In this document: in pieces, positions 1 through 64,000 of the stretch
Layout: each line of letters begins with the position of its first letter
Position numbering within the stretch: position 1 is the first letter of the stretch
Source: Syntrophobacterales bacterium Delta_02
GTDB lineage: Bacteria; Desulfobacterota; Syntrophorhabdia; Syntrophorhabdales; Syntrophorhabdaceae
Assembly: GCA_001603955.1 (NCBI GenBank)
Contig: LVAA01000021.1
Location: forward strand, 62,001-126,000
Length of the DNA: 64,000 bases
Direction: 5' to 3'
Notes under the pieces: model-generated
What the model was told of the DNA's origin: nothing
The model's database searches: none
The model's input: the letters and a program-made list of their open reading frames with translations, nothing else
Position numbers and translations under genes: made by a program

Positions 1-399
1 GCATCCGCAAAGGACAAGGAGGCAAAGGAGAACCGTCAGGACCCTGGTGTATACTGCCATTCTGTTTCTACTGCGGGACATATTCCCTTCCCTCAACAGG
101 CTGTTGACAAACTCGTCTGCAAAGTCGCTTCATCCCCTCGCGTCATCCCGGCGAAGGCCGGGATCCAGGAAGGATCGGCAGTAAATGACCACTTCACGGC
201 AAGAAGTCCGACGGCACCTTTCATTCTGTCTTCTTCGGGGATTATCCCGTTGTGTGCTTTCTGTTGCAACAAAGGCTTTTTCTGGATCCCGGCCTTCGCC
301 GGGATGACGGAGAATGAGGAATGCCGGGATGACATGGAAGAGAACTTTGCCGACAGCCTCTTCCAACGATCCCAACGGTTCAAGCGGTTCAAGCGGTTC
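1..399. other. Intergenic stretch with repeats, no gene
   Basis: No convincing gene is visible. The stretch holds an inverted pair of REP-like sequences at 142-170 and 281-308 (each reads as a GGATCCCGGCCTTCGCCGGG-type palindrome) and, at 376-400, a tandem TTCAAGCGG repeat that runs into the stop codon of the minus-strand CDF gene. Open frames here translate the repeats and have no independent support. Confidence 0.7.
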
Positions 400-1308
400 C
401 TACTTCTTCTTAAATACACACGTTATCTCCGTGAGGTCGCATTGTTCCTTGCATGGTTCCACGTGTACGATGACATCGGCATGGGGTATCTTCATCTTTA
501 TCCTGTCCTCGATCCCCTGGGCAAGATCGTGCGCTTCGTCGACATGAAGTTTCCTGCACGCGAGGAGATGGAAGTCTATGTACTTGCTGCTCCCGGAATG
601 GCGGGTCCGCAGTTTGTGGAACCCGGCCATGGGGAAGGGCATCCCGTTGATCATGTCCCTGATCTGACGCTCCACCTCATCGTCAAGGCGTGAATCCATG
701 ACGCCCGACATGCTGCCCCGGAAGATCCTGATCGCCGAGTAGATGATGATCAGTCCGATAACGACGGCAAAGGCAAGGTCGAAGAACGTGATGCCGGTGT
801 AATAGGTGAGTATGATCGCGATTATGGCCCCCGAGTTGGAGTAAAGATCGCTCCTGTAATGGAGAGCGTCGGCCTTGAGCGCGTTTGAATCCGTTCGGTT
901 GCCGACCCTGAGAAGGGCCGTTGATATGACGAAACTGAAGACGAGGGAAAGGCACATCGCGAGAAGGTCGAAAAAGGAGTATGATATGGTCCCCTTTCCA
1001 ATGAACGTTTGCACGGCCTTGAAGACGATGAACCCCCCGGACAGTACGATCACCACCGATTGAAAGACGCCGGCCAGGTCCTCCGCCTTGCCGTGCCCGT
1101 ACCGGTGCTCGTCGTCGGCCGGTTCAGACGCCTTTCTCACCGCATAGAAGTTCATGACGGACATGAAGACGTCGAGAAGGCTGTCGAGGCCGGAAGACAC
1201 CACCGTCATGGAACCCGAAAAGAGCCCTATGGTGAACTTGCCTGCGGCCAGCACGAGGGCCGATGCCGCGGCGAGGAGGGCGACCCTCTGCTTGACGTCC
1301 ATAGGCAT
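400..1308 (-). CDS. Cation diffusion facilitator (FieF-like) metal exporter
   Basis: A 302-residue inner-membrane protein of the cation diffusion facilitator family, which exchanges cytoplasmic divalent metal ions (Zn, Fe, Mn and similar) for protons. Hydrophobic segments fill roughly residues 9-205 and a cytoplasmic ferredoxin-like domain follows to the end. The intramembrane metal site is visible as D42 and D46 (SGLDSLLD) and H150 and D154 (HYRSD), the same spacing as the DD-HD site of FieF. An HRYGHGKAE motif at 68-76 is also typical. Length is normal for the family. The substrate cannot be read from the sequence. It is alone on its strand, downstream of the PBP1A gene. A promoter-like pair lies just before the ATG, which would leave almost no leader. 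The stop codon abuts a TTCAAGCGG repeat. Confidence 0.93.
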   Translation of the reverse strand: MPMDVKQRVALLAAASALVLAAGKFTIGLFSGSMTVVSSGLDSLLDVFMSVMNFYAVRKASEPADDEHRYGHGKAEDLAGVFQSVVIVLSGGFIVFKAVQTFIGKGTISYSFFDLLAMCLSLVFSFVISTALLRVGNRTDSNALKADALHYRSDLYSNSGAIIAIILTYYTGITFFDLAFAVVIGLIIIYSAIRIFRGSMSGVMDSRLDDEVERQIRDMINGMPFPMAGFHKLRTRHSGSSKYIDFHLLACRKLHVDEAHDLAQGIEDRIKMKIPHADVIVHVEPCKEQCDLTEITCVFKKK

Positions 1309-1316
1309 GGTCTCAT

Positions 1317-1345
1317 ACTATATGAAAAAATCTGGAAATTGTACA
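1317..1345 (-). promoter_or_regulatory. Putative sigma-70 promoter of the CDF gene
   Basis: Read on the minus strand: TGTACA (1345-1340), 17-base spacer, TATAGT (1322-1317), then eight bases to the ATG at 1308. Transcription would start at or next to the ATG. The -35 box is weak, so this is tentative. Confidence 0.4.
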
Positions 1346-1447
1346 TTCTTTTGGGATGATGGGCAATGCGGAATGAAGCGGGACGAGGCGCGGGAGCATG
1401 AGGGGTCTTTTGGGCCCGGTCCGGTGTGAGATGATCTCTTGTTCCTG

Positions 1448-3301
1448 CTATGGCTGGTGGAAGTCCACCGTGGCCGGCGGGAAATCCGTGTTGGGGTAGG
1501 TGGGAAGAGCTTTCGACATGAACTCCATCCAGATGGGAAGGGCTGTTGTCGCGCCTGCTTCCTTGGCGCCGAGATTTGTCTTCTTGTCGTAACCGACCCA
1601 GACGGCGCAGAGGAGGTTTGGTGAAAAACCGACGAACCAGGCATCGCGGAAGTCATCGGTGGTGCCCGTTTTCCCTGCAAGGTAGTAAGGCATGCCGGCG
1701 GCGGCCCGTGCCGTGCCGTGCTTTACGACACCCTTCATGATGTCCACGAGGGTGTAGGCGGTCTCGGGTGTAACGATGGGTTCTTCCACCGCCTCCTCGC
1801 GATAGCGCTCTTCCCCGTCCAGGGTCGTTATGGCCTTGACGGATATGGGCTGGACGTAGGCACCGCCGCGGGCGAAGGTGGCGTAGGCGGCGGCGAGCTC
1901 AATGGGTGCTATCTCGGTGGTGCCGAGAGCGAGGGAAAGGTTCGGTTCGAACCTGCTCGTGATGTGAAGCTGCTTGGCCATGTCGATGACATTCTCGATG
2001 CCTACCTGTTCGAGGAGGCGTATGGTCGCAGTGTTGAGGGAAAGCTCCAGGGCCTGCCGCATGGTCACGCTGCCGTAATACTTGTTGCCGTAGTTATGCG
2101 GGTTCCAGGCAACGCCCGTGTAAGGATTCGTGTAGGTGAGCGGGGAATCGTTGAGGATCGTGTCGGGCTCAAGTCCCTGTTCCAGCGCCGTAAGATAGAT
2201 GAGGGGCTTGAAGGACGAACCGGGCTGTCTTTTTGCCTGCACCGCCCTGTTGTATGGCGTCTGGGAGAAGTCCTTCCCGCCCACGATGACCTTCAGTTCT
2301 CCCGTCTTGACCTCCAGGGCGACGAGGGCGACCTCGGGGAGTTCCTTGACCCCGGGGTGGCGTTTCTTGTAGCCCTCCATGCCTTTTGCGATGGCTTCAT
2401 AGGCATATTGGACCATTTTGAGGTTCATCGTCGTCTTCACATTGAAACCGCTCGTGAAGACGTCCTGGGCATGTTCCACGTATTCCTCGAGCACCTGTTT
2501 CACGCAATCCGTGAAATACCCCGTTCTCTTTTCATAGGTCTTGAAAGGCGCGATGGCGAGGGTCGTCTGGACCGCCTTCGAATAGCTTGCCTTGTCGATG
2601 AACCCCGCGTCGTACATCTTCCTGAGGACCAGGTTACGCCGCTCCACCGTCCTCGCGGCGTTCTTGTAAGGGGAGAGCCGGGAAGGCGACTTGGTGAGCG
2701 CCGCCAGCATGGCCGACTCCTCGAGGGTGAGGTTCCTTGCCTTCTTGTGGAAGTACGTGTATGCCGCCGCCTCCACCCCGTGGGCGCCCTCGCCGAGATA
2801 GATGAGATTGAGGTACATGTTGAGTATCTCGTCCTTGGAATATGTCCGCTCTATCTGTATGGCGAGGATGGCCTCCTCGATCTTTCGCTTGTACGTCCTC
2901 TGGGGTGTCAGGTACAGATTTCTGGCAAGCTGCTGGGTGATGGTGGAAGCCCCTTCCGTGATGCCTTTGCTCATGACGTTGCGGAGGAAGGCGCGCCCGA
3001 TCCCGCGGATATCGACTCCGAAATGGCTGTAGAACCGCACGTCCTCGATGGCGACGAAGGCGAGCCTCAGGTTCTTCGGCATCTCCGTCAGCGGGATGGG
3101 TATCCTCTTCTCGACGTAGAGCTCGGCAAAGAGGGTTCCGTCATCGGAATAGAGCCTCGTGGCCGATTTGGGCCGATAGCTCTCGAGCTGTTTCACATCG
3201 GGGATCTCGAGGTAGTTCACGAGGCCGTATCCCAGGGCGACGCCGAAGATCATGGGCAGCATGACGAGGATGACGGTGAACTTTATAATCCTTGAATACA
3301 T
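1448..3301 (-). CDS. mrcA: Penicillin-binding protein 1A, bifunctional murein synthase
   Basis: A class A PBP of about 617 residues that polymerises lipid II (transglycosylase) and cross-links the peptides (transpeptidase) on the periplasmic face. From the ATG at 3301: membrane anchor about residues 7-30; GT51 domain with catalytic Glu in IEDVRF (E86), GASTITQQL at 117-125 and the RKIEEAILA motif; transpeptidase domain with SSFK near residue 361, a SLN motif and KTGT near 543. The frame is open further upstream to 3448, but that would overlap miaA and adds 49 residues before the anchor, so 3301 is preferred. A strong TTGATA-17-TATAAT promoter places the transcript start only a few bases before this ATG. 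Divergent from miaA. Confidence 0.95.
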   Translation of the reverse strand: MYSRIIKFTVILVMLPMIFGVALGYGLVNYLEIPDVKQLESYRPKSATRLYSDDGTLFAELYVEKRIPIPLTEMPKNLRLAFVAIEDVRFYSHFGVDIRGIGRAFLRNVMSKGITEGASTITQQLARNLYLTPQRTYKRKIEEAILAIQIERTYSKDEILNMYLNLIYLGEGAHGVEAAAYTYFHKKARNLTLEESAMLAALTKSPSRLSPYKNAARTVERRNLVLRKMYDAGFIDKASYSKAVQTTLAIAPFKTYEKRTGYFTDCVKQVLEEYVEHAQDVFTSGFNVKTTMNLKMVQYAYEAIAKGMEGYKKRHPGVKELPEVALVALEVKTGELKVIVGGKDFSQTPYNRAVQAKRQPGSSFKPLIYLTALEQGLEPDTILNDSPLTYTNPYTGVAWNPHNYGNKYYGSVTMRQALELSLNTATIRLLEQVGIENVIDMAKQLHITSRFEPNLSLALGTTEIAPIELAAAYATFARGGAYVQPISVKAITTLDGEERYREEAVEEPIVTPETAYTLVDIMKGVVKHGTARAAAGMPYYLAGKTGTTDDFRDAWFVGFSPNLLCAVWVGYDKKTNLGAKEAGATTALPIWMEFMSKALPTYPNTDFPPATVDFHQP

Positions 3302-3318
3302 TCGGGGGTTATTATACT
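3292..3318 (+). promoter_or_regulatory. Putative promoter of miaA operon
   Basis: TTGAAT (3292-3297), short 15-base spacer, TATACT (3313-3318). Its -10 box overlaps the -10 box of the divergent PBP1A promoter, so only one polymerase could bind at a time. Predicted start is near 3325, just before the ATG at 3330. Confidence 0.4.
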
Positions 3319-3339
3319 GTATATCACCCATGTTATCAA
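3311..3339 (-). promoter_or_regulatory. Putative sigma-70 promoter of the PBP1A gene
   Basis: On the minus strand TTGATA (3339-3334), 17-base spacer, TATAAT (3316-3311). The -10 box is a perfect consensus. The ATG at 3301 is nine bases beyond the -10 box, which implies a leaderless or nearly leaderless mRNA. Confidence 0.6.
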
Positions 3340-4271
3340 ACAGGATCAGGGTGATCGCAATAGGCGGGCCGACGTGTACGGGCAAGTCGGACCTTGCAGT
3401 CGCGCTGGCGGAAGGCCTCGGGGGTGAGATCGTTAACGGCGATTCCATGCAGGTGTACCGCTATTTCGACATAGGGACCGCGAAGCCTTCGGCCGAGGCC
3501 CGTGTGAGCATCCCCCATCATCTCCTCGACATCGCGGATCCCGATGAGGAATTCAATGCCGCCCTTTTCCGCGACGCCGCCGACAGGGCCATCTCCGACA
3601 TCGCGTCACGGGACGCGGTGCCCATCATTGTGGGCGGCACCGGGCTGTACCTGAGGGCCCTCTTTTACGGTCTTTTCCCGGCCGGGAGCGACGATGCCCT
3701 CCGCGAACGGCTCGGGGCCGAGTATGCCCGTGACCCCCTTGCCTTCTACGAGAGGCTCAAAAAGGTCGATCCCGCGTATGCTCTGAGGATCAGCTTCCGC
3801 GATCGCATCAGGACGGTCCGGGCCATGGAGGTATTCCTTCTGGGCGGACGGCCGTTCTCGGAGCTCGAGAAGGAGCACGGCTTCCGCGAGGCCCGGTATG
3901 ACATCTGCAGCATCGGCCTTACGGCACCGCGCGAGGAACTCTACCGCAGGATCGACGAGCGGGTCCTTGCCATGCTCTCCCGGGGTCTCGTGGACGAGGT
4001 AAAGGGCATTCTGGCGCGGGGTTACGCGAGGGGATCGAAGCCCTTTTCGAGCATCGGATACCGCGAGGTCCTGCGGTATCTTAGTGGTTCCATTGGATAT
4101 GAAGATATGGTAAAAGATATACAGAAAAACACCCGACGCTATGCCAAGAGGCAATTCACCTGGTTTGCAAAAGAGAAGGACATGCGATGGTTCGTATATC
4201 CTCGTGACATGGACGGGATCATCGAAACTGTATCGGAGTTTACGGGTCGATGGAGCTTAAGAACATCATAG
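3330..4271 (+). CDS. miaA: tRNA dimethylallyltransferase
   Basis: A 313-residue enzyme that transfers dimethylallyl to N6 of A37 in tRNAs reading codons that start with U. The P-loop GGPTCTGKS lies near residues 12-20, followed by the NGDSMQVYR substrate motif, the HHLLD motif and IVGGTGLYLRAL, all diagnostic of MiaA. Length is typical. The ATG at 3330 has no Shine-Dalgarno; a GTG at 3351 preceded by AGGA is an alternative start that keeps the P-loop. First gene of a plus-strand group; it overlaps scpB by 22 bases. Confidence 0.95.
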   Translation: MLSNRIRVIAIGGPTCTGKSDLAVALAEGLGGEIVNGDSMQVYRYFDIGTAKPSAEARVSIPHHLLDIADPDEEFNAALFRDAADRAISDIASRDAVPIIVGGTGLYLRALFYGLFPAGSDDALRERLGAEYARDPLAFYERLKKVDPAYALRISFRDRIRTVRAMEVFLLGGRPFSELEKEHGFREARYDICSIGLTAPREELYRRIDERVLAMLSRGLVDEVKGILARGYARGSKPFSSIGYREVLRYLSGSIGYEDMVKDIQKNTRRYAKRQFTWFAKEKDMRWFVYPRDMDGIIETVSEFTGRWSLRTS

Positions 4272-4768
4272 AGGCGGTCCTCTTTTCATCGCCAAGGCCG
4301 GTGACGGTAAAGCAGGCAGCGCGGCGTCTCAGCGAATTCTCCCTTGAGGAGATCGAGAACGCCTTCCGCACGCTCGTCGCGGAGTATTCCGAGCCCGGGA
4401 GGTCTGTCGAGGTGGCGCAGGTGGCCGGCGGTTTCCAGATGAGGACGAAGGTTGCCTACCGCGACTGGGTCAGGCGTTTTGTCCGGGAAAAGGACGTGGG
4501 ACTTTCCCGGCCCATGCTTGAAACGCTCTCGATCATCGCCTACAAACAGCCCGTCACAAAGAAGGAGATCGATCTCGTGCGCGGTGTCGATTCGGCGCGG
4601 GCGATCAAGCATCTCCTGGAGAGAAGGCTCGTCGAGATCGCCGGGCGGAACGGTGAGGCAGGGAAGCGCATGGTGTTCGGGACGACACAGAGGTTTCTGG
4701 AGGTCTACGGACTAAAGAGCCTTGAGGATCTGCCGACATATAAGGAGATAGAATCGCTCGAAGGATAG
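4250..4768 (+). CDS. scpB: Segregation and condensation protein B
   Basis: A 172-residue ScpB, the winged-helix partner of the SMC-ScpA condensin that organises and segregates the chromosome. Visible features are the N-terminal IEAVLFSSPRPV segment, the second winged helix with ALSIIAYKQPVTK-type sequence (here TLSIIAYKQPVTKKEID) and the VRGVDSARAIKHLLERRLVEI block. Length is usual. The start overlaps the end of miaA by 22 bases, which suggests translational coupling. No scpA is in the window. Confidence 0.92.
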   Translation: MELKNIIEAVLFSSPRPVTVKQAARRLSEFSLEEIENAFRTLVAEYSEPGRSVEVAQVAGGFQMRTKVAYRDWVRRFVREKDVGLSRPMLETLSIIAYKQPVTKKEIDLVRGVDSARAIKHLLERRLVEIAGRNGEAGKRMVFGTTQRFLEVYGLKSLEDLPTYKEIESLEG

Positions 4769-4777
4769 GAGGACACG

Positions 4778-5812
4778 ATGGACATATCTGAATTGCTGCG
4801 TTTCGCCCTCGAGAGCGGAGGATCGGACCTGCACATCAGCGCCGGGGAGCCCCCCGTGATCAGAATACACGGCGAAATGACGAAGGTCGACCTGCCGCCC
4901 CTCGACAAGGAAGACGTGCACAACATGATCTATGACATACTGAGCGACTTCCAGCGGAAGGTCTTCGAGGAGCACCTGGAACTCGACTTTTCCTTCGGCC
5001 TCGGCGACCTGGCCCGCTTCAGGGTCAACGTCTTCAAGCAGCATCGCGGCGAGTCGGCGGTCTTCAGGACAATTCCCAGCAAGATACCGACCTTCGAGGA
5101 GCTCAACCTGCCCCGCGTGTTCAAGGACATAGCGGGCCTGGAAAAGGGCCTTGTCCTCGTCACGGGCCCCACGGGCAGCGGCAAATCGACGACGCTTGCC
5201 GCGATAGTGGACTACATTAACGATACCGTGAAGGAACACATCCTCACCATCGAGGATCCCATCGAGTTCCTCCATGACTCCAAGAAGTGTCTCGTCAATC
5301 AACGCGAACTGGGGCCGCACACGAAGAGCTTTGCCAACGCTCTCAGAAGCGCCCTGCGTGAGGACCCCGATGTCATACTCGTCGGCGAGATGAGGGACCT
5401 CGAGACCATCCAGCTTGCCCTGACGGCGGCTGAAACGGGCCACCTCGTTTTCGCCACCCTCCACACCAGTTCCGCCCCCGACACGGTAGACAGGGTTATC
5501 GATGTCTTCCCGGCGGGCCAGCAGAACCAGGTGCGGTCCATGCTCTCAGGTTCCCTTCAGGCTGTTATCTCGCAGGCTCTTTTCAAGAGGCGTGACGGCA
5601 GGGGGAGGGTCGCCGGTTTCGAGGTCATGATCGCCACGCCGGCTGTCAGAAACCTCATCAGGGAGAACAAGATCGCCCAGATACCCTCCATGATCCAAAC
5701 GAGCAAGGGGATCGGTATGCAGACCATGGAAGCGGCCTGCAACGATCTCATCGCCAGGAACCTCGTGACGAGAGATGAGGTTTCCTTCTACCTGAGCAAC
5801 TCGATGAGGTGA
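4778..5812 (+). CDS. pilT: Type IV pilus retraction ATPase PilT
   Basis: A 344-residue secretion ATPase that powers depolymerisation of type IV pili (twitching) from the cytoplasmic side of the pilus base. A PAS-like N-terminal domain is followed by Walker A GPTGSGKST at 130-138, the Asp box TIEDPIEF, Walker B ILVGEMRDLETI and the His box TGHLVFATLHT, all intact. A good ribosome site (AGGAGG) precedes the ATG nine bases after scpB. The next gene is a PilU-like paralogue three bases downstream. No other pilus genes are in the window. Confidence 0.95.
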   Translation: MDISELLRFALESGGSDLHISAGEPPVIRIHGEMTKVDLPPLDKEDVHNMIYDILSDFQRKVFEEHLELDFSFGLGDLARFRVNVFKQHRGESAVFRTIPSKIPTFEELNLPRVFKDIAGLEKGLVLVTGPTGSGKSTTLAAIVDYINDTVKEHILTIEDPIEFLHDSKKCLVNQRELGPHTKSFANALRSALREDPDVILVGEMRDLETIQLALTAAETGHLVFATLHTSSAPDTVDRVIDVFPAGQQNQVRSMLSGSLQAVISQALFKRRDGRGRVAGFEVMIATPAVRNLIRENKIAQIPSMIQTSKGIGMQTMEAACNDLIARNLVTRDEVSFYLSNSMR

Positions 5813-5815
5813 TCC

Positions 5816-6931
5816 ATGGACATCATCAATGAGTACCTGAAGTACATGGTCGAAAAGGATGCGTCGGACATCTACTTCACCGTGGGGGTACCCCCGGCGT
5901 TCCGAATCGAAGGCGTCGTCTCTTTTTACGGCGACAAGGCACTTACCGCCGAGGACACGAAGAATATCGCCTACGCCATCATGAACGAGCGGCAGCAGGT
6001 GAAGTTCGAGGAAGAGATGGAGATGAACCTGGCCATCTTCCAGCCCGAATACGGCAGGTTCAGGGTGAACATCTTCCGGCAGAAGAGCTTCATCGGCATC
6101 GTCATACGCCAGATCAAGCTCACGATCAAGACCATCGACGACTGGGGACTGCCCGTTATCATGAAGGACATATGCATGTCCAAGCGCGGCCTCGTCCTCG
6201 TCGTCGGCGCCACGGGCAGCGGCAAGTCGACAACGCTGGCCGCCCTCATCGACTACCGCAATTCCAATCAGCCCGGCCACATCATCACCATCGAAGACCC
6301 CGTGGAGTTCGTCCATCAGCACAAGATGAGCGTCGTTACGCAGAGGGAGGTCGGCTTCGACACCTTAAGCTTTTACAACGCCCTCAAGAACACCCTGCGG
6401 CAAGCGCCCGACGTCATCCTCATCGGCGAGATCAGGGACGCGGAGACGATGGAGGATGCCATAACCTTTGCCGAAACGGGCCACCTGTGCCTCGCCACTC
6501 TCCACGCGAACAACGCCAACCAGGCCCTCGAAAGGATACTCAACTTCTTTCCCATCGAGCGCCATCTCCAGATCTACATGCAGCTTTCGCTCAACATACG
6601 GGCGATCGTATCCCAGAGGCTCATCCCCACCGTGGAGGGCAAGCGGGCCGCGGCCATCGAGATACTCCTCGACAGCTCGAGGGTGAAAGACCTTATCCTC
6701 AAGGGTGAGATCACCCTCCTGAAAGAGACCATGGCGGAGTCCTATTTTGAAGGAATGCAGACCTTCGACCAGCACATCTTTGACATGTACCAGTCCGGTC
6801 TCGTGGACGTCAACAACGCCATCGCCTACGCCGACAGCCCCAACGACGTGCGCCTCAAGATAAAGATGGCCGAGATGAAGCCCGACGACGCGGCCGAAAA
6901 GAAGGACTCGGGACTTAAGCTGAAGCTCTAG
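5816..6931 (+). CDS. pilU: PilT/PilU-family twitching motility ATPase
   Basis: A 371-residue paralogue of the preceding PilT. Walker A GATGSGKST is at 131-139, then IITIEDPVEFVHQHK, Walker B VILIGEIRDAETM and the His box TGHLCLATLHANNA. The VEFVHQHK sequence and the longer C-terminal tail (ending in a Lys-rich KLKL) resemble PilU, which acts with PilT rather than alone. It starts three bases after pilT, so the two are co-transcribed. The TAG stop is followed within a few bases by a CCGCTTGAA-type repeat. Confidence 0.88.
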   Translation: MDIINEYLKYMVEKDASDIYFTVGVPPAFRIEGVVSFYGDKALTAEDTKNIAYAIMNERQQVKFEEEMEMNLAIFQPEYGRFRVNIFRQKSFIGIVIRQIKLTIKTIDDWGLPVIMKDICMSKRGLVLVVGATGSGKSTTLAALIDYRNSNQPGHIITIEDPVEFVHQHKMSVVTQREVGFDTLSFYNALKNTLRQAPDVILIGEIRDAETMEDAITFAETGHLCLATLHANNANQALERILNFFPIERHLQIYMQLSLNIRAIVSQRLIPTVEGKRAAAIEILLDSSRVKDLILKGEITLLKETMAESYFEGMQTFDQHIFDMYQSGLVDVNNAIAYADSPNDVRLKIKMAEMKPDDAAEKKDSGLKLKL

Positions 6932-6934
6932 GGA

Positions 6935-6972
6935 CGGCTTGAACGGCTTGAGCCGTTTGAACCGCTTGAACG
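6935..6972 (+). repeat. CCGCTTGAA-type tandem repeat after pilU
   Basis: Imperfect 9-base units (GGCTTGAAC, GGCTTGAGC, CGTTTGAAC, CGCTTGAAC) begin a few bases after the pilU stop. The units include AACGGC-TTGA-GCCGTT, which can form a small hairpin. Confidence 0.8.
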
Positions 6973-6987
6973 TAAAGGCTGTTCTTC

Positions 6988-7018
6988 CCGTCATTCCAGC
7001 CTGAAGCCGGAATGACGG
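6988..7018. repeat. REP-like palindrome
   Basis: CCGTCATTCC (6988-6997) pairs perfectly with GGAATGACGG (7009-7018) around an 11-base loop. It belongs to the dispersed palindrome family also seen near 142, 281, 14453, 25057, 61228 and 61371. Confidence 0.85.
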
Positions 7019-7144
7019 TCGAGCACGAACCAGGCAGGGTAGGGGGTTTATCAACCGTTTGCCGATCAGTTGAAGCGGTTGGAGCCGTATTCTGCGTGAA
7101 ATCTGGTTGTATTGATGCATCTTCTGATCAGCAGAAGGACCGCC

Positions 7145-7420
7145 ATGGGACACAACGCCCTTTCGAAGTCCACCCGTTTTTTACTGATCGCCTCCGTTTT
7201 TGCGTTTCTTTTCAATTTTGCGGCGGGCCCTATTGAGGCGGGCCGCCCGGTGCGTATTGGTGCGGAGCGCAACCTGCCTGTTGCATCGGTTGACGATGAC
7301 GGCAAGGGAGAGGGTCTTCTCATGGACATCGCCGGGTACGTGGCGAATAAGGAGGGATGGACCCTGGCGTATGTCCCCTGCGAGCTCGACAGATGTCTTT
7401 CGATGTTGAAGAACAGGTAG
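7145..7420 (+). pseudogene. Hybrid sensor kinase, N-terminal part before in-frame TAG
   Basis: A 91-residue fragment starting at the ATG at 7145 (preceded by AAGGACC; an upstream ATG at 7112 lacks a good ribosome site). It has a signal peptide (RFLLIASVFAFLFNFAAG) and the first lobe of a family-3 periplasmic solute-binding domain (VRIGAERNLPVASV..GLLMDIAGYVA). It ends at a TAG at 7418-7420. The same frame stays open straight after the stop and continues the solute-binding fold (IGLLAGIALSGERLKYADF), so fragment and downstream kinase were one gene. The lost codon was probably CAG or TGG. TAG is an ordinary stop elsewhere in the window, so recoding is unlikely. Confidence 0.75.
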
Positions 7421-7459
7421 ATCGGTCTTCTCGCGGGCATCGCCCTTTCCGGAGAGAGG

Positions 7460-10141
7460 TTGAAATATGCCGATTTTACCCGGAGCGCGGCCGTCTCGAG
7501 CTGGGGACGGGTCTACACACCGGCGGGGAAAGAGATCGATTCATACCTGCAGCTGGAAGGCAAGAATGTCGCGGTGGTGAAGAACGATATCCACTATCTT
7601 GCTATCCAGGATATGCTGCGCGCATTTGGGATCAAACCCGTGTTCAGAGAGGTCGGCGGCCATGAGGACGTTTTCAGACTCATCGATGACGACAAGGTTG
7701 ACGCCGGGGTCGTGAGCCGGTTCTTCGGGCTCTTATACGAGACCAGATACAGCGTTGCCCCGACGAACCTTTTGTTCAACCCCGTAGAGTTGAGGTTTGC
7801 CGCGCCGAAGGGCGCAAGCGGGGAGCTCCTTGCCGCTCTCGACCGCCACATCGAGGCGCTCAAGGCCGATAAGGGTTCGTTCTATTACCGGAGCCTCAAG
7901 AAATGGACGGGGTCCTTGAGACCGAGACTCTTGCCGGCCTGGCTGAAGTGGCTTGCCTTCTCACTGCTCGTCGCCGTCTGTCTCGTCGTGGCCCACAACC
8001 TTGTCCTGCACGTGCGCGTAAAGTCCCGCAGCGCCCGGCTGGAGGAGGAGGCCTGCGAGAGGGTGCGGGCGGACGAGGCCCGGAAGAGCACGGAAACGCT
8101 TGTGGACGAGCAGGACTATCTGACGGAGCACACCAAGCGGCTAATCGCGAAGCTCGAAAAGAAGATGACCCAGCTCGAGGAGAGCAAGCAGGCGCTGGAA
8201 CGGCAGGTGGTCGAGAGGCGGCAGGCCGAGGAACTTGTCAGGGAAAGCGAAGAGCGTTTCAGGACCATTTTCGACACCGTCAGCGACGCCATTTTCCTGC
8301 AGGATATCGATACGGGCCTCATCGTTGACATGAACCGGGTCACCTGCGACATGTTCGGTTATGACCGCGGCGAGCTGCGGAGCCTCAGCCTGGAAAAGCT
8401 TTGCACTGATGGCCTTTTCCCTTACACACCCGGGAACATGAAGGAGTCTACCGCGAAGGTAAGGGCCGGCGAGCCTCAGTTCTTCGAGTGGAAGATACGC
8501 GACAGGGAGGGCAAGACCTTCTGGGTCGAGATACTGATGAAACTGGTCCGCCTCGGAACCGCGGACAGGATGCTCGTCGTGATCCGGGGCATTCAGGCCC
8601 GCAAGACAGCCGAGGAAGCCCTGAACAATGAAAGGCTCAAGCTCAAGACGCTCTCCGACAACGCGCCCTTCGGTATGGTGCTCATAGACAAGGAGGGCCG
8701 CTATACCTACATGAACTCGAAGTTCAGGGATATGTTCGGATACGACCTTAACGATATTCCCGATGGAAAGACGTGGTTCAGGAGAGCCTACCCGGACGAC
8801 AGGTTGAGGCGGGACGCGATAACGGCCTGGAAAGAGGAGATCAGTGGCCTCAGGCAGGGGGAGAAGAAACTCAAGGTCTTCGCCGTCACCTGTGCCGATG
8901 GCTCGCAGAAAGTGGTCAACTTCATTCCCCTGAAACTGGCTTCCGGCGATCAGCTGGTGACGTGCGAGGATATCACGGAGCTCAAGATACTCGAACGACA
9001 GCTGCACCAATCCCAGAAGATGGAGGCCATAGGTAGCCTGGCGGGAGGGATCGCCCATGATTTCAACAATATCCTTACCACGCTGATGGGGTACGCCGGC
9101 CTCCTCCAGATGGAGATGGACAAGCACAGCCCCCTGGGACTCTACGTGGACCAGATCATCTCGGCTTCCCAGAAGGCGGCGAACCTGACCCGCGGTCTCC
9201 TTGCCTTCTCGAGACAGCAGCCCATCGTCCTTGATCCTGTGAGCATCAACGACACGATCAGGTCGACGGAGAAGCTCCTCAAGCGGCTACTGACGGAGGA
9301 TGTAGACTTTCGGGTATCCCTGGAGCCTGAGAGCATGGTCATCATGGCCGATGCCACCCAGATCGACCAGATTCTCTTCAATCTTGTGGCCAATGCCCGT
9401 GACGCCATGCCGAAGGGAGGACGGCTCCTCATCGCCACATCGAAGAGCGACATTGACGAGAGCTTTATCCGCGCGCAAGGTTACGGAAAGCCCGGTGCAT
9501 ACGTGATGGTGATCGTCTCCGACACCGGAGCGGGAATGGATGAGGCGACGAAAGAAAAGATCTTTGACCCCTTCTTCAGCACGAAGGAGGTTGGCAGGGG
9601 CACTGGACTCGGTCTTTCCACCGTCTACGGTATTGTGAAGCAGCACGATGGTTTCATCAATGTCTACAGCGAACCGGGCAAGGGCACTACCTTTCGCATA
9701 TACTTTCCTCTCGTCGCCTCGGAGGTGCCGCGTGAGGAAAGACCCGAGCCCAGGACGCACAGGGGTACGGAGACCATCCTTGTGGCCGAGGACAATACGG
9801 ACCTGAGGCGTCTCGTGACGAAGGTGCTTACCAAGCACGGATACAGGACGATAGAGGCGGTAGACGGCGAGGACGCGATAGATAAGTATGGGACAAACAA
9901 GGGGATAGACCTAATCATCGTCGATTCCGTCATGCCGAGAAAGAACGGGAGAGAGGTCTACGAAGAGGTCAGGAAGGTGGATCCCGGGATTGCATTTCTC
10001 TTCACCAGCGGCCACACAAAGGATACTATTCTGAACCGCGGCATCGCCGACTCCGAATTCGACTTTCTCCCCAAACCCGTAGCCCCCTTCGAACTGCTGC
10101 AGGTGGTGAGGAAGGTATTGGACAGGAAGAAAACCGTTTGA
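7460..10141 (+). CDS. Hybrid sensor histidine kinase, body after in-frame TAG
   Basis: From the first ATG after the TAG this is 893 residues: rest of the periplasmic solute-binding domain (1-150), one membrane segment (about 157-185), a coiled coil (190-255), two PAS domains (about 257-380 and 390-510), HisKA with the phosphoacceptor in GGIAHDFNN (H533), HATPase with DTGAGM and GTGLGLSTV, and a receiver domain with phosphoacceptor D822 (IIVDSVMP). All catalytic motifs are intact. Without the upstream fragment it has no signal peptide and only one membrane segment, so correct topology is doubtful unless the TAG is read through or is a sequencing error. A distal response regulator or phosphotransfer partner is not in the window. 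The stop codon lies at the edge of a CCGCTTGAA repeat. Confidence 0.85.
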   Translation: MKYADFTRSAAVSSWGRVYTPAGKEIDSYLQLEGKNVAVVKNDIHYLAIQDMLRAFGIKPVFREVGGHEDVFRLIDDDKVDAGVVSRFFGLLYETRYSVAPTNLLFNPVELRFAAPKGASGELLAALDRHIEALKADKGSFYYRSLKKWTGSLRPRLLPAWLKWLAFSLLVAVCLVVAHNLVLHVRVKSRSARLEEEACERVRADEARKSTETLVDEQDYLTEHTKRLIAKLEKKMTQLEESKQALERQVVERRQAEELVRESEERFRTIFDTVSDAIFLQDIDTGLIVDMNRVTCDMFGYDRGELRSLSLEKLCTDGLFPYTPGNMKESTAKVRAGEPQFFEWKIRDREGKTFWVEILMKLVRLGTADRMLVVIRGIQARKTAEEALNNERLKLKTLSDNAPFGMVLIDKEGRYTYMNSKFRDMFGYDLNDIPDGKTWFRRAYPDDRLRRDAITAWKEEISGLRQGEKKLKVFAVTCADGSQKVVNFIPLKLASGDQLVTCEDITELKILERQLHQSQKMEAIGSLAGGIAHDFNNILTTLMGYAGLLQMEMDKHSPLGLYVDQIISASQKAANLTRGLLAFSRQQPIVLDPVSINDTIRSTEKLLKRLLTEDVDFRVSLEPESMVIMADATQIDQILFNLVANARDAMPKGGRLLIATSKSDIDESFIRAQGYGKPGAYVMVIVSDTGAGMDEATKEKIFDPFFSTKEVGRGTGLGLSTVYGIVKQHDGFINVYSEPGKGTTFRIYFPLVASEVPREERPEPRTHRGTETILVAEDNTDLRRLVTKVLTKHGYRTIEAVDGEDAIDKYGTNKGIDLIIVDSVMPRKNGREVYEEVRKVDPGIAFLFTSGHTKDTILNRGIADSEFDFLPKPVAPFELLQVVRKVLDRKKTV

Positions 10142-10151
10142 ACCGGAAAGA

Positions 10152-10192
10152 CGGTTGCAGCCGTTTGAGCCGCTTGAACCGCTTGAGCGTGA
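10152..10192 (+). repeat. CCGCTTGAA tandem repeat after the kinase gene
   Basis: Units GCCGTTTGAG, CCGCTTGAAC and CGCTTGAGC follow the kinase stop, itself in a GTTTGAACC context. Orientation relative to the gene is the same as after pilU. Confidence 0.8.
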
Positions 10193-10273
10193 AAGAAGAA
10201 ACAGAAGGTCTTGTCATGCCTCTAATTGGGTCGGTCAAATCCGCAAACCAGACATCCTAAGAATAGGTTTTTC

Positions 10274-10309
10274 CGTTCAAGCGGTTCAAGCGGTTCAAGC
10301 GGTTCAAGC
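10274..10309 (-). repeat. CCGCTTGAA tandem repeat at the class II aldolase 3' end
   Basis: On the plus strand four TTCAAGCGG-type units. On the coding (minus) strand these read CCGCTTGAA, and the aldolase stop codon TGA at 10306-10304 is part of the first unit. Confidence 0.85.
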
Positions 10310-10870
10310 CCGGGTCTTGTCTATGTGCCACAGATAAAATGCGGACGCCTCCAGCGTGCTTGTGAGCATGTAGGCCTCTTCGAGGGTCTGGCCGCGGGCG
10401 AAGCTGCCGTGGGCCCTGACGAGGACGACCCTGTTCGCCTTCATGAGCTCGCTTACCGCATGGGCCGCCTCTTCGGAGGCGGTGGGATTGCGGGGGGTGG
10501 CGACGGGGACGCGCCCCAGGTGATAGCCCCCTTCGACATCGACAGGGACAAGCTCTCCACTCATGGAAAGAAGGGTGGCGTAGGGCGGGTGGGCGTGGAC
10601 AACGGCACCGGCGCCGGTGGTGTGGTATATGGCGCGATGGATGACGTATTCCGATGAGGCCAGCAGGACGGCGGGATCATCGGCGCGCTCCATGTCCACT
10701 TCCACGATGTCGGCGGCTGAGAGACGGCTCGTCATACCCCCCTTTCGCGTGATGTGGACCCGCGAACCTTCCCGGGCGCTGATGTTCCCCGCATGAGAGC
10801 TCACAAGACCCCGTAGGAACATATCGCGCCCGATCTCGATGATCTCCCTGATCTTCGCATTCTCTGCCAT
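10304..10870 (-). CDS. Class II aldolase/adducin family protein (FucA/AraD type)
   Basis: A 188-residue zinc aldolase. The family cleaves or epimerises phosphorylated sugars such as fuculose-1-phosphate or ribulose-5-phosphate. The N-terminal SSHAGNIS segment, catalytic Glu E74 in SSEYVIHRA, zinc ligands H92 and H94 (HAHPPYATL) and H154 (RAHGSFARG) match the FucA layout almost residue for residue. The start at 10870 has a good ribosome site (AAAGGATGG); an open frame extends upstream to 10993 but only through repeat DNA. The substrate is not predictable. It lies divergent from an LsrF-like aldolase and a sugar-type dehydrogenase, which suggests a small carbohydrate salvage locus. Confidence 0.9.
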   Translation of the reverse strand: MAENAKIREIIEIGRDMFLRGLVSSHAGNISAREGSRVHITRKGGMTSRLSAADIVEVDMERADDPAVLLASSEYVIHRAIYHTTGAGAVVHAHPPYATLLSMSGELVPVDVEGGYHLGRVPVATPRNPTASEEAAHAVSELMKANRVVLVRAHGSFARGQTLEEAYMLTSTLEASAFYLWHIDKTRA

Positions 10871-10966
10871 GGCACCATCCTTTCCGTAAATTTCTAACAC
10901 AGATAGGCGGGGACGGGGAAGGCTTATCTTTGGAGCGCTGACTGTGAGGTGGGAGCGGGGGGTGAT

Positions 10967-11117
10967 AGGACCTATAGGACAAGATAGGACCAATAGGACA
11001 TATTGGACCTATAGGACAGCATAGGACCTATAGGACACAAGGAGACAACCTGCCGGACCACAGTGCCATCGATCAGTCCTATAAGTCCTATAGCGTCCTA
11101 TTTGTCCTATCCCTTCA
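10967..11117. repeat. TCCTATAGGA palindromic repeat array
   Basis: A cluster of about eleven degenerate copies of the self-complementary decamer TCCTATAGGA and its half site TAGGAC, in two blocks (10967-11040 and 11077-11117). The second block has the opposite orientation (AGTCCTATAAGTCCTATAG). A short related block is at 43498-43545. The spacer holds no gene. Confidence 0.8.
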
Positions 11118-11195
11118 CCGCCCGCTCCCACCAGGCCTGGATCCGTGACTCTGCCCAGGGCGCGAAGGGGCGGGGCATGTCTTTCCCTTTTCGGC

Positions 11196-11224
11196 TTGAA
11201 CGGTAGCCTGCATTGTTTTATACT
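11196..11224 (+). promoter_or_regulatory. Sigma-70-type promoter of the LsrF-like gene
   Basis: TTGAAC (11196-11201), 17-base spacer, TATACT (11219-11224). It leaves a normal leader of about 50 bases before the ATG at 11285, which has a good Shine-Dalgarno. Confidence 0.7.
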
Positions 11225-11284
11225 CTGCGCAGTAAAGCACTTTTTGGTAATGCCGGATACTTCACGAGAGAAAAGGAGCGAGAA

Positions 11285-12166
11285 ATGCCTGATATCGATG
11301 GGATAAAGGAAGCCAAGAATTTTCATACCGACAGACCGCAGACGTGCGAGGGGTTCTTCCTGAAGGGGTCGAACTCGCTTGATTGGGGTATCAAGAACAG
11401 GCTGGCGCGGATATTCAACCCCGTGTCGGGGCGGACGGTCATGCTCGCCATCGACCACGGGTATTTCCAGGGGCCGACGACGGGCCTTGAAAGGGTGGAC
11501 ATCAATATCCTTCCCCTCGTGCCCTATGCGGATACGTTGATGCTGACGAGGGGGATACTCCGCAGCATCGTTCCGCCATCGACGTCGAAGGCGATCGTCC
11601 TGAGGGTGTCGGGCGGGGCAAGCATACTGAAGGAACTCTCCAACGAGGACATCGCCGTGGACATCGAGGAGTCCATACGGCTCAACGTGTGCGCGATGGC
11701 CGTCCAGGTCTTTATCGGCGGAGAGTACGAGAAGGAGTCCATCATCAACATGACGAGGATGGTCGACATCGGGAACCGTTACGGCATCCCGACGCTTGCC
11801 GTCACCGCGGTGGGCAAGGACATGGCGCGCGATGCCAAGTACTTCCAGCTTGCCTGCCGCATCTGTGCGGAGCTTGGCGCGCATTATATCAAGACATATT
11901 ACGTGGAAAAGGATTTCGACACCGTGACGGCATCCTGCCCGGTGCCCATCGTCATGGCGGGCGGCAAGAAGATACCCGAGCTCGACGCGCTGACCATGGC
12001 CTACAACGCCGTGCAACAGGGAGCGTCCGGTGTGGACATGGGGCGCAATATCTTCCAGTCTGACGCGCCCGTTGCCATGATACAGGCGGTGAACGCCGTT
12101 GTTCACGAGAACATGGCCCCGGCCGATGCCTTCGACCTCTACAAGAGCTTGAAGGAGAAAGGTTGA
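11285..12166 (+). CDS. LsrF/DhnA-family class I aldolase
   Basis: A 293-residue TIM-barrel class I aldolase, closely resembling LsrF of the autoinducer-2 degradation pathway. Shared blocks are [26 protein letters not shown]-type N-terminus (about residues 38-65), [11 protein letters not shown], the [10 protein letters not shown] Schiff-base lysine region, IVMAGGKK and [14 protein letters not shown]. The start at 11285 is set by AAGGAG; an upstream ATG at 11213 lies before the ribosome site. No other lsr genes are present, so a role in AI-2 breakdown is not supported by context; a thiolase/aldolase in sugar or aromatic precursor metabolism is equally possible. The dehydrogenase gene follows 30 bases downstream. 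Confidence 0.88.
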
Positions 12167-12196
12167 GGTCGGGAGTCTTTTTGACGAGGGATAGAT

Positions 12197-13204
12197 ATTA
12201 AGGTCTCCTACTGGTACAACAATCGGGATATACGGATAGAAGAGGTTCCGACACCCGTCCCCGGTCCGCGGGAGATGGTGGTGAAGATCCACGCCTGTGG
12301 CATCTGCGGAAGTGACATCGTGGAATGGTACCGGCTTCCGAGGGCACCCCTGGTGCAGGGCCACGAGATCGGTGCCGAGGTGGCGGCGGTGGGCTCCGCG
12401 GTGGAGAGGTTCAAACCGGGAGACAGGGTCTTCATTCCTCCCAAGATACCCTGCGGATCATGCGTCTACTGCGCGAACGGACACTTTCCTCAGTGCACGG
12501 AGGTCAAGGAGAGACTGCCCGGCGCCTTTGCCGAATACGTCCTCGTGCCGGAGATCTTCGTGGAGAAAGGGACGTATCCCCTTCCGGACGGGATCAGCTA
12601 CGAACAGAGCACCTTTATAGAGCCTCTGGCATGTGCCGTACGGGCCCAGCGGCTTGCGGGTGCGAGGAAGGGGCGCACCGTTCTCGTCATAGGTTGCGGA
12701 ATGTCCGGCCTCCTCCATGTGAAGCTGGCCGCGGCCAAGGGATGCAAGGCCATTGCCGTCGACGTGAACCCGACGAAGCTCGACTTTGCCGCAAAGGCCG
12801 GCGCCGCGATGGTTGTCGACGGTTCGGAGAACGTCGCGGAGAGAGTCATCGCCGGGAACGGAAGGAAGGCGGATATCGTGCTTCTGTGCTCTTCCGCGCT
12901 TCAGGCTGTGGGTGAGGCGTGGAGATGCGTCGATAAGGGCGGCACCGTCGTTCTCTTCGCGGTCCCCGGGCCCGAGGAGCAGGTCGTGGTACCCGTCAAC
13001 GACTTCTGGATGAAGGAGATCACCATCCTCACCTCCTACTACTGCGGCCCACCCGACATCATCGAGGCAATGAACCTCATCGAATCGGGTACGGTGACCG
13101 TGGACGACCTCATAACCCACCGCCTTCCGCTGGACGACATAGTCGAGGGTTTCCGGCTCGTCTCCGACGGCCGCGAATCGATCAAGGTCATAATCAAACC
13201 CTGA
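12197..13204 (+). CDS. Zinc-dependent alcohol/polyol dehydrogenase, apparent ATT start
   Basis: A medium-chain dehydrogenase of about 335 residues that oxidises an alcohol or polyol with NAD(P). Counting from the ATT at 12197, catalytic zinc ligands are C37 (GICGSD) and H56-E57 (GHE), the structural zinc site is C86, C89, C92, C100, and the Rossmann motif is GCGMSGLLH. The first ATG or GTG in frame is at 12275, which would delete the first 26 residues; yet the preceding frame encodes a normal family N-terminus (KVSYWYNNRDIRIEEVP). An in-frame TGA at 12182 limits the extension. A GAGGG ribosome site at 12186-12190 fits an ATT start at 12197. Substrate unknown; sorbitol/threonine dehydrogenase-like. 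Confidence 0.88.
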   Translation: MKVSYWYNNRDIRIEEVPTPVPGPREMVVKIHACGICGSDIVEWYRLPRAPLVQGHEIGAEVAAVGSAVERFKPGDRVFIPPKIPCGSCVYCANGHFPQCTEVKERLPGAFAEYVLVPEIFVEKGTYPLPDGISYEQSTFIEPLACAVRAQRLAGARKGRTVLVIGCGMSGLLHVKLAAAKGCKAIAVDVNPTKLDFAAKAGAAMVVDGSENVAERVIAGNGRKADIVLLCSSALQAVGEAWRCVDKGGTVVLFAVPGPEEQVVVPVNDFWMKEITILTSYYCGPPDIIEAMNLIESGTVTVDDLITHRLPLDDIVEGFRLVSDGRESIKVIIKP

Positions 13205-13224
13205 AACGGTCTTTTCACTCTTCC

Positions 13225-13725
13225 TTAGTAGTTTATCCCCTCGAGCCTGGTCACCTGCTGGTCGGGGGGGATCTCTGCAAGGAAGTTGCTCAAGGGTTTC
13301 TTGAGTGTCGGGTGGATGAGGTCGGGGTCTATCTCTATGCAGGGAACTATGGCGAATCTTCTGCGGTGAAGTTCCCTGTGGGGGACGGTAAGGCGGTCGT
13401 CGTCGATGATGCCGTCGCCGTACATGAGGATGTCGAGGTCAATGATCCGCGGCCCGTTCTTTTCCTCCCGCACGCGGCCCATCGAGGTTTCGATATCGTT
13501 GAGGAACTGGAGCAGGTCTAGCGGTGTGCCCTGCCAGTCGATCTCAACGGCGCAGTTGATGTAATCATCCTGCTTTACGTCCGAGACGGGTGATGTGGAA
13601 TAAAAGGATGATATGGACTTGAGGTCCGCTCTTTTATCGCTGGATATCCGTTCTATCGCTGTCTTGCAGTTTTCGAAGCTCTGGCCGATGTTGGAACCGA
13701 TTCCGATAAAGATCTTCGTGTCCAC
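13225..13725 (-). CDS. folK: Hydroxymethyldihydropterin pyrophosphokinase
   Basis: A 166-residue HPPK, which transfers pyrophosphate from ATP to 6-hydroxymethyl-7,8-dihydropterin in folate synthesis. Family motifs are IGIGSNIG at the N-terminus, SSFYSTSPV, the PRIIDLDILMYGD metal/ATP-binding motif, and VPHRELHRRRFAIVPCIEIDPDLIHP-type C-terminal block. The GTG at 13725 is the start: it is preceded by a perfect GGAGGT, and upstream codons are not HPPK-like. Located directly downstream of tatA on the same strand. Confidence 0.94.
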   Translation of the reverse strand: MDTKIFIGIGSNIGQSFENCKTAIERISSDKRADLKSISSFYSTSPVSDVKQDDYINCAVEIDWQGTPLDLLQFLNDIETSMGRVREEKNGPRIIDLDILMYGDGIIDDDRLTVPHRELHRRRFAIVPCIEIDPDLIHPTLKKPLSNFLAEIPPDQQVTRLEGINY

Positions 13726-13768
13726 GCCGGTACCTCCATGCCCCCATAGTTGATGCCAACGTGTAACC

Positions 13769-13924
13769 TTACTGATCCTTGCTGTCGGTGTCCTTGACCT
13801 CTTTCTTGAAGTCCTTGATGCCCTTGCCGAGAGACGACATGATGGAAGGCAGCTTGCCGGCACCGAATATAAGGATCACGATGACCAGAATTATGATTAT
13901 CTCAGGAACGCCCAGACCAAACAT
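13769..13924 (-). CDS. tatA: TatA-family twin-arginine translocase subunit, very short
   Basis: A 51-residue protein, too small for most gene callers. It has the TatA layout: short N-terminus MFGLGVPE, a single hydrophobic helix (IIIILVIVILIF), the FGAGKLP hinge motif, and an amphipathic helix (SSLGKGIKDFKKEVKD). TatA/E forms the pore of the twin-arginine pathway that exports folded proteins. It is shorter than most TatA (usually 55-90 residues) because the acidic tail is minimal (DTDSKDQ). No tatC is nearby. The promoter lies just before the ATG and no ribosome site is seen. folK follows on the same strand. Confidence 0.92.
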   Translation of the reverse strand: MFGLGVPEIIIILVIVILIFGAGKLPSIMSSLGKGIKDFKKEVKDTDSKDQ

Positions 13925-13929
13925 TACTA

Positions 13930-13959
13930 ATGATATCACTGGAAAAGGAGGCGAGTCAA
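13930..13959 (-). promoter_or_regulatory. Sigma-70-type promoter of tatA, leaderless geometry
   Basis: On the minus strand TTGACT (13959-13954), 18-base spacer, TATCAT (13935-13930), then only five bases to the ATG at 13924. Transcription would begin at the ATG itself. Confidence 0.6.
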
Positions 13960-14030
13960 TGTTTTTTCACAAGGTCGGCGATCTGAAAAAACCTTGATTA
14001 TCCTCACGTCGTAGGTGTAAATAAAAGCGG

Positions 14031-14405
14031 GTGTACGCCATGAATGACAGCGATATCATCAGGGAGTTCAACAGGATGCCCGTGAACGTGAAGGCGCGTG
14101 CGTTTCTCGAGGTCCACGGCCAGGAAGCACGGGAGGAGAGCCTGCACTGCGTGCACGCTGCCCTGCATGCGATCGAGAAGGGCCAGGTTGTCGTTGAGAC
14201 AGACGTGGCGGAGACGGTCAACGCCATGATGACCTGGAGACCGCCGCGGCTCGTCAATTTCCTGATGATCGTGAGCGGTGAGGACTACGACCCGCCCGGC
14301 TGGGAGGCCGCCGCCGACCTGAGGGAATTCGCCGAGGCGATCCTCGACGACATCGAGACCAAAATGGTGACCCACTTCCCCTACTACCGCAGCCCAGAAT
14401 CCTAA
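14031..14405 (+). CDS. Conserved-looking hypothetical protein, 124 aa
   Basis: An acidic, soluble protein of 121-124 residues (GTG at 14031 or ATG at 14040). No signal peptide, membrane segment or motif that I recognise. It contains a helical stretch (VKARAFLEVHGQEAREESLHCVHAALHAIEKGQ) and ends MVTHFPYYRSPES. Codon use matches the neighbours and the frame is closed by a repeat right after the TAA. It stands alone between tatA-folK (other strand) and the beta-CASP gene. Function unknown. Confidence 0.65.
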   Translation: MYAMNDSDIIREFNRMPVNVKARAFLEVHGQEAREESLHCVHAALHAIEKGQVVVETDVAETVNAMMTWRPPRLVNFLMIVSGEDYDPPGWEAAADLREFAEAILDDIETKMVTHFPYYRSPES

Positions 14406-14626
14406 AAGACCGCTTGAACCCCTTGACAGGTTGTTGACAAGCTCCTTTTCTCCGTCATTCCGGCCTTCGCCGGAATGATGAAAGAGCACGAACCGCCTTC
14501 AGAAATCACTTTATCAACAGACTGTTGAACGAAATAACAAGAGACCTGGGGTGGTCGGATTGGTGAAGGTTTTGGGTCCGGCTCCCGCCGGTGGAACGGG
14601 CCGTACGATCACGCAAGGGCCCTGGC

Positions 14627-14682
14627 GTTCAAGCGGTTCAAGCGGCTCAAGCGGTTCAAGCGGCTCAAGCGGTTCAAGCGGT
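14627..14682 (+). repeat. TTCAAGCGG tandem array, six units
   Basis: The longest array of this 9-base family in the window, alternating TTCAAGCGG and CTCAAGCGG. Unlike the copies at gene 3' ends, it lies upstream of a plus-strand gene with the TTCAAGCGG strand as plus. Confidence 0.9.
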
Positions 14683-14694
14683 CTTTTTAATCCC

Positions 14695-14723
14695 TTGAAA
14701 AGACGAGACCCTCTGGGTATAAT
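14695..14723 (+). promoter_or_regulatory. Consensus sigma-70 promoter of the beta-CASP gene
   Basis: TTGAAA (14695-14700), 17-base spacer, TATAAT (14718-14723), immediately after the tandem repeat array. It leaves a leader of about 50 bases to the ATG at 14782. Confidence 0.75.
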
Positions 14724-14781
14724 CAAGTGGTTTCAGGCTTAGATCCGGTTCGGTTCCATATTGATTCCTGCGGGGTGACGA

Positions 14782-16164
14782 ATGAAGATCAGGTTTCTCG
14801 GTGCTGCCAGAAAGGTCACGGGGTCTTGTTTCCATCTGTTGACGGATAGTACCCAGGTCCTTGTGGACTGCGGTATGAACCAGGGGAGGAATTCCGACAC
14901 CCTCAACCGGGAGCCTTTCCGTTTTCATCCCGAGCAGATAGATACGTTGCTCCTGACCCACGCGCACCTTGACCATTCGGGGCTGATACCGCGGCTGGCA
15001 GCCGGGGGTTTCCCGGGCAAGATACTCAGCACGTCCGCCACGGCGGAGCTTTCCGAGATCATCCTCCTCGATTCGGCGCATATCCAGGAAAAGGATGCCG
15101 AATGGCACACGAAGAAGGCCCAGAGGGCAGGAAAGGACCAGGTGTTCGAGCCCCTTTACACAACGGAGGATGTCAGGGCCTGCCTCCCGCAATTTGACAA
15201 GAACGGCTACGATTCCCTGCACCAGCTCCCGGGAGGGATGAGGTTCCGTTTCGTCGACGCGGGGCACATAATGGGATCGGCCAGCCTGGAACTGTGGTTC
15301 CATGACGGAGGCCGGGACAAGAAGATAGTTTTCTCCGGGGACATAGGCAAGAACGGGAACCCGATCATAAGGGACCCTCAGCACATCAGCGAGGCCCACT
15401 ACGTCGTGGTTGAATCCACGTACGGGAACCGTTTTCACAAAGACCTGGATGCGAGCATCGAGGAGTTGGAAAAAGCTGTCAAGGAGACCTTCAGGCGGGG
15501 AGGAAACGTTCTTTTGCCATCCTTTGCGGTCGGCAGGACCCAGGACGTTCTCTATATCCTCGACAAGCTGGTGAGGGAGGGCAGACTCAAGGACCTCGAC
15601 GTCTACGTCGACAGCCCCCTTGCCGACAAGGCCACGAAGATCTATATGTCCCATCCGGAGTTCTTCGATGCCGAAACACTGAACACCTTCACATTCAGAA
15701 GCTCGGCCGGGATGAAGATCCACTTCACGACCACCATAGAGGAGTCCCAGAAGATCAACCGGATCAAGTCAGGCGCCATCATCATTGCGGGCAGCGGGAT
15801 GTGCGAAGGGGGCAGGATCCGCCATCATTTCAAGCACAACATCTGGAGACAGGAGTGCAGCATCATCTTCACCGGTTTCCAGGTGCCCGGAACCCTCGGC
15901 CGGTACATCGTCGATGGGGCGAAGAGGGCGTATATTCTCGGCGAGGAGATGGCCATACGGGCAAAGGTGTATACCATCGGCGGGTTCTCGGCCCATGCCG
16001 ACCAGGGCGAGCTCCTTGAGTGGCTGGGCACCTTCACGACAAACCCCCGGGTCTTTATCGTCCACGGCGAGGAACCCGTCGCCCTGGAGTTCGAAAAGAC
16101 TGTGAGGGAAAAACTGGGGCTCACGACCTATGTGCCCCACCTGGGAGAGGAACTGGAGATCTGA
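14782..16164 (+). CDS. MBL-fold/beta-CASP RNA-processing exonuclease
   Basis: A 460-residue metallo-beta-lactamase with beta-CASP insert, of the YSH1/CPSF-like family often annotated as RNA-processing exonuclease. The N-terminal LGAARKVTGSC motif, zinc motif HAHLDHSG at 60-67, the GHIMGSASLEL block, the GDIGKNGNP motif, the beta-CASP section (LLPSFAVGRTQDVLYIL) and the C-terminal SAHADQGEL and VHGEE motifs are all present. Expected to be a cytoplasmic zinc-dependent RNA endo/exonuclease. Length is normal. The next gene may start 43 bases downstream. Confidence 0.93.
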   Translation: MKIRFLGAARKVTGSCFHLLTDSTQVLVDCGMNQGRNSDTLNREPFRFHPEQIDTLLLTHAHLDHSGLIPRLAAGGFPGKILSTSATAELSEIILLDSAHIQEKDAEWHTKKAQRAGKDQVFEPLYTTEDVRACLPQFDKNGYDSLHQLPGGMRFRFVDAGHIMGSASLELWFHDGGRDKKIVFSGDIGKNGNPIIRDPQHISEAHYVVVESTYGNRFHKDLDASIEELEKAVKETFRRGGNVLLPSFAVGRTQDVLYILDKLVREGRLKDLDVYVDSPLADKATKIYMSHPEFFDAETLNTFTFRSSAGMKIHFTTTIEESQKINRIKSGAIIIAGSGMCEGGRIRHHFKHNIWRQECSIIFTGFQVPGTLGRYIVDGAKRAYILGEEMAIRAKVYTIGGFSAHADQGELLEWLGTFTTNPRVFIVHGEEPVALEFEKTVREKLGLTTYVPHLGEELEI

Positions 16165-16207
16165 AAGCCCGGATGGTCCGGGAAAGCTACATGGCCTCAG
16201 AGGGAAC

Positions 16208-16921
16208 GTGGAAGGGCAGTCTTCTCTCTTCAACGAGACAGATTTTCTCAACTACCGGATCGTCCGCAGCAAGATGCGCAAACGAACGATGACGCTGAAG
16301 CTGGAGAGGAACGGGGCAGTTGTCATCCTGGTCCCCGAGAAGACGCCAGGTGAGGAGATAAAGCGGTTCTTCAGGTCCAAGGTCCCCTGGATAGCGAGAA
16401 AGCTTGAGGAATACAGGGAAGCTATCGTTAAGGCGGGCGGGCCGAGGTGCTATGTGACGGGGGAGAAGTTCCTCTACCTGGGGGAAGAGTATCCCCTGGA
16501 GGTCATCGAAGGAGGGTCGGCAAAGCTCACCCTGTACCGGGGGGTGTTCCGGCTGTGTCGTGACCACAACGCCGATGGCCGAGAGATGTTCCGGGCCTGG
16601 TACAGGGAGAGGGCAAGACAGATACTCGCCGAGCGCGTCAACCTCCACGGCCGGCGTCTTGACCTGGCGTGGAGGGGGATAAGGATAACCAGCGCGCGGA
16701 CGCGGTATGGCTCCTGTTCACCCGACAACAGGCTTTCCTTCAGTTTTCGCCTGGTCATGGCTCCTTACGATGTCATCGATTATATTGTGGTCCATGAACT
16801 CGCCCATATAAAGATCAAGAACCATTCGAAGCGATTCTGGGAATACATCGGAAAGGTTATGCCCGACTACAAGTTACGCAAGGAATGGCTTGCGAAAAAA
16901 GGTTATCTGCTGGACATATAG
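16208..16921 (+). CDS. YgjP-like (M48-related) metallopeptidase
   Basis: A 237-residue protein of the YgjP/SprT-like group (DUF45). The HELAH zinc motif (HExxH) is at 196-200, followed by HSKRFWEYIGKVMPDY, and the RTRYGSCS motif before it is diagnostic of the family. The start is placed at GTG 16208, preceded by AGAGGG; the frame is open to an ATG at 16130 but that would overlap the nuclease gene. Physiological substrate is unknown. It ends 20 bases before the Ivy-like gene. Confidence 0.88.
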   Translation: MEGQSSLFNETDFLNYRIVRSKMRKRTMTLKLERNGAVVILVPEKTPGEEIKRFFRSKVPWIARKLEEYREAIVKAGGPRCYVTGEKFLYLGEEYPLEVIEGGSAKLTLYRGVFRLCRDHNADGREMFRAWYRERARQILAERVNLHGRRLDLAWRGIRITSARTRYGSCSPDNRLSFSFRLVMAPYDVIDYIVVHELAHIKIKNHSKRFWEYIGKVMPDYKLRKEWLAKKGYLLDI

Positions 16922-16941
16922 CGGTCTGGCGAGGAGGCGCG

Positions 16942-17463
16942 ATGAGAAAGATCATGATCCCGATAGCAATAGCGGCGGTCCTCCTCTTTCTCGGCTCCAT
17001 CGATGTTCGGGGACAATCGCCTGATAAGCAGGGCGGAAAGCCCAAGAGCGGGAGGTCCCAGATCGTGATCGAGTTTGTTTCCTTTCCGAACGAGTACAAG
17101 CGATACGAGGTCTACCCCTGGGAGACCCTCAAGGTGGAGGATTTTCAGGGAGCCTACGCGGCGATGCTTCGGGACGGGAACTTTGAGGATTGGGTGAGGT
17201 CCCTCACGGGCACTGCCACCGGCAAGAACAAGATGATACAGGTATCCAGGGAGAAGTTTGTCCTGGTTGTGTGCTGCAAGCCTCACATGTGCGATTCAAG
17301 CCAGGTCATTGTATTGTACGATCCCGTAAAGAAGAAGACCTTCAGCATACTTGCCGTCGAAGGCAAATTCTCCTGGTTCGGGAAGCCTCCCGAACGCACA
17401 AAGGACCTTCTCAACGTGCTCCTTGTGGAGGAGTTCAGGGCCATTTACAGGGGTCAGAACTGA
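16942..17463 (+). CDS. Ivy-like periplasmic lysozyme inhibitor
   Basis: A 173-residue secreted protein. It has a signal peptide (IMIPIAIAAVLLFLGSIDVRG) and a mature domain with the motif CKPHMC at 112-117, followed by DSSQVIVLYDP. In Ivy, the inhibitor of vertebrate C-type lysozyme, the inhibitory loop is CKPHDC with a central histidine that enters the lysozyme active site; here the Asp is replaced by Met. The upstream YAAMLRDGNFEDWVRSL segment and the length also fit Ivy. This assignment rests on motif recognition, not a search. The ATG at 16942 has a GGAGG site; an open frame upstream overlaps the YgjP-like gene. A role in protecting the wall or in controlling endogenous lytic enzymes is inferred. 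Confidence 0.72.
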   Translation: MRKIMIPIAIAAVLLFLGSIDVRGQSPDKQGGKPKSGRSQIVIEFVSFPNEYKRYEVYPWETLKVEDFQGAYAAMLRDGNFEDWVRSLTGTATGKNKMIQVSREKFVLVVCCKPHMCDSSQVIVLYDPVKKKTFSILAVEGKFSWFGKPPERTKDLLNVLLVEEFRAIYRGQN

Positions 17464-17561
17464 CAGAAACCCTTTGAACACCCTTGTTTCGCGGCCAAAA
17501 ATCGCTCGGTGGCAGGACTGGCTAAAGGCCTTGAGGCCGCGAACGATATCCAGGGGGAGAG

Positions 17562-17813
17562 TTGGACGGTGTTGTGCCGGGAACGAGGCGCGAGATGTGC
17601 GCCAGGGTGGACCTGACGGCGGCATTCGTGGCCCTGAAGGCTATCCTCACCGCCAGTCTTGCCAGGCAGGAAAGCCAGGGAAGTTTCTTCCGGGAGGACC
17701 ATCCCCGGGAGGGCCATCCCCGGGAGGATGACGTGAACTGGAGAAAGAACTCCTCGCTGATCTATGACCCCGTGAAGCGCGCCTTCACGGTGACTCACCT
17801 CGCGGCGCGGTGA
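17562..17813 (+). pseudogene. C-terminal remnant of a fumarate reductase/aspartate oxidase-type flavoprotein
   Basis: The reading frame encodes about 83 residues that resemble only the C-terminal helical domain of FAD-dependent succinate dehydrogenase/fumarate reductase or L-aspartate oxidase proteins (ALKAILTASLARQESQGSFFREDHP..DDVNWRKNSSLIYDP). The FAD-binding and catalytic domains are missing. A further related stretch in another frame just upstream (about 17529-17561) suggests a frameshift. A 15-base unit encoding HPRE(D/G) is tandemly repeated at 17695-17735. Decayed gene, probably not expressed. Confidence 0.6.
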
Positions 17814-17842
17814 GCGCTGCGGGATATTCCAGGGAGACTAAC

Positions 17843-18841
17843 ATGATCGAACACGCACCATACGGTACACTGATGTCCGACGCCAGTGCCTTCACGAAGA
17901 GCAGGGTGATCCTTTCCGCCGCGGAGCTCGATATCTTCACGCTTTTGGATGGAACGGCCGAAACCTCGGCGGCCCTGGCGAGAAAGGCGGGCTTCAATGC
18001 CCGGGGCCTTTCGCGCCTTCTCGATGCCCTTGCCTCTCTCGGTTTTCTTGCCAAGAACGGCGGGTCTTACTCTCTCACCGAGACCGGAGCACTCCTGTCC
18101 TCCCGTCATCCCGGGTCCATCCGTCCCATGGTCCTCCACATGAACAGCCTCTGGGACACCTGGGGAGACCTTTCACGCATCGTGAAGAAGGGGTTTACGG
18201 GGAAGCGCAAGCACGGGAGCCGGATGGACCCCGGGGCGCTGGCGGCCTTTATCGGAGCCATGGACGTCATAGGCAGGGACCTGTCCCTTGAGATAGCCGA
18301 TTCCTACGACCTTGGCCGGTACAGGAGAGTCCTCGATGTGGGAGGGGCATCGGGGACCTACACGGTGGCCTTTCTGCGAAAGAACCCCCTCCTCCGGGCC
18401 ACGATCTTCGACCTCGGAGCGGTCATACCCATGGCTCGGGCGAAGATAGACTTGGAGGGCCTTTCCGAAAGGGTGGACCTCATACCCGGCGACTTTTATG
18501 AGGACACCCTGCCTGCCGGGCACGACCTCGTCCTCCTGTCGGCCATAATCCACCAGAACGATTCCCGGCAGAACGTGGATCTCTACCGCAAGGCGTTGGC
18601 CGCCCTCGTCCCGGGCGGGGCCATACTTATCCGCGATCACATCATGGACGAGACCCACACCGCACCGTCCCCCGGCGCGCTCTTCGCCATCAACATGCTC
18701 GTGAACACCCGCGGCGGCAGCACCTACACCTTCGAAGAGGTGAAGCGGGGTTTGACGGAGGCGGGCTTCGAGGAGATCAAGCTCCTGCGCACGGGTGACA
18801 GGATGGACTGCCTGGTGGAGGGTAAGAAACCGGGGAAATAG
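17843..18841 (+). CDS. SAM-dependent O-methyltransferase, acetylserotonin/hydroxyneurosporene type
   Basis: A 332-residue class I methyltransferase. An N-terminal winged-helix dimerisation domain (about 15-95, ALARKAGFNARGLSRLLDALASLGFL) precedes the methyltransferase fold with SAM motif VLDVGGASGTYT, the acidic loop FDLGAV, GDFYEDTLP and the HQNDSRQNVDLYRKALAALVPGGAILIRD segment. Members methylate small hydroxylated or N-containing molecules; the substrate cannot be told. Start 17843 follows GGGAG; an upstream in-frame ATG at 17810 has no site. A strong terminator follows. Confidence 0.85.
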   Translation: MIEHAPYGTLMSDASAFTKSRVILSAAELDIFTLLDGTAETSAALARKAGFNARGLSRLLDALASLGFLAKNGGSYSLTETGALLSSRHPGSIRPMVLHMNSLWDTWGDLSRIVKKGFTGKRKHGSRMDPGALAAFIGAMDVIGRDLSLEIADSYDLGRYRRVLDVGGASGTYTVAFLRKNPLLRATIFDLGAVIPMARAKIDLEGLSERVDLIPGDFYEDTLPAGHDLVLLSAIIHQNDSRQNVDLYRKALAALVPGGAILIRDHIMDETHTAPSPGALFAINMLVNTRGGSTYTFEEVKRGLTEAGFEEIKLLRTGDRMDCLVEGKKPGK

Positions 18842-18850
18842 GACCTTGCT

Positions 18851-18960
18851 TCTCGCCCGCTTCGCTTGAGTCAGCAAAGATCGCAGAGAAAAGACTCGGC
18901 CGGATCCTGAAACCTTCCAGGATCCGGCCGTTTTTGCATCGCCCCCGCTTCGCGGGAGGC
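18851..18960 (+). repeat. 110-base dispersed element, copy 1
   Basis: Order of parts: CTCGCCCGCTTCGCTTGAGT, a GCAGAGA tract, the large hairpin at 18898-18929, and a terminal CCCGCTTCGCGGG palindrome. The same parts in the same order occur (reverse strand) at 43618-43735 and, with an insertion, at 43259-43440. Confidence 0.75.
18898..18935 (+). terminator. Rho-independent terminator inside a dispersed repeat element
   Basis: A 12-bp perfect stem (GGCCGGATCCTG at 18898-18909 with CAGGATCCGGCC at 18918-18929) followed by GTTTTT. The hairpin belongs to a roughly 110-base dispersed element (18851-18960) with copies at 43259-43440 and 43618-43735, so it may be a mobile terminator. Confidence 0.75.
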
Positions 18961-19264
18961 AAAAAAAGATCCGCTCTTCGACAGGACCGGTGGAAGGAAT
19001 CATTCCTGTAGCACCTTTGGATGACAGAATGAAGTGCGAAAGCACTACATGATTAATGTCGGTGTTGCGACAGAGATTGGAGATGTGTTGTGCTAGCCTG
19101 TAACTGATGTATGTCTGATCGGAGGTCATTCGGTCCGTACTTGCGGAGGAGGGCGCTTTGCATGGTCAGGAAGACCGTTCCTTTTGGCTTGCCGGGCTCC
19201 GCTTTGACCACCGTGCGCGGGGATCAGATCGAGCACGGTCGCGTCGTAGAGTGAGGACATCTTC
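18961..19264. other. Spacer before the beta-barrel gene
   Basis: No convincing gene. A 30-residue frame with a GGAGGAGGG site starts at ATG 19160, but it resembles nothing I know and may be chance. Confidence 0.5.
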
Positions 19265-20251
19265 GTGTATGCGGCAGGCTGGCAACGTGCAAAGACCCGT
19301 TTAGCTGCATTCTTTCTGCTGACCCTCTTCGTCCCCGCTTTTCCCGTTGCAGGTCAGGAGATATTCGTGAACGGCGGGGTTGCCGCCGGCACGGAGAAGG
19401 ATACGTCCGGCAAGTTCCACTGGTCTGTGTCCTATTTCCAGCATCTCACCGACCATGCGACAGTCAGCGTATCCGTTATTAACGAAGGACATCAGCCGGA
19501 CCACCACAGGGATGGTATTGCCTTCCAGATATGGGGACGGGGAGCCCCGTTTGGTCCGAACGTCTCCTTCGCCGGAGGGGTAGGTCCCTACTTCTTCTCC
19601 GACACGCGAGACGGAACGTCGGGGGGCGGTTGCGAGATCCAGCATGGTCTGGGGGCTATCTTCAGCGGCGCGATCACGTGGTACGCCCTGAGCCCTCTCC
19701 TCTTGCAGGCGCGTGGCAACTACATCAATGGCTCCAACGGTTTCGACACCTTTTCGGCCTCCGTCGGTATAGGGTATCTGCTCGGTGACGAAGGCGAAAG
19801 GAGTCCTCCACCCGGCGGTCAGCCGAGAAGGAACGAACTCGACCTCTTTCTGGGCGGGACGGCTTCCAACTGCGAGCACAGCAGTGCCGTCTCCTGGGGT
19901 GTCGAATATCGCCGGAACCTCTTTCCCTATTTTGACTGGACGGTGGCATGGCTTCATGAAGGCCACAAGTACCCAATCGGCCGTTACGGAGTGATGTCCG
20001 AGGTGTGGGCAGTGCGGACGTTCTATGGCGATCGCCTTGGGTTGGGCATCGGCGCGGGAGCGTACCTTGCCCGGGACAGGTACGGGGGAGACGGCGAAAG
20101 CACGACGGACAAGACGAACGGGGTGGTTTCCCTGACAGCTGCCTGGCGGTTTACGTCCCGCCTGGGGTTCCGCGCGGTCTTTCACCGGGTTATCACGGAC
20201 TACGACCGCGACGCGGACGTCTTCATGGGAGGCCTGGCGATCTCCTTCTAA
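19265..20251 (+). CDS. Secreted outer-membrane beta-barrel protein with internal duplication
   Basis: A 328-residue protein with signal peptide (LAAFFLLTLFVPAFPVAG) and alternating hydrophobic/polar strands ending in a C-terminal Phe (LAISF), as in outer-membrane barrels. The two halves are homologous: INEGH..HRDGIAFQIW near residues 72-90 matches LHEGH..GRYGVMSEVW near 226-245, and each half has the GGVGPYF or GIGAGAYL strand after it. So it seems to be a fused pair of about 140-residue barrels. I do not recognise a named family; resemblance to lipid A deacylase-like barrels is weak. GTG start at 19265 with GAGGAC upstream. Confidence 0.7.
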   Translation: MYAAGWQRAKTRLAAFFLLTLFVPAFPVAGQEIFVNGGVAAGTEKDTSGKFHWSVSYFQHLTDHATVSVSVINEGHQPDHHRDGIAFQIWGRGAPFGPNVSFAGGVGPYFFSDTRDGTSGGGCEIQHGLGAIFSGAITWYALSPLLLQARGNYINGSNGFDTFSASVGIGYLLGDEGERSPPPGGQPRRNELDLFLGGTASNCEHSSAVSWGVEYRRNLFPYFDWTVAWLHEGHKYPIGRYGVMSEVWAVRTFYGDRLGLGIGAGAYLARDRYGGDGESTTDKTNGVVSLTAAWRFTSRLGFRAVFHRVITDYDRDADVFMGGLAISF

Positions 20252-20384
20252 GGGCCTGTTCGGTGCCCCGCTCCTGCCGGGCCAGCAAGCCGCGACCTGG
20301 CCACCGTTTTCTCTCTGCGTCCTTTGCGGACCCGAGAGAGGAACGAAAAGAGATAAAGGGGCGAGAGATATGCCTTTCCAGTTA

Positions 20385-20413
20385 TTGACTCCGCCCTCGG
20401 ATGGTTTTAAAAT
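20385..20413 (+). promoter_or_regulatory. Sigma-70-type promoter of def-fmt, leaderless geometry
   Basis: TTGACT (20385-20390), 17-base spacer, TAAAAT (20408-20413). The def ATG is at 20419, five bases beyond the -10 box, so the transcript would start at the ATG. Confidence 0.6.
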
Positions 20414-20418
20414 AGTGC

Positions 20419-20919
20419 ATGTCCACAATTGATATCCGTGTTATTCCTGATCCTGTCCTGAGGAAACTTTCGAAGCCTGTCGAGAACATCACAGACGCCA
20501 TCGTGAAGCTTTCCGGGGATATGATCGAGACGATGATCCTCGCGCACGGAGCGGGGCTTGCGGCGCCGCAGATAGGGCTCCCGGTGCGGCTCATAGCCAT
20601 CGATGCGTCCTTGAACCCGAGGGAAAAGGAACCCATCATCCTCATCAATCCCGTTATCGTCGAGACCCACCTCGTAGAGAACGGCGAGGAAGGGTGCCTG
20701 AGCGTTCCCGGTTATTATGAGTTTGTCAAGAGGGCCAAGAAAGTGCATGCCCGTGGTACGGACCTCAAGGGCAATACCATCGACTTTGAGTGCGAGGGGC
20801 AACTTGCCCGCGCATTCCAGCACGAGATCGATCATCTCAATGGTGTGCTTTTCATCGATCTTTTGAGTCCCATAAAAAAGAACATTTTCAAGAAAAAGTA
20901 CACAGGTAAAAAGGAATGA
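20419..20919 (+). CDS. def: Peptide deformylase
   Basis: A 166-residue metalloenzyme that removes formyl from the initiator methionine of nascent proteins. All three family motifs are intact: GAGLAAPQIG at 44-53, EGCLS at 91-95 with metal ligand C93, and HEIDH at 135-139. Normal length. It overlaps fmt by four bases (ATGA), the usual coupled def-fmt arrangement. Confidence 0.97.
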   Translation: MSTIDIRVIPDPVLRKLSKPVENITDAIVKLSGDMIETMILAHGAGLAAPQIGLPVRLIAIDASLNPREKEPIILINPVIVETHLVENGEEGCLSVPGYYEFVKRAKKVHARGTDLKGNTIDFECEGQLARAFQHEIDHLNGVLFIDLLSPIKKNIFKKKYTGKKE

Positions 20920-21839
20920 GGATCGTCTTCTTCGGATCCTCCGCCTTTTCCGTACCATCCCTTTTGAAGATCAAGGATTCCGTGGTTGCCGTCGTGACAA
21001 AGAGGGCGCGTCCCAAGGGGAGGGGCTACCAGATCGATGACAACGAGGTCAAGAGCGCGGCGCTCAGCCTTGGTTTGCCGCTCATCGAGATAGACTCCTT
21101 CAAGGATATTGAGGCGCGGTCCATAGCCGACCATCACCCCGACCTTTATGTTGTCGTGTCCTTCGGACTCATCGTGCCGCAGTGGGCCCTCGACATCCCG
21201 TCCGTCGCGCCCATCAACATTCATCCGTCCCTCCTGCCGCTGTATCGCGGCCCGTCACCGATGCAATGGACCCTCTTGAGCGGCGATGCGGTCACGGGGA
21301 TCACTTTCATAAGGATGAACGAGAAGATGGACGAAGGGGACATCGTCGCTCAGGAGGAAATGGCTATAGAGAAGGATGACGACTACATCACCCTGTCGAA
21401 AAGGCTTTCGGAGAGAGCGGCACAGATGTTGCAAAAAACAGTGGATGATATCGGGAGAGACGGCATGATGGAAGGCAGGGTGCAGGACCATGCAGCGGCT
21501 ACCTACGCCCCCATGATCACGAAGGAGATGGGAAAGATAGACTGGACCCTGACTGCTGCCCGGATAGACTGCCAGGTGAAGGCCTTCGTGGCGTGGCCCA
21601 CGGCTTTCACCTATCTCGATGGAAAGCTGCTCAAGATATACAGTTCATTCATTGATGAGAGCGTGGAGGCGCGGGCGCCCGCCGGCACCGTCACGGGTGT
21701 AACGAAAGCGGGGCTGGAAGTCGCTACCGGTAAGGGTTTGCTCATCATCAGAGAGCTTCAGCTGGAGAACAAGAAGCGCATGAAGGCGTACGATTTCTCT
21801 AGAGGATACAGGGACTTACATGATAAGTCATTGAATTAG
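20916..21839 (+). CDS. fmt: Methionyl-tRNA formyltransferase
   Basis: A 307-residue enzyme that formylates initiator Met-tRNA with 10-formyl-tetrahydrofolate. The NIHPSLLPLYRG motif (101-112) carries the catalytic Asn-His pair; TGITFIRMNEKMDEGDIV and the C-terminal oligonucleotide-binding domain are recognisable. The start overlaps the end of def. The folate source enzyme FolK is encoded 7 kb upstream but in a separate unit. Confidence 0.96.
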   Translation: MRIVFFGSSAFSVPSLLKIKDSVVAVVTKRARPKGRGYQIDDNEVKSAALSLGLPLIEIDSFKDIEARSIADHHPDLYVVVSFGLIVPQWALDIPSVAPINIHPSLLPLYRGPSPMQWTLLSGDAVTGITFIRMNEKMDEGDIVAQEEMAIEKDDDYITLSKRLSERAAQMLQKTVDDIGRDGMMEGRVQDHAAATYAPMITKEMGKIDWTLTAARIDCQVKAFVAWPTAFTYLDGKLLKIYSSFIDESVEARAPAGTVTGVTKAGLEVATGKGLLIIRELQLENKKRMKAYDFSRGYRDLHDKSLN

Positions 21840-21862
21840 CTTCATAAATTGCCATTTTTTTA

Positions 21863-21892
21863 TTGACAGGAAAGGCATATTGCACATATCAT
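21863..21892 (+). promoter_or_regulatory. Sigma-70-type promoter of mltD
   Basis: TTGACA (21863-21868), 18-base spacer, TATCAT (21887-21892). It gives a leader of about 35 bases with an AGGGGA ribosome site before the ATG at 21933. Confidence 0.7.
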
Positions 21893-21932
21893 CAAGATAA
21901 GGCCATAGCAGGGAGACTACGGGAAGGGGATC

Positions 21933-23750
21933 ATGAAACGACTTATCGCCGCTGTAGCATTTTTTCTTTTTCTCGCAGGATGTGCAACGAACAATCAGGT
22001 ATCGATGGGTATCGGCAGCGAGGGGTTTCCTCTAGTCGCACAGGACCCGGTTTCCGCCGAGCCCGGGGCCTCTGAGGGGGATGCCTCCGGGGTACACAGG
22101 ACAGGCAAGGGTTCGGCGATACGGTCGATGAAGACGAAGGTGATCGTTGCCCACACGAGGCAGACACAGGATTCCGTGCGGAAGACACGGCCCCAGCCGT
22201 ATTCGCTGCAACTGAAGATCGACGACGATGACGATATCACCACTCTCCTTGCCACGAACTATGACCAGAATTTTGACATCCCCATCGTTTTCAATGACGC
22301 GGTGAAGTACTACATCAAATGGTTCTCCGAGGACAAGAAGAAGGTATTCGCCAACTGGCTGAAGCGTTCCCGGTTATACGTTCCCATCATCACCGAGATC
22401 CTCCGCGAGAAGAACATGCCCGAGGATCTGGTCTATCTGGCCATGATAGAGAGCGGTTTCAACCCGAAGGCGTACTCACGCGCAAAGGCGTCGGGGCCGT
22501 GGCAGTTCATCTATTCCACGGGCGGCCGATACGGCCTTGAGGTCGACCACTGGGTGGATGAACGGCGTGACCCGGAGAAATCAACCATCGCCGCCGCCAA
22601 GTACCTGAAGGACCTTTTCGACCAGTTTGGCTGCTGGTATCTGGCCGCGGCCGGGTACAATGCGGGCGAGGGGAGGATCGAGCGGCTGATCCAGAAACAC
22701 AACACGAACGATTTCTGGGAGCTTTACAAGTACAACACGCTTCCCCGTGAGACACGGAACTATATTCCCCAGTTGATAGCTGCGGCCATCATTGCGAAGG
22801 ACCCCGCGAAATTCGGTTTCGGCAGCATTACCTATGACCCTCCCGTCAGGTTCACAGAGGCTGAGGTCCCCGCGGCCACCCCGCTCGCAGCAATAGCCAG
22901 GGCCTCGGAACGCGATATGGAGACCATTCGTACATGTAATCCCGAGATCCTCCGGGGGATCACCCCTCCGGGCAAGAACGACTACATGGTAAAGCTTCCC
23001 TCGGAAGTTGAGAGAGAGGTCTTTGCTGAGCGTTTGAAGGCCGAACTTGAAAGGTTCCCGGCGGTGAAGAGTGTCGTGACCTACAAGGTGCGGAAAAGGG
23101 ACAGCATGGCAAGGATCGTCAAGAAGTACCGTGTCAGTGAGCGCGACCTTGTCCTTGTGAACAGTAGTGATGACGAACTCAGGATCAAGCCGGGGATGGT
23201 GATCGCCATACCGAAGTTCTCGGGGGAGACGAAACGTTATACCGAGCTTGCCAGGGCGGTGGCGCAGGACCCGCCGGCAGTGGAGAGGTCGAAGGCCACA
23301 CGTAAGAAAGATGACAGCACCACTCCCGCGAAGACCCTGTCGCCGAGGACTGTGGCGAAGAAGAGTGAACCGGCCCCGCGTCCCGAAAAGGAGATCAAAG
23401 ACCGTCCCGTCAAGACGTTTCATGTAGTGAAGAGGGGAGAGACCCTTTCGGAGATCAGCGACCGTTACGGGATCGATGTAGCAAGTTTGCGTTCGGCAAA
23501 CAGGCTCAAGGGGAACAGGGTATACCCCAATATGAAGATCCGTCTCGTGAGCCACGTCGAGTTGAAGAAGGTCCGGGTGGCGGCAAAACCGGCGAAAAAG
23601 GTCCGGTACCACACGGTGAGGAAGGGCGAAACGCTGACATCCATATCCGAAAAGTATGGCATCGATGTCGACGACCTGAAAACCGCCAACAAGCTCAAGA
23701 GCAACAAGATCAACGCAAGAGCCAAGCTCAAAATAATAAAAGAAGGGTAA
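21933..23750 (+). CDS. mltD: Membrane-bound lytic murein transglycosylase D
   Basis: A 605-residue lipoprotein that cleaves peptidoglycan glycan strands. Lipobox LAGC with lipidated C17; SLT domain about residues 145-280 with catalytic E173 in AMIESGFNP, then [12 protein letters not shown] and [12 protein letters not shown]; three LysM peptidoglycan-binding modules at about 381-428, 491-537 and 557-603. The linker between LysM1 and LysM2 is rich in Pro, Lys and Thr. Well-formed promoter and ribosome site. Stands alone after def-fmt. A GCTTGAACG repeat begins 12 bases after the stop. Confidence 0.95.
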
Positions 23751-23923
23751 ACCGACAACAGCTTGAACGCTTGAACGTTCTGGTCCGTGGACTTGATCCG
23801 GGATCCGGAAGGTTTTCTTATCCTTTCTCTTGCCTTAACTTAGTTCATCTTTTCGCGCAAACTTCTGAACAAGATAATCATGTACGGGAATGAACGCGTC
23901 TGAACCTTCAAACAACTCAATCA

Positions 23924-23952
23924 GCTCAAGCGGCTCAAGCGGCTCAAGCGGC
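23924..23952 (-). repeat. CCGCTTGAG-type repeat at the acetyltransferase 3' end
   Basis: Three CTCAAGCGG units on the plus strand, four bases from the stop of the minus-strand acetyltransferase gene. On the coding strand the units read CCGCTTGAG, the same orientation as at other gene ends. Confidence 0.8.
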
Positions 23953-23955
23953 CTT

Positions 23956-24408
23956 TCAGACCTTCAGTACCAGGTTTATCATGTCGCCGCGGGAGAAACC
24001 CATGGCGTGGAAGAACTGGAGAAGGTCCCAATCGTTCCAGTTGACAAGGGTATATATGGTATCGACGCTGTATTTCTGGAGATTCTCGATCAAACCCACG
24101 GCGAGGACCTTGGCAATGCCCCTGTTCTGGTAGTCGGGGTCTATCCCGATGGTATCTATCCAGCCTATGTTGTTGGGCACCTTGAACTCCCAACCACTGA
24201 CCTCGCCGAGGATGAACCCGGCCACCTTCCCGTCTATTTCTGCCACGAGTGAAGCGTCGGGGGGCCTGTTCTCCGCCTGCTTTATGATCTTCGTGACCCA
24301 GTAATCCTTCCTGCTTTCGCCCAAGACCTTTGTATCGATCTCAACAATCGCGTCGAGATCCTCCTTCACCATCTGCCTGACGGCCAGTTTATCCAGAAAG
24401 TTACTCAT
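23956..24408 (-). CDS. GNAT-family N-acetyltransferase
   Basis: A 150-residue acetyltransferase (start 24408, with GAGG upstream; an ATG at 24432 has no site). Recognisable GNAT parts are VRQMVKEDLDAIVEID at the N-terminus, motif D/A with VAGFILGEV, IDTIGIDPDYQNRGIAKVL (acetyl-CoA-binding Q/RxxGxG/A loop) and NWNDWDLLQFFHAMGFSRG at the end. RimI-like; the acceptor could be a protein amine or a small molecule. Confidence 0.88.
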   Translation of the reverse strand: MSNFLDKLAVRQMVKEDLDAIVEIDTKVLGESRKDYWVTKIIKQAENRPPDASLVAEIDGKVAGFILGEVSGWEFKVPNNIGWIDTIGIDPDYQNRGIAKVLAVGLIENLQKYSVDTIYTLVNWNDWDLLQFFHAMGFSRGDMINLVLKV

Positions 24409-24549
24409 GTAATTTTTACCTCGCTTGTACATTTTTTAACATAGTGGTCGTGCAGATTGCAAGAGAAAGATTGCCCTTCCATTCAGTGAAACAGGTAATG
24501 TTATTGAAAAGTTAGAATAGGCCAGCGAGGGACGGTGTCATTTTGGGGT

Positions 24550-24882
24550 TCAGGCCGTGAGGCGGCGCTCACGGGAGTGAGCGGCCTTCCCCTGCGGCCG
24601 TCCCCTTCTTTCCCGGCGCGCCTTGGCCCTCACCTTTTTCATCTCGGCTTTGCATCGCGGGCACAATACTCCCGCGCAATCGTCATTGATAGTAAATAAC
24701 TCCCCGCAGAGATAGCACATTTCCTGGTCTCCCGTTCTTGTTGGGTAGTCCGGGTAGATACGGTGCAAGCATGTGGGTTTGGAGCATACAAATACCTTTA
24801 CCGCGTTGGCAACGTCGAAGTCCGCGTACATCCTGGAGCCGCAATGGGGGCAGGGCGTTGTCGATATTATGGTGTCTGTCAT
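24550..24882 (-). CDS. Zinc-ribbon protein, 110 aa
   Basis: A small cytoplasmic protein with two putative zinc ribbons: C11-C14 with C33-C38, and C56-C59 with C74-C77. The first (CPHCGSRMYADFD..VCSKPTC) resembles topoisomerase- or Ogr-type fingers. The C-terminus is very basic (KKVRAKARRERRGR), suggesting nucleic acid binding. Perfect GGGAGGTGG ribosome site. Function not known. Confidence 0.72.
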   Translation of the reverse strand: MTDTIISTTPCPHCGSRMYADFDVANAVKVFVCSKPTCLHRIYPDYPTRTGDQEMCYLCGELFTINDDCAGVLCPRCKAEMKKVRAKARRERRGRPQGKAAHSRERRLTA

Positions 24883-25056
24883 GTGCCACCTCCCATGTAT
24901 CTGATAGGATTATCGGCACGAGACCAAAATGTCTTAGCAAAAACCCACGAAGATTGTCTTTTGAACTCTTGGACCTTTGGCCCTTGAACCCCCCTAAGAG
25001 CGTGTAGACAAAGTTATATCTGAATTCGGTTCATGTTCTCTCATTATTTCCGGCAA

Positions 25057-25104
25057 CCCTCTTCTTCGTCATTCAGGCCTTCGCCGGAATGACGAAGAAG
25101 AGGG
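25057..25104. repeat. REP-like palindrome with an 18-bp perfect stem
   Basis: CCCTCTTCTTCGTCATTC (25057-25074) pairs exactly with 25087-25104 around a 12-base loop (AGGCCTTCGCCG). The core matches the REP family but the outer eight pairs are unique to this copy. No T-run follows on either strand, so it is not a standard terminator although it lies 45 bases past the cyclase stop. Confidence 0.85.
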
Positions 25105-25148
25105 ACTTCAGTAACGGCCTGTTTAACTCTTGAGCTTTTTAAGGGGAA

Positions 25149-26402
25149 TCAGACGGCTCTCACTCTTCGCCGGGCTATCTCGGCGAAGAGACCGTGAAGC
25201 ATGGGTGTTTTCTCGAAGTCTTCCGTGGAGATCCGGCGAACGGCGATGTCCGTCATGGCGACGACCGTCGCGCTTCGCCTGCGAGCGTCCGTGAAATAGG
25301 CCATCTCACCGAAGATGTCACCTTCAGACAACTGGGCGATGGTTCCCCCCCCGGCGTCCTGAACGCGCACGTTTCCCCGGGCGAGATAGTAGATGCCGTT
25401 CGGTTCATCACCTACCCTCATGATGACATCGCCCTTCTTGAACCACTGTATCCTGAACAGGTTCTCCCAGTCCGTGTTCTCGATCAGGGCGTAATAGAAT
25501 TCCTGATCGAAGGCCTTGATAAGCTGCTGCGAGAGAAGAAGAAGCCTGATCCCGATGGAGTGCCCCTGCTTCTCATCTATCGTCATGCCCTGCAGCTCAA
25601 AGGTATCGATGGGATAGGGATTCTCGTGGATGTACTGCGATATGCGCAGCGTTGCCACATCAAGCTGCCCCGTGCTCTGCCTGAATGCCATTTCCGCTTC
25701 ACGCAGTTTTTGTTCCGCGATCTGGAAATTGGGGGTTATTTCCTTCTGCGCGTTTCCGATGAAGTGCTCGATCGCCTCGTTCTTCAATGTGATGAAGGAC
25801 TGAAGGTCGCTCTCGTCAATGTCCGCCGGACACTTGTGTATTCCCGGTTTGTAGATGGAATAGACGTGAATGGGGTGTTCGAAACTCTTTGGGGTTACCT
25901 TGCCTATGGCTACGATGAATCTCGCCAGATCTTTCTGGGCAAGTGCTACCTCGCGGTCCATGAGGATGGTTGTCCCGAAGTAGGCACAGAGTTCCTCGAG
26001 CCTGTTGGCGGCCGCGAAGCAGTTGCCGAACCTGAGAGTGAGCGCGCCGAACGGAGCCTCTATGATATCGCCGACGTAGATGCCGATCCGGGTGAAGGGG
26101 ATTTCTCCTGCTTCGATGGCCTCGGTGATGGTAAGGGCTACTTTCAGCGCCCGCCTGCATTTTTCTTCCCTGCCTTCGCCTGCCTTCTGCTTGAAGATCG
26201 CTACTGAAGCGTCCCCGGCACAAGGTTCGAACTCGTCGGCCCTCCCCTTGCCGTCCATCACCATCGTCTGCAGATGCCCGTGATAACCGATCATGTAATC
26301 CCGGATACCCTCGGCGCTCATATTCGATGTAAGTCTTGAATATTGATGGATATCCGTTATGAGGACAGCGACTTCGTTTTCGGGACCGTTCGTTTCTCTC
26401 AT
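25149..26402 (-). CDS. Class III nucleotidyl cyclase-like protein with C-terminal cNMP-binding domain
   Basis: A 417-residue soluble protein. The N-terminal half is a class III adenylate/guanylate cyclase fold: VLITDIHQYSRL holds the first metal Asp, EPCAGDASVAIF the second, and GIYVGDIIEAPFGALTLRFGNCFAAANRLEEL the conserved core. A helical linker (about 210-295) leads to a cyclic-nucleotide-binding domain (about 300-400) with FKKGDVIMRVGDEPNGIYYLARG and EGDIFGEMAYFTDARRRSATVVA; the GEMA and RSA residues bind cNMP phosphate in active family members. The fusion suggests product feedback. A strong promoter leaves only about eight bases of leader, without a Shine-Dalgarno. Confidence 0.85.
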   Translation of the reverse strand: MRETNGPENEVAVLITDIHQYSRLTSNMSAEGIRDYMIGYHGHLQTMVMDGKGRADEFEPCAGDASVAIFKQKAGEGREEKCRRALKVALTITEAIEAGEIPFTRIGIYVGDIIEAPFGALTLRFGNCFAAANRLEELCAYFGTTILMDREVALAQKDLARFIVAIGKVTPKSFEHPIHVYSIYKPGIHKCPADIDESDLQSFITLKNEAIEHFIGNAQKEITPNFQIAEQKLREAEMAFRQSTGQLDVATLRISQYIHENPYPIDTFELQGMTIDEKQGHSIGIRLLLLSQQLIKAFDQEFYYALIENTDWENLFRIQWFKKGDVIMRVGDEPNGIYYLARGNVRVQDAGGGTIAQLSEGDIFGEMAYFTDARRRSATVVAMTDIAVRRISTEDFEKTPMLHGLFAEIARRRVRAV

Positions 26403-26417
26403 GTTGGTTGTGAATCA

Positions 26418-26447
26418 ATTATACGCAGGAACCCGACGGGGAGTCAA
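26418..26447 (-). promoter_or_regulatory. Consensus sigma-70 promoter of the cyclase gene
   Basis: On the minus strand TTGACT (26447-26442), 18-base spacer, TATAAT (26423-26418), then 15 bases to the ATG at 26402. Confidence 0.7.
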
Positions 26448-26474
26448 GGAGTGGAGGAAAAGAGAGAAGCGGGT

Positions 26475-26540
26475 GAAGGGTGATGGGTGATGGGTGATAG
26501 GAAAAACCCTCATCCTCTTCTACCCATTACCTATTACCCG
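26475..26540. repeat. GGTGATG-type short repeat block
   Basis: Three GGGTGAT(G/A) units followed by an inverted TACCCATTACCTATTACCCGC stretch. A related block (GGGTGATAGGTAATAGG) is at 38325-38342. No gene. Confidence 0.6.
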
Positions 26541-26550
26541 CCTTTGAACC

Positions 26551-26583
26551 AAAAGCCCCACGGACCATCGGGATCCGCGGGGC
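26551..26583 (-). terminator. Rho-independent terminator of the caspase-like operon
   Basis: On the minus strand GCCCCGCGGA pairs with TCCGTGGGGC (one G-U pair), followed by TTTT. It lies about 30 bases after the stop of the TPR lipoprotein gene, the last of the operon. Confidence 0.75.
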
Positions 26584-26614
26584 CTGTAAGAAGCTTGCTT
26601 TGCAGCTGTGGCCG

Positions 26615-27265
26615 TTACTTCGTTATAAAGACCTTGTGTTTCTCCAGTATCTTCTGGAACTCCTTGCTTTTCCTTAGGTTGTTGATGTCGGGGTCCTTCC
26701 TCAGACTGTCGTAGTCGTTGAAACCCTTGTCGAGGGCGGCGTCGAGTTCATCCAGGCCGTAGTCGGTATTCCCCATGAGGGAATGGACGGATGCGAGATT
26801 GTAACGGATCGTCGCGTTGTCCGGCTTGAGCTCCTTGGCCTTCTTGAGATCGTCGAGGGCCTTGTTGTTCTTCTTCTGAAGCATGTAGGCCACGGCCCTG
26901 TTCGAATAGGCTTCGGCATAGTTGGGGTCCTTGTTTATGGAATTCGAGAACTCGGCGATCGCGTTCTGCAGATTCTCGTTGTAGACGCTCTTGGACGTGG
27001 CATTCTTCGCGATGCTCACGTAGCTCATGCCCTGTTTCAGGTGTGCCTTCACCTCCTGGCTCGGCTCTCCCGAGGCAGGTTTTGCGGCTTCGGCGGCAGG
27101 TTTTGCGGCTTCGGCGGGATCGGCCGGTTTTTCCTGGGCCGGCGCCGGCTGCTGCGGTTCGGCCTTCGGCTCCGACTTTGACCAGGGCATCTTGTCACAT
27201 CCCATTCCCATGAGCCCCACAGAAACCAGAATAGCTATGGTGGCGACTGCGATCCAATTCCTCAT
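26615..27265 (-). CDS. TPR-repeat lipoprotein
   Basis: A 216-residue lipoprotein: lipobox LMGMGC with C23, a low-complexity Pro/Ala/Glu/Lys linker (about 30-70), then two or three tetratricopeptide repeats (for example NYAEAYSNRAVAYMLQKKNNKALDDLKKA, shortened here as residues about 120-150) and a C-terminal helix. Likely tethered to a membrane and used for protein binding. AGGAGGAGG ribosome site; starts 26 bases after the caspase-like gene, so it is the last gene of the four-gene operon. Confidence 0.8.
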   Translation of the reverse strand: MRNWIAVATIAILVSVGLMGMGCDKMPWSKSEPKAEPQQPAPAQEKPADPAEAAKPAAEAAKPASGEPSQEVKAHLKQGMSYVSIAKNATSKSVYNENLQNAIAEFSNSINKDPNYAEAYSNRAVAYMLQKKNNKALDDLKKAKELKPDNATIRYNLASVHSLMGNTDYGLDELDAALDKGFNDYDSLRKDPDINNLRKSKEFQKILEKHKVFITK

Positions 27266-27291
27266 CTATCTATCCTCCTCCTTATTTGATA

Positions 27292-28542
27292 TCAGGGCGT
27301 TTTCTTGATGCACATGTTCCAGTTACTGTTCGTGGCCATGGCTTGAGGCGTCTGGCTGATGTCCGCCCCTTTTTCCTGCTTTACCCTCTGGGAAACGAGA
27401 GGCTTTGAGTAGGTGAAGGCGTCCTTCACGGAGCCGTTGTACCTCTTCAGCCCGTCGACAAAGTAATAGGTGAAAACGCTGTTCTTGAGACTGTCCGATT
27501 CCCAGGATTTCTCACCCGCGCTGCTCGCCGACAGGAGCACCTTGCCATAACCGTTCTGGTTGTCGACGTCCTTGGCCGCTCCCGAGGCCTTCCTGGGATC
27601 CTCGTCGAGCACTATGTCCTTGGAGCCGAGAAGTCTTTTCCCGTAGTCCTTCGATATCCCGTAGCCTTCGTCGTCATCCGCCCCGAGGGACTTGCCGCCG
27701 GGGGGCAGAAAGCCCGGTATGGACCGGTAGGCGCCGTTGCTGTAGCAGGTGTCGAGGATCATTACCAGCCTTTTGGCCCTTAAGCCCTCGACGAAGTCCT
27801 TGAGCATGTTCTCCGTCACCGCCGTGTGCCACACGCGCTCGCGGGGCTTGACCTCGGTGTCGTACGTGACGATATGGACACCTCCGAACTTGTCGGGAGG
27901 GGTGCCATGACTGCTCATGTAGACGACCACAAGGTCGTCGGGACCGGCGGCGTTCTTTATCGTGTTAAGGTACTTCATGATGTTGTCCCGTGTCGCTGTC
28001 TGGTCCGTGAGATAGTAGACGTTGCTCCGCGGGAATGCCGCCCCCCGGGGATTGACGAGGAAGCTGTAAAAGCTCGACGCGTCCCTCACCGTGTATTGCA
28101 GGGTCTGGATGCCGTACTTGAAGTGTCCCACGCCGACAACGAGGGCGTAGCGGTTCCGCACGGCCCCCGGGGCCCCCTCTGACCCTGTTTCCTTGAGGAC
28201 CCGGGCGCGGCTGAAGAGGCTCCCGATCCTCTTTTCCCATTCCTTTACCTTTATGTTGTCCGGTGTCACCGGCGAGACCCACTTGACACCGACGACGGTC
28301 TGGGCGAGGGAGAAGGCGAGATCGACCTGCTTGTCGTCCTCGTAGCCTCCCTTGAGCTGAACCCGCCCGTAGGTATCGAGTTCGGCATACCCGTTGGTTA
28401 TCCCGTTCTGTTTGAAACCGTTGTTGATGCTGGTGAGGTGCGCGTCAGTGACCGGCGTGGTGTTGGCAAGGACGACGCAGCTTCCCCCCAGGAGAAAAAG
28501 GAGGGTGAAGGCGGTCAATATGAGTGAATTGCGCCGTCTCAT
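27292..28542 (-). CDS. Secreted caspase-like (C14) protease with N-terminal BON-like domain
   Basis: A 416-residue exported protein. Signal peptide (LILTAFTLLFLLGGSCVVLA), then a BON-like domain (about 33-92, ELDTYGRVQLKGGYEDDKQV) that usually binds membranes or phospholipid, then a caspase/metacaspase domain: ALVVGVGHFKYG, catalytic H212 in MSSHGT and catalytic C266 in LDTCYSNG. Both catalytic residues are present, so it should be active, cleaving after an unknown residue. The linker 283-315 contains several Asp-rich stretches that might be a self-cleavage site. Third gene of the operon; TAGGA ribosome site eight bases after the previous gene. Confidence 0.85.
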   Translation of the reverse strand: MRRRNSLILTAFTLLFLLGGSCVVLANTTPVTDAHLTSINNGFKQNGITNGYAELDTYGRVQLKGGYEDDKQVDLAFSLAQTVVGVKWVSPVTPDNIKVKEWEKRIGSLFSRARVLKETGSEGAPGAVRNRYALVVGVGHFKYGIQTLQYTVRDASSFYSFLVNPRGAAFPRSNVYYLTDQTATRDNIMKYLNTIKNAAGPDDLVVVYMSSHGTPPDKFGGVHIVTYDTEVKPRERVWHTAVTENMLKDFVEGLRAKRLVMILDTCYSNGAYRSIPGFLPPGGKSLGADDDEGYGISKDYGKRLLGSKDIVLDEDPRKASGAAKDVDNQNGYGKVLLSASSAGEKSWESDSLKNSVFTYYFVDGLKRYNGSVKDAFTYSKPLVSQRVKQEKGADISQTPQAMATNSNWNMCIKKTP

Positions 28543-28550
28543 GATATTTC

Positions 28551-29363
28551 CTACCTCACGACGGACCTGTCCGCCGTTCTCTGAAGCATCGAGACCTCTT
28601 CGACGACGAGCACGGTCTCGGTGCGGTATCCGTAGATGCTGTTGATATCGGGAACGAATGCGGTCGCCTTCCGGACGGTGAGCTCGCGTTCCATCATATC
28701 GGATTTGCCTTCGGCGTTGACGACGAAAGCGATCTTGTACCGGCCTTCAGGCACGTCCTTGGGGATATCGAAGCTGCCATCCGCGGTCCGTGTTCCCGGG
28801 GCTGCCGTGACCTCCTGGTCCACCTGGCCCAGGTCCACGAACTCGTTCTTCGACGGGTCGAAGTACTTGACGATCCGTGTCTCCGTGACCTTTATCTCCT
28901 TGCGGTCCGGGGGTGCCATGACATAGTAGGAACCATTAAGCTTGACGGCCTGGCCCTGAGTGACGGACGCGGGGCTCGCGTTGAAGCTCTGGATCTTGAC
29001 GAGGTCTCCCTGGGACTGGTTGTAGCCGATCTTCTGCGCCGTTTCCTGGTAGCCCGCGGCGGGCTGGCTTTTCAACGTGGAGTACAGGGAAAGGCACTTG
29101 CCCCAGGCATAGGCGAAACCGATGCCGCCGCCGATGGCGCCGCCGATGGCGGCCCCCTTCCAGTCGCCGCCGATAAGCCCGCCGATAAGGGCACCACCGA
29201 GGGCCCCTCCGACGGTGTGAAGGGCGATACACTGATTTCTGGCCCTGATACGGTCTTCTTCGGTTTTTATCTCATCGGGATTGGGCAGCATGGATGCGCA
29301 GGAATAGAGGAAAAACACCCCGATGAGCATGATGGCGAACAGTCTGACGCGTTCCTTCTTCAT
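28551..29363 (-). CDS. Glycine-zipper lipoprotein
   Basis: A 270-residue lipoprotein: lipobox LYSC with C22, then a glycine-zipper segment (about 51-88, GGALGGALIGGLIGGDWKG and GGAIGGGIGF) that can insert into or oligomerise at a membrane, then a soluble part of beta-sandwich type (about 115-230, VKLNGSYYVMAPPDRKEIKVTE). Ends with a region rich in Val, Arg and Ser. Second gene of the operon, with AAGGAG upstream. No named function recognised; the beta part may be an adhesion or scaffold domain. Confidence 0.75.
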   Translation of the reverse strand: MKKERVRLFAIMLIGVFFLYSCASMLPNPDEIKTEEDRIRARNQCIALHTVGGALGGALIGGLIGGDWKGAAIGGAIGGGIGFAYAWGKCLSLYSTLKSQPAAGYQETAQKIGYNQSQGDLVKIQSFNASPASVTQGQAVKLNGSYYVMAPPDRKEIKVTETRIVKYFDPSKNEFVDLGQVDQEVTAAPGTRTADGSFDIPKDVPEGRYKIAFVVNAEGKSDMMERELTVRKATAFVPDINSIYGYRTETVLVVEEVSMLQRTADRSVVR

Positions 29364-29377
29364 ATATCAGGTTCTCC

Positions 29378-30244
29378 TTATCGGTGATTGAGTTTGATCT
29401 CGAGGGTGAGGATCTTGCCGTCCTCTATGTAGGACGCGGGTACGACCCCGTAGTTCTCGCCGCCGCGGGATTCGAGGACGATGTCCTTCCTGCCCTTCGG
29501 CTCGGGTTTCCAGCCGTTCTTCGGCGAGATAACGGCATAGCTTGTCTTGTTCCCGTCTTCCAGGGTAATGTCCTTGCCGCCCGCGAGGGAAGCCGTCATG
29601 ACACCCGGCGGAGGCGGCGGGGGAAGGTTCGCGACGTCAGCCTGTCCCGGCGGAGGCGGGGGAGGGAGGGCTGCATCGGTGCTGCCCGGAGGAGGGGGAG
29701 CTGCCGGCGCCTGTGCCACTGTCTGTCCCTGTGAGGGCATGCCCATGGGGTTCGGCTGGCCGGAGAGCATGACGAGGAGCTTCTCGGTGCCCGGCGGCCC
29801 GGAGAACCTGAAATTGCCAGCCCTGGGTATCTCCATCATCGTGCCGGCCTCCACCTGCTCGCTGCACAGGACCGTCGTGTTCCCCGAGGTCCCTATGTTC
29901 ATGATCGTGAGATAGCCGGGTTTGTTGGTCCTGACGAGAAGTTTCAGCCGTTCGCCGGAGCGGAATGTCCTGGAACGGGGAACGATGTCGAACCTGCCGT
30001 CATCACGAAGAAGGACGAGCTTGTAGGAGATTCCCACGTATTTCTCTCTGGCAGGTGCCGCCGCTGTCTGGGTGGAGGTTTTCACCGCCGGTCCCGAGGA
30101 CATCCTGACCGCCGGTCCCTCGCCGCTGTCAAAGATGGCCTTTGCCCCGGCCGGCTGTTTCTTCTGCGCGAAGGTATCGCCGCTGGAACACACGATGGCA
30201 ATGGCGGCGAGAAGAACGACAAAAATTGAAGGCAATGCTTTCAT
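29378..30244 (-). CDS. Secreted DUF4384-like protein with proline-rich hinge
   Basis: A 288-residue exported protein. Signal peptide (IFVVLLAAIAIVCSSGDTFA), then a domain with RSGERLKLLVRTNKPGYLTIMNIG and TTVLCSEQVEAG, which I recognise as DUF4384-like; this domain is often found beside or fused to caspase-like proteases. Residues about 180-215 hold three PPPPPPG runs, a flexible hinge. A C-terminal beta segment (GRKDIVLESRGGENYGVV) follows, repeating the earlier DITLEDG pattern. First gene of the operon, with a strong promoter and AGGGAGG ribosome site. Confidence 0.75.
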   Translation of the reverse strand: MKALPSIFVVLLAAIAIVCSSGDTFAQKKQPAGAKAIFDSGEGPAVRMSSGPAVKTSTQTAAAPAREKYVGISYKLVLLRDDGRFDIVPRSRTFRSGERLKLLVRTNKPGYLTIMNIGTSGNTTVLCSEQVEAGTMMEIPRAGNFRFSGPPGTEKLLVMLSGQPNPMGMPSQGQTVAQAPAAPPPPGSTDAALPPPPPPGQADVANLPPPPPPGVMTASLAGGKDITLEDGNKTSYAVISPKNGWKPEPKGRKDIVLESRGGENYGVVPASYIEDGKILTLEIKLNHR

Positions 30245-30376
30245 GAGAACCTCCCTACTGTTAAGAAATGTTGATTTTCCCTTGCTGAACGATCATTCAC
30301 TATGCAGTTGTCCCGGATCGATGGTACCTGGTGTGCAGACGGAATATTGCTGTGCTGTACCCATGGTGTAGCACGT

Positions 30377-30406
30377 AGTATAACTGGAACGCGGAAATTT
30401 TGTCAA
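30377..30406 (-). promoter_or_regulatory. Consensus promoter of the caspase-like operon
   Basis: On the minus strand TTGACA (30406-30401), 18-base spacer, TATACT (30382-30377). A perfect -35 box. Confidence 0.75.
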
Positions 30407-30531
30407 CGGAAGACCTCGAGGCCCGGGAGCCACCTCTTGCCTGTTCGGGGTCACCACGGTGTCATGATCTTGACAGTCGAGGTCAGGCCTCCCTTTGCGG
30501 ACGGGTGGTGTAATACGACCTCATATTAATG

Positions 30532-30561
30532 TTGACAATCCGGGTACGTCGCCGATATATT
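30532..30561 (+). promoter_or_regulatory. Consensus promoter of the giant secreted protein gene
   Basis: TTGACA (30532-30537), 18-base spacer, TATATT (30556-30561). The leader to the ATG at 30680 is about 110 bases long and ends with GGGGGA as ribosome site. Confidence 0.75.
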
Positions 30562-30679
30562 GCGTCAAAAGGCAAAGGGTATCCTCACGGGGTATCCGTC
30601 GCTTTGCCTTTAGGCCAGGTAAACCTGCCGCGGATTCACCGGGCAGTCTACATTCCAGAAAGTCCCGAAGGGGGATCAC

Positions 30680-33600
30680 ATGCGCATTCCGAAATCTCTC
30701 AAGGTCAATCTCCTTATCTGTCTGATCCTTCTCGTGCCGACGCTTCTCCCTGCTGTCACGATGCCTCCCTCCCAGCTTGTGAGCGAGGCCATGGACGGTG
30801 TGCTTGTCGACATGGGCAATCCCTTTCTCAAGGTCATCAAGCAGGGGTCGTGGATATCGGGAGATAACTACCGGAATCCTCTCACCAACCTCCTCGATCC
30901 CTCCGACCACGACGCCAGGCTTTTCATCTCCCTTGATGACGTGGGGCCCGAGCGGGCGCGGGAGGTCTGGAAGGCCTACCAGGGGCGCCTGAGAAAGAAG
31001 ATATTCGCCATGGCGAAGAGCGCGGGATACAGCACCGACGAGATACAGCTCCTCCTCAAGTCCGTGAACTTCTACCCTCCCGCTCAGCTTCTGAAAGGCA
31101 TAGAACAGAACGAAGAGGCCATTGCCAGATTCCTCAAGATGGGCAACTACCCCAATCTCCTGGAGGTCGGCGAAGAGGCGGCCGAGGGACTCTACACGAC
31201 ACCCACCAAGTTCATCCGCCAGGGGTACGAGACGGGAAAAAGGGTCCAGGTGGCGGAACTTGTCGCCGAGGAAGGCTCTGACTCATATCGCCTGGTCCAC
31301 AAGGCGACCGCAGAGGCGGAGCACGTCGCCGAGACGGTCGGCGAGGCCAACCTCAAGGGATACGTGCAGTCGGCGGAGTACAGCCTGAACGAGGCGCAGA
31401 AGGCCCTGAAGGAGGGCAAGCTCGACACGGCGAAGAAGAACCTTACCCGCGCGAAGGACCGCCTCAAGAGCGCCAGGAAACTGGGCGGCGTGAGCGCCGA
31501 AGGCGCGGCGGTCAAGGAACTGGACGCCCTGGAAGGCCAGATTGACGATGCGATAAAACTTGCCTTCGAATCGGCCGACGACGCGAAGGCGATGCTTGCG
31601 AAGACGAAGCAGTTTGCGAACAAACTCGGCGGTGAGGTCATGAAGAAGACCACCGTCGACCTCGCTGCCCTGGAGTCGATGGCATTGAAGAACTCGGTGA
31701 AACAGCGGGCGTTCCTGAAAGGCGTCCTGGAGGGCGAAGGCAAATGGGCCACCCTGAGGGTCAACCTGGAGGAGGCCTCGGGCAGCGCTCTGTCAACCCT
31801 GAAAAGCGGGGCCCGGCTCGCCTACAGGAACTGGTTCATCTCCCTCATGGCCCTGTGGGAGCTCAAGGAGTTCCCGGCGGCCATCGAAAGGGAAGGGGCA
31901 GCGAAGGCGAGCGCCCGGTTGGCGGCAACGATCGCGGGCCTCGCGAACCCCACCTTTGGTTACGCGCAACTCTTCAGCGTGATATTCGTGACGACGGGAG
32001 AGCTCCTCGTTGACTGGGTCAGCTCCTATGGATATGGTGCCGTGGTGGGCAGGCAGGACTGCATGGACCTGATCGCCGGCCTGTACACGGTTCCCGGCAG
32101 GGAGCAGAACATCGAGGAGAGAGGGTGCGAGCAAATAGGGGACGACAGACACCTCGCCTGCAGGATATACGATTCGAAAGGGCTCAGAAGCAGCCTCGCG
32201 ATGGGGCACAGGTTCAACCAGGATTTGATACCTCCCTTCATGATCCAACTCCTCAACTGCCACGCGAAGGCCGCATCGAAACACTATGACGACTATGAAT
32301 CGAAGCACGACGAAGGGGTTCAGCAGGCCCTCGTCAACAAGTGTCTCCAGCCGGTCCTGAAGACCTGGCTCGACAGCCGCCAGCTTATCGTGAACGAAGC
32401 GGATGCCCTGCGGCAGGCCCTGGAGGAGCAGCCCGTCAGGGTCGCGGCGAACCCCTCCCGGCTTAAGGAGAAAGGGACGGTACGGTTGTCCGTTGAGGAT
32501 ACAACTGGTGTCTCCGGGGCCCAGAGGGACATCGAGGAGAGAGCGAAGTGCCTCGGTGGCATCCACGCACAGCCGAAGTCGGGCAGCGACTATATCTGGA
32601 CCGTGAACGGCAAGACCTTCGCGAAGAACTACAACCGGGGCACGGCGGAGCTTTCCCTCGATGCTCCTGGCACATACGAGGTGTGTGTCTCGGTCGAGTA
32701 CGCCTGGCGCGTGGCTGGCCTTCCTGTCGTGTCGACGGAGGATGGACTTTCCGGCAAGGCAACCAGGAGGGGCTGCGCCACGGTGGTGGTCGAACTGCCT
32801 CCCGAGGACAAGAAGCCCGGAGACACGAACGTGTCCGAAACCCCGCCGCCCTCCGACCCTACAGGGGGAGCGACGAAGGCGCCCCCGGCAGAGGTGAAGA
32901 AAACGCCACCCTCGTGTTCCTACGAGTATTCGGATTGGGGCGAATGCGACAGAACGACGAAGAAACAGAAGAGGACCGTGACGGGAAAGAGGCCCGAGGG
33001 CTGCGTGGAGACGCGCAAGCCCGCTCTCGAACAGGGCTGTACCCCTCCGCCGACCAAGGCGGAGCTGGACTCCAGGTATTACAACTGTCTCTGCCGCTGC
33101 TACAGCGGCTGGGCGGGGCATATCGGCGTGTGGTGGGACCCCGCGGGCAAGTCGGTGCCGGAGTGCAAGAGCAGCGGTCCCTGTTTCGGCGGGGCCGGGG
33201 CATGGGGCTGCACCAGGAGGCACAGCTTCGGCGCCCCCAACGACTGCGCGAAGGGCTGCTGGGAAGGTGCCTACGGCAAGGGGACGTGGGACTCGAAGAA
33301 AGCCGATCAGATGAGAAGGGATGAGAACAAGAAACACGTGAAACCCCTCACCGTGAAGCTCAAAGCGTCCAAGAACCCCGCCGATTTTGGCGACATCGTG
33401 ACGCTCACCGCCGAGGCGGCCGAGGGAACGGGTGGCTACAAGTACTCCTGGGGCGGCTGTGCTGAGGACGCGAAGGACGCCCGGGCAAAGGTCATGAACA
33501 GCAGGGAATGTAAGCCCTGCACGGCGACCGTCACCGTAACGGACCAGGACGACGGTAGTGCCTCGGACTCCGTCACGATCAAGTGCACGGCCCTCAAGGT

Positions 33601-36262
33601 GAAGCTCACGAAGGAAAGTCCGAAGGAGAACAGCATCCCCGTGGGGGGCAAGGCCACGTTCCTCGCGCAGGTCTTCTCCGGCGGCAAGCTGGCCTCCGGG
33701 TCCTTTACCTACACCTGGGAGCGAAATCCCGACGCGCTCTTCGGTGACGCGAAGAACCCGAGGTACGAGACCACCGGCGGTTCCCGGTCGCGCAATTCCG
33801 CGTCCTTCGGGAAGCCGGGGACAACGCCGGTGTGGGTGGTGGTGCAGCGCCAGGTTGACGGCCGCAAGATGACCGTCGGCGAGTCGGAGCAGATCATGAT
33901 CCAGGTGGTGAAGCCGAAGATCACCCTCAAGGCCGCGCCGCAGGACCCGTTGGTCGGCCAGGAGGTGAAGATCACCCTCACCGAGGAACCGAAACTCGAC
34001 GCCCAGACGGTGTCCTACTGGTGGGAGATAGCGGGCAGCGCGCAGAACGCCGGTCCTGCAACCTCGGACCAGAAGACCTACACGTACAAACCGAAGGACG
34101 ACAAGCCGGTGACGGTTACCGTCCACGCCAAGGCGAAGGACGGCGGCGAGGAGATCGGCCTCGAGAAGATCACCGTGACGGCGAAGAAACCGACCGTTAC
34201 CGTGACGGGCCCGAAGATAGCGGGGCCGCCGCCCATGATCTGGAAAGAGGGTGTGGGACTCGTTCCGGCGGGCCGCCAGATAGCCGAACACCAACGTGTG
34301 GAGTTCTCCGTCGCGGTGACCCCGGCAACCGCCCAGCAGCTGCGCTACCACTGGAAGGTCTCCCCGGAGGGATGCACCGTCTCAGCGCCTTCTTCAAAGG
34401 ATACGGGCGTGACCTGCGGGAAGACGGGCTCCTATACCGTGACCTGCGCGGTGAAGAGCGCCGACGGAGCCGACCTGGGAAGCGGGACGGGGTCGCTCGG
34501 TGTGACCATATCCCAGTCGGACATATCCACGGGCAAGAAGAAGGATGAGGCAAAGAAGAAGCTCGACAACGCCAGACAGCTGTGGTCGCAGAAGAAGTAC
34601 GACGGGGCCATAGCGGCGGCCGAGGCCGCGGCACAGGTGGACGGGAAGCTTGCGCAGCCCGTCCTTTCCCAGTTCTCACAGGAACTCAAGAAGATGGGAC
34701 GGGACGCCGTCAACAAGGCGGATCTCACGGAGGCGGTGAAGCGCCTGGAACAGGCGGTGAAGCTCAATCCCAACGATGCCGAGGCGAAGAAGAAGCTGGA
34801 GGAGGCAAAGAAATACGCCTCCGCATGGCCGCGCGTCGAGGCGAAGGCGAAGGAGTTCGACGCCTTCATCGCGCAGAATAAGGTGTGGTCGGCGCAGAAG
34901 GCCATGCTCGAGATGCAGGACATCCTGCGCGGCCAGTTGGGTGGCCAGTCTTCGTCGAACCCCCTGTGGGCGCGGGTGACGGCGGATTTCAACAAGGGCG
35001 TTGCCTGGTACAACGATTTTTCCCGGAAGAGCAACGGCGAGTGGACGAGGCTCTTCAAGGCCGAGGACTGGGAGAAGGCGGAGGTCCACTTAAAGCAGGT
35101 CCTGACCCAGGAATTAACTCCCGCGGATAAGAAACACTACGAAGCGGCCCTGCAGACGACGAACTCCATGCTCGCGAAGAAGAAGGAGGACCAGCGAAGG
35201 TGCGAGGCGAAATGGACCGAGGGCCAGGCGCTGTACAACGCGGGGAAACACGCCGAGGCTCTGGCGAAGTTCAAGGAGAACGTTGCCTGCGCACCCGGGA
35301 ACAGCCAGCGCGAGGCCTATATCCGTCAGCTCGAGGAGTCGCTCAAGAAGCAGGCGGCGGCGAAACAGGCCTGCCTTGCCGTGAGACAGCAGGGGGACGT
35401 ACTCGTGCAGCAGAAGAGGTATCCCGACGCGATAACGAAATACCGGGAGAGCTTGAGCTGCAATCCCGACGCCAAGCTTGAGGCCTATATCCGTCAGCTC
35501 GAGGGGGAAGTGAAGAAGCAGGCCAATGCCCGGGCGACCGCCACCCTGGCGAACCAGCTCCGTGCTGAGGGAGCGCGGCTCCAGAACCAGAAACGCTACT
35601 CCGAGGCCATCGCGAAATACCGGGAGAGCCTGCGCTATCTGCCCGACAAGGCCCTGGAGCAACATGTTGCCCAGATGGAGACACTACTCAAGAAGCAGAA
35701 CGACCAGCAGGTCCTTCAGGCCCGCGCCAAAACACTGCGCGACGAGGGTGCCACGCTCCAGGGGCATAACAGGATACGTGAGGCCATCGCGAAATACCGC
35801 GAAAGCCTGAGATACGTCCCTGACCCGCAGCTCGAGGCCCATATCCGCAAGCTCGAGGCAAGCCTTGCCGCGAAGCCGACGACGCCCACGCCGCCGACGG
35901 CGACAAGCGCCAGCCCGGCAGTAGGCTCCTGGACGGGTGTCTGGAAGAGCAGCGCCGGACCGGAAGGCGAGGTGGTCAGCTTCAGCCTCACGGCGAGCGG
36001 CAGCCGCGTCACCGGCACCTTTTCCGTCGCGGTCCCGTATACGGCGTCTTCCGGGGCGCGCAAGACGGAGACGCTGGGCGGTCCACTGGAAGGTACGATC
36101 ACGGGCAACAGGGCAAAGGGGACATTCCGCGAGAAGAGCGACGCAAAGCACACGGGCACCTTCGATGCCGTCATGGCAGCGAACGGTACCCAGTTCAGCT
36201 GCACCGTGCGCGCGACCGACGGCGGCGAAAGCAGGACCTACACGGTGAGACGGGTGCGGTGA
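30680..36262 (+). CDS. Giant secreted multidomain protein (TSP1-like, PKD-like, TPR)
   Basis: An 1860-residue exported protein of unknown function. In order: signal peptide 1-26; a helical and coiled-coil region about 60-400; a hydrophobic stretch near 410-465 that may be membrane-associated; an Ig/PKD-like domain near 590-715; a short Pro/Thr linker; a thrombospondin type 1-like module at about 744-787 (YSDWGECDRTTKKQKR, several Cys); a Cys-rich domain 795-870; three or four PKD/Ig-like beta domains about 887-1277; a helical TPR-like region from 1290, with four near-identical 55-60-residue TPR-type repeats at about 1508-1730 (each containing A(I/L)xKYRESL or equivalent); and a C-terminal beta domain 1748-1860. 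TSP1-like modules are uncommon in bacteria. It is divergent from, and likely functions with, the caspase-like operon. Confidence 0.85.
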   Translation: MRIPKSLKVNLLICLILLVPTLLPAVTMPPSQLVSEAMDGVLVDMGNPFLKVIKQGSWISGDNYRNPLTNLLDPSDHDARLFISLDDVGPERAREVWKAYQGRLRKKIFAMAKSAGYSTDEIQLLLKSVNFYPPAQLLKGIEQNEEAIARFLKMGNYPNLLEVGEEAAEGLYTTPTKFIRQGYETGKRVQVAELVAEEGSDSYRLVHKATAEAEHVAETVGEANLKGYVQSAEYSLNEAQKALKEGKLDTAKKNLTRAKDRLKSARKLGGVSAEGAAVKELDALEGQIDDAIKLAFESADDAKAMLAKTKQFANKLGGEVMKKTTVDLAALESMALKNSVKQRAFLKGVLEGEGKWATLRVNLEEASGSALSTLKSGARLAYRNWFISLMALWELKEFPAAIEREGAAKASARLAATIAGLANPTFGYAQLFSVIFVTTGELLVDWVSSYGYGAVVGRQDCMDLIAGLYTVPGREQNIEERGCEQIGDDRHLACRIYDSKGLRSSLAMGHRFNQDLIPPFMIQLLNCHAKAASKHYDDYESKHDEGVQQALVNKCLQPVLKTWLDSRQLIVNEADALRQALEEQPVRVAANPSRLKEKGTVRLSVEDTTGVSGAQRDIEERAKCLGGIHAQPKSGSDYIWTVNGKTFAKNYNRGTAELSLDAPGTYEVCVSVEYAWRVAGLPVVSTEDGLSGKATRRGCATVVVELPPEDKKPGDTNVSETPPPSDPTGGATKAPPAEVKKTPPSCSYEYSDWGECDRTTKKQKRTVTGKRPEGCVETRKPALEQGCTPPPTKAELDSRYYNCLCRCYSGWAGHIGVWWDPAGKSVPECKSSGPCFGGAGAWGCTRRHSFGAPNDCAKGCWEGAYGKGTWDSKKADQMRRDENKKHVKPLTVKLKASKNPADFGDIVTLTAEAAEGTGGYKYSWGGCAEDAKDARAKVMNSRECKPCTATVTVTDQDDGSASDSVTIKCTALKVKLTKESPKENSIPVGGKATFLAQVFSGGKLASGSFTYTWERNPDALFGDAKNPRYETTGGSRSRNSASFGKPGTTPVWVVVQRQVDGRKMTVGESEQIMIQVVKPKITLKAAPQDPLVGQEVKITLTEEPKLDAQTVSYWWEIAGSAQNAGPATSDQKTYTYKPKDDKPVTVTVHAKAKDGGEEIGLEKITVTAKKPTVTVTGPKIAGPPPMIWKEGVGLVPAGRQIAEHQRVEFSVAVTPATAQQLRYHWKVSPEGCTVSAPSSKDTGVTCGKTGSYTVTCAVKSADGADLGSGTGSLGVTISQSDISTGKKKDEAKKKLDNARQLWSQKKYDGAIAAAEAAAQVDGKLAQPVLSQFSQELKKMGRDAVNKADLTEAVKRLEQAVKLNPNDAEAKKKLEEAKKYASAWPRVEAKAKEFDAFIAQNKVWSAQKAMLEMQDILRGQLGGQSSSNPLWARVTADFNKGVAWYNDFSRKSNGEWTRLFKAEDWEKAEVHLKQVLTQELTPADKKHYEAALQTTNSMLAKKKEDQRRCEAKWTEGQALYNAGKHAEALAKFKENVACAPGNSQREAYIRQLEESLKKQAAAKQACLAVRQQGDVLVQQKRYPDAITKYRESLSCNPDAKLEAYIRQLEGEVKKQANARATATLANQLRAEGARLQNQKRYSEAIAKYRESLRYLPDKALEQHVAQMETLLKKQNDQQVLQARAKTLRDEGATLQGHNRIREAIAKYRESLRYVPDPQLEAHIRKLEASLAAKPTTPTPPTATSASPAVGSWTGVWKSSAGPEGEVVSFSLTASGSRVTGTFSVAVPYTASSGARKTETLGGPLEGTITGNRAKGTFREKSDAKHTGTFDAVMAANGTQFSCTVRATDGGESRTYTVRRVR
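35206..35870 (+). repeat. Four in-frame TPR-coding repeats
   Basis: Four tandem units of about 55-60 codons inside the giant protein gene. The DNA is also similar between units, for example GCGAAATACCGGGAGAGC near 35609 and its near copies at 35439 and 35788, which points to recent duplication. Confidence 0.75.
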
Positions 36263-36408
36263 TGGGATCGGACCGCGCGGGGAGCTCTCGCGGCCCTTCT
36301 TCCCGGGCTTGAGCTGCGGCCTTCCGCAGGTTCACGGTCCACCGCCTGGGAGGGAGACTTATCTGCACGAACAGGCCACGGGAGGTTTTGCTGGACTCGA
36401 GGGCCTCA

Positions 36409-37068
36409 TCATCTCTCCCCGTAGCGGGTGAGTTGTTCCGGGGTTAGCACGGCCGCGATGCGGTTTAGCGCGGTCTTCCGGACTTCCGCCAGTTCCGCGC
36501 TCACAGCGGTGAGGTCCGGTTGGTCTGCCTTCTCGTACCTCTCGATGATGGTTGCCTGCCCTGCTCTCTGATCATTCAGGATGGCGGCGATCTGCGACTC
36601 CTGCGCGGCGTCGAGGCCAAGCCGGACTTTCAGTTCGGCCGCATCGGGAATCGCCTTCTGGGCCATGCGCAGGGAGCGGAAATAGTACGCATTGTATCGC
36701 TGCGAGAATTTCTCCTGCCTTGCCCGCAATCTCTTCTTCTGTTCGTCGGTGAGCTTTTCGTTTATACGCTGAAAGCTTTCCTCGTATATCCTCCTGAGCT
36801 CCGGCTCGTAAGATACCCTGAAAGCCGTCGCACGTGCCTCCATCTCCGTGACCACCTTCTTCACCTCGACCGTCTGCGCGGCGTCCAACCGGAGGTCATC
36901 GACGAGTTTCTTCACGATCTTCCTCACCCTCTCTTCGGGGGTCCGAGATCGTGTCGGGTGAGATCCTTCCATCTGATACCCGAGGTATATCCTGGTTCCC
37001 AGCGCGCCGGCAAAGATCCCCACCAGGAGGACCAGGACCAGGGTGATGATGATCTTTATCTTGTTCAT
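36409..37068 (-). CDS. Periplasmic Spy/CnrX-like metal or stress sensor
   Basis: A 219-residue protein with an N-terminal membrane anchor (IIITLVLVLLVGIFAGALG) and a helical periplasmic domain. Two LTxxQ-like motifs (LTDEQKKRL and LTPEQLTRY) and the Arg/Glu-rich helices place it with the Spy/CpxP/CnrX/ZraP heavy-metal sensor group. In CnrX the domain binds metal and holds the anti-sigma factor; no obvious His-rich metal site is seen here. The start at 37068 has a GGGAG site 13 bases after the anti-sigma gene. Last of a three-gene operon. Confidence 0.78.
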   Translation of the reverse strand: MNKIKIIITLVLVLLVGIFAGALGTRIYLGYQMEGSHPTRSRTPEERVRKIVKKLVDDLRLDAAQTVEVKKVVTEMEARATAFRVSYEPELRRIYEESFQRINEKLTDEQKKRLRARQEKFSQRYNAYYFRSLRMAQKAIPDAAELKVRLGLDAAQESQIAAILNDQRAGQATIIERYEKADQPDLTAVSAELAEVRKTALNRIAAVLTPEQLTRYGER

Positions 37069-37081
37069 GTCAGTTCTCCCG

Positions 37082-37405
37082 TTAACCGTTGTAAGGGTCC
37101 AGAAGGACCGTCTCGATGGTGTCGTCCGTGAACATCTGCACCAGGTCCTGCTGTGAGGCCGCCTCGTAGCGGAACATCGCCACGGCAAGGAGGATGACGA
37201 TGGCGCATGCCACGGGGCAGACTCGCCAGAAGAGCCTTCCGAACAGGTCCGTCCAGGAGATGCCCTCGATCTCGTCGGGCAGGCTCCTTACATCTCTCAT
37301 GACCCGTGTCTCCCATTCCTCACCCGGCTCCGGCCCGCCCCGGCTCCGGTATGCGGCCGCGAGGGCTGTCTCCAGTCTTTCTTTTTCATCTTTCGGGGAT
37401 CCCAT
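37082..37405 (-). CDS. Small membrane protein, probable anti-sigma factor
   Basis: A 107-residue protein: a charged cytoplasmic N-terminus (about 1-55, EKERLETALAAAYRSRG and WETRVMRDVRSLP), one membrane helix (VCPVACAIVILLAVAMF) and a short periplasmic tail rich in Asp. Size and topology match CnrY-like anti-sigma factors, with the N-terminus expected to hold the sigma factor. No sequence motif proves it; the position between an ECF sigma factor (12 bases upstream) and a CnrX-like sensor is the main evidence. Confidence 0.68.
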   Translation of the reverse strand: MGSPKDEKERLETALAAAYRSRGGPEPGEEWETRVMRDVRSLPDEIEGISWTDLFGRLFWRVCPVACAIVILLAVAMFRYEAASQQDLVQMFTDDTIETVLLDPYNG

Positions 37406-37417
37406 TGCCCGCCTCCT

Positions 37418-38107
37418 TCATTTCCTGCCGGCGTCCTTGAGGAGCTTGTGCAGCTTCCTGCGTGACCGGAAGGAACGTATCTTCACGTTTGCCGTACTCC
37501 ACCCGAGGAGGTCGGCGACCTCGCGGATGGACAGGCCTTCCAGGTAGACAAGTTCCAATACCATCCTGTCCTCCGGTGACAGTCTGGCCAGCGCCCACTC
37601 GAGTACCTCCCGTGCCTCCACCTCCCTTCCGATGTCGTCGATGGAGCCTCCCGACGGATCGGCCGCTGCCCGCTCGACCCATTCCCGGTGTCCGTCACCG
37701 AGGGAGCTCATGGCAACCTCTTTCGACCTGTACGCGCGTCTCCAGTAGTCGTAGCAGGTCCGCGTCGCGATAGCGGCTATCCAGTGCCTGAACCCACCGG
37801 ACCCGGTAAACTTTGCCAGGGACTCGTAGACGCGGATAAAGGCGTCGTGTGCCACCTCTTCGGCATCCTCGTAGGGGACGTGGCGGCTGACTATCTTGAG
37901 GACATACATTTTGTATTTCCTGAGAAGAAAAGCGAAGGCGTCGCGGTCACCATTCAAGACCCGGGTTATATACCCGGCGTCGGACGACCGGCTTTCATCC
38001 TCTTCGGTACGATCAATCACGGCAGATACCCATACAGGTCTGTTATAACAAAGCTGACCCGCCGGGGCAAGCTCCATATCGGGCGAGCATGCATCTTCCT
38101 GCCCCAT
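37418..38107 (-). CDS. ECF-family RNA polymerase sigma factor
   Basis: About 230 residues from ATG 38107, which has a GCAGGAG site. Region 2: FLLRKYKMYVLKIVSRHVPYEDAEEVAHDAFIRVY with the -10 recognition helix; region 4: LSPEDRMVLELVYLEGLSIREVADLLGWSTANVKIRSFRSRRKL, a typical helix-turn-helix. The linker between them carries a short acidic insert. The frame stays open to 38263, but that part translates REP-like and TTCAAGCGG repeats. Operon head for the anti-sigma and sensor genes. Divergent from the export operon, which is a natural target. Confidence 0.9.
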   Translation of the reverse strand: MGQEDACSPDMELAPAGQLCYNRPVWVSAVIDRTEEDESRSSDAGYITRVLNGDRDAFAFLLRKYKMYVLKIVSRHVPYEDAEEVAHDAFIRVYESLAKFTGSGGFRHWIAAIATRTCYDYWRRAYRSKEVAMSSLGDGHREWVERAAADPSGGSIDDIGREVEAREVLEWALARLSPEDRMVLELVYLEGLSIREVADLLGWSTANVKIRSFRSRRKLHKLLKDAGRK

Positions 38108-38190
38108 CGCTCCTGCCTGAAACTCAAAGGAGTATCCCGTTTCCATCCCTGTCATCCCAACGAAGGCCCTGGGCTCCATCTTTCTGTTGA

Positions 38191-38226
38191 AACGGTTCAA
38201 GCGGCTTAAGCGGTTCAAGCCGTTTT
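38191..38226 (+). repeat. TTCAAGCGG repeat between sigma and exporter operons
   Basis: Units AACGGTTCAAGCGGCTTAAG and CGGTTCAAGCCG. Another block at 38376-38396 carries CGGTTCTAACGGCTCAAGCGG. Both lie upstream of the plus-strand exporter operon. Confidence 0.75.
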
Positions 38227-38495
38227 CACCCTTCTCTCCATCGGCAGGTTCCCCACCCGCCATCTTTCCCCATAAGTCGGGGACAACAGCAAAAAGGTTA
38301 CAAGATAGTGAGACGACGGGTAAATGGGTGATAGGTAATAGGAAGAACCTCTGTCATCATTCTCATCCGGCTCCAACGGTTCTAACGGCTCAAGCGGTTT
38401 TTTTTTGTAACCGATCCTTCACCCCCGCCGACTCCATAATCATGATTGAAGAACTCACATCTCAGACCAAAAACATTTTTACCAAGGAGCCGTCC

Positions 38496-39785
38496 ATGGA
38501 AGAGACTCGCGACGATACGTCATATATGAGGAAGATACTCCGGTCGGTGGGACCGGGAAGGGGACTGAAGAAGAGGACGATATGGCTCGCCTCGGCCGCC
38601 GCCGCGATCCTTCTCGCGGGGGCGGTGGTTCTCTACGCGTCCAGCGGAAAGTCTGAGGCCCGCTACAAGACCGCGGAGGTGAAGAGGGGCGACCTTACAG
38701 TCACCGTCACGGCTACGGGTACGCTTGAACCACTGGAGCAGGTCGAAGTGGGCACGGAAGTCTCGGGGACTATCAAGACGGTTCTCGTGGATTACAACGA
38801 CAAGGTAAAAGAAGGGCAGGTCCTCGCGAAGTTGGATACCACCAAGCTCGAAGCCCAGGTCCTGCAGTCGGAGGCGAGCCTGAGATATGCCAAGGCGAAG
38901 CTTCTCGAGACGCAGGCCACCGTGGCCGAGACCCAGAGCAAGCTGAATCGTTTCAAGGAGAGCCTTGAGCTCAGTGGTGGAAAGGTTCCCTCCCGGGCCG
39001 AATATGATGCCGCCGACGCCGCGCTGAAACGGGCGAAGGCCCAGGAAGGGACGGCGCGGGCCGAGATCGCCAAGGCTGAGGCGACGCTCAAGGCCAACAG
39101 GTCTGATCTCAACAAGGGGACGATACGCGCGCCCATAAACGGGATCGTCCTCGAGCGGAAGGTAGAGCCCGGGCAGACTGTCGCCGCGTCCCTCCAGACC
39201 CCGGTTCTCTTCAAGATCGCCGAGGACCTGAAGCAGATGGAGTTGAAGATCTTCGTCGATGAGGCCGATGTGGGACAGGTTCAGGAAGGCCAGACGGCGA
39301 TATTTACCGTTGACGCCTTCCCGGAGAAGAAATTCCCCGCCCGCGTCAGGGAGGCCCGTTTCGCCGCGAAGACGGAGAACAACGTGGTGACCTACGAGAC
39401 GGTCCTCGAGGTGGATAATTCCGCCATGGTGCTCCGCCCGGGCATGACGGCGACGGCCTTTATCACGGTGAACAGCGTCTCCGATGCTATCCTGGTTCCC
39501 AACGCTGCCCTGAGGTTCACTCCGCCGCAGGACAAAACACAGAAGGAGAATTCCGGAGGCAGCAAGCTCTTGACGAGTCTCTTGAGCAGAAGGCCCCCGG
39601 GCACGGACAATCGCCAGGCGCCCAAACAGGTCAGCAGCAACGTGGTGTGGAAGGTCGAGGGCGAAAAGATCGTACGCGTGACGGTGAAACCCGGCGCGAC
39701 GGACGGGGTGATGACGCAGATCGTCGGGGATAACCTGACCTCGGGTTCGCTTGTGGCGACGGATATCGTGAGGACAAAGAAATGA
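38496..39785 (+). CDS. MacA-like periplasmic adaptor (membrane fusion protein)
   Basis: A 429-residue membrane fusion protein linking an inner-membrane ABC transporter to an outer-membrane channel. Membrane anchor about 27-46; split lipoyl motif LEPLEQVEVGTEVSG and GTIRAPINGIVLERKVEPGQ; an alpha-helical hairpin between them; beta-barrel and membrane-proximal domains afterwards. The ATG at 38496 has AAGGAG; the frame is open upstream to 38187 through repeat DNA only. A gap of poorly conserved sequence (about 345-365, KTQKENSGGSKLLT) sits in the last domain. It overlaps the ATPase gene by four bases. Confidence 0.9.
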   Translation: MEETRDDTSYMRKILRSVGPGRGLKKRTIWLASAAAAILLAGAVVLYASSGKSEARYKTAEVKRGDLTVTVTATGTLEPLEQVEVGTEVSGTIKTVLVDYNDKVKEGQVLAKLDTTKLEAQVLQSEASLRYAKAKLLETQATVAETQSKLNRFKESLELSGGKVPSRAEYDAADAALKRAKAQEGTARAEIAKAEATLKANRSDLNKGTIRAPINGIVLERKVEPGQTVAASLQTPVLFKIAEDLKQMELKIFVDEADVGQVQEGQTAIFTVDAFPEKKFPARVREARFAAKTENNVVTYETVLEVDNSAMVLRPGMTATAFITVNSVSDAILVPNAALRFTPPQDKTQKENSGGSKLLTSLLSRRPPGTDNRQAPKQVSSNVVWKVEGEKIVRVTVKPGATDGVMTQIVGDNLTSGSLVATDIVRTKK

Positions 39786-40522
39786 AGGAAGAAGGGTATC
39801 GGATAGAACAACAGGAACAGGGACAACCCCTTATCGAACTCCGGGAGATAACGAAGGTGTACGGCAAGGGTCAGGCGGAATTGCACGCCCTGCGGGGGAT
39901 AGACCTCTCGGTCTATGAGGGAGATTTCGTGGCGGTAATGGGTCCGAGCGGGTGCGGGAAGTCGACATGCATGAACGTGCTCGGCTGTCTCGATACCCCC
40001 ACATCGGGACGCTATCTCTTCAAGGGGGTGGATATAGCGGACCTGTCACGGAATCAGAGAGCTCTGCTGAGACGGCATTATCTGGGTTTTGTCTTCCAGG
40101 GATTCAATCTGCTGAGCCGGACATCAGCGTTGGAGAATGTCGAACTGCCCCTCTTGTACCGGGGCATTCCCCACACCCACAGGCGCGATGTCGCCCGTGA
40201 GGCACTCAACGCCGTGGGTCTTTCCGGGTGGGAGCACCACACGCCGGCGGAACTCTCCGGAGGACAGCAGCAGCGCGTGGCCATAGCGCGGGCAATAGCT
40301 ACCTCACCCGCCGTGCTTCTCGCGGACGAACCGACAGGCAATCTCGATTCCATCCGCAGTTTGGAGATCATGGAGCTTCTCTCGTCTCTCAACAAGGACA
40401 GGGGCATCACCGTCCTGATGGTGACCCACGAGCCGGACATGGCGCAGTACGCCAGCCGCACGGTGCGGTTCCGTGACGGGCTCATCGCGTCCGACAGCCG
40501 CGGCAGCGAGGTGACGCAATGA
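39782..40522 (+). CDS. MacB-like ABC transporter ATPase subunit
   Basis: A 246-residue ATPase of the LolD/MacB group. Walker A GPSGCGKST at 54-62, Q-loop FVFQGFNLL, signature LSGGQQQRVAIARA, Walker B VLLADEPTG with TGNLDS after it, and switch His in MVTHEP. Unlike E. coli MacB, the ATPase and permease are separate genes. It overlaps neighbours by four bases at both ends, implying tight co-translation. Confidence 0.94.
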   Translation: MKEEGYRIEQQEQGQPLIELREITKVYGKGQAELHALRGIDLSVYEGDFVAVMGPSGCGKSTCMNVLGCLDTPTSGRYLFKGVDIADLSRNQRALLRRHYLGFVFQGFNLLSRTSALENVELPLLYRGIPHTHRRDVAREALNAVGLSGWEHHTPAELSGGQQQRVAIARAIATSPAVLLADEPTGNLDSIRSLEIMELLSSLNKDRGITVLMVTHEPDMAQYASRTVRFRDGLIASDSRGSEVTQ

Positions 40523-41727
40523 TCTGGAACGCCTTCCTTCTGGCCCTGAGGGCCATCCGACGCAACAAGATGCGGTCATTCCTGACCATTCTCGGCATCG
40601 TCATCGGTGTGGGTGCCGTCATTACCCTCGTCACAGTGGGGGGCGGGGCAACGGCGAAGGTGACCGAGGATATCGCGAAGCTGGGGAGCAATCTCCTCAT
40701 GGTGACACCCGGCCAGATGCGGCACGGCGGGGGAGCTTCGGGAAGCGCGAAGTCCTTCGAGATCGACGATGTTAAGGCGATCGCCCGTGACGTCAATTCC
40801 CTTGCCGGTGTCACCCCCACATCCTCCTCTTCGGCAACGGTCGTTTTCGGTGCGAAGAACTGGTCGACTCAGGCCACGGGTACGGATTCCGCGTTCTTCA
40901 AGGTGAAGGACTGGAGGGTTGAGGAGGGGAGGGAGTTCACAGACCAGGAGGTCCGGTCGGGGACCGCTGTGTGCATCCTTGGCGCCACCGTCAGAAAGGA
41001 ACTCTTCGGTGAGCTGGAACCGTTGGAGCACAGGATACGCGTCAAGGGTGTTTCCTTCGAGGTGATCGGGGTGCTTACGGCCAAGGGCCAGTCAGCGACG
41101 GGCCGGGATCAGGACGATCTCATCGTCATGCCCCTTCGTGCCTTCCAGCGGCGCATCTCGGGAAGCGATAACGTCGGCCTCATACAGGTTTCGGTGGAAG
41201 ACGGCGCGTCGACGGACAAAGCTCAGCAGGACATCGAGGCCCTCCTCAGGGAGCGCCGGCGCATTTCCACCCTCAAGCCCAACGACTTCCAGATAAGGGA
41301 CATGAAGGAGATTGCCAGCACGATGCTCGCCACGACAGAGCTTCTTACGACCCTTCTCGGTGCGGTGGCGGCGGTCAGTCTTCTCGTGGGAGGCATCGGG
41401 ATCATGAACATCATGCTGGTGTCCGTGACGGAACGGACCCGGGAGATCGGGACGCGGCTCGCCATCGGCGCGCTGGAACGCGAGGTCCTTCTGCAGTTCC
41501 TCGTCGAGGCGATGGTCCTTTCAGCGTTCGGGGGTCTCTTCGGCATTATCCTCGCACTCATCGGCTCGGCATTTCTCACTCGCGTCCTCGAGGTTCCCTT
41601 TGTCATCAACGGGTGGATCGTCTTCATCGCCTTCATCTTTTCGGCGGCGGTGGGCCTGATGTTCGGCTATTTCCCCGCCCGGAAGGCTGCGAGCCTGGAT
41701 CCGATAGAGGCGTTGAGACACGAATAG
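40519..41727 (+). CDS. MacB-like ABC transporter permease
   Basis: A 402-residue FtsX/MacB-type permease: first membrane helix at the N-terminus (MRSFLTILGIVIGVGAVI), a large periplasmic domain (about 50-275), then three helices (VAAVSLLVGGIGIMNIMLV, LSAFGGLFGIILALIGSAF and IVFIAFIFSAAVGLMFGYFPARKAA) with the conserved GIGIMNIMLVSVTERTREIG and FPARKAA motifs. MacB pumps use mechanotransmission to drive substrates through TolC-type channels. Substrate unknown. Confidence 0.93.
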   Translation: MIWNAFLLALRAIRRNKMRSFLTILGIVIGVGAVITLVTVGGGATAKVTEDIAKLGSNLLMVTPGQMRHGGGASGSAKSFEIDDVKAIARDVNSLAGVTPTSSSSATVVFGAKNWSTQATGTDSAFFKVKDWRVEEGREFTDQEVRSGTAVCILGATVRKELFGELEPLEHRIRVKGVSFEVIGVLTAKGQSATGRDQDDLIVMPLRAFQRRISGSDNVGLIQVSVEDGASTDKAQQDIEALLRERRRISTLKPNDFQIRDMKEIASTMLATTELLTTLLGAVAAVSLLVGGIGIMNIMLVSVTERTREIGTRLAIGALEREVLLQFLVEAMVLSAFGGLFGIILALIGSAFLTRVLEVPFVINGWIVFIAFIFSAAVGLMFGYFPARKAASLDPIEALRHE

Positions 41728-41737
41728 GAGAGGGGCC

Positions 41738-43231
41738 ATGACGAGAACGATCAAGGAGACACAAACCATGGACGTGACAGGAAAGATCATGAGATACGCG
41801 GGGCTTTTCATTGCCGTCATCATCTTGACAGGTTGTGTGACAGTTGGGCCCGATTATGTCAAGCCCGACATGAAGGCACCGGAGAAATGGAACTCCTCCC
41901 AGTCGACAGAGGTCGGCAAGGCGGACGCCACAAGGGATACCCTGGCGTCCTGGTGGGCCAACCTCGAGGACCCCACGCTGGTGGCGCTCATAGATACCGC
42001 CTTCAAGAACAACAAGGACTTGAAACAAGCGGCGTCCCGGATACGTGAGGCGAGGGCCCAGCGGGGGGTTACGGAGGCGAGGCTGTGGCCGTCCGTCGAT
42101 GCCTCCGGTTCCTATACGCGTAGCCGGACCGAGAACAACTCCGAGACGGGCGCGACGAGAGAACTCTTTGCCGCCGGCCTCGACGCGGGATGGGAGATCG
42201 ACCTTTTCGGCGGTTTAAGAAGGGCCACCGAGGCGTCGCAGGCCTCCTACGAGGCGTCGCAGGAAGATTACCTGTCCGTGTACGTGAGCCTTGCCGCGGA
42301 GGTCGCCCTCAACTACATTGACGTCCGGACCCTCCAGGAGAGGTCGGCCATCACGGCAGAGAACCTGAAGCTCCAGACGGAGACCTGGGAGCTCACGACC
42401 CATCGCCTCAAGGCGGGCCTCGTGACGCAGTTCGACGTTGACCGGGCGAAGACCAACATGGAAGAGACGCGCGCGGCCATCCCGACACTGGCTACCCGCC
42501 TTGCCGCCGCGAAGAACAGGCTCTCCACCCTCATGGGAGAATATCCCGGTTATGTAGACGCGAAGCTTGCCGGGCCTAAAGACCTTCCACTCACCCCCGT
42601 TGAGATCGCCCTCGGGGTCCCCGCGGAGACGCTGCGCCGCCGTCCTGACGTGCGCGGTGCAGAAAGGGAGCTGGCGGCCCAGACGGCGAAAGTGGGTGTC
42701 GCGACGGCCGAGCTCTATCCCAAGCTGAGCCTCATGGGTTCCATAGGCATCGACGCCACCAGCTTTGCAGGCCTTTTCTCGGCCAACAACCGCGGCTTCG
42801 GCATCGGCCCCCGGTTCAGCTGGAACATCTTCAACGCCGGCGCCGTGCGCAGCAACATCGAGATCCAGAGCGCCCGGCAGGAGCAAGCCCTCCTGGAATA
42901 CGAGAAGACAATACTTACGGCCCTCGAGGAGGCGGAGAACGCCATAACCGCCTATGTCAACGAGCAGCAACGGGCCCGGTCACTCACGGATGCCATGACC
43001 TCCGCCACGGATTCCACGAAGCTGGCCCTCGCCCAGTACCAGTCGGGCCTCATCGACTTTCAGGCCGTCCTCGACGCCCAGAGGACATACCTCTCGGTAC
43101 GGGACAACCTGGCAACAAGCAAAGGCACGGTGGTGGCCAACCTCGTAAGGCTCTACAAGGCCCTCGGCGGCGGCTGGACCCCCGACACACCCCAGCCCGA
43201 AGCCGCGCAGACGACGAAGGAAAAGGGGTGA
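41738..43231 (+). CDS. NodT/TolC-type outer-membrane efflux lipoprotein
   Basis: A 497-residue outer-membrane channel lipoprotein. Lipobox ILTGC with C33; VGPDYVKPDMKAPEKW at the mature N-terminus; two OEP repeats with helical-hairpin sequence (LKQAASRIREARAQRGVTEARLWPSV-type and its second copy) and the PDVRGAERELAAQTAKVGVATAELYPKLSL block. It supplies the outer-membrane exit for the MacA-MacB pair. Starts 10 bases after the permease gene with GAGAGGGG. Confidence 0.92.
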   Translation: MTRTIKETQTMDVTGKIMRYAGLFIAVIILTGCVTVGPDYVKPDMKAPEKWNSSQSTEVGKADATRDTLASWWANLEDPTLVALIDTAFKNNKDLKQAASRIREARAQRGVTEARLWPSVDASGSYTRSRTENNSETGATRELFAAGLDAGWEIDLFGGLRRATEASQASYEASQEDYLSVYVSLAAEVALNYIDVRTLQERSAITAENLKLQTETWELTTHRLKAGLVTQFDVDRAKTNMEETRAAIPTLATRLAAAKNRLSTLMGEYPGYVDAKLAGPKDLPLTPVEIALGVPAETLRRRPDVRGAERELAAQTAKVGVATAELYPKLSLMGSIGIDATSFAGLFSANNRGFGIGPRFSWNIFNAGAVRSNIEIQSARQEQALLEYEKTILTALEEAENAITAYVNEQQRARSLTDAMTSATDSTKLALAQYQSGLIDFQAVLDAQRTYLSVRDNLATSKGTVVANLVRLYKALGGGWTPDTPQPEAAQTTKEKG

Positions 43232-43258
43232 CGAGAAAACGAAAGGCGAAAGACGTAT

Positions 43259-43440
43259 CTCTCGCCCGCTTCGCTTGAGTTCGCAGAGATCGCAAAGAGA
43301 GACGGAAAGATATCTCACGCCCGTTCGTCGCTTGCGTTCCTCTCTCAAGCCCGCAGAGGACGCAGAGAGAGGAAAAAAGAGAGAAAAGATTGCTGCCGGA
43401 TTTCGGAGCCTCCCAAAATCCGGCAGCCTTCTCGTCCCAC
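43259..43440 (+). repeat. 110-base dispersed element, copy 2 with insertion
   Basis: Carries the CTCGCCCGCTTCGCTTGAGT start, a duplicated GCAGAG tract, and hairpin GCTGCCGGATTT with AAATCCGGCAGC (near 43394-43428). Compared with copy 1, a G-C pair near the stem base is replaced by T-A. Confidence 0.7.
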
Positions 43441-43617
43441 CGTTCCGGCGGGAGAGAAAGAGTTTAACAACCTCTCCTCCCTCATCCCCCCTGTAGTCAT
43501 AGGTCCTATAGGTCCTATACCCCATGCTGCATGTCCTATACTCCCTGCTCCAACCCCCACGCCACCTCGCCCCCAGACTCCCATCCCCTCCCCATCACTC
43601 CCACCTGAAACCAAGTC

Positions 43618-43735
43618 TCTTCTTCCCTCCCGCGAAGCGGGATGTAAAGCCGGCCGGATTTTGGGAGGCTCCGAAATCCGGCCGAATCTTTTCTCTGTGC
43701 CCTCTGCGGACTCAAGCGAAGCGGGCGAGAGGCCA
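43618..43735 (-). repeat. 110-base dispersed element, copy 3 (inverted)
   Basis: Read on the minus strand it follows copy 1 part by part, with a GGCCGGATTT stem. Copies 2 and 3 are inverted relative to each other and 180 bases apart, so the two could base-pair over a long distance. Confidence 0.7.
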
Positions 43736-44394
43736 GTCTTTTATTCTTTCGTCTGCCCTGCCTTTCTGCATATAATATGCTGTTTCGAGGACGAATCCGG
43801 GTTTTTCCTCATTTTGGTCTCTGATATACAATTTTAAATAAATCCTGTGTTGACTTAAATACATCATCTTAAGTAAAATGTCAGGTATAAGTGTAATGTA
43901 TTTGAAAACATTACATAAAAAGGAGGTAACTCCAGCAGTTTTCTTCTGGGATGCGGTGGTTGTAAGATATTGGGGGCTGATACTGGATCGTTAGTAATTT
44001 CGAGACCTTGGCGTTGTGCTGATGGCACATCCTCATCAAGACAAGGCGTTGCAGGGACGCTGAAAGAGTATCCTCCAGACCCCCACCTCTCGTAAAGATC
44101 GACATAATACCGCCTCATCACAGAGAACAGATCATCATCATCCGGCACCATGGCCGGCTATTTGCAGAAGTTCTACCGGACATCGATGAAGATGATATGC
44201 CCCCCATCCATCGCGAACACCAGCGTCAATGGCGGTAGCCTGCCGCAAAACAGCGTGTAGCAAGGAAAAAACGACTATCCTTACCCCGACCATCACATGT
44301 TTGACGTCAAGGGTCTTACTTGATCAGAGGAGATCTTCTTGATTCCTGAGGCCTGAAACTTGAAACGTGAAACCATCTTTCCCAAGGAGCCCCT

Positions 44395-45741
44395 ATGTCC
44401 CAAACACTCATAAAGAAGATCGCTGACCGGTCAGCCAGGATCGGTGTTATCGGACTTGGGTACGTCGGCCTGCCGCTGGTGATCGAATTCTTCAAGAGCG
44501 GGTTCAGCGTCACCGGATTCGACGTCGACAAAAAGAAAGTGGAAGCGCTTCGCAAGGGCCAGGGATACATCCAGCATGTGGATATCTCCCCTATCATCAG
44601 TGGGCTGCAGGGAAATGGGAAGGCGAAGAAAGCCGCCAAACAGCCCAGCACAAGGAAAGGCTCGTTTGTCCCGACGAACGACTTCTCCCGTCTCAAGGAT
44701 ATGGACTGCATCATCATCTGCGTTCCAACGCCACTCACGAAGTACAGGGAACCGGACCTTTCCTATGTCATGGATACGACACGGACCATCGCCCGTTATC
44801 TGACAAAGGGCCAGCTCATCGTTCTCGAGTCTACGACCTACCCGGGTACCACAGACCAGGATATGCGAACCCTTCTGGAAACCACCGGTCTCAGGGCGGG
44901 CAAGGATTTCTTCCTTGCCTTCTCGCCAGAACGGGAAGACCCCAACAACAAGGACTACCGGACAGGGACCATCCCAAAGGTGGTGGGCGGATACACAAAG
45001 AAGTGCCTGAAGGCGGCGGTGGCCCTTTACGATACGATCGTCATCAAAACGGTCCCCGTCTCCTCGACGCGCGTCGCCGAGGCGACAAAGCTCATCGAGA
45101 ACATCTACCGCAGCGTCAACATAGCCCTCGTCAACGAACTCAAAGTCCTTTTCGACAAGATGGACATAGACATCTGGGAAGCCATAGATGCCGCAAAGAC
45201 AAAACCGTTCGGCTTCCAGGCCTTCTACCCAGGCCCCGGCCTCGGCGGCCACTGCATCCCCATAGACCCCTTCTACCTCACCTGGAAAGCGAGGGAATAT
45301 GGTCTTTCCACACGCTTCATAGAACTCGCCGGCGAGATCAACACGGCAATGCCGGACTATGTTATCTCCAAGGTCATAGCAGCGCTCAACGATGCAGGAA
45401 AACATGTAAAGGGCGCCAGAATTCTCATTCTTGGTCTGTCCTACAAGGCCAATGTTGACGACGACAGAGAATCTCCCACCTACCGCCTGATGGAAGAACT
45501 GGAAGACATGGGAGCAAAGGTTTCGTATAACGATCCTCACATTCCCGAGATCAAGCCTTCGCGGGAGTTCTCTAAGTTTGCGGGTAGAAAATCAAAGAAT
45601 ATAACAACCAACTACGATCTCCTGCTTGTAGCCACGGCCCATAATGAGTACATGGAGATCGACCCAGAGTCTATCGGTGTTCCCATTGTTGACACTAGGA
45701 ATTTGATAAAGAAGAAGAGTACGCTGGTTTACAGGGCGTAG
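44395..45741 (+). CDS. UDP-N-acetylhexosamine 6-dehydrogenase (WbpA/TviB type)
   Basis: A 448-residue NAD-dependent nucleotide-sugar dehydrogenase that oxidises C6 of UDP-GlcNAc or UDP-GalNAc to the uronic acid. Rossmann motif GLGYVG at 20-25; STTYPGTT; the catalytic Cys C287 in GGHCIPIDP; C-terminal VLGLSYKANVDDDRESP-type motif (here ILGLSYKANVDD). WbpA/WbpO/TviB assignment is preferred over UDP-glucose dehydrogenase because of the GLQG..KAT insert and the neighbouring epimerase. First gene of the exopolysaccharide locus, with AAGGAG upstream. Confidence 0.88.
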   Translation: MSQTLIKKIADRSARIGVIGLGYVGLPLVIEFFKSGFSVTGFDVDKKKVEALRKGQGYIQHVDISPIISGLQGNGKAKKAAKQPSTRKGSFVPTNDFSRLKDMDCIIICVPTPLTKYREPDLSYVMDTTRTIARYLTKGQLIVLESTTYPGTTDQDMRTLLETTGLRAGKDFFLAFSPEREDPNNKDYRTGTIPKVVGGYTKKCLKAAVALYDTIVIKTVPVSSTRVAEATKLIENIYRSVNIALVNELKVLFDKMDIDIWEAIDAAKTKPFGFQAFYPGPGLGGHCIPIDPFYLTWKAREYGLSTRFIELAGEINTAMPDYVISKVIAALNDAGKHVKGARILILGLSYKANVDDDRESPTYRLMEELEDMGAKVSYNDPHIPEIKPSREFSKFAGRKSKNITTNYDLLLVATAHNEYMEIDPESIGVPIVDTRNLIKKKSTLVYRA

Positions 45742-45774
45742 GCGAGGAATACCGCCTGGAGTCGAGAGGTTCTT

Positions 45775-46809
45775 ATGACCATCAATTACTATGAATTTGT
45801 TCAGAATGTGTTATCGGATGCGCCAAAGAGACATCTCATCACCGGTGTCGCCGGATTCATAGGTTCACATCTGCTGGAGAAACTCCTGAAGCTCAATCAG
45901 CAAGTAGTCGGGTTGGACAACTTCCTGACTGGCTTCCGGCATAATCTGGCGGAGGTGAGATCTTTGGTATCAGAGAAGCAATGGGGCAACTTCACCTTCG
46001 TGGAAGGCGATATAAGAGATTTGGAAACCTGCAGGAGAGCCTGCAAAGGCGTGGATTATGTTATGCACGAAGCAGCACTGGGTTCGGTACCTCGGTCCAT
46101 CGAAGATCCGGTAGCAACGAATGAGCACAACCTGACGGGATTCTTGAATGTTATCCTTGCCGCAAAAGATGAAGGGGTGAAACGGTTTGTCTACGCAACA
46201 TCAAGCTCAGTATATGGTGACCACCCGGATTTGCCGAAGGTGGAAGACAAGATCGGTTGTCCCCTGTCGCCATATGCCGTGACTAAACAGGCGGACGAAG
46301 CATATGCCGGGGTATTCTCTCGTGTCTATGGTCTTGAATGTATCGGCTTGCGGTATTTTAACGTCTTCGGTCCGAGACAAGATCCAAATGGGCCCTACGC
46401 TGCGGTGATACCAAAATGGTTTGCAGGATTGTCGAAGGGCGAAGACGTTTTTATCAACGGCGATGGAGAGACAAGCAGGGATTTTTGTTTTGTTGAGAAC
46501 GTCGTGCAGGCAAATCTATTATCGGTTTGTACCAATGATAGTGGGGCCGTGAACCAGACTTACAACATAGCATTTGGCGACCGAACAACCCTGAACCAGC
46601 TTTTCGAGCTGATTCGTAACACAGTTGCGCAATACCATCCTGTCGCCCAAGATGTAAAGCCCGTCTACAGAGACTTCCGCGCGGGGGACATTCATCATTC
46701 TCTGGCCGATACGGGGAAAGCCAAGAGGCTCTTGAATTATGATCCACAATATTCCGTGAAAGATGGTATGGAAAAAGCAGGGGTTTGGTATGCCAACGCT
46801 CGTCCTTAA
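45775..46809 (+). CDS. UDP-N-acetylglucosamine 4-epimerase (WbpP type)
   Basis: A 344-residue short-chain dehydrogenase/reductase. NAD motif GVAGFIG at 24-30, [13 protein letters not shown], and the catalytic YAVTK Tyr-Lys pair. The extended N-terminus and the overall sequence fit WbpP/TviC, which interconvert UDP-GlcNAc(A) and UDP-GalNAc(A). With the dehydrogenase, 33 bases upstream, it would supply UDP-GalNAcA for the polymer. Confidence 0.88.
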
Positions 46810-46891
46810 CTAAGATTTTGCCCCCCTCTTTGTTGGACATTCTGTTGGGAACCCCACGAACGCGACTAAACCCCCGGATTAAGAGTATTAG

Positions 46892-48484
46892 TTGATACAG
46901 CACGCATATCCAAGAACGAATCCGTTGCCTAAGAAGAAAGCCCGGGTTGCATTGATGTGCTTTGGCATCTGCTGGATTGTGTTTGCCTCCTTAACAACAC
47001 CAGGCCTTGCCCAAGAGGCATTCAAGAGACATCTGATAGTGTATGGTAACTCCACCCTTTTGGAACAATACCCGAATGAAATAGCAAGAGATTACAGTCT
47101 CATAATCACTGAATGGTGGAAAGCGAAATCGGTTCAAAATCTGAAGAGATTGAACCGAAACATGAAAGTTGTCTTCTACAGGGACCTAAATGGGGTACTG
47201 GAATCTTATGATGATTGGCAGAAGCTCAACCAGAATCAAGATTGGTTTGTCAGAGATAAGACTACCAATAAGCGTCTTGTGCATAAAATCTTCGGCTGGT
47301 ACTTGATGGATATAACAAGTCGCGCTTTCCGTGAACATCTCAGGCAATACATCGTGAAAAAACTCAGTGCAAACCCGGTGTTCGACGGGGTATTTCTTGA
47401 TGATGTACTTAAAGAGATCAAGCCGCTGAGTTTTGTGGTTGAAGGGGGAAAGACCTCCGCGGTACTGGACGCCAATTATATCCAGAGATACCGGGACTCA
47501 GTGGTTTTGTTCTTGAAAACAATCAAGTCATCTCTCCGCAACAAACTGGTTATCATCAATACTAACGATTCTTCGGAATTCGTCAAATACTCCGACGGTA
47601 TAATGCTGGAAGGATTCGTCCACGGTTCATGGCAGGGTAGCGAGCATTACGAGAGTACCGTTGATTGGCTAACTAGCATGCGAAGACTGAAGTCTCTTGT
47701 AGCAACAAACAAACTAATCCTTGTTCACTCTGGGTCACGAGGTGCAGGCAGTTCATTACGAGACCAATTTATGTTTTGCTTTGCCAGCTTTCTATTGGTG
47801 TGCAATCAGAACACGTACTTCTATTTCGAAGGACCTTCCAGAAAGAAGCAATTGCCAGAGTATAAGGAATACGTGGCACAATATGGAAGTGCAAGAGATC
47901 AATCTGTTATTGATCTTGATCATGTTACGTTACCCCTAGAGTCTTTGGCGAATCTTTCCCAGTGGTCGAAACAAGGGAATGGTAAGATTGCAGAAATCGC
48001 TTCAGAGACAAAGAGAACCATCAAATTTGTCAGCGATGAACCTAGCGGGTGTTATCTATCAAAATGCTTGGACGTCCAGAATCTCTTTGGTATCAGAATT
48101 ACAGTTCAGGCTAAAGGATTAAATATCGTGTCCGGCGATACCGACTGGAAAAGGTTTGTTCTTCTTGGAAGGTTCCTTAACGAAAGAAAGGAGGTTATTA
48201 GGTCCGGTGCCGATTTGGTTTTTGATAGCGGTACTTACGATTGGAGGACTTACAGCGTTGACTTTGAGTTGCCACATCGTAGCGGATATTATTGTGTCAC
48301 AACTCTAGGTTTCTCCCCCTCCGCTCGAGGAATTGCATGGCTCCGTAATTTCAGGATAGACGGTATCAACCCCAAGAATCTGGGTTTCAAGAGAGAATTC
48401 AAGAATGCTACTGTACGTATAAATGTGTCTAGTCAACCTGATTCTTGGTTGCACCCGAAGGCAGCTTCCATTGTTATGAGATGA
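46892..48484 (+). CDS. Putative exported glycoside hydrolase (GHL15-like)
   Basis: A protein of up to 530 residues with a signal peptide-like segment (VALMCFGICWIVFASLTTPGLA) after a basic N-terminus. The body resembles the hypothetical glycoside hydrolase family GHL15: LIVYGNST, DYSLIITEWW, NMKVVFYRDLNG, VFDGVFLDDV and GIMLEGFVHGSW. The D-D in FLDD and the E in MLEGF are candidate catalytic acids. A C-terminal beta-sandwich domain (about 380-520) may bind sugar. Start is unclear: TTG 46892 gives the frame shown; ATG 46955 is an alternative. Likely trims or turns over the polymer. Confidence 0.7.
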   Translation: MIQHAYPRTNPLPKKKARVALMCFGICWIVFASLTTPGLAQEAFKRHLIVYGNSTLLEQYPNEIARDYSLIITEWWKAKSVQNLKRLNRNMKVVFYRDLNGVLESYDDWQKLNQNQDWFVRDKTTNKRLVHKIFGWYLMDITSRAFREHLRQYIVKKLSANPVFDGVFLDDVLKEIKPLSFVVEGGKTSAVLDANYIQRYRDSVVLFLKTIKSSLRNKLVIINTNDSSEFVKYSDGIMLEGFVHGSWQGSEHYESTVDWLTSMRRLKSLVATNKLILVHSGSRGAGSSLRDQFMFCFASFLLVCNQNTYFYFEGPSRKKQLPEYKEYVAQYGSARDQSVIDLDHVTLPLESLANLSQWSKQGNGKIAEIASETKRTIKFVSDEPSGCYLSKCLDVQNLFGIRITVQAKGLNIVSGDTDWKRFVLLGRFLNERKEVIRSGADLVFDSGTYDWRTYSVDFELPHRSGYYCVTTLGFSPSARGIAWLRNFRIDGINPKNLGFKREFKNATVRINVSSQPDSWLHPKAASIVMR

Positions 48485-48551
48485 AAGTGACGGGTAGCTT
48501 TTCCCTGAATTCTCAGAAGCCAGTAGACATCAAGAACCAACGCATGCACCT

Positions 48552-50039
48552 ATGAGCAGTCTGTCAAAGAAAGTTTTTTCCGACAATTTAGTGGTGATGA
48601 CCGGTGAGGTCATTCTTCGAGTCTTCTATTTTGCTTTCTTCATTGTTTATGTAAGGCTCCTCAGTCCGTTTGAACTATCAGTACTGCCCATCTTTGCCAT
48701 GATTGCTGCTGTAGTAGCTACTGTTTCCAATCTTGGCCTTCCTGTTTCGGTTGTGCGGGAAGTCCCAAGACTCATCGATGACGACAGAGAGATAGCACTG
48801 TCTTTGATCCAGTCAAGCACTGCTTTGTCGGTACTTGTAGCTCTGTTCTTTTCTATTCTCGCCTATGTGCTTGCTCCAATCATAGCCGGTGTTGTCCTCA
48901 AGAGTTGGGAATCCGCCTACATTATCCAATGGATGTCGGTCGGTTTCTTTTTGTACGCGGTGGACGTTGCACTGTCGTACAACATGAGGGCCTTGTCTCA
49001 ATTCCACGGCCTGACCGTCAAGAATACTGTCTTGGGAATCTCAGAAAGACTGCTGGGTATTGCTTTCTACCTGATATGGGGCATCAAAGGTCTAGTAATG
49101 GGATTCAATGTAAGTCTGATTCTGGGCGTTTCGTTATCCCTGTACTTCTTGAGAGGAGTGCTGTTCAAGAGGGTTAAGAAGCATTCTAGGACAAACCTTG
49201 TGAAGTTCTCGTTTCCATACTACATAGAAGGATTCTTGACTTTTCTCCAAGGTCAAGCTGATCAGGTGATAGTTGCTACATTCTTCAGCCCGCTGGTCTT
49301 GGCGAAGTACTATGTTGCAAAGCGTTTGTCTGATAGCGTAGAGCTTTTCAAAGAATCGCTTGATCAGACTCTGACGCCGGCCCTATCTAAACTGAGCAAC
49401 TTAGGAAAGAGCGGCATGGAGGACGGATTGAGAAAAGCAGTGACAATTATTTCGTTTTTTGCTGTTCCTTTATGCCTGCTGGCTTCGAGCTGCAGCTATG
49501 CCTTTCTCTTTCTTGCAGGTAAAGGCAGCTATCTTGACGCAACAGGTATTGCAGTTCTCCTCTGCGTATCGGCCGTTTTTCTCTTTTTCATCGTACCGGT
49601 AACAAGATGCATCTTTGTCCTAGCCAAACCGGTTGAAAAGCTTAAACTGACCGCAGTGCAGAGTATCTGCTTTGTCGGATTTCTTATTCTCTTCGTATCA
49701 GCTCTGGACATAGTAGGAGCTGCCCTTGGAAGGCTGGCGTATGTATCGCTGAGCCTAGTCTATGCATTATTCGTTCTCAAGAGAATCATCAGGGTGAGAC
49801 TGGACCTGGGAACAATAGGAAAATCAATTCTTGCTTCTTTGGCCATGGCGCTGTTTGTTGCGTCGGCTCAACTGGTATATTTCAGTATTTACCTTGTTCC
49901 TGTTTATATTCTGGGAGGCTGCATCCTATGGATATTTACTAGCTTGGTTCTTTTGAAGAAGAGTGAAATTCAGACCATTGTCTCTGTACTGCCAAAGAGC
50001 AAGACGATTCTTGGTTTTGTCAGTAGATTTGGGAACTAG
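48552..50039 (+). CDS. wzx: Polysaccharide flippase, Wzx/MATE-like
   Basis: A 495-residue membrane protein with about 12-14 hydrophobic segments spread evenly, and the KVFSDNLVVMTGEVILRVFYFAFFIVYVRLLSP-type start of Wzx/PST transporters. It should move lipid-linked repeat units to the periplasmic face. Low sequence conservation is normal for Wzx. It overlaps nothing and is followed by the deacetylase gene. Confidence 0.85.
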   Translation: MSSLSKKVFSDNLVVMTGEVILRVFYFAFFIVYVRLLSPFELSVLPIFAMIAAVVATVSNLGLPVSVVREVPRLIDDDREIALSLIQSSTALSVLVALFFSILAYVLAPIIAGVVLKSWESAYIIQWMSVGFFLYAVDVALSYNMRALSQFHGLTVKNTVLGISERLLGIAFYLIWGIKGLVMGFNVSLILGVSLSLYFLRGVLFKRVKKHSRTNLVKFSFPYYIEGFLTFLQGQADQVIVATFFSPLVLAKYYVAKRLSDSVELFKESLDQTLTPALSKLSNLGKSGMEDGLRKAVTIISFFAVPLCLLASSCSYAFLFLAGKGSYLDATGIAVLLCVSAVFLFFIVPVTRCIFVLAKPVEKLKLTAVQSICFVGFLILFVSALDIVGAALGRLAYVSLSLVYALFVLKRIIRVRLDLGTIGKSILASLAMALFVASAQLVYFSIYLVPVYILGGCILWIFTSLVLLKKSEIQTIVSVLPKSKTILGFVSRFGN

Positions 50040-50040
50040 C

Positions 50041-50838
50041 GTGAAGATTGCCATTCGAGATGACGATGTATCCTTCGTAACCAAACCGGAAGAATTGGAG
50101 GATGCATATGGCGAGGTGTGGAAAGCGGTTCCAATCTCGCTTGCGATTATCCCATTTGTCAAAGGTTCTCAGGAGAAGGCCTTTCTTCCGGTCGGAGATA
50201 ACCAAGCGCTGTTGGTCTATCTGCAGGATAAGTTGGCAAGAGGTCAATTGGATATCATGTTGCATGGTTACAGTCATGAAGACTATTCCGATGGGTATGA
50301 ATTCGAAAGCGGTGGTGATTTGTCCCGCAAGGTCAAGGTGGGAAGAGAGTATCTGGAAACGCTGTTTGGTAAACCTGTTAGAGTGTTTGTTCCTCCGCAC
50401 AATGCGCTTTCAAAGACGGGGATTGAGGCTGTTGAGGCAATGGAAATGGATATTCTTGGATCAATACCACTAAAACCGACCAAAAGGGGTCTAAGCTTGA
50501 CCACGTTGAGCTACATCTTCAGGAAGAAGATCTACTCACTGCGAAATCAGAGGATTGGCAGGCTGTCGTATGTCTATCCTTACATGATGAAGTTTCCCAA
50601 GCACAACGAGTTGGGATGCTTCCCTTTAGTTCCCTCTATCTTGTTCAATGACCTCAAGATAGCTTTTGATGTCGTATCGAAGCGTTATGATCGGTTTTGT
50701 CTCAACACGCATTACCGAGAGTTGAATTCGAAGAAAAGCCTTAAGGAAGTACTGGGTCAATTTGTCAGTTACGTCAGCGAAGATGCCAATAACAGCTTCT
50801 GTCCGGCTACCGAGTTGTTTGACTCTGAGTTCTGCTAG
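50041..50838 (+). CDS. Polysaccharide deacetylase-like protein (NodB/DUF2334)
   Basis: About 265 residues from GTG 50041. It has the metal-binding IRDDDV motif at 4-9, the HGYSHEDY His motif and a later RVFVPPHNALSKTGIEA catalytic block, as in DUF2334/NodB-type de-N-acetylases. No signal peptide, so it acts on a cytoplasmic or membrane-face substrate. An in-frame start at 49963 would overlap the flippase gene. Probably removes acetyl groups from a HexNAc in the repeat unit. Confidence 0.72.
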   Translation: MKIAIRDDDVSFVTKPEELEDAYGEVWKAVPISLAIIPFVKGSQEKAFLPVGDNQALLVYLQDKLARGQLDIMLHGYSHEDYSDGYEFESGGDLSRKVKVGREYLETLFGKPVRVFVPPHNALSKTGIEAVEAMEMDILGSIPLKPTKRGLSLTTLSYIFRKKIYSLRNQRIGRLSYVYPYMMKFPKHNELGCFPLVPSILFNDLKIAFDVVSKRYDRFCLNTHYRELNSKKSLKEVLGQFVSYVSEDANNSFCPATELFDSEFC

Positions 50839-50878
50839 GAACAGCTGGCGATAGAATCACAGACTCTGACGGTCGAAG

Positions 50879-52021
50879 ATGAGAATTGTATTCGTCAATA
50901 GAGTAATAGGAATGTTTCGCGGCGGTGGCGAAACGTATGATCTCAATATAGCTAGAGGATTATCTAGCTTAGGCCATGACGTGGTATTCGTTACTGGACG
51001 ACCGCTCATGGCATCGTGCAATCATCCGGTGACCGAATTCAAGACCCATTATTGTAGGTCACCATATATTCGGGATCTTATCACGCTGGTTCCCGTGAAG
51101 GGCATTGGAAGAGTGTATCTGTTTGATCTCATGTTGTTTGGCATTGCCGCCTATCGCTTCATCAAGAGGAATGCTGGATCGATAGATGCTTTGTATGCTC
51201 AAGCTGATCCTGTCCTAGCATACAGAGTTCACAGAACCTTAGGAATACCGACCGTAGTAAGATTTCCTGGTCCACCGGATAGGTCTCTTATCGAGTATAT
51301 CGAAAAGAACAGCGCCGTTGTTGCCAGCGGAGACAGCCTCCCAAAGATAAAGAAAATGACAGGGAAAGAAATAATCGATATACCCCCAGGTGTTGATGTG
51401 TGTGAATTCCGAAGAACACCGAATGATTTGAGGTCGAGGTTTGGAATCGGCGATAGCCAAACGGTTTTCTTGTTTGTTGGAAGATTTGTTCCCGTAAAGA
51501 ATCTTTTGTTTCTTGTTGATGCATTTCATATGGCTTCCAAAGTGAACGAAGACATCAGATTGATTCTGGTAGGCGAAGGCGCCGATTACAAGAAGGTATC
51601 TTTGAGAGCTGACACGTTAGAGCTAAGAGACAAGTTATTCTTCACCGGTCATGTTGACCATGCAGAACTGTCGCAGTATTACTCGGCGGCTGATGCTCTG
51701 GTATTACCATCAAAGTATGAGAGTTTCTCGATAGTCACCTTGGAGGCCATGAGTTGCGAACTCCCCGTGATAGCATCAAATCGGGGATACCTCCCTCAGC
51801 TAATTCAAGAAGGGTCCAATGGGTTTCTGATGGATCCGGAAGATGTTTCAAGCTTGAGTACTGCTTTGTTGAGACTAGCCGAGAATCCACAGTTACGGTT
51901 GTCAATGGGGAGAAGAAATAGACTCATCGCAGAAAAGGATTTTACCTGGTCATCCCGTGCAACGAAGTATCAGGAATTGTTCTTGGGTATAAAGCAAGAC
52001 AAAAACGGTACTGCTGATTGA
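50879..52021 (+). CDS. Glycosyltransferase family 4 (first)
   Basis: A 380-residue GT-B fold retaining glycosyltransferase. N-terminal GGGETYDLNIARGL acceptor-domain loop, nucleotide-sugar domain with FVGRFVPVKNLLFLVDAF and the EX7E motif in PSKYESFSIVTLEAMSCELPVI. Adds one sugar to the lipid-linked unit on the cytoplasmic side. Donor and acceptor unknown. Confidence 0.88.
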   Translation: MRIVFVNRVIGMFRGGGETYDLNIARGLSSLGHDVVFVTGRPLMASCNHPVTEFKTHYCRSPYIRDLITLVPVKGIGRVYLFDLMLFGIAAYRFIKRNAGSIDALYAQADPVLAYRVHRTLGIPTVVRFPGPPDRSLIEYIEKNSAVVASGDSLPKIKKMTGKEIIDIPPGVDVCEFRRTPNDLRSRFGIGDSQTVFLFVGRFVPVKNLLFLVDAFHMASKVNEDIRLILVGEGADYKKVSLRADTLELRDKLFFTGHVDHAELSQYYSAADALVLPSKYESFSIVTLEAMSCELPVIASNRGYLPQLIQEGSNGFLMDPEDVSSLSTALLRLAENPQLRLSMGRRNRLIAEKDFTWSSRATKYQELFLGIKQDKNGTAD

Positions 52022-52044
52022 GGCCCTTGTGTGATGGGAGAGTT

Positions 52045-53181
52045 ATGAAGATTAAAGTTGCGCACGTAATCTGGGATTTGGCTTCCACCGGAGGAGCTGA
52101 AAAACTGTTCGTACATTTTGCACGAAATCTGGACCGCCGGGTGTTCGATGTTTCTTTCATCTCCCTAATTAAGGAAGGCGAGATCGGCGAGAAGCTGAAG
52201 GGTCTTGGATTTCCCGTTTATGCTCTGGATATCCGGCCGGCTAAAGCTTGGAACCCTATGTTTGCAGTCAGGTTATTTCAACAATTCAAAAGATTGGATC
52301 TAGACGTGGTCCATGTTCACTTAAATTATGCCGGAATACTTGCGGCAAGGATGGCTAGAGTACCTGCATTGGTCAATCATATTCACAACATCTATCCCAA
52401 CAAGAGCAGGACTAAGATAGCTATTGAGAGGGTTCTATTTGGATTGGCGGATCTGTCAATTGCAGTTTCGTCCAATGCCAAGGAATTCACGCTGAAACAG
52501 CTAAGAAAACCCACCTTGGCGATTGAGGTTGTGAGAAATGGAATAGATATGTCAGTTTTGGATGTCAACAAGACCAAAACGGCCGTCATTGAAGATCTGG
52601 GTTTGGGGCAGGACGAGCAGATCATATTGACGGTTGGTTCATTGACGGAACAGAAGGGCCAATCACACTTGATCTCTGCCTTTGCCGAGTTAGTGCCTGC
52701 ATTTCCAAAAGTGCGCCTTGTCATAGTCGGTGAAGGACCCCTGAGAGGCGCTTTAGAGAGACAGATTGAAGACCTGAAAATGGAAGAGCACATATTACTG
52801 ACCGGATTGCGGAACGATGTTCCTGACATCTTGAATTCTGCATCTATTTTTGTGATGCCTTCGCTTTGGGAAGGAATTCCCATTGCCCTTCTGGAAGCCA
52901 TGTATTTCCGACTACCATGCATTGTTACAAGAGTCGGTGGAGTTGAAGAAATAATTAAGGACGGTGTGGATGGGGTTCTTGTTGCAGCGGCAGATGAACC
53001 AGCGCTCACTCGCAAAATAGAGAGCCTGCTCAAGGATAAACCGCTCTGTGATTCTTTGGGAGAGAGAGCGCGTGGGAAAGTCAGAGACTCTTTCACGATT
53101 GGCAGAACGATGAGAGAAATTGAACGAATTTACTTGGCGCTTATGGAAAAGAAGAAAGCCCAAAGGCGCTCTCAGCTGTAG
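52045..53181 (+). CDS. Glycosyltransferase family 4 (second)
   Basis: A 378-residue GT4 enzyme. ATG 52045 is preceded by GGGAG; an upstream frame start at 52018 overlaps the previous gene. STGGAEKLFVHFARNL N-terminal loop, TVGSLTEQKGQSHLISAF, and EX7E in PSLWEGIPIALLEAMYFRLPCI. Same role as its neighbours; an N-acetylhexosamine donor is plausible but not shown. Confidence 0.88.
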   Translation: MKIKVAHVIWDLASTGGAEKLFVHFARNLDRRVFDVSFISLIKEGEIGEKLKGLGFPVYALDIRPAKAWNPMFAVRLFQQFKRLDLDVVHVHLNYAGILAARMARVPALVNHIHNIYPNKSRTKIAIERVLFGLADLSIAVSSNAKEFTLKQLRKPTLAIEVVRNGIDMSVLDVNKTKTAVIEDLGLGQDEQIILTVGSLTEQKGQSHLISAFAELVPAFPKVRLVIVGEGPLRGALERQIEDLKMEEHILLTGLRNDVPDILNSASIFVMPSLWEGIPIALLEAMYFRLPCIVTRVGGVEEIIKDGVDGVLVAAADEPALTRKIESLLKDKPLCDSLGERARGKVRDSFTIGRTMREIERIYLALMEKKKAQRRSQL

Positions 53182-53301
53182 TGAAGTATTGGAATGGTGA
53201 TGACGCCTAACAGGTTCAGCAAGACGTCATTGAAACGATGGTGACTGCACTGGATGAGGCTTCATCAGGATTTCACGGGCATCATTGAGGGTATGTGATC
53301 G

Positions 53302-54588
53302 TTGGATTTGCCAAGCTTCATAATATCGATTGTAATTGTCTATCAATTCGCTCTTTTCATCGCTAAGCCCAGAGCGGGAATCAACTTCATTTGTTTTGTG
53401 ATCGGTCTCACCCCGCTTCTCACTTTGGTGAAGACTTTTTCCATCGGCGGATTTGCTTTCAATTATGCCGGAATATGGTACATTTCTCTGGGTATTGCGG
53501 CGTGCTTATCTGTACTGAGGTATCTGAGAAAGGTTGCCCGCAATCCAAACTTCAAGAAAGTCATTTTTCTTATCCTGTTCTTTCTTGTTCTTATAGTTCA
53601 CAGCAAAGCGCCGGGTTATGCGATTCGTTATTGGACGCACCTGCTTGTCGACCTTTCGTTCTATCTCTTGGTTTCGGGTATACTGATATCGAAAGAGGAT
53701 ATTTCAAGGGTCTTCAAGTGGATAGCTCTGTCAGGCATAATACCAGCTGCTTTTGCCATACACGGTTTTGTCTTCAAGACGAACATTTATGCGCTGCCCC
53801 CCGGGGTTGTTCCTGGTTCAATTTTTAGGGCGAGCGGGACATTCTTGAATACCTCTGATCTGGCTATCTACATGGCGTTCATAATACCTGTTCAGTTCTT
53901 ACCAATCGTTGTGAAGAGATACACTGCGGTGAGAACCGGTATGTTAGTCCTGTACCTAGCCTGTTCAATGTCATTTGCCTCTTTGATTCTTTCGTTCACA
54001 AGAGCTCCCTTTGTAATTCTGGTCCTAACACTTGCACTGGTTTTAAGTTTTCAGGGTCTTTTGCCGAAGCTCAAGATGTTGTTTCTGGGTTTGCTGCTGG
54101 GAGGCTTGTTGGCTTTCATGATTCCATATAGTCTTTCCCAGATGGCGCGAATAGGAGAGGATACCGTTGCTTCGCGCCTCGCAAATTGGGATCTTGCCGT
54201 ATCCAATATAAACTTTACAAGCCTGCTTATCGGCAAGGGTCTTGAGAGCTTCAGGGCGATGCGGACTGGTGGGCAGATCCATAATGACTATTTGAAATTG
54301 CTGCTAGAGACAGGGATATTTGGTTTGGCTTTCTATGTGGTAGTGATCTCGAAAGAGTTCTTTGGACAGATAAGGCTATTCTTCAGGCTGCGCAGGGATG
54401 TCTCCAGCACGGATTTCCTGTTCTCGTCGATTCTGATAGCGTGTTTTGTTGAGTATATCTTGCTGAGTTGTTTTGACCCGCTCTTCTGTGCAGGGCCTAT
54501 TTCAACGGTGTTTTGGATAATTGCGGGCTGCAACCGGGCCTTCCTGAGGCTGTCTAGAGAGGAGTCGGTAACATCGATTCCAAAATGA
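53302..54588 (+). CDS. O-antigen ligase/polymerase-like membrane protein (Wzy/WaaL)
   Basis: A 428-residue protein with about 11 hydrophobic segments and a large loop in the second half, typical of Wzy polymerases and O-antigen ligases. The SRLANWDLAVSNI..LLIGKGLESF..HNDYLKLLLETGIFGLAFY pattern is the Wzy_C/O-antigen ligase signature. TTG start at 53302. A separate ligase is not needed if the polymer is secreted. Confidence 0.82.
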   Translation: MDLPSFIISIVIVYQFALFIAKPRAGINFICFVIGLTPLLTLVKTFSIGGFAFNYAGIWYISLGIAACLSVLRYLRKVARNPNFKKVIFLILFFLVLIVHSKAPGYAIRYWTHLLVDLSFYLLVSGILISKEDISRVFKWIALSGIIPAAFAIHGFVFKTNIYALPPGVVPGSIFRASGTFLNTSDLAIYMAFIIPVQFLPIVVKRYTAVRTGMLVLYLACSMSFASLILSFTRAPFVILVLTLALVLSFQGLLPKLKMLFLGLLLGGLLAFMIPYSLSQMARIGEDTVASRLANWDLAVSNINFTSLLIGKGLESFRAMRTGGQIHNDYLKLLLETGIFGLAFYVVVISKEFFGQIRLFFRLRRDVSSTDFLFSSILIACFVEYILLSCFDPLFCAGPISTVFWIIAGCNRAFLRLSREESVTSIPK

Positions 54589-54619
54589 AACTTTTGTTGC
54601 CAACGGGCTGAGAGTCAGA

Positions 54620-55738
54620 TTGAATTTTCTTTCCTTGATACCGAGACATAATTCGGGAGGGTTTGGCAAGAGACTGTGCAGTCTTTATAGGATACTGGCT
54701 GAGAATGGCCATTCTCTGTACTATATATGCTCGGAGAAGTTGCCTGTCGAACATCAAAATATAATCCCAGTTATTCTAGACGTACCATGGCGGATGCGCA
54801 GAATGGGCCTGTTTTGGATTGCCTTTGTTCTGAAGTCCTTGTTCAAAGCCTATTCGTGTTTCAAGGGGCGGGATATTGAGACCGTTGTGACCTTTGCTCC
54901 TTTCCACACTGCGTTGTGTTGTATCGCTATAATGATGGGCCGCCTCCCTGCCGTGACTTATATTAGGGCCGACAATATGAAGCACAGTAGGAATTACATT
55001 AGAAACGGATTTTTCTATCTGACCGATTGGCTGGGAGTAAAGCTGAGCAGCAAGGTGTTCGTAGTAAGCAACGTGTTGAAACGTACCTACCAGAAACGAT
55101 ACGGAATACAAGATGGAAAGATAGGCGTTCAACCCAACAACATTGAAAACAGACGAAGCGTAAGCGATAGCGAGAGAGCAAACATACGCAAATCGATTGG
55201 GATAGAACCTAACGAATTCCTGATCATTAGCTCCGGAGTGTTCAATGAAGGAAAGAACTTCTCCTTCCTGATAGGAACCATGAAGCATCTGGCGGGGCAG
55301 AGAATTAAACTGGCGATTGTCGGTGATGAGCTTGCGCGGACCGGAGAAAGGAAACGGTTGCAGGAATTAGTGACGCAACTTGGTCTACAGAGTTTAGTCA
55401 AGTTTTGCGGATGGCAGGATGATCCTGCGAAGTTCGTCGCTTCTTCAGATTTGTACGTGCACCCGAGCAAGCATGAAGGCTCACCAAATGCCCTTCTCGA
55501 GGCGCTTGGTTCTCTAGTGCCGTGTCTCGGTTCAAAGATAGAGGAAATAGAGGAAGTGCTGGAGTATGACGAATTGCTTTTTCCGTTGGATAATGAAAAT
55601 GTTCTGGCGCAAAAGGTCCTTAAGGCGGCACATGATCCTGCGTATTACAGCTATCTGAAGGAACTCTCTCTTATGCGATGTGAAAGATATTCTTTCAAAT
55701 GGGGCGATGAACTGCTTAAGAATATCAGTAGCTTATGA
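54620..55738 (+). CDS. Glycosyltransferase family 4 (third)
   Basis: A 372-residue GT4 enzyme starting at TTG 54620. IPRHNSGGFGKRLCSLYRIL N-terminal loop, ISSGVFNEGKNFSFLIGTM, and EX7E in PSKHEGSPNALLEALGSLVPCL. It overlaps the frame of the next gene by a few codons only if that gene's upstream start is used. Confidence 0.86.
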   Translation: MNFLSLIPRHNSGGFGKRLCSLYRILAENGHSLYYICSEKLPVEHQNIIPVILDVPWRMRRMGLFWIAFVLKSLFKAYSCFKGRDIETVVTFAPFHTALCCIAIMMGRLPAVTYIRADNMKHSRNYIRNGFFYLTDWLGVKLSSKVFVVSNVLKRTYQKRYGIQDGKIGVQPNNIENRRSVSDSERANIRKSIGIEPNEFLIISSGVFNEGKNFSFLIGTMKHLAGQRIKLAIVGDELARTGERKRLQELVTQLGLQSLVKFCGWQDDPAKFVASSDLYVHPSKHEGSPNALLEALGSLVPCLGSKIEEIEEVLEYDELLFPLDNENVLAQKVLKAAHDPAYYSYLKELSLMRCERYSFKWGDELLKNISSL

Positions 55739-55745
55739 AGGCGGT

Positions 55746-56882
55746 ATGCGCATAGCCATAGTTGGTACAAAAGGCATCCCTGCAAAATGGGGTGGGATGG
55801 AGAAGTACGTTGAGGAAATAGGTAGCAGGCTAGTCCAGAAGGGGCATCAGGTGACCGTCTTCGGTTCGCGTTGGTATTGCAGGGATTATAAAGGTGATTA
55901 TTACAGGGGAGTTCGTATAAGGCGGATGCCCACCATCCATTTGCAGGCAGTCGATGCTCTAACCAATGCTCTTATGGCAACCATATGCATAATGTTTTGC
56001 AGCTATGACATAGTTCATTTTCATGGGTACGCGTCGTACTATTTTATTCCGTTGCTCAAGAAACTTGGGAGAACTACTGTTCTGACTGCGCATGGAGTAG
56101 AATCGGGATGGAATAATCCAAAATATGGAGCGTTCGCGAGAAGGATTATCATTGGCGCCTTCAAAACAGGGGTTTGCCGGGCAGACCGGGTGACTACCGT
56201 TGCTGACCACTTGAGAAAGAAAATAGCAGTAGGTTTCGGAGTGGATGCGGAGGTGTGTTATAGCGGTATAACCCAAGAGAGCGTTCAACCTCCTCGGTTA
56301 ATCAGAAAGAAATACGGTCTTTGTGGAAATGATTATCTGTTGTTCCTGGGGCGTATAGATCCGATAAAAAGAGTTGAATGGGTGCTGGACAGCAAAGACA
56401 TTCTATTGAGTAATTTAAAGATAGTAATAGCTGGAGGCGCCCAAGACGAGGTATCCACCGCGTATCTCTTCAATTTGCAGCAGAAGTATTGCGGTGATTC
56501 ACGGATTGTTTTTACCGGACCAGTTACTGGAGATGAAAAGTCAGAGTTGTTGTCCAATTGTTTAATGTTCGTCTCTGCATCTCAAGACGAAGGATTGCCG
56601 ATTACTCTGTTGGAGGCTTGTTCATTTAGCAGGGCGGCAGTTGTCACCGATATTGAGGCCCATAGAGAAGTCATCACAGACGGGTTAAACGGTTTTCTGT
56701 TTCCGAAAGATGACAAGGAACGGTTTCTCAATGGATTAAAGCATACATCAGATATGCCGAGACAATCATTGGAGCGAATAGGTATGACGGCAAAGAAGAC
56801 TGTGGGCACCCGATTCAACTGGGATCATACGGCAGATTCCTACGAGAGCTTGTATGCAGACCTTCTTGGCCTGCAGGATTAG
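55746..56882 (+). CDS. Glycosyltransferase family 4 with DUF1972-type N-terminus (fourth)
   Basis: A 378-residue GT4 enzyme. The MRIAIVGTKGIPAKWGGMEKYVEEI N-terminus (positions 55746 on) is characteristic of DUF1972 rhamnosyl- or similar transferases. HFHGYASYYFIPLLKKLGRTTVLTAHGVE and EX7E in ASQDEGLPITLLEACSFSRAAV follow. ATG 55746 has AAGGCGG and begins eight bases after the preceding stop. Confidence 0.86.
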   Translation: MRIAIVGTKGIPAKWGGMEKYVEEIGSRLVQKGHQVTVFGSRWYCRDYKGDYYRGVRIRRMPTIHLQAVDALTNALMATICIMFCSYDIVHFHGYASYYFIPLLKKLGRTTVLTAHGVESGWNNPKYGAFARRIIIGAFKTGVCRADRVTTVADHLRKKIAVGFGVDAEVCYSGITQESVQPPRLIRKKYGLCGNDYLLFLGRIDPIKRVEWVLDSKDILLSNLKIVIAGGAQDEVSTAYLFNLQQKYCGDSRIVFTGPVTGDEKSELLSNCLMFVSASQDEGLPITLLEACSFSRAAVVTDIEAHREVITDGLNGFLFPKDDKERFLNGLKHTSDMPRQSLERIGMTAKKTVGTRFNWDHTADSYESLYADLLGLQD

Positions 56883-56891
56883 GGGACTATT

Positions 56892-57413
56892 ATGGGAAAG
56901 CATGAGCTGATGGGGCAAATTCCTCTGGAGGAGGAGTTTAGGGGTATGGGTGCAATCAAGTCGGTCGCAAGACGATTGTTGCATGCTGTTGCCCGGTATT
57001 TGCCAATGTTTCCCAGTTGGAGGGTAAAGCTTCACAGATTACGCGGTGTCAAAATTGGCAAAGGTGTTTTCATAGGCTCGGACGTTTTCATAGATAACAC
57101 ATATCCTGATAGTATTATCATAGAAGATTTTGTTACAATTATATCTAACTCGTTCATAATAGGACATTCATTTGTTCCCGTGCATCTAAGAAGGGTGTTG
57201 CAGACCGAAGACGGAGAAAAGAGAGGCGTCTGTCTTAGAAAGGGATGTTATCTTGGGGCACGCTCAATCATAATGCCAGGAGTTACGGTTGGAGAATGCT
57301 CTGTCATTGCATCGGGGTCGGTAGTGACGCATGATATTCCACCGTATTCTGTTGCAGTGGGTGCGCCTGCCAATGTGACGAGAACGTTTGATATGGAGGA
57401 TGTAGATTGGTGA
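56892..57413 (+). CDS. Hexapeptide-repeat acetyltransferase
   Basis: A 173-residue left-handed beta-helix acyltransferase. Hexapeptide turns are visible as IGKGVFIGSDVFID, LGARSIIMPGVTVGECSVIASGSVVTHDIPPYSVAVGAPAN, with conserved GxPA near the end. A His (GHSF) lies at the expected active-site position. Probably O- or N-acetylates a sugar of the repeat unit. Confidence 0.85.
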   Translation: MGKHELMGQIPLEEEFRGMGAIKSVARRLLHAVARYLPMFPSWRVKLHRLRGVKIGKGVFIGSDVFIDNTYPDSIIIEDFVTIISNSFIIGHSFVPVHLRRVLQTEDGEKRGVCLRKGCYLGARSIIMPGVTVGECSVIASGSVVTHDIPPYSVAVGAPANVTRTFDMEDVDW

Positions 57414-57461
57414 TTAAACTGTCATTCTTATGTGGTCCTTGCGAAGACAGCGGAGTAGACT

Positions 57462-59051
57462 GTGCATAGAGGATTTAGTTTCACCAAGAACAGAGCCTAT
57501 ATTGCGATGATTCTGTTGTTCGCCTCCTTTTTATTCTACTACTTTTGGACTCTTCAAGCTCTTTTCCATATATGGTTGACCAACGATGATTACTCGTACG
57601 GTTTTCTAATTCCCTCGGTTTCCGCGTACCTCATTTATGAGCGAAGAAGGCTTATTGCCAAAACTGTGACGTCATCAAACTGGATTGGTTTCATTCCTTT
57701 CATGGTTTTCTTGCTGGTGGGTCTTTACGGAATTCTCGGTTCCAGCCCTTCTGCCGTTCAGCCTACCATTCCACTTGTCCTGCTTTCCACCGTCCTTCTC
57801 TGTTTCGGTTATGGAATGTTAAAGATTCTCCTTTTTCCATTAGCTTACTTAATCTTCATGGTTCCCTTGCCGACATTGATTCAGAGCCAGATTGGCTTGC
57901 CCTTGAAATTGTTGTCAACAGAATTCGGCGCGCTAATCTTGCACATGGTTGGTATCTCGGTATTCGTCGAAGGAAACATCATAGACCTTGGCATTACACA
58001 ATTGCAGGTGGTTGACGCCTGTGCCGGTTTGCGCTTTCTCTTGCCATTGCTTGCATTGGGATCGATATTTGCCTATTTCTTCGAAAGATTCTGGTGGAAG
58101 CAGGCGGTTCTAGTCGTAGCCACGGTACCAATTGCAGTCGTTACTAACGGCATAAGGATCGCAATCACTGGAATTCTCTCATCTCGATACGGGTCAGAGA
58201 TTGCGATGGGCTTCTTTCACAGCTTTTCTGGATGGATTGTATTTATCTTTGCATTCGTTCTGTTGTTCCTCTTCCATTTCTTTGTTCTGAAACGAATTCA
58301 CTTTCAAGAGCACGCCGTGGCGGACAGTGTTGCATCTCCAATAGAAGAGAGCAACGGTGAGGAAAGGGATGTAGGTTTGCGCTGGAAACTCCTTCCGGTC
58401 ATCGTCTGCTCTGTCAGCTTTGTCCTCCTTGGGACGATAGGCTATTCCACGGGGGCACTGCCTGCCATAAACATTAAAGGTGGCATGTCAAGTTTCCCGC
58501 TTACCATAGGCCAATGGCAGGGTAAGGAAGAGCCCATGGATTCGGAGATCATTCGTTTATCCGGAGCCCAGCAGGCAATGAATGTGGCCTACACAATGCG
58601 CGATAGAGGTACTGTCGATCTGTATATTGGTTATAGGAATTCCCCTTTTGTGGAAAGCGAGAATTTCTTTCACAGCCCTGAGGTGTGTTTGCCATCTGCA
58701 GGTTGGCGCGCAAATGAGCTTGGCACACATACTATAAGAAACATAGCGTTCTTTCGCAGTCTGACTGTTGCCAAAATGGTTATTGAAAAACCCGGGGATA
58801 GACAGCTGGTGTATTATTGGTTCCAGACGAAGAACCGGGTGTCGCACGGCGTCAACGTCAATCGCCTTCATCTCGCTGTTCACGCGATAAAGAGGGACAA
58901 TACCTACGACCTGTTCATACGGCCGATAACAGTGATCTCTCCCAACGAAACATTGGATCATGCACAGGAAAGAATGGATAGTTTTGTGAGGGAAATGATG
59001 CCGGTTCTTCTCAAGTTTCTCAAAGACAACCAGTATGAGGGCAAGCCATGA
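57462..59051 (+). CDS. Exosortase fused to an EpsI domain
   Basis: A 529-residue membrane protein. The N-terminal half is an eight-helix exosortase with catalytic C187 in VVDACAGLR, R232 in TNGIRIA and H253 in FFHSFSGW, the Cys-Arg-His triad of the family. The C-terminal part (about 335-529) is an EpsI/DUF3485 domain (FPLTIGQWQGKEEPMD, YIGYRNSPFVESENFFHSPEVCLP). Exosortases are thought to cleave and attach PEP-CTERM proteins as they cross the membrane in polymer-producing bacteria. No PEP-CTERM protein is encoded in the window. GTG start with GGAG. Confidence 0.9.
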   Translation: MHRGFSFTKNRAYIAMILLFASFLFYYFWTLQALFHIWLTNDDYSYGFLIPSVSAYLIYERRRLIAKTVTSSNWIGFIPFMVFLLVGLYGILGSSPSAVQPTIPLVLLSTVLLCFGYGMLKILLFPLAYLIFMVPLPTLIQSQIGLPLKLLSTEFGALILHMVGISVFVEGNIIDLGITQLQVVDACAGLRFLLPLLALGSIFAYFFERFWWKQAVLVVATVPIAVVTNGIRIAITGILSSRYGSEIAMGFFHSFSGWIVFIFAFVLLFLFHFFVLKRIHFQEHAVADSVASPIEESNGEERDVGLRWKLLPVIVCSVSFVLLGTIGYSTGALPAINIKGGMSSFPLTIGQWQGKEEPMDSEIIRLSGAQQAMNVAYTMRDRGTVDLYIGYRNSPFVESENFFHSPEVCLPSAGWRANELGTHTIRNIAFFRSLTVAKMVIEKPGDRQLVYYWFQTKNRVSHGVNVNRLHLAVHAIKRDNTYDLFIRPITVISPNETLDHAQERMDSFVREMMPVLLKFLKDNQYEGKP

Positions 59052-59348
59052 TCTACTGGGTTCGAGCTAGGCTTTGGGCTGAAAGGAATGATGAGGGACT
59101 TCATAGGAGTAAGGGTTTTTTGAGGACCTGAAGGTAGGGCAAGGCCCCTGCCAGCTTTCCGTCTCTTTTCATGAAGAATCTAAGACGATGTAAAGGCTGT
59201 GAGCTCAATAATCAAATGACCCGTTCGGGGCATCGATTTGTTTCTAGAAGCCGGCGTCACTATTGAAAATGATCCGCAAGCCAATCAAGCCATAGAAGAC
59301 AAGGCTTCTAGCTCAATACTCAGAATCTAAAACTTAAGATTACTCCCT
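59052..59348. other. Spacer between exosortase and WecA-like genes
   Basis: No gene seen. It contains a CCCGTTCGGGG hairpin-like stretch and an AGGGCAAGGCCCCT stem but no riboswitch signature that I recognise. Base composition changes back toward the GC-rich type downstream. Confidence 0.55.
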
Positions 59349-60989
59349 ATGATCGTTTACCTATCGACCCTTTTGCTGACTCTCTTGGTCACCATCGTTC
59401 TCATCCCCGTTACCATTAAGGCGGCGGAGGTGATCGAGAAGTATGATATGCCGGGGAAGAGGAAGGTCCATGCTGTTCCCGTTCCGAGGACGGGCGGGAT
59501 TGCCATGGCGGTTGCGGTGTTCAGTTCAATGTTGCTGTGGGCGCAGGAGAGTTCGATGCTCAGCGCCTATGTCATCGGGGCGGGCATCATTGTTGTATTT
59601 GGGCTTGTCGATGACTTTGTCGACCTGTCGTACCGCTACAAGTTTGCCGGCCAATTCCTTGCTGCCCTTGCCGTAGTATTGCTGGGGGATGTCCAGATCC
59701 GCAATCTGGGTGCCCTTTCCCCGGGTGTCGGCCCGCTGACTCCGTGGATCGGCATACCATTGACCATCATTGTCATTGTGGGTGTGACGAACGCGATCAA
59801 TCTTGCTGACGGTCTCGATGGCCTGGCTGGCGGTATCTGTATCCTCAGTTTCTGCTGTACAGGGTATATTGCGTACCTTGGCGGTGACACTGTCATTGCT
59901 CTTCTCTCGGTTGCCCTTGTGGGTTCCGTATTCGGGTTTCTCAAGTACAACACGCACCCTGCTTCCGTTTTCATGGGGGATACGGGCAGCCAATTCCTCG
60001 GGTTCTCCCTGGTAGTTGCCACGATAGCATTGACACAGCGCGGCACGGGATTGAGCGCTGTTCTGCCCGTGATCATCTTCGGGTTTCCCGTTTTGGATAC
60101 GGCCGTCGTTATGCTCGAGCGCATCGGTGCAGGTAAATCGCCCTTCAGGGCCGACAAGAACCACTTCCACCACAAGCTGATCCGCCTGGGCCTTTCTCAC
60201 GCCGAGGCGGTGTTCATCATCTATCTTCTTCAGGCGCTCCTTGTCGTTTCCGCCTTTGTTTTCAGGTATTATTCCGATTGGGCGCTGTTGATTGGTTACG
60301 GCATTTTCGTAGATGTCGTTATCATAGGTTTTTTCGCTGCCGAGATCACCCGCTGGAAGATGAAACGCTTCACTTTCGTCGATAAGCACATCAAGGGCAA
60401 GCTGACGAAGATCAAGAAGAAGGGCGTATGGATCGTTTTCTCCTTTCAGGTGGTCGAGTATGGTATACCGACGCTTTTGTTCGCCACAACATTTATCCCC
60501 GTGAGCATCCCCAGGTACTTCTCCTACATTGCGGGGGCCCTGCTCTTCTTCACCATCGTCTGCATGTTCTGCAGAAAGAATTGGTTCAAGTGGGTTCTTA
60601 TGGCAGACATTTACATAACAGTGCCCTTGATCGTTTTCTTCAGCACCGATCCCGTGCGCGGACTCGTGATGCAGCCCATGATGTGGGGTTACAACCTGAC
60701 CTTCGTGGTGCTCACCTTCTTCGTCATCATGACCCTGAGATTGACGCGGCGCAGAAGCGGTTTCAAGGTGACGCCGATGGACTTCCTTATAGTATTCATA
60801 GCGGTAATCGCACCGTTCATATCGGGCATCTACGGCGAACACAGGAGACTGACCTACGTGGCCGCGAAGTCAGTGATGCTGTATTTCAGCTACGAGGTCC
60901 TGATCGGTGAACTGCGCGGGCAGTACAGGAGACTGACCATATTCACCGCCTGTTCGCTTGCAGTGATCATCATCAGGGGGTTTCTGTGA
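59349..60989 (+). CDS. WecA-like undecaprenyl-phosphate HexNAc-1-phosphate transferase with long C-terminus
   Basis: A 546-residue polyprenyl-phosphate sugar-phosphotransferase that starts repeat-unit synthesis. DD motif at D88-D89 (VDDFVD), NLADGLDGLAGG at 151-162, FMGDTGSQFLGF and the HFHHKLIRLGLSH His motif are all intact. The MraY/WecA part ends near residue 330. The last 200 residues are a further set of about five membrane segments not present in WecA. The extension may bind a partner such as the exosortase or a regulator. Starts at ATG 59349 without a clear ribosome site. Confidence 0.88.
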   Translation: MIVYLSTLLLTLLVTIVLIPVTIKAAEVIEKYDMPGKRKVHAVPVPRTGGIAMAVAVFSSMLLWAQESSMLSAYVIGAGIIVVFGLVDDFVDLSYRYKFAGQFLAALAVVLLGDVQIRNLGALSPGVGPLTPWIGIPLTIIVIVGVTNAINLADGLDGLAGGICILSFCCTGYIAYLGGDTVIALLSVALVGSVFGFLKYNTHPASVFMGDTGSQFLGFSLVVATIALTQRGTGLSAVLPVIIFGFPVLDTAVVMLERIGAGKSPFRADKNHFHHKLIRLGLSHAEAVFIIYLLQALLVVSAFVFRYYSDWALLIGYGIFVDVVIIGFFAAEITRWKMKRFTFVDKHIKGKLTKIKKKGVWIVFSFQVVEYGIPTLLFATTFIPVSIPRYFSYIAGALLFFTIVCMFCRKNWFKWVLMADIYITVPLIVFFSTDPVRGLVMQPMMWGYNLTFVVLTFFVIMTLRLTRRRSGFKVTPMDFLIVFIAVIAPFISGIYGEHRRLTYVAAKSVMLYFSYEVLIGELRGQYRRLTIFTACSLAVIIIRGFL

Positions 60990-61017
60990 GAAACCCGTCG
61001 CAGACCATGAGAAACCC

Positions 61018-61048
61018 GTCGCAAGTTACATGTCGCAGGTCACAGGTT
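61018..61048 (+). repeat. 31-base inverted repeat, left arm
   Basis: GTCGCAAGTTACATGTCGCA and following GGTCACAGGTT match the reverse complement of 61455-61485 with a few mismatches. Confidence 0.75.
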
Positions 61049-61454
61049 AAAGACTTCGAAAAATGATAAGGAGAATACGTTGACGTCTTTAGTTTGCGAC
61101 GTGAGAAGGGCTGCGGAAGTGCGGCCTTGGATAGTGCCAGCCCCGGCGAGGGGTAGTTGGATGGGCAAAACGAGTGTGGGGCAGAGTTATAAAGATGCAC
61201 TGTTCACGAAACGCGTATACAGGGCTCGTCATTCCGGCACAGGCCGGAATCCAAGAGACATTGCCCGCAATAGACCGAACGGCGGGGGAAGTCCTGCCAG
61301 TTCTGGTCCGAACCTTTTCGTCTTTCTATCGTACCCTTTCCGTCGCAAGAGGGTTTTTCCTGGTTCCCGGCCTTCGCCGGGATGACGGAGGAGGGAGTGG
61401 CCGGGATGACGGAAGGGATTCGGACTCCGGGAAGAGGTGATCCGCAGTCCTGTC

Positions 61455-61485
61455 AACCTGTGACTTGTGACATGCGACCTGCGAC
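61455..61485 (-). repeat. 31-base inverted repeat, right arm
   Basis: AACCTGTGACTTGTGACATG and following CGACCTGCGAC, the reverse complement of the left arm with a few mismatches. The interval between arms has no transposase. Confidence 0.75.
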
Positions 61486-61506
61486 ACTCCCATGGGAGGC
61501 AATACC

Positions 61507-63894
61507 ATGCTTGGTATGAAGAAACTATTTATTGCGATAGCCATCATTGTGTTGGCGTTCACTGCTTGCAGCGGGCCTGAGGCTAAGAAGGCGAAGTTCC
61601 TTGAGAAGGGAAAGGCGCTGTATGAACAGGGTGAGTATGTGAAGGCGAGGCTGGAGTTCAAGAATGCTGTACAGATCGACCCTAAGTTCGTCGAGGCGTA
61701 CTACATGCTTGGCATGGTAGCCCTGCAGACCAATGATCTCAGGGGAGCTTTTTCGCAGTTTTCAAGGGTTGTCGAGCTCGACCCGGGCCAGAAGGAGGCA
61801 CACGTCGAGTTGGGAAAGATATATCTTGCAGCCCAGGCTATCGATAAGGCAACCGAAGAAGCAGACCTGGCGCTGAAAACGGACCCTAACTACCTGGGAG
61901 CGCTCATTCTCAAGGCCGCCATCATGATAGCGAAGAAGCAGGATGAAGCGGCGATATCGCACCTCAACAAACTTCTGCAAGACGGCGCAAAAGACAAAGA
62001 CATCTTCCTTCTCCTGGCCGGTGTCCATATCCGTAAGGGTGCAACCGTCGAGGCGGAGGCGATCTTCAAGAAGGGGATAGAAGCAAACCCCAAATCCATC
62101 ATCCTATACACCGCTCTTGGAGATCTCTATGTTAAGGGTAAGAAGATCGAAGATGCCCTTGCCATTGCGAACAAGGTTGTTGAGATAGAGTCAGGCCAGC
62201 CGCGGCACAAGCTGACCCTTGCTAATCTGTACTGGGAATCAGGCAGACAGGAGAAGGCGAGGGAAGTACTGAAAGGCCTCTTGTCCGCAGATTCCCGAAA
62301 CGAGGATAGCTGGGTACAGGTTGCCAGATTCTATGTGTTAAAGAAGCAGTCCGATCAGGCGGAGGCTGTCCTGAAGGAGGGGATGAAGAAGATCCCCGAA
62401 GGCTTTGCCATTCGTTTTGCGCTGAGCGACCTTTATCTCTCGAAGGCTAGACAGGATGATGCCGTAGCGCTGCTCAAGGAGACAATCGGCCTCAGGAAGA
62501 ACGAAAAGGATCAAAACATTGTGGAGGCCAGGAACCTTCTGGCAAGAGTGTATCTGGATCGACAGGAGATAGGGGAGGCCAGGAAGCTCGTCGAGGCGGT
62601 CCTGAAGGACAACCCCAAGAATGTGGAGGCGCACTACCTCAGGGGCGACATCTTCCTGACCCTGGGCGAGGGTACGAGAGCCATTTCCGAGTTCCGGACC
62701 GTTGTTACTGAGAGGCCGGACTTCATTCCCGCGTACGTCAAGCTGACTGAAGCTCATTTCATGGCCGGCGAGGTCAACCTTGCCGTCGACACCCTGCAGA
62801 ACGCCCTGAATGCCCAGCCCAAGTCGAAAGAGGCCATACGGGCTCTGGGTAAACTCTACGTCCTGAAGGGAGATCTCAAGAAGGCGGAATCGTTCGTGGG
62901 CAAGGCGGCGCGGGATAACCCGGACGACCTCGACGCGAAGGCCGATCTGGGAGATCTTTATGTGGCCGTGCAGAAATATACCAGGGCCGAGGAAGTCTAC
63001 GGGGAGATGAAGAAGAAGGAGCCGAGGAATCCCTATGGCTACGTGAAAACGGGAGACCTCATGGCTGCTCAGGGAAAGTGGGAACGCGCCGCAAAGGAGT
63101 ATGAAGAGGCATACAGGCTCAACCCCTCTTCAACACGCCTTCTGGAGCTTGCCGTTCTTGCCCTGATGGAAACGAAGAATTACCAGACAGCCCTGTCCCT
63201 GTGCGAGAAGAAAATGCGCGAGAACCCGAAGGACGCCGTTGCTTACGATCTGGCGGGCCGGGTGTACGCGGTGCAGAGAGATGCAAGACGAGCGGAGGAC
63301 TCTTTCGATAAGGCCGTATCCCTCCGGCCCTTCTGGCCGGTACCTTACACCAACCTTGCCCGGCTGTACGTGGCGCAGGGACGGACTGCCGAAGTCATCG
63401 CGAAATTTGAAAAGGCCGGGAAGACAAATGCCGGGAATATCGCTCCCCAAGTTGCACTGGCACAGATCTACGGGCAAAGCGGTGAATACCGGAAGGCTAT
63501 TCCCCTTTACGAGAAGGTGTTGCAGAAGGAGCCGAACATGTGGGCAGCGGTCAACGACCTTGCCTATCTGTTGAGCGAATACGGCACTTCCAGGAAGGAC
63601 CTTGACAGGGCGTTGAAACTTGCCATGCAGGCCCGCAAGCAAAGAGGCGAAGACCCGGCGGTCATCGACACCCTCGGATGGATCTATTTCAAAAAAGGCG
63701 ACACTGATTCCGCCCTCACCTACGTCAAGAGCGCCTACGCAAAGAACCCGAAGAGCCCCGTCATCAACTACCACCTGGGGATGATCTACCACAAACTGGG
63801 AAACAAGACTGAGACAAGGGGACATCTGAGAAAAGCTTTGGAAAGCAAGGAAGACTTCCCAGGGAAGGAAGAGGCAAGAAAACTGCAGTTTTAG
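61507..63894 (+). CDS. PrsT-like TPR-repeat lipoprotein of the exosortase locus
   Basis: A 795-residue lipoprotein (lipobox FTAC, C21) made almost wholly of tetratricopeptide repeats, about twenty, starting with KGKALYEQGEYVKARLEFKNA. Such proteins, called PrsT, accompany exosortase/PEP-CTERM exopolysaccharide loci and may scaffold polymer export at the outer membrane. ATG 61507 is preceded by GGGAGG; an in-frame ATG at 61492 lacks a site. It is separated from the WecA-like gene by repeat DNA, so it may be transcribed separately. Confidence 0.88.
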   Translation: MLGMKKLFIAIAIIVLAFTACSGPEAKKAKFLEKGKALYEQGEYVKARLEFKNAVQIDPKFVEAYYMLGMVALQTNDLRGAFSQFSRVVELDPGQKEAHVELGKIYLAAQAIDKATEEADLALKTDPNYLGALILKAAIMIAKKQDEAAISHLNKLLQDGAKDKDIFLLLAGVHIRKGATVEAEAIFKKGIEANPKSIILYTALGDLYVKGKKIEDALAIANKVVEIESGQPRHKLTLANLYWESGRQEKAREVLKGLLSADSRNEDSWVQVARFYVLKKQSDQAEAVLKEGMKKIPEGFAIRFALSDLYLSKARQDDAVALLKETIGLRKNEKDQNIVEARNLLARVYLDRQEIGEARKLVEAVLKDNPKNVEAHYLRGDIFLTLGEGTRAISEFRTVVTERPDFIPAYVKLTEAHFMAGEVNLAVDTLQNALNAQPKSKEAIRALGKLYVLKGDLKKAESFVGKAARDNPDDLDAKADLGDLYVAVQKYTRAEEVYGEMKKKEPRNPYGYVKTGDLMAAQGKWERAAKEYEEAYRLNPSSTRLLELAVLALMETKNYQTALSLCEKKMRENPKDAVAYDLAGRVYAVQRDARRAEDSFDKAVSLRPFWPVPYTNLARLYVAQGRTAEVIAKFEKAGKTNAGNIAPQVALAQIYGQSGEYRKAIPLYEKVLQKEPNMWAAVNDLAYLLSEYGTSRKDLDRALKLAMQARKQRGEDPAVIDTLGWIYFKKGDTDSALTYVKSAYAKNPKSPVINYHLGMIYHKLGNKTETRGHLRKALESKEDFPGKEEARKLQF

Positions 63895-64000
63895 GTTTTA
63901 AGTGTTAAGTTCTAAGCAAAAGCAAAAGAATCAAATACCGTCTTAAGCGTTAATATAGGTGTGGGGTAGGCAAGTCTTTGGATTTCTTCTAACTTAACAC
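63895..64000. other. Window end, no gene
   Basis: AT-rich sequence after the PrsT-like stop with TTAAGTGTTAAGTTCTAAG-type short repeats. Nothing else can be supported in the remaining 106 bases. Confidence 0.5.

Follow-up and report, generated by a model that had tools for sequence, protein, structure and literature searches.

For few bacterial homologues of caspases is a natural substrate known, and a locus in Syntrophobacterales bacterium Delta_02 that encodes an exported protease of this type raises the question of which protein it might cut. The locus lies in a stretch of 64 000 nucleotides of contig LVAA01000021.1, hereafter the window. An earlier note on this DNA had proposed that the protease processes itself or a giant protein encoded next to it; the sequence alone now names a different candidate partner, together with the exact lysines. 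No published description of the operon was found in the literature searched.

Organisation and distribution of the locus

All five open reading frames described earlier were found (Table 1), four of them co-directional (P1–P4) and divergent from the gene encoding P5, a polypeptide of 1860 amino acids. The operon genes are separated by 26, 8 and 14 bp, and their ribosome sites look plausible. The two back-to-back consensus promoters reported between P4 and P5 are present, each of the form TTGACA-N18-TATAxT with 11 of 12 matches to consensus (four promoter-like sites observed in the region, 1.7 expected), and their hexamers are near-invariant in seven members of the genus, the rest of the intergenic DNA having diverged. 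The terminator placed 3′ of P1 did not stand out, being one among several weak stems near chance level. Around the locus lie genes for a lytic transglycosylase, a formyltransferase and a sigma factor, and an HlyD-type gene.

Table 1. Positions in the window of the genes, promoters and sequence sites of the locus
Feature	Position	Strand	Description
P1	26615..27265	-	Lipoprotein, invariant C23, TPRs and TPR_END domain
P2	27292..28542	-	Exported BON-like and caspase-type (C14) peptidase
P2 K-site, aa 306-314 GSKDIVLDE	27601..27627	-	p20-p10 linker; K308 codon 27619-27621
P3	28551..29363	-	Lipoprotein, invariant S21-C22, glycine-zipper hairpin
P4	29378..30244	-	Exported DUF4384 protein, Pro-rich hinge, C-terminal KDIxLE repeats
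P4 K-site 2 (K253), aa 251-259 GRKDIVLES	29468..29494	-	Alignment and motif scan
P4 K-site 1 (K224), aa 222-230 GGKDITLED	29555..29581	-	Alignment and motif scan
P4 related N-terminal K-site (K35), aa 33-40 GAKAIFDS	30125..30148	-	G33, A34 and K35 invariant, 17 relatives
Promoter of P4-P3-P2-P1 operon	30377..30406	-	TTGACA-N18-TATACT
Promoter of P5	30532..30561	+	TTGACA-N18-TATATT
P5	30680..36262	+	Giant exported protein
P5 G-S-W...S-D-H-D motif, aa 56-80	30845..30919	+	Common to several giant sub-families

Loss of gene neighbourhood in relatives had been named as the result that would speak against a functional unit, and the order of the four-gene operon held: P4-P3-P2-P1 is kept in Desulfobacterota, Nitrospirota and Burkholderiaceae, and other lineages carry the set in rearranged form. 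P3 and P2 are adjacent almost everywhere and the TPR lipoprotein is nearly always encoded alongside. The set of exported proteins and lipoproteins was thus rightly read as a conserved unit outside the cytoplasm that includes an intact caspase-type protease. Its occurrence is sporadic (4/395, 8/295 and 1/300 genomes); on plasmids, one distant full set was found, in Paraburkholderia.

The P2 protease and its linker

P2 matched Peptidase_C14 (Pfam, E 1.8e-18). The catalytic dyad H212/C266 noted earlier is intact, and both residues, together with the S1-pocket acids D154 and D264, are invariant in 16 relatives of 50–95% identity. An AF2 model (pLDDT 72) gave a VIA Z score of 21.9 to metacaspase-4 (6w8r) and of 21.5 to MALT1 (21.5 for both 3bij and 3uo8); as modelled, P2 has the metacaspase/paracaspase fold. 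The closest solved folds (Z 20–22) are those of plant type II metacaspases and of the paracaspase MALT1, which cleaves after basic residues. As in P2, a linker precedes the p10-like part in these proteins; unlike them, P2 is an extracytoplasmic bacterial protein without death domain or Ig partner, and identity is 14–21%. With orthocaspases (prokaryotic metacaspases, MEROPS C14B) P2 has in common the p20 fold, the His/Cys dyad and two acidic S1-pocket residues, but it differs from them in its N-terminal BON-like domain, export signal, four-gene operon and partner-matched linker site. Against the EACC1-associated caspase model NF047832 it scored 74.5 bits, below the curated cut-off of 140. The BON-like assignment is tentative: the sequence pattern and the helix-strand-strand-helix-strand order, seen in the AF2 model only, agree with it, but amino acids 33–100 gave no match to the Pfam BON profile at E 1.

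By alignment with metacaspases, and not via a bound structure, D154 and D264 were equated with Asp95 and Asp211 of TbMC2, the residues reported to hold the basic residue at substrate position P1. Because of these two acidic residues P2 is predicted to cleave after Lys or Arg, and metacaspases cleave after basic residues (PMC6426788). Between p20 and p10, the P2 linker (amino acids 273–327) had a pLDDT below 50 and is predicted to be disordered. We propose from the sequence that the autoprocessing site of P2 is K308 in this linker, which gives the earlier suggestion of self-processing a concrete candidate site, the cleavage itself being a prediction. It counts against this proposal that type I metacaspases do not typically cut themselves between p20 and p10, as caspases and type II metacaspases do (PMC5756287).

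A lysine-centred site common to P2 and P4

The linker carries G-S-K308-D-I-V-L-D, and P4, which matched DUF4384 (Pfam, E 2.5e-12), carries the same motif twice (K224 and K253) with a third, related site (K35) near its N-terminus. This recurrence of the P2 linker site in P4, read from the sequences, is new here. In an alignment of 17 P4 proteins the motif begins a repeated unit (KDIxLED...YAVISP / KDIVLES...YGVVPAS); in P2, G306 and K308 are invariant (16/16) and D309 is kept in 15 of 16. Among 19.9 kaa of window open reading frames the motif occurred only in P2 (once) and P4 (twice), being absent from P1, P3 and P5, and among 299 kaa of locus open reading frames it occurred almost only in P2 and P4. 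At the DNA level the pattern had six matches in the organism's own genome, three of them inside the operon; the nearest outside it belongs to a cytoplasmic CODH/ACS-like protein. Other genus-wide matches, among those retrieved, looked cytoplasmic or spurious. The case for the site rests on conservation, the pattern having been spotted before testing, and in the window alone the match of the P2 linker to P4 was not significant against shuffles (55/1000).

Across phyla the basic residue is kept, with Lys replaced by Arg in P4 of Magnetobacterium. In all 26 operons compared, P2 and P4 have the same residue after K-D, either I or L, an agreement that reflects few changes (one on strongly supported branches, up to four). 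A distant Paraburkholderia homologue has the site altered in both proteins (YTSKGIRFSDD / YAAKGIAFSDD); its linker sequence YTSKGIRFSD scored 38 against its own P4, a value reached by 0 of 1000 shuffles, and 20–29 against the P4 proteins of others. DUF4384 has been described at the C-terminus of trypsin-domain pseudo-orthocaspases (PMC6426788), whereas here it resides on a separate exported protein whose K-sites are mirrored in the protease linker.

A proposed proteolytic switch and its alternatives

These data suggest an undescribed extracytoplasmic protein-cutting signalling system. With a probability of roughly 0.5, P4-P3-P2-P1 is an exported membrane-associated proteolytic switch in which the orthocaspase P2 undergoes self-processing and either cuts P4 or is bound and held by it, through one site common to both proteins. 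P2 would be an orthocaspase-type cysteine peptidase, as computed from fold, dyad and acidic S1 pocket, and its linker would offer G-x-K308/D-[IL]-V-x-[ED] for autoprocessing. P4 may serve P2 as a dedicated substrate or inhibit it by resembling one, because it carries the linker site of P2 twice close to its C-terminus and a related one close to the N-terminus of the mature protein. The complex would probably be tethered to the membrane by the lipoproteins P1 (TPR_11, Pfam, 1.4e-14; TPR_END_plus, NCBIfam, 1.2e-20) and P3, whose lipobox cysteines are invariant in alignments of 17 (P1 C23) and 15 relatives (P3 C22, with S21), and sensing or binding of a signal may fall to the BON-like and TPR parts. 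P3 matched Pfam Gly-zipper models with E values from 3e-4 to 4e-3, short of their cut-offs; its glycine-zipper hairpin is conserved with invariant C45 and C90 on either side (alignment of 15), and its C-terminal part is probably Ig-like. P5 would be an often co-encoded partner, perhaps a scaffold, sensor or effector, and is not an obvious substrate. If the proposal holds, the locus resembles Craspase TPR-CHAT and caspase-gasdermin systems in that a protease of caspase type is encoded together with a substrate of its own, but differs from them in that all components are exported and no CHAT, CRISPR genes or gasdermin are present; neither a CHAT domain nor CRISPR type III-E neighbours were found in the profile matches and gene neighbours of the locus.

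The motif could instead be a docking or strand-exchange element, the P2 linker and the P4 repeats binding one surface, such as a P3 groove or the TPR region of P1, with P4 keeping the zymogen silent by competition. Consistent with this, the motif opens a repeated unit in P4, the hydrophobic-acid tail after the lysine is conserved beyond the needs of specificity at substrate position P1, and the TPR lipoprotein is a near-constant companion. We consider docking unlikely, given that no other position is as constant as the basic residue (Lys, with a single Arg), which is expected of substrate position P1 of a basic-specific peptidase, and that the linker is where caspase-type zymogens get cut. A death or lysis device akin to gasdermins, with P2 cleavage freeing P3 for pore formation, would suit the adjacency of P3 and P2 and the cysteine-flanked hairpin, but it is highly improbable: P3 lacks a linker-like site and looks like an ordinary lipoprotein, distant relatives of which occur apart from the operon, and no gasdermin model was among the Pfam matches of the five proteins, profiles that a remote homologue might escape. 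The sporadic distribution, a match to the PADLOC 'caspase' profile (4.8e-13) and a Tubulin_2 gene next to the operon in some genomes could point to an anti-phage or conflict system akin to caspase-associated defence modules. Such a role appears very remote, since every component is exported, the window neighbours are not defence genes, the remaining PADLOC models were silent and no relatives of the operon were found among 50,697 phage records; the earlier impression that the locus matches no defence or secretion system stood for those tested.

The earlier note's own model, in which P2 cleaves the giant and releases part of it, draws on the divergent promoter region conserved within the genus and on the seven genus members with P5 orthologues (7/7 with the operon, 0/4 without). 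Giants adjoin the operon in at least four lineages, in differing arrangements, which in Burkholderiaceae, Nitrospirota G544 and G041 are other than that found here. The claimed linkage thus survives in part: co-occurrence is above chance but not strict, several operon genomes lacking a giant and some giants occurring without the operon. Processing of P5 by P2 is unsupported because no K-site was found in P5; the sites are concentrated in P4, which had not been proposed as substrate, and we regard cleavage of the giant as improbable. WD40-caspases near giants, considered as a partner, do not contain the K-site pattern, and the locus has none of them.

P5 matched TPR_2 (Pfam, 2.1e-13) and PKD (6.7e-5, just under its cut-off) and comprises an N-terminal GSW...SDHD domain, a Cys-rich region, PKD-like domains, TPRs and a C-terminal beta domain; an AF2 model of amino acids 22–600, built from four near-identical sequences, had a pLDDT of 44. 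The GSW...DxD motif (compare the active site hG[GS]...DxD of the nucleotidyltransferase, or NTase, fold) occurred in 7 of 11 giants, 0.1 being expected. PDB and Pfam profile searches gave no credible match to an NTase fold in the giants' N-termini, and pairwise hhalign comparisons of these were not significant, with the motif superposed in two of three.

A proteolytic switch of the kind preferred here would, if real, be an extracytoplasmic caspase pathway with the logic that the self-site equals the substrate-site. Somewhat short of an even chance, it would form part of a widely scattered form of extracytoplasmic caspase signalling, with a zymogen whose activation-loop sequence recurs in a dedicated partner, lipoprotein anchors and interchangeable large partners, which could be P5-type giants or, in Magnetobacteriaceae and Paraburkholderia, a tubulin-like protein. 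Genetic work may become feasible in Paraburkholderia, for which a strain record exists.

Organisation and distribution of the four-gene operon

The window is one part of a 4.0 Mb source assembly of 285 contigs; the nearest named relative of the genome is Syntrophorhabdus, and further near relatives are deltaproteobacterial MAGs. All five genes described in the earlier note were confirmed as real, at the coordinates given there. Profile searches identified P1 as a TPR lipoprotein, P2 as a caspase-domain protein, P3 as a lipoprotein that matches glycine-zipper models weakly, P4 as a DUF4384 protein and P5, encoded divergently, as an exported protein of 1860 amino acids with PKD-like and TPR regions. 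P1 to P4 are all on the minus strand, separated by gaps of 8–26 bp, and the terminator proposed after P1 was found to be weak. The two divergent promoters are near-perfect consensus matches. When seven genus members were compared, little of the P4–P5 intergenic region was conserved apart from a few stretches that include the promoter hexamers, so parallel expression of P5 and the operon is probable. The gene that immediately follows the operon encodes a degenerate nucleotide-cyclase-like and cNMP-binding protein and is kept in two relative genomes (G003 and G011).

Orthologues of P2, P3 and P4 co-occurred in the same 11 of 60 relatives examined, as well as in the window, and the order P4-P3-P2-P1 was retained wherever contig extent permitted. 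A scan outside the close relatives recovered this order in Syntrophaceae, Nitrospirota, Thermodesulfovibrionales and Burkholderiaceae, and in Methylomirabilis with an extra overlapping ORF ahead of P1; in Rokubacteria the parts were rearranged on a cut contig. Candidatus Magnetobacterium casense and a further genome (G668) carry a 110-amino-acid membrane protein and a 1100-amino-acid Tubulin_2 protein between P2 and P1. Identity of P2 across these operons was 50–95%, while a Paraburkholderia plasmid encodes a distant set (P3, P2, P4, Tubulin_2, P1) with a caspase 27% identical. The operon was present in 4/395 Desulfobacterota, 8/295 Nitrospirota and 1/300 Burkholderiaceae genomes, a rarity that points to horizontal spread or to recurrent loss. 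The Tubulin_2 insertions place a cytoskeleton-like protein beside an exported caspase.

Coordinates of features at the locus and in relatives (L, locus)
Feature	Sequence	Position	Strand
P5	window	30680-36262	+
G[SGTK]W-x(3-25)-[DE]xD motif in P5	window	30845-30919	
Same motif in other giants	L092, L095, L143-L149		
Nucleotide-cyclase-like/cNMP-binding protein	window	25149-26402	
WD40-Big_7-caspase paralogue, own genome	L094 (C209)	4426-7455	
Exported Rokubacteria protein	L113	3600-9035	
Giant clusters, MELWRR and PD40 proteins	L143	5880-19555	
Same	L144		
Same	L145		
Same	L107	3986-7646	
Tubulin_2 in operon (Magnetobacteriaceae-type genomes, Paraburkholderia sp. PREW-6R)	L114	5118-8754	
Same	L167	3641-7289	
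Same	L224	10238-13255	

The protease P2 and the peptide it shares with P4

By computation, P2 is an exported, intact orthocaspase-type enzyme. In an AF2 model built from 16 sequences the caspase domain is predicted with confidence, and residues 273–327 as a disordered linker (pLDDT under 50); the best structural match of the model was plant metacaspase-4 (Z 21.9, 2.3 Å over 212 residues), with MALT1 and the Geobacter protein GSU0716 among further best matches. H212, C266, D154 and D264 were invariant (16/16). In alignments with metacaspases, D154 and D264 correspond to the two aspartates reported to hold basic residues at the substrate P1 position in TbMC2 and orthocaspases (PMC6426788), and on this equivalence P2 most likely cuts after Lys or Arg.

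The linker is otherwise variable, but G306, K308 and D309 are (almost) invariant within G-S-K-D-I-V-L-D. In P4 this peptide recurs at two positions whose distance from the C-terminus is constant (GGKDITLED and GRKDIVLES), and a related GAKAIFD, also invariant, lies close to the start of the mature protein. Among ORFs of the window the pattern was found only in P2 and P4; across another 299 kaa of locus ORFs the matches were again P2 or P4, apart from one stretch of a tubulin and one antisense ORF judged spurious. A loose DNA pattern gave six matches in the own genome, three of them the P2/P4 sites and the nearest remaining one in a cytoplasmic CODH/ACS-like protein. In 26/26 operons one or more of the P4 sites has the same residue (Ile or Leu) after K-D as P2 has, although no more than one to four changes can be placed on the tree. 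In an Acidobacteria outgroup Asp was lost from both sites (GQKSLVLE, GSKTLLVE), and in the Paraburkholderia plasmid set both now read Y-x-x-K-G-I-x-F-S-D; there the linker scored 38 with its own P4 against 20–29 with other P4s, a score reached by 0/1000 shuffles. The pattern was noticed first and tested after, which makes the test post hoc; the weight of this sequence-based case lies in recurrence and in the co-change of both sites in Paraburkholderia.

A conserved operon and a site shared by P2 and P4 are thus observed computationally. P2 may process itself, as one half of the earlier proposal had it, with K308 as the candidate site, P4 acting as substrate or substrate-like inhibitor and P1 and P3 as putative anchors; for the other half, the giant as P2 substrate, there was no site evidence. 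The main rival to this reading is that the shared peptide serves both proteins as a docking strand.

Orthocaspases are a known enzyme class, and metacaspase operons were catalogued in an earlier survey, with 70 of 217 left without function (PMC3501461). Within the literature searched, DUF4384 is mentioned in five papers, and going by titles, abstracts and one passage none of them deals with such an operon. No description of the system or of the shared self/partner site was found in the searchable literature.

P5 and other giant exported proteins

P5 orthologues occurred in 7/7 other operon-bearing genus members versus 0/4 operon-less ones (Fisher p 0.003), and in each of the two phylum samples operon and giant shared genomes more often than chance predicts (p 8e-4 and 1e-4); these p-values are inflated by genome relatedness. 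A giant directly follows P1 in two Burkholderiaceae and in a Nitrospirota genome (G544), and lies upstream of the operon on the same strand in G041. The linkage proposed earlier therefore holds as adjacency and above-chance co-occurrence but not strictly, since many operon genomes have no detectable giant and some giants occur without the operon: a genuine association, but an optional one.

After the giant, genus relatives encode varying sets of four proteins: a WD40-caspase, an unknown one of 323 amino acids, a TMTC-like membrane-TPR protein and a SulP-STAS-cNMP transporter. All four were absent at window positions 36262-36409. The own genome has a WD40-Big_7-caspase paralogue away from this locus, and the cNMP domain of the relatives' SulP transporter recalls the cNMP-binding protein downstream of the operon.

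Giants with unrelated N-termini share a G[SGTK]W...[DE]xD motif (7/11 versus 0.1 expected) that is reminiscent of nucleotidyltransferases. The 1812-amino-acid Rokubacteria protein adjoining the operon has an NTase-like motif (NGT...SDLDFTIV) and no BLAST similarity to P5. The gene cluster that holds the ~3000-amino-acid giants of Syntrophaceae also encodes a transglutaminase-like lipoprotein, a PD40 propeller protein and a conserved protein with the name MELWRR, and in Thermodesulfovibrionales the MELWRR and PD40 proteins follow the caspase operon.
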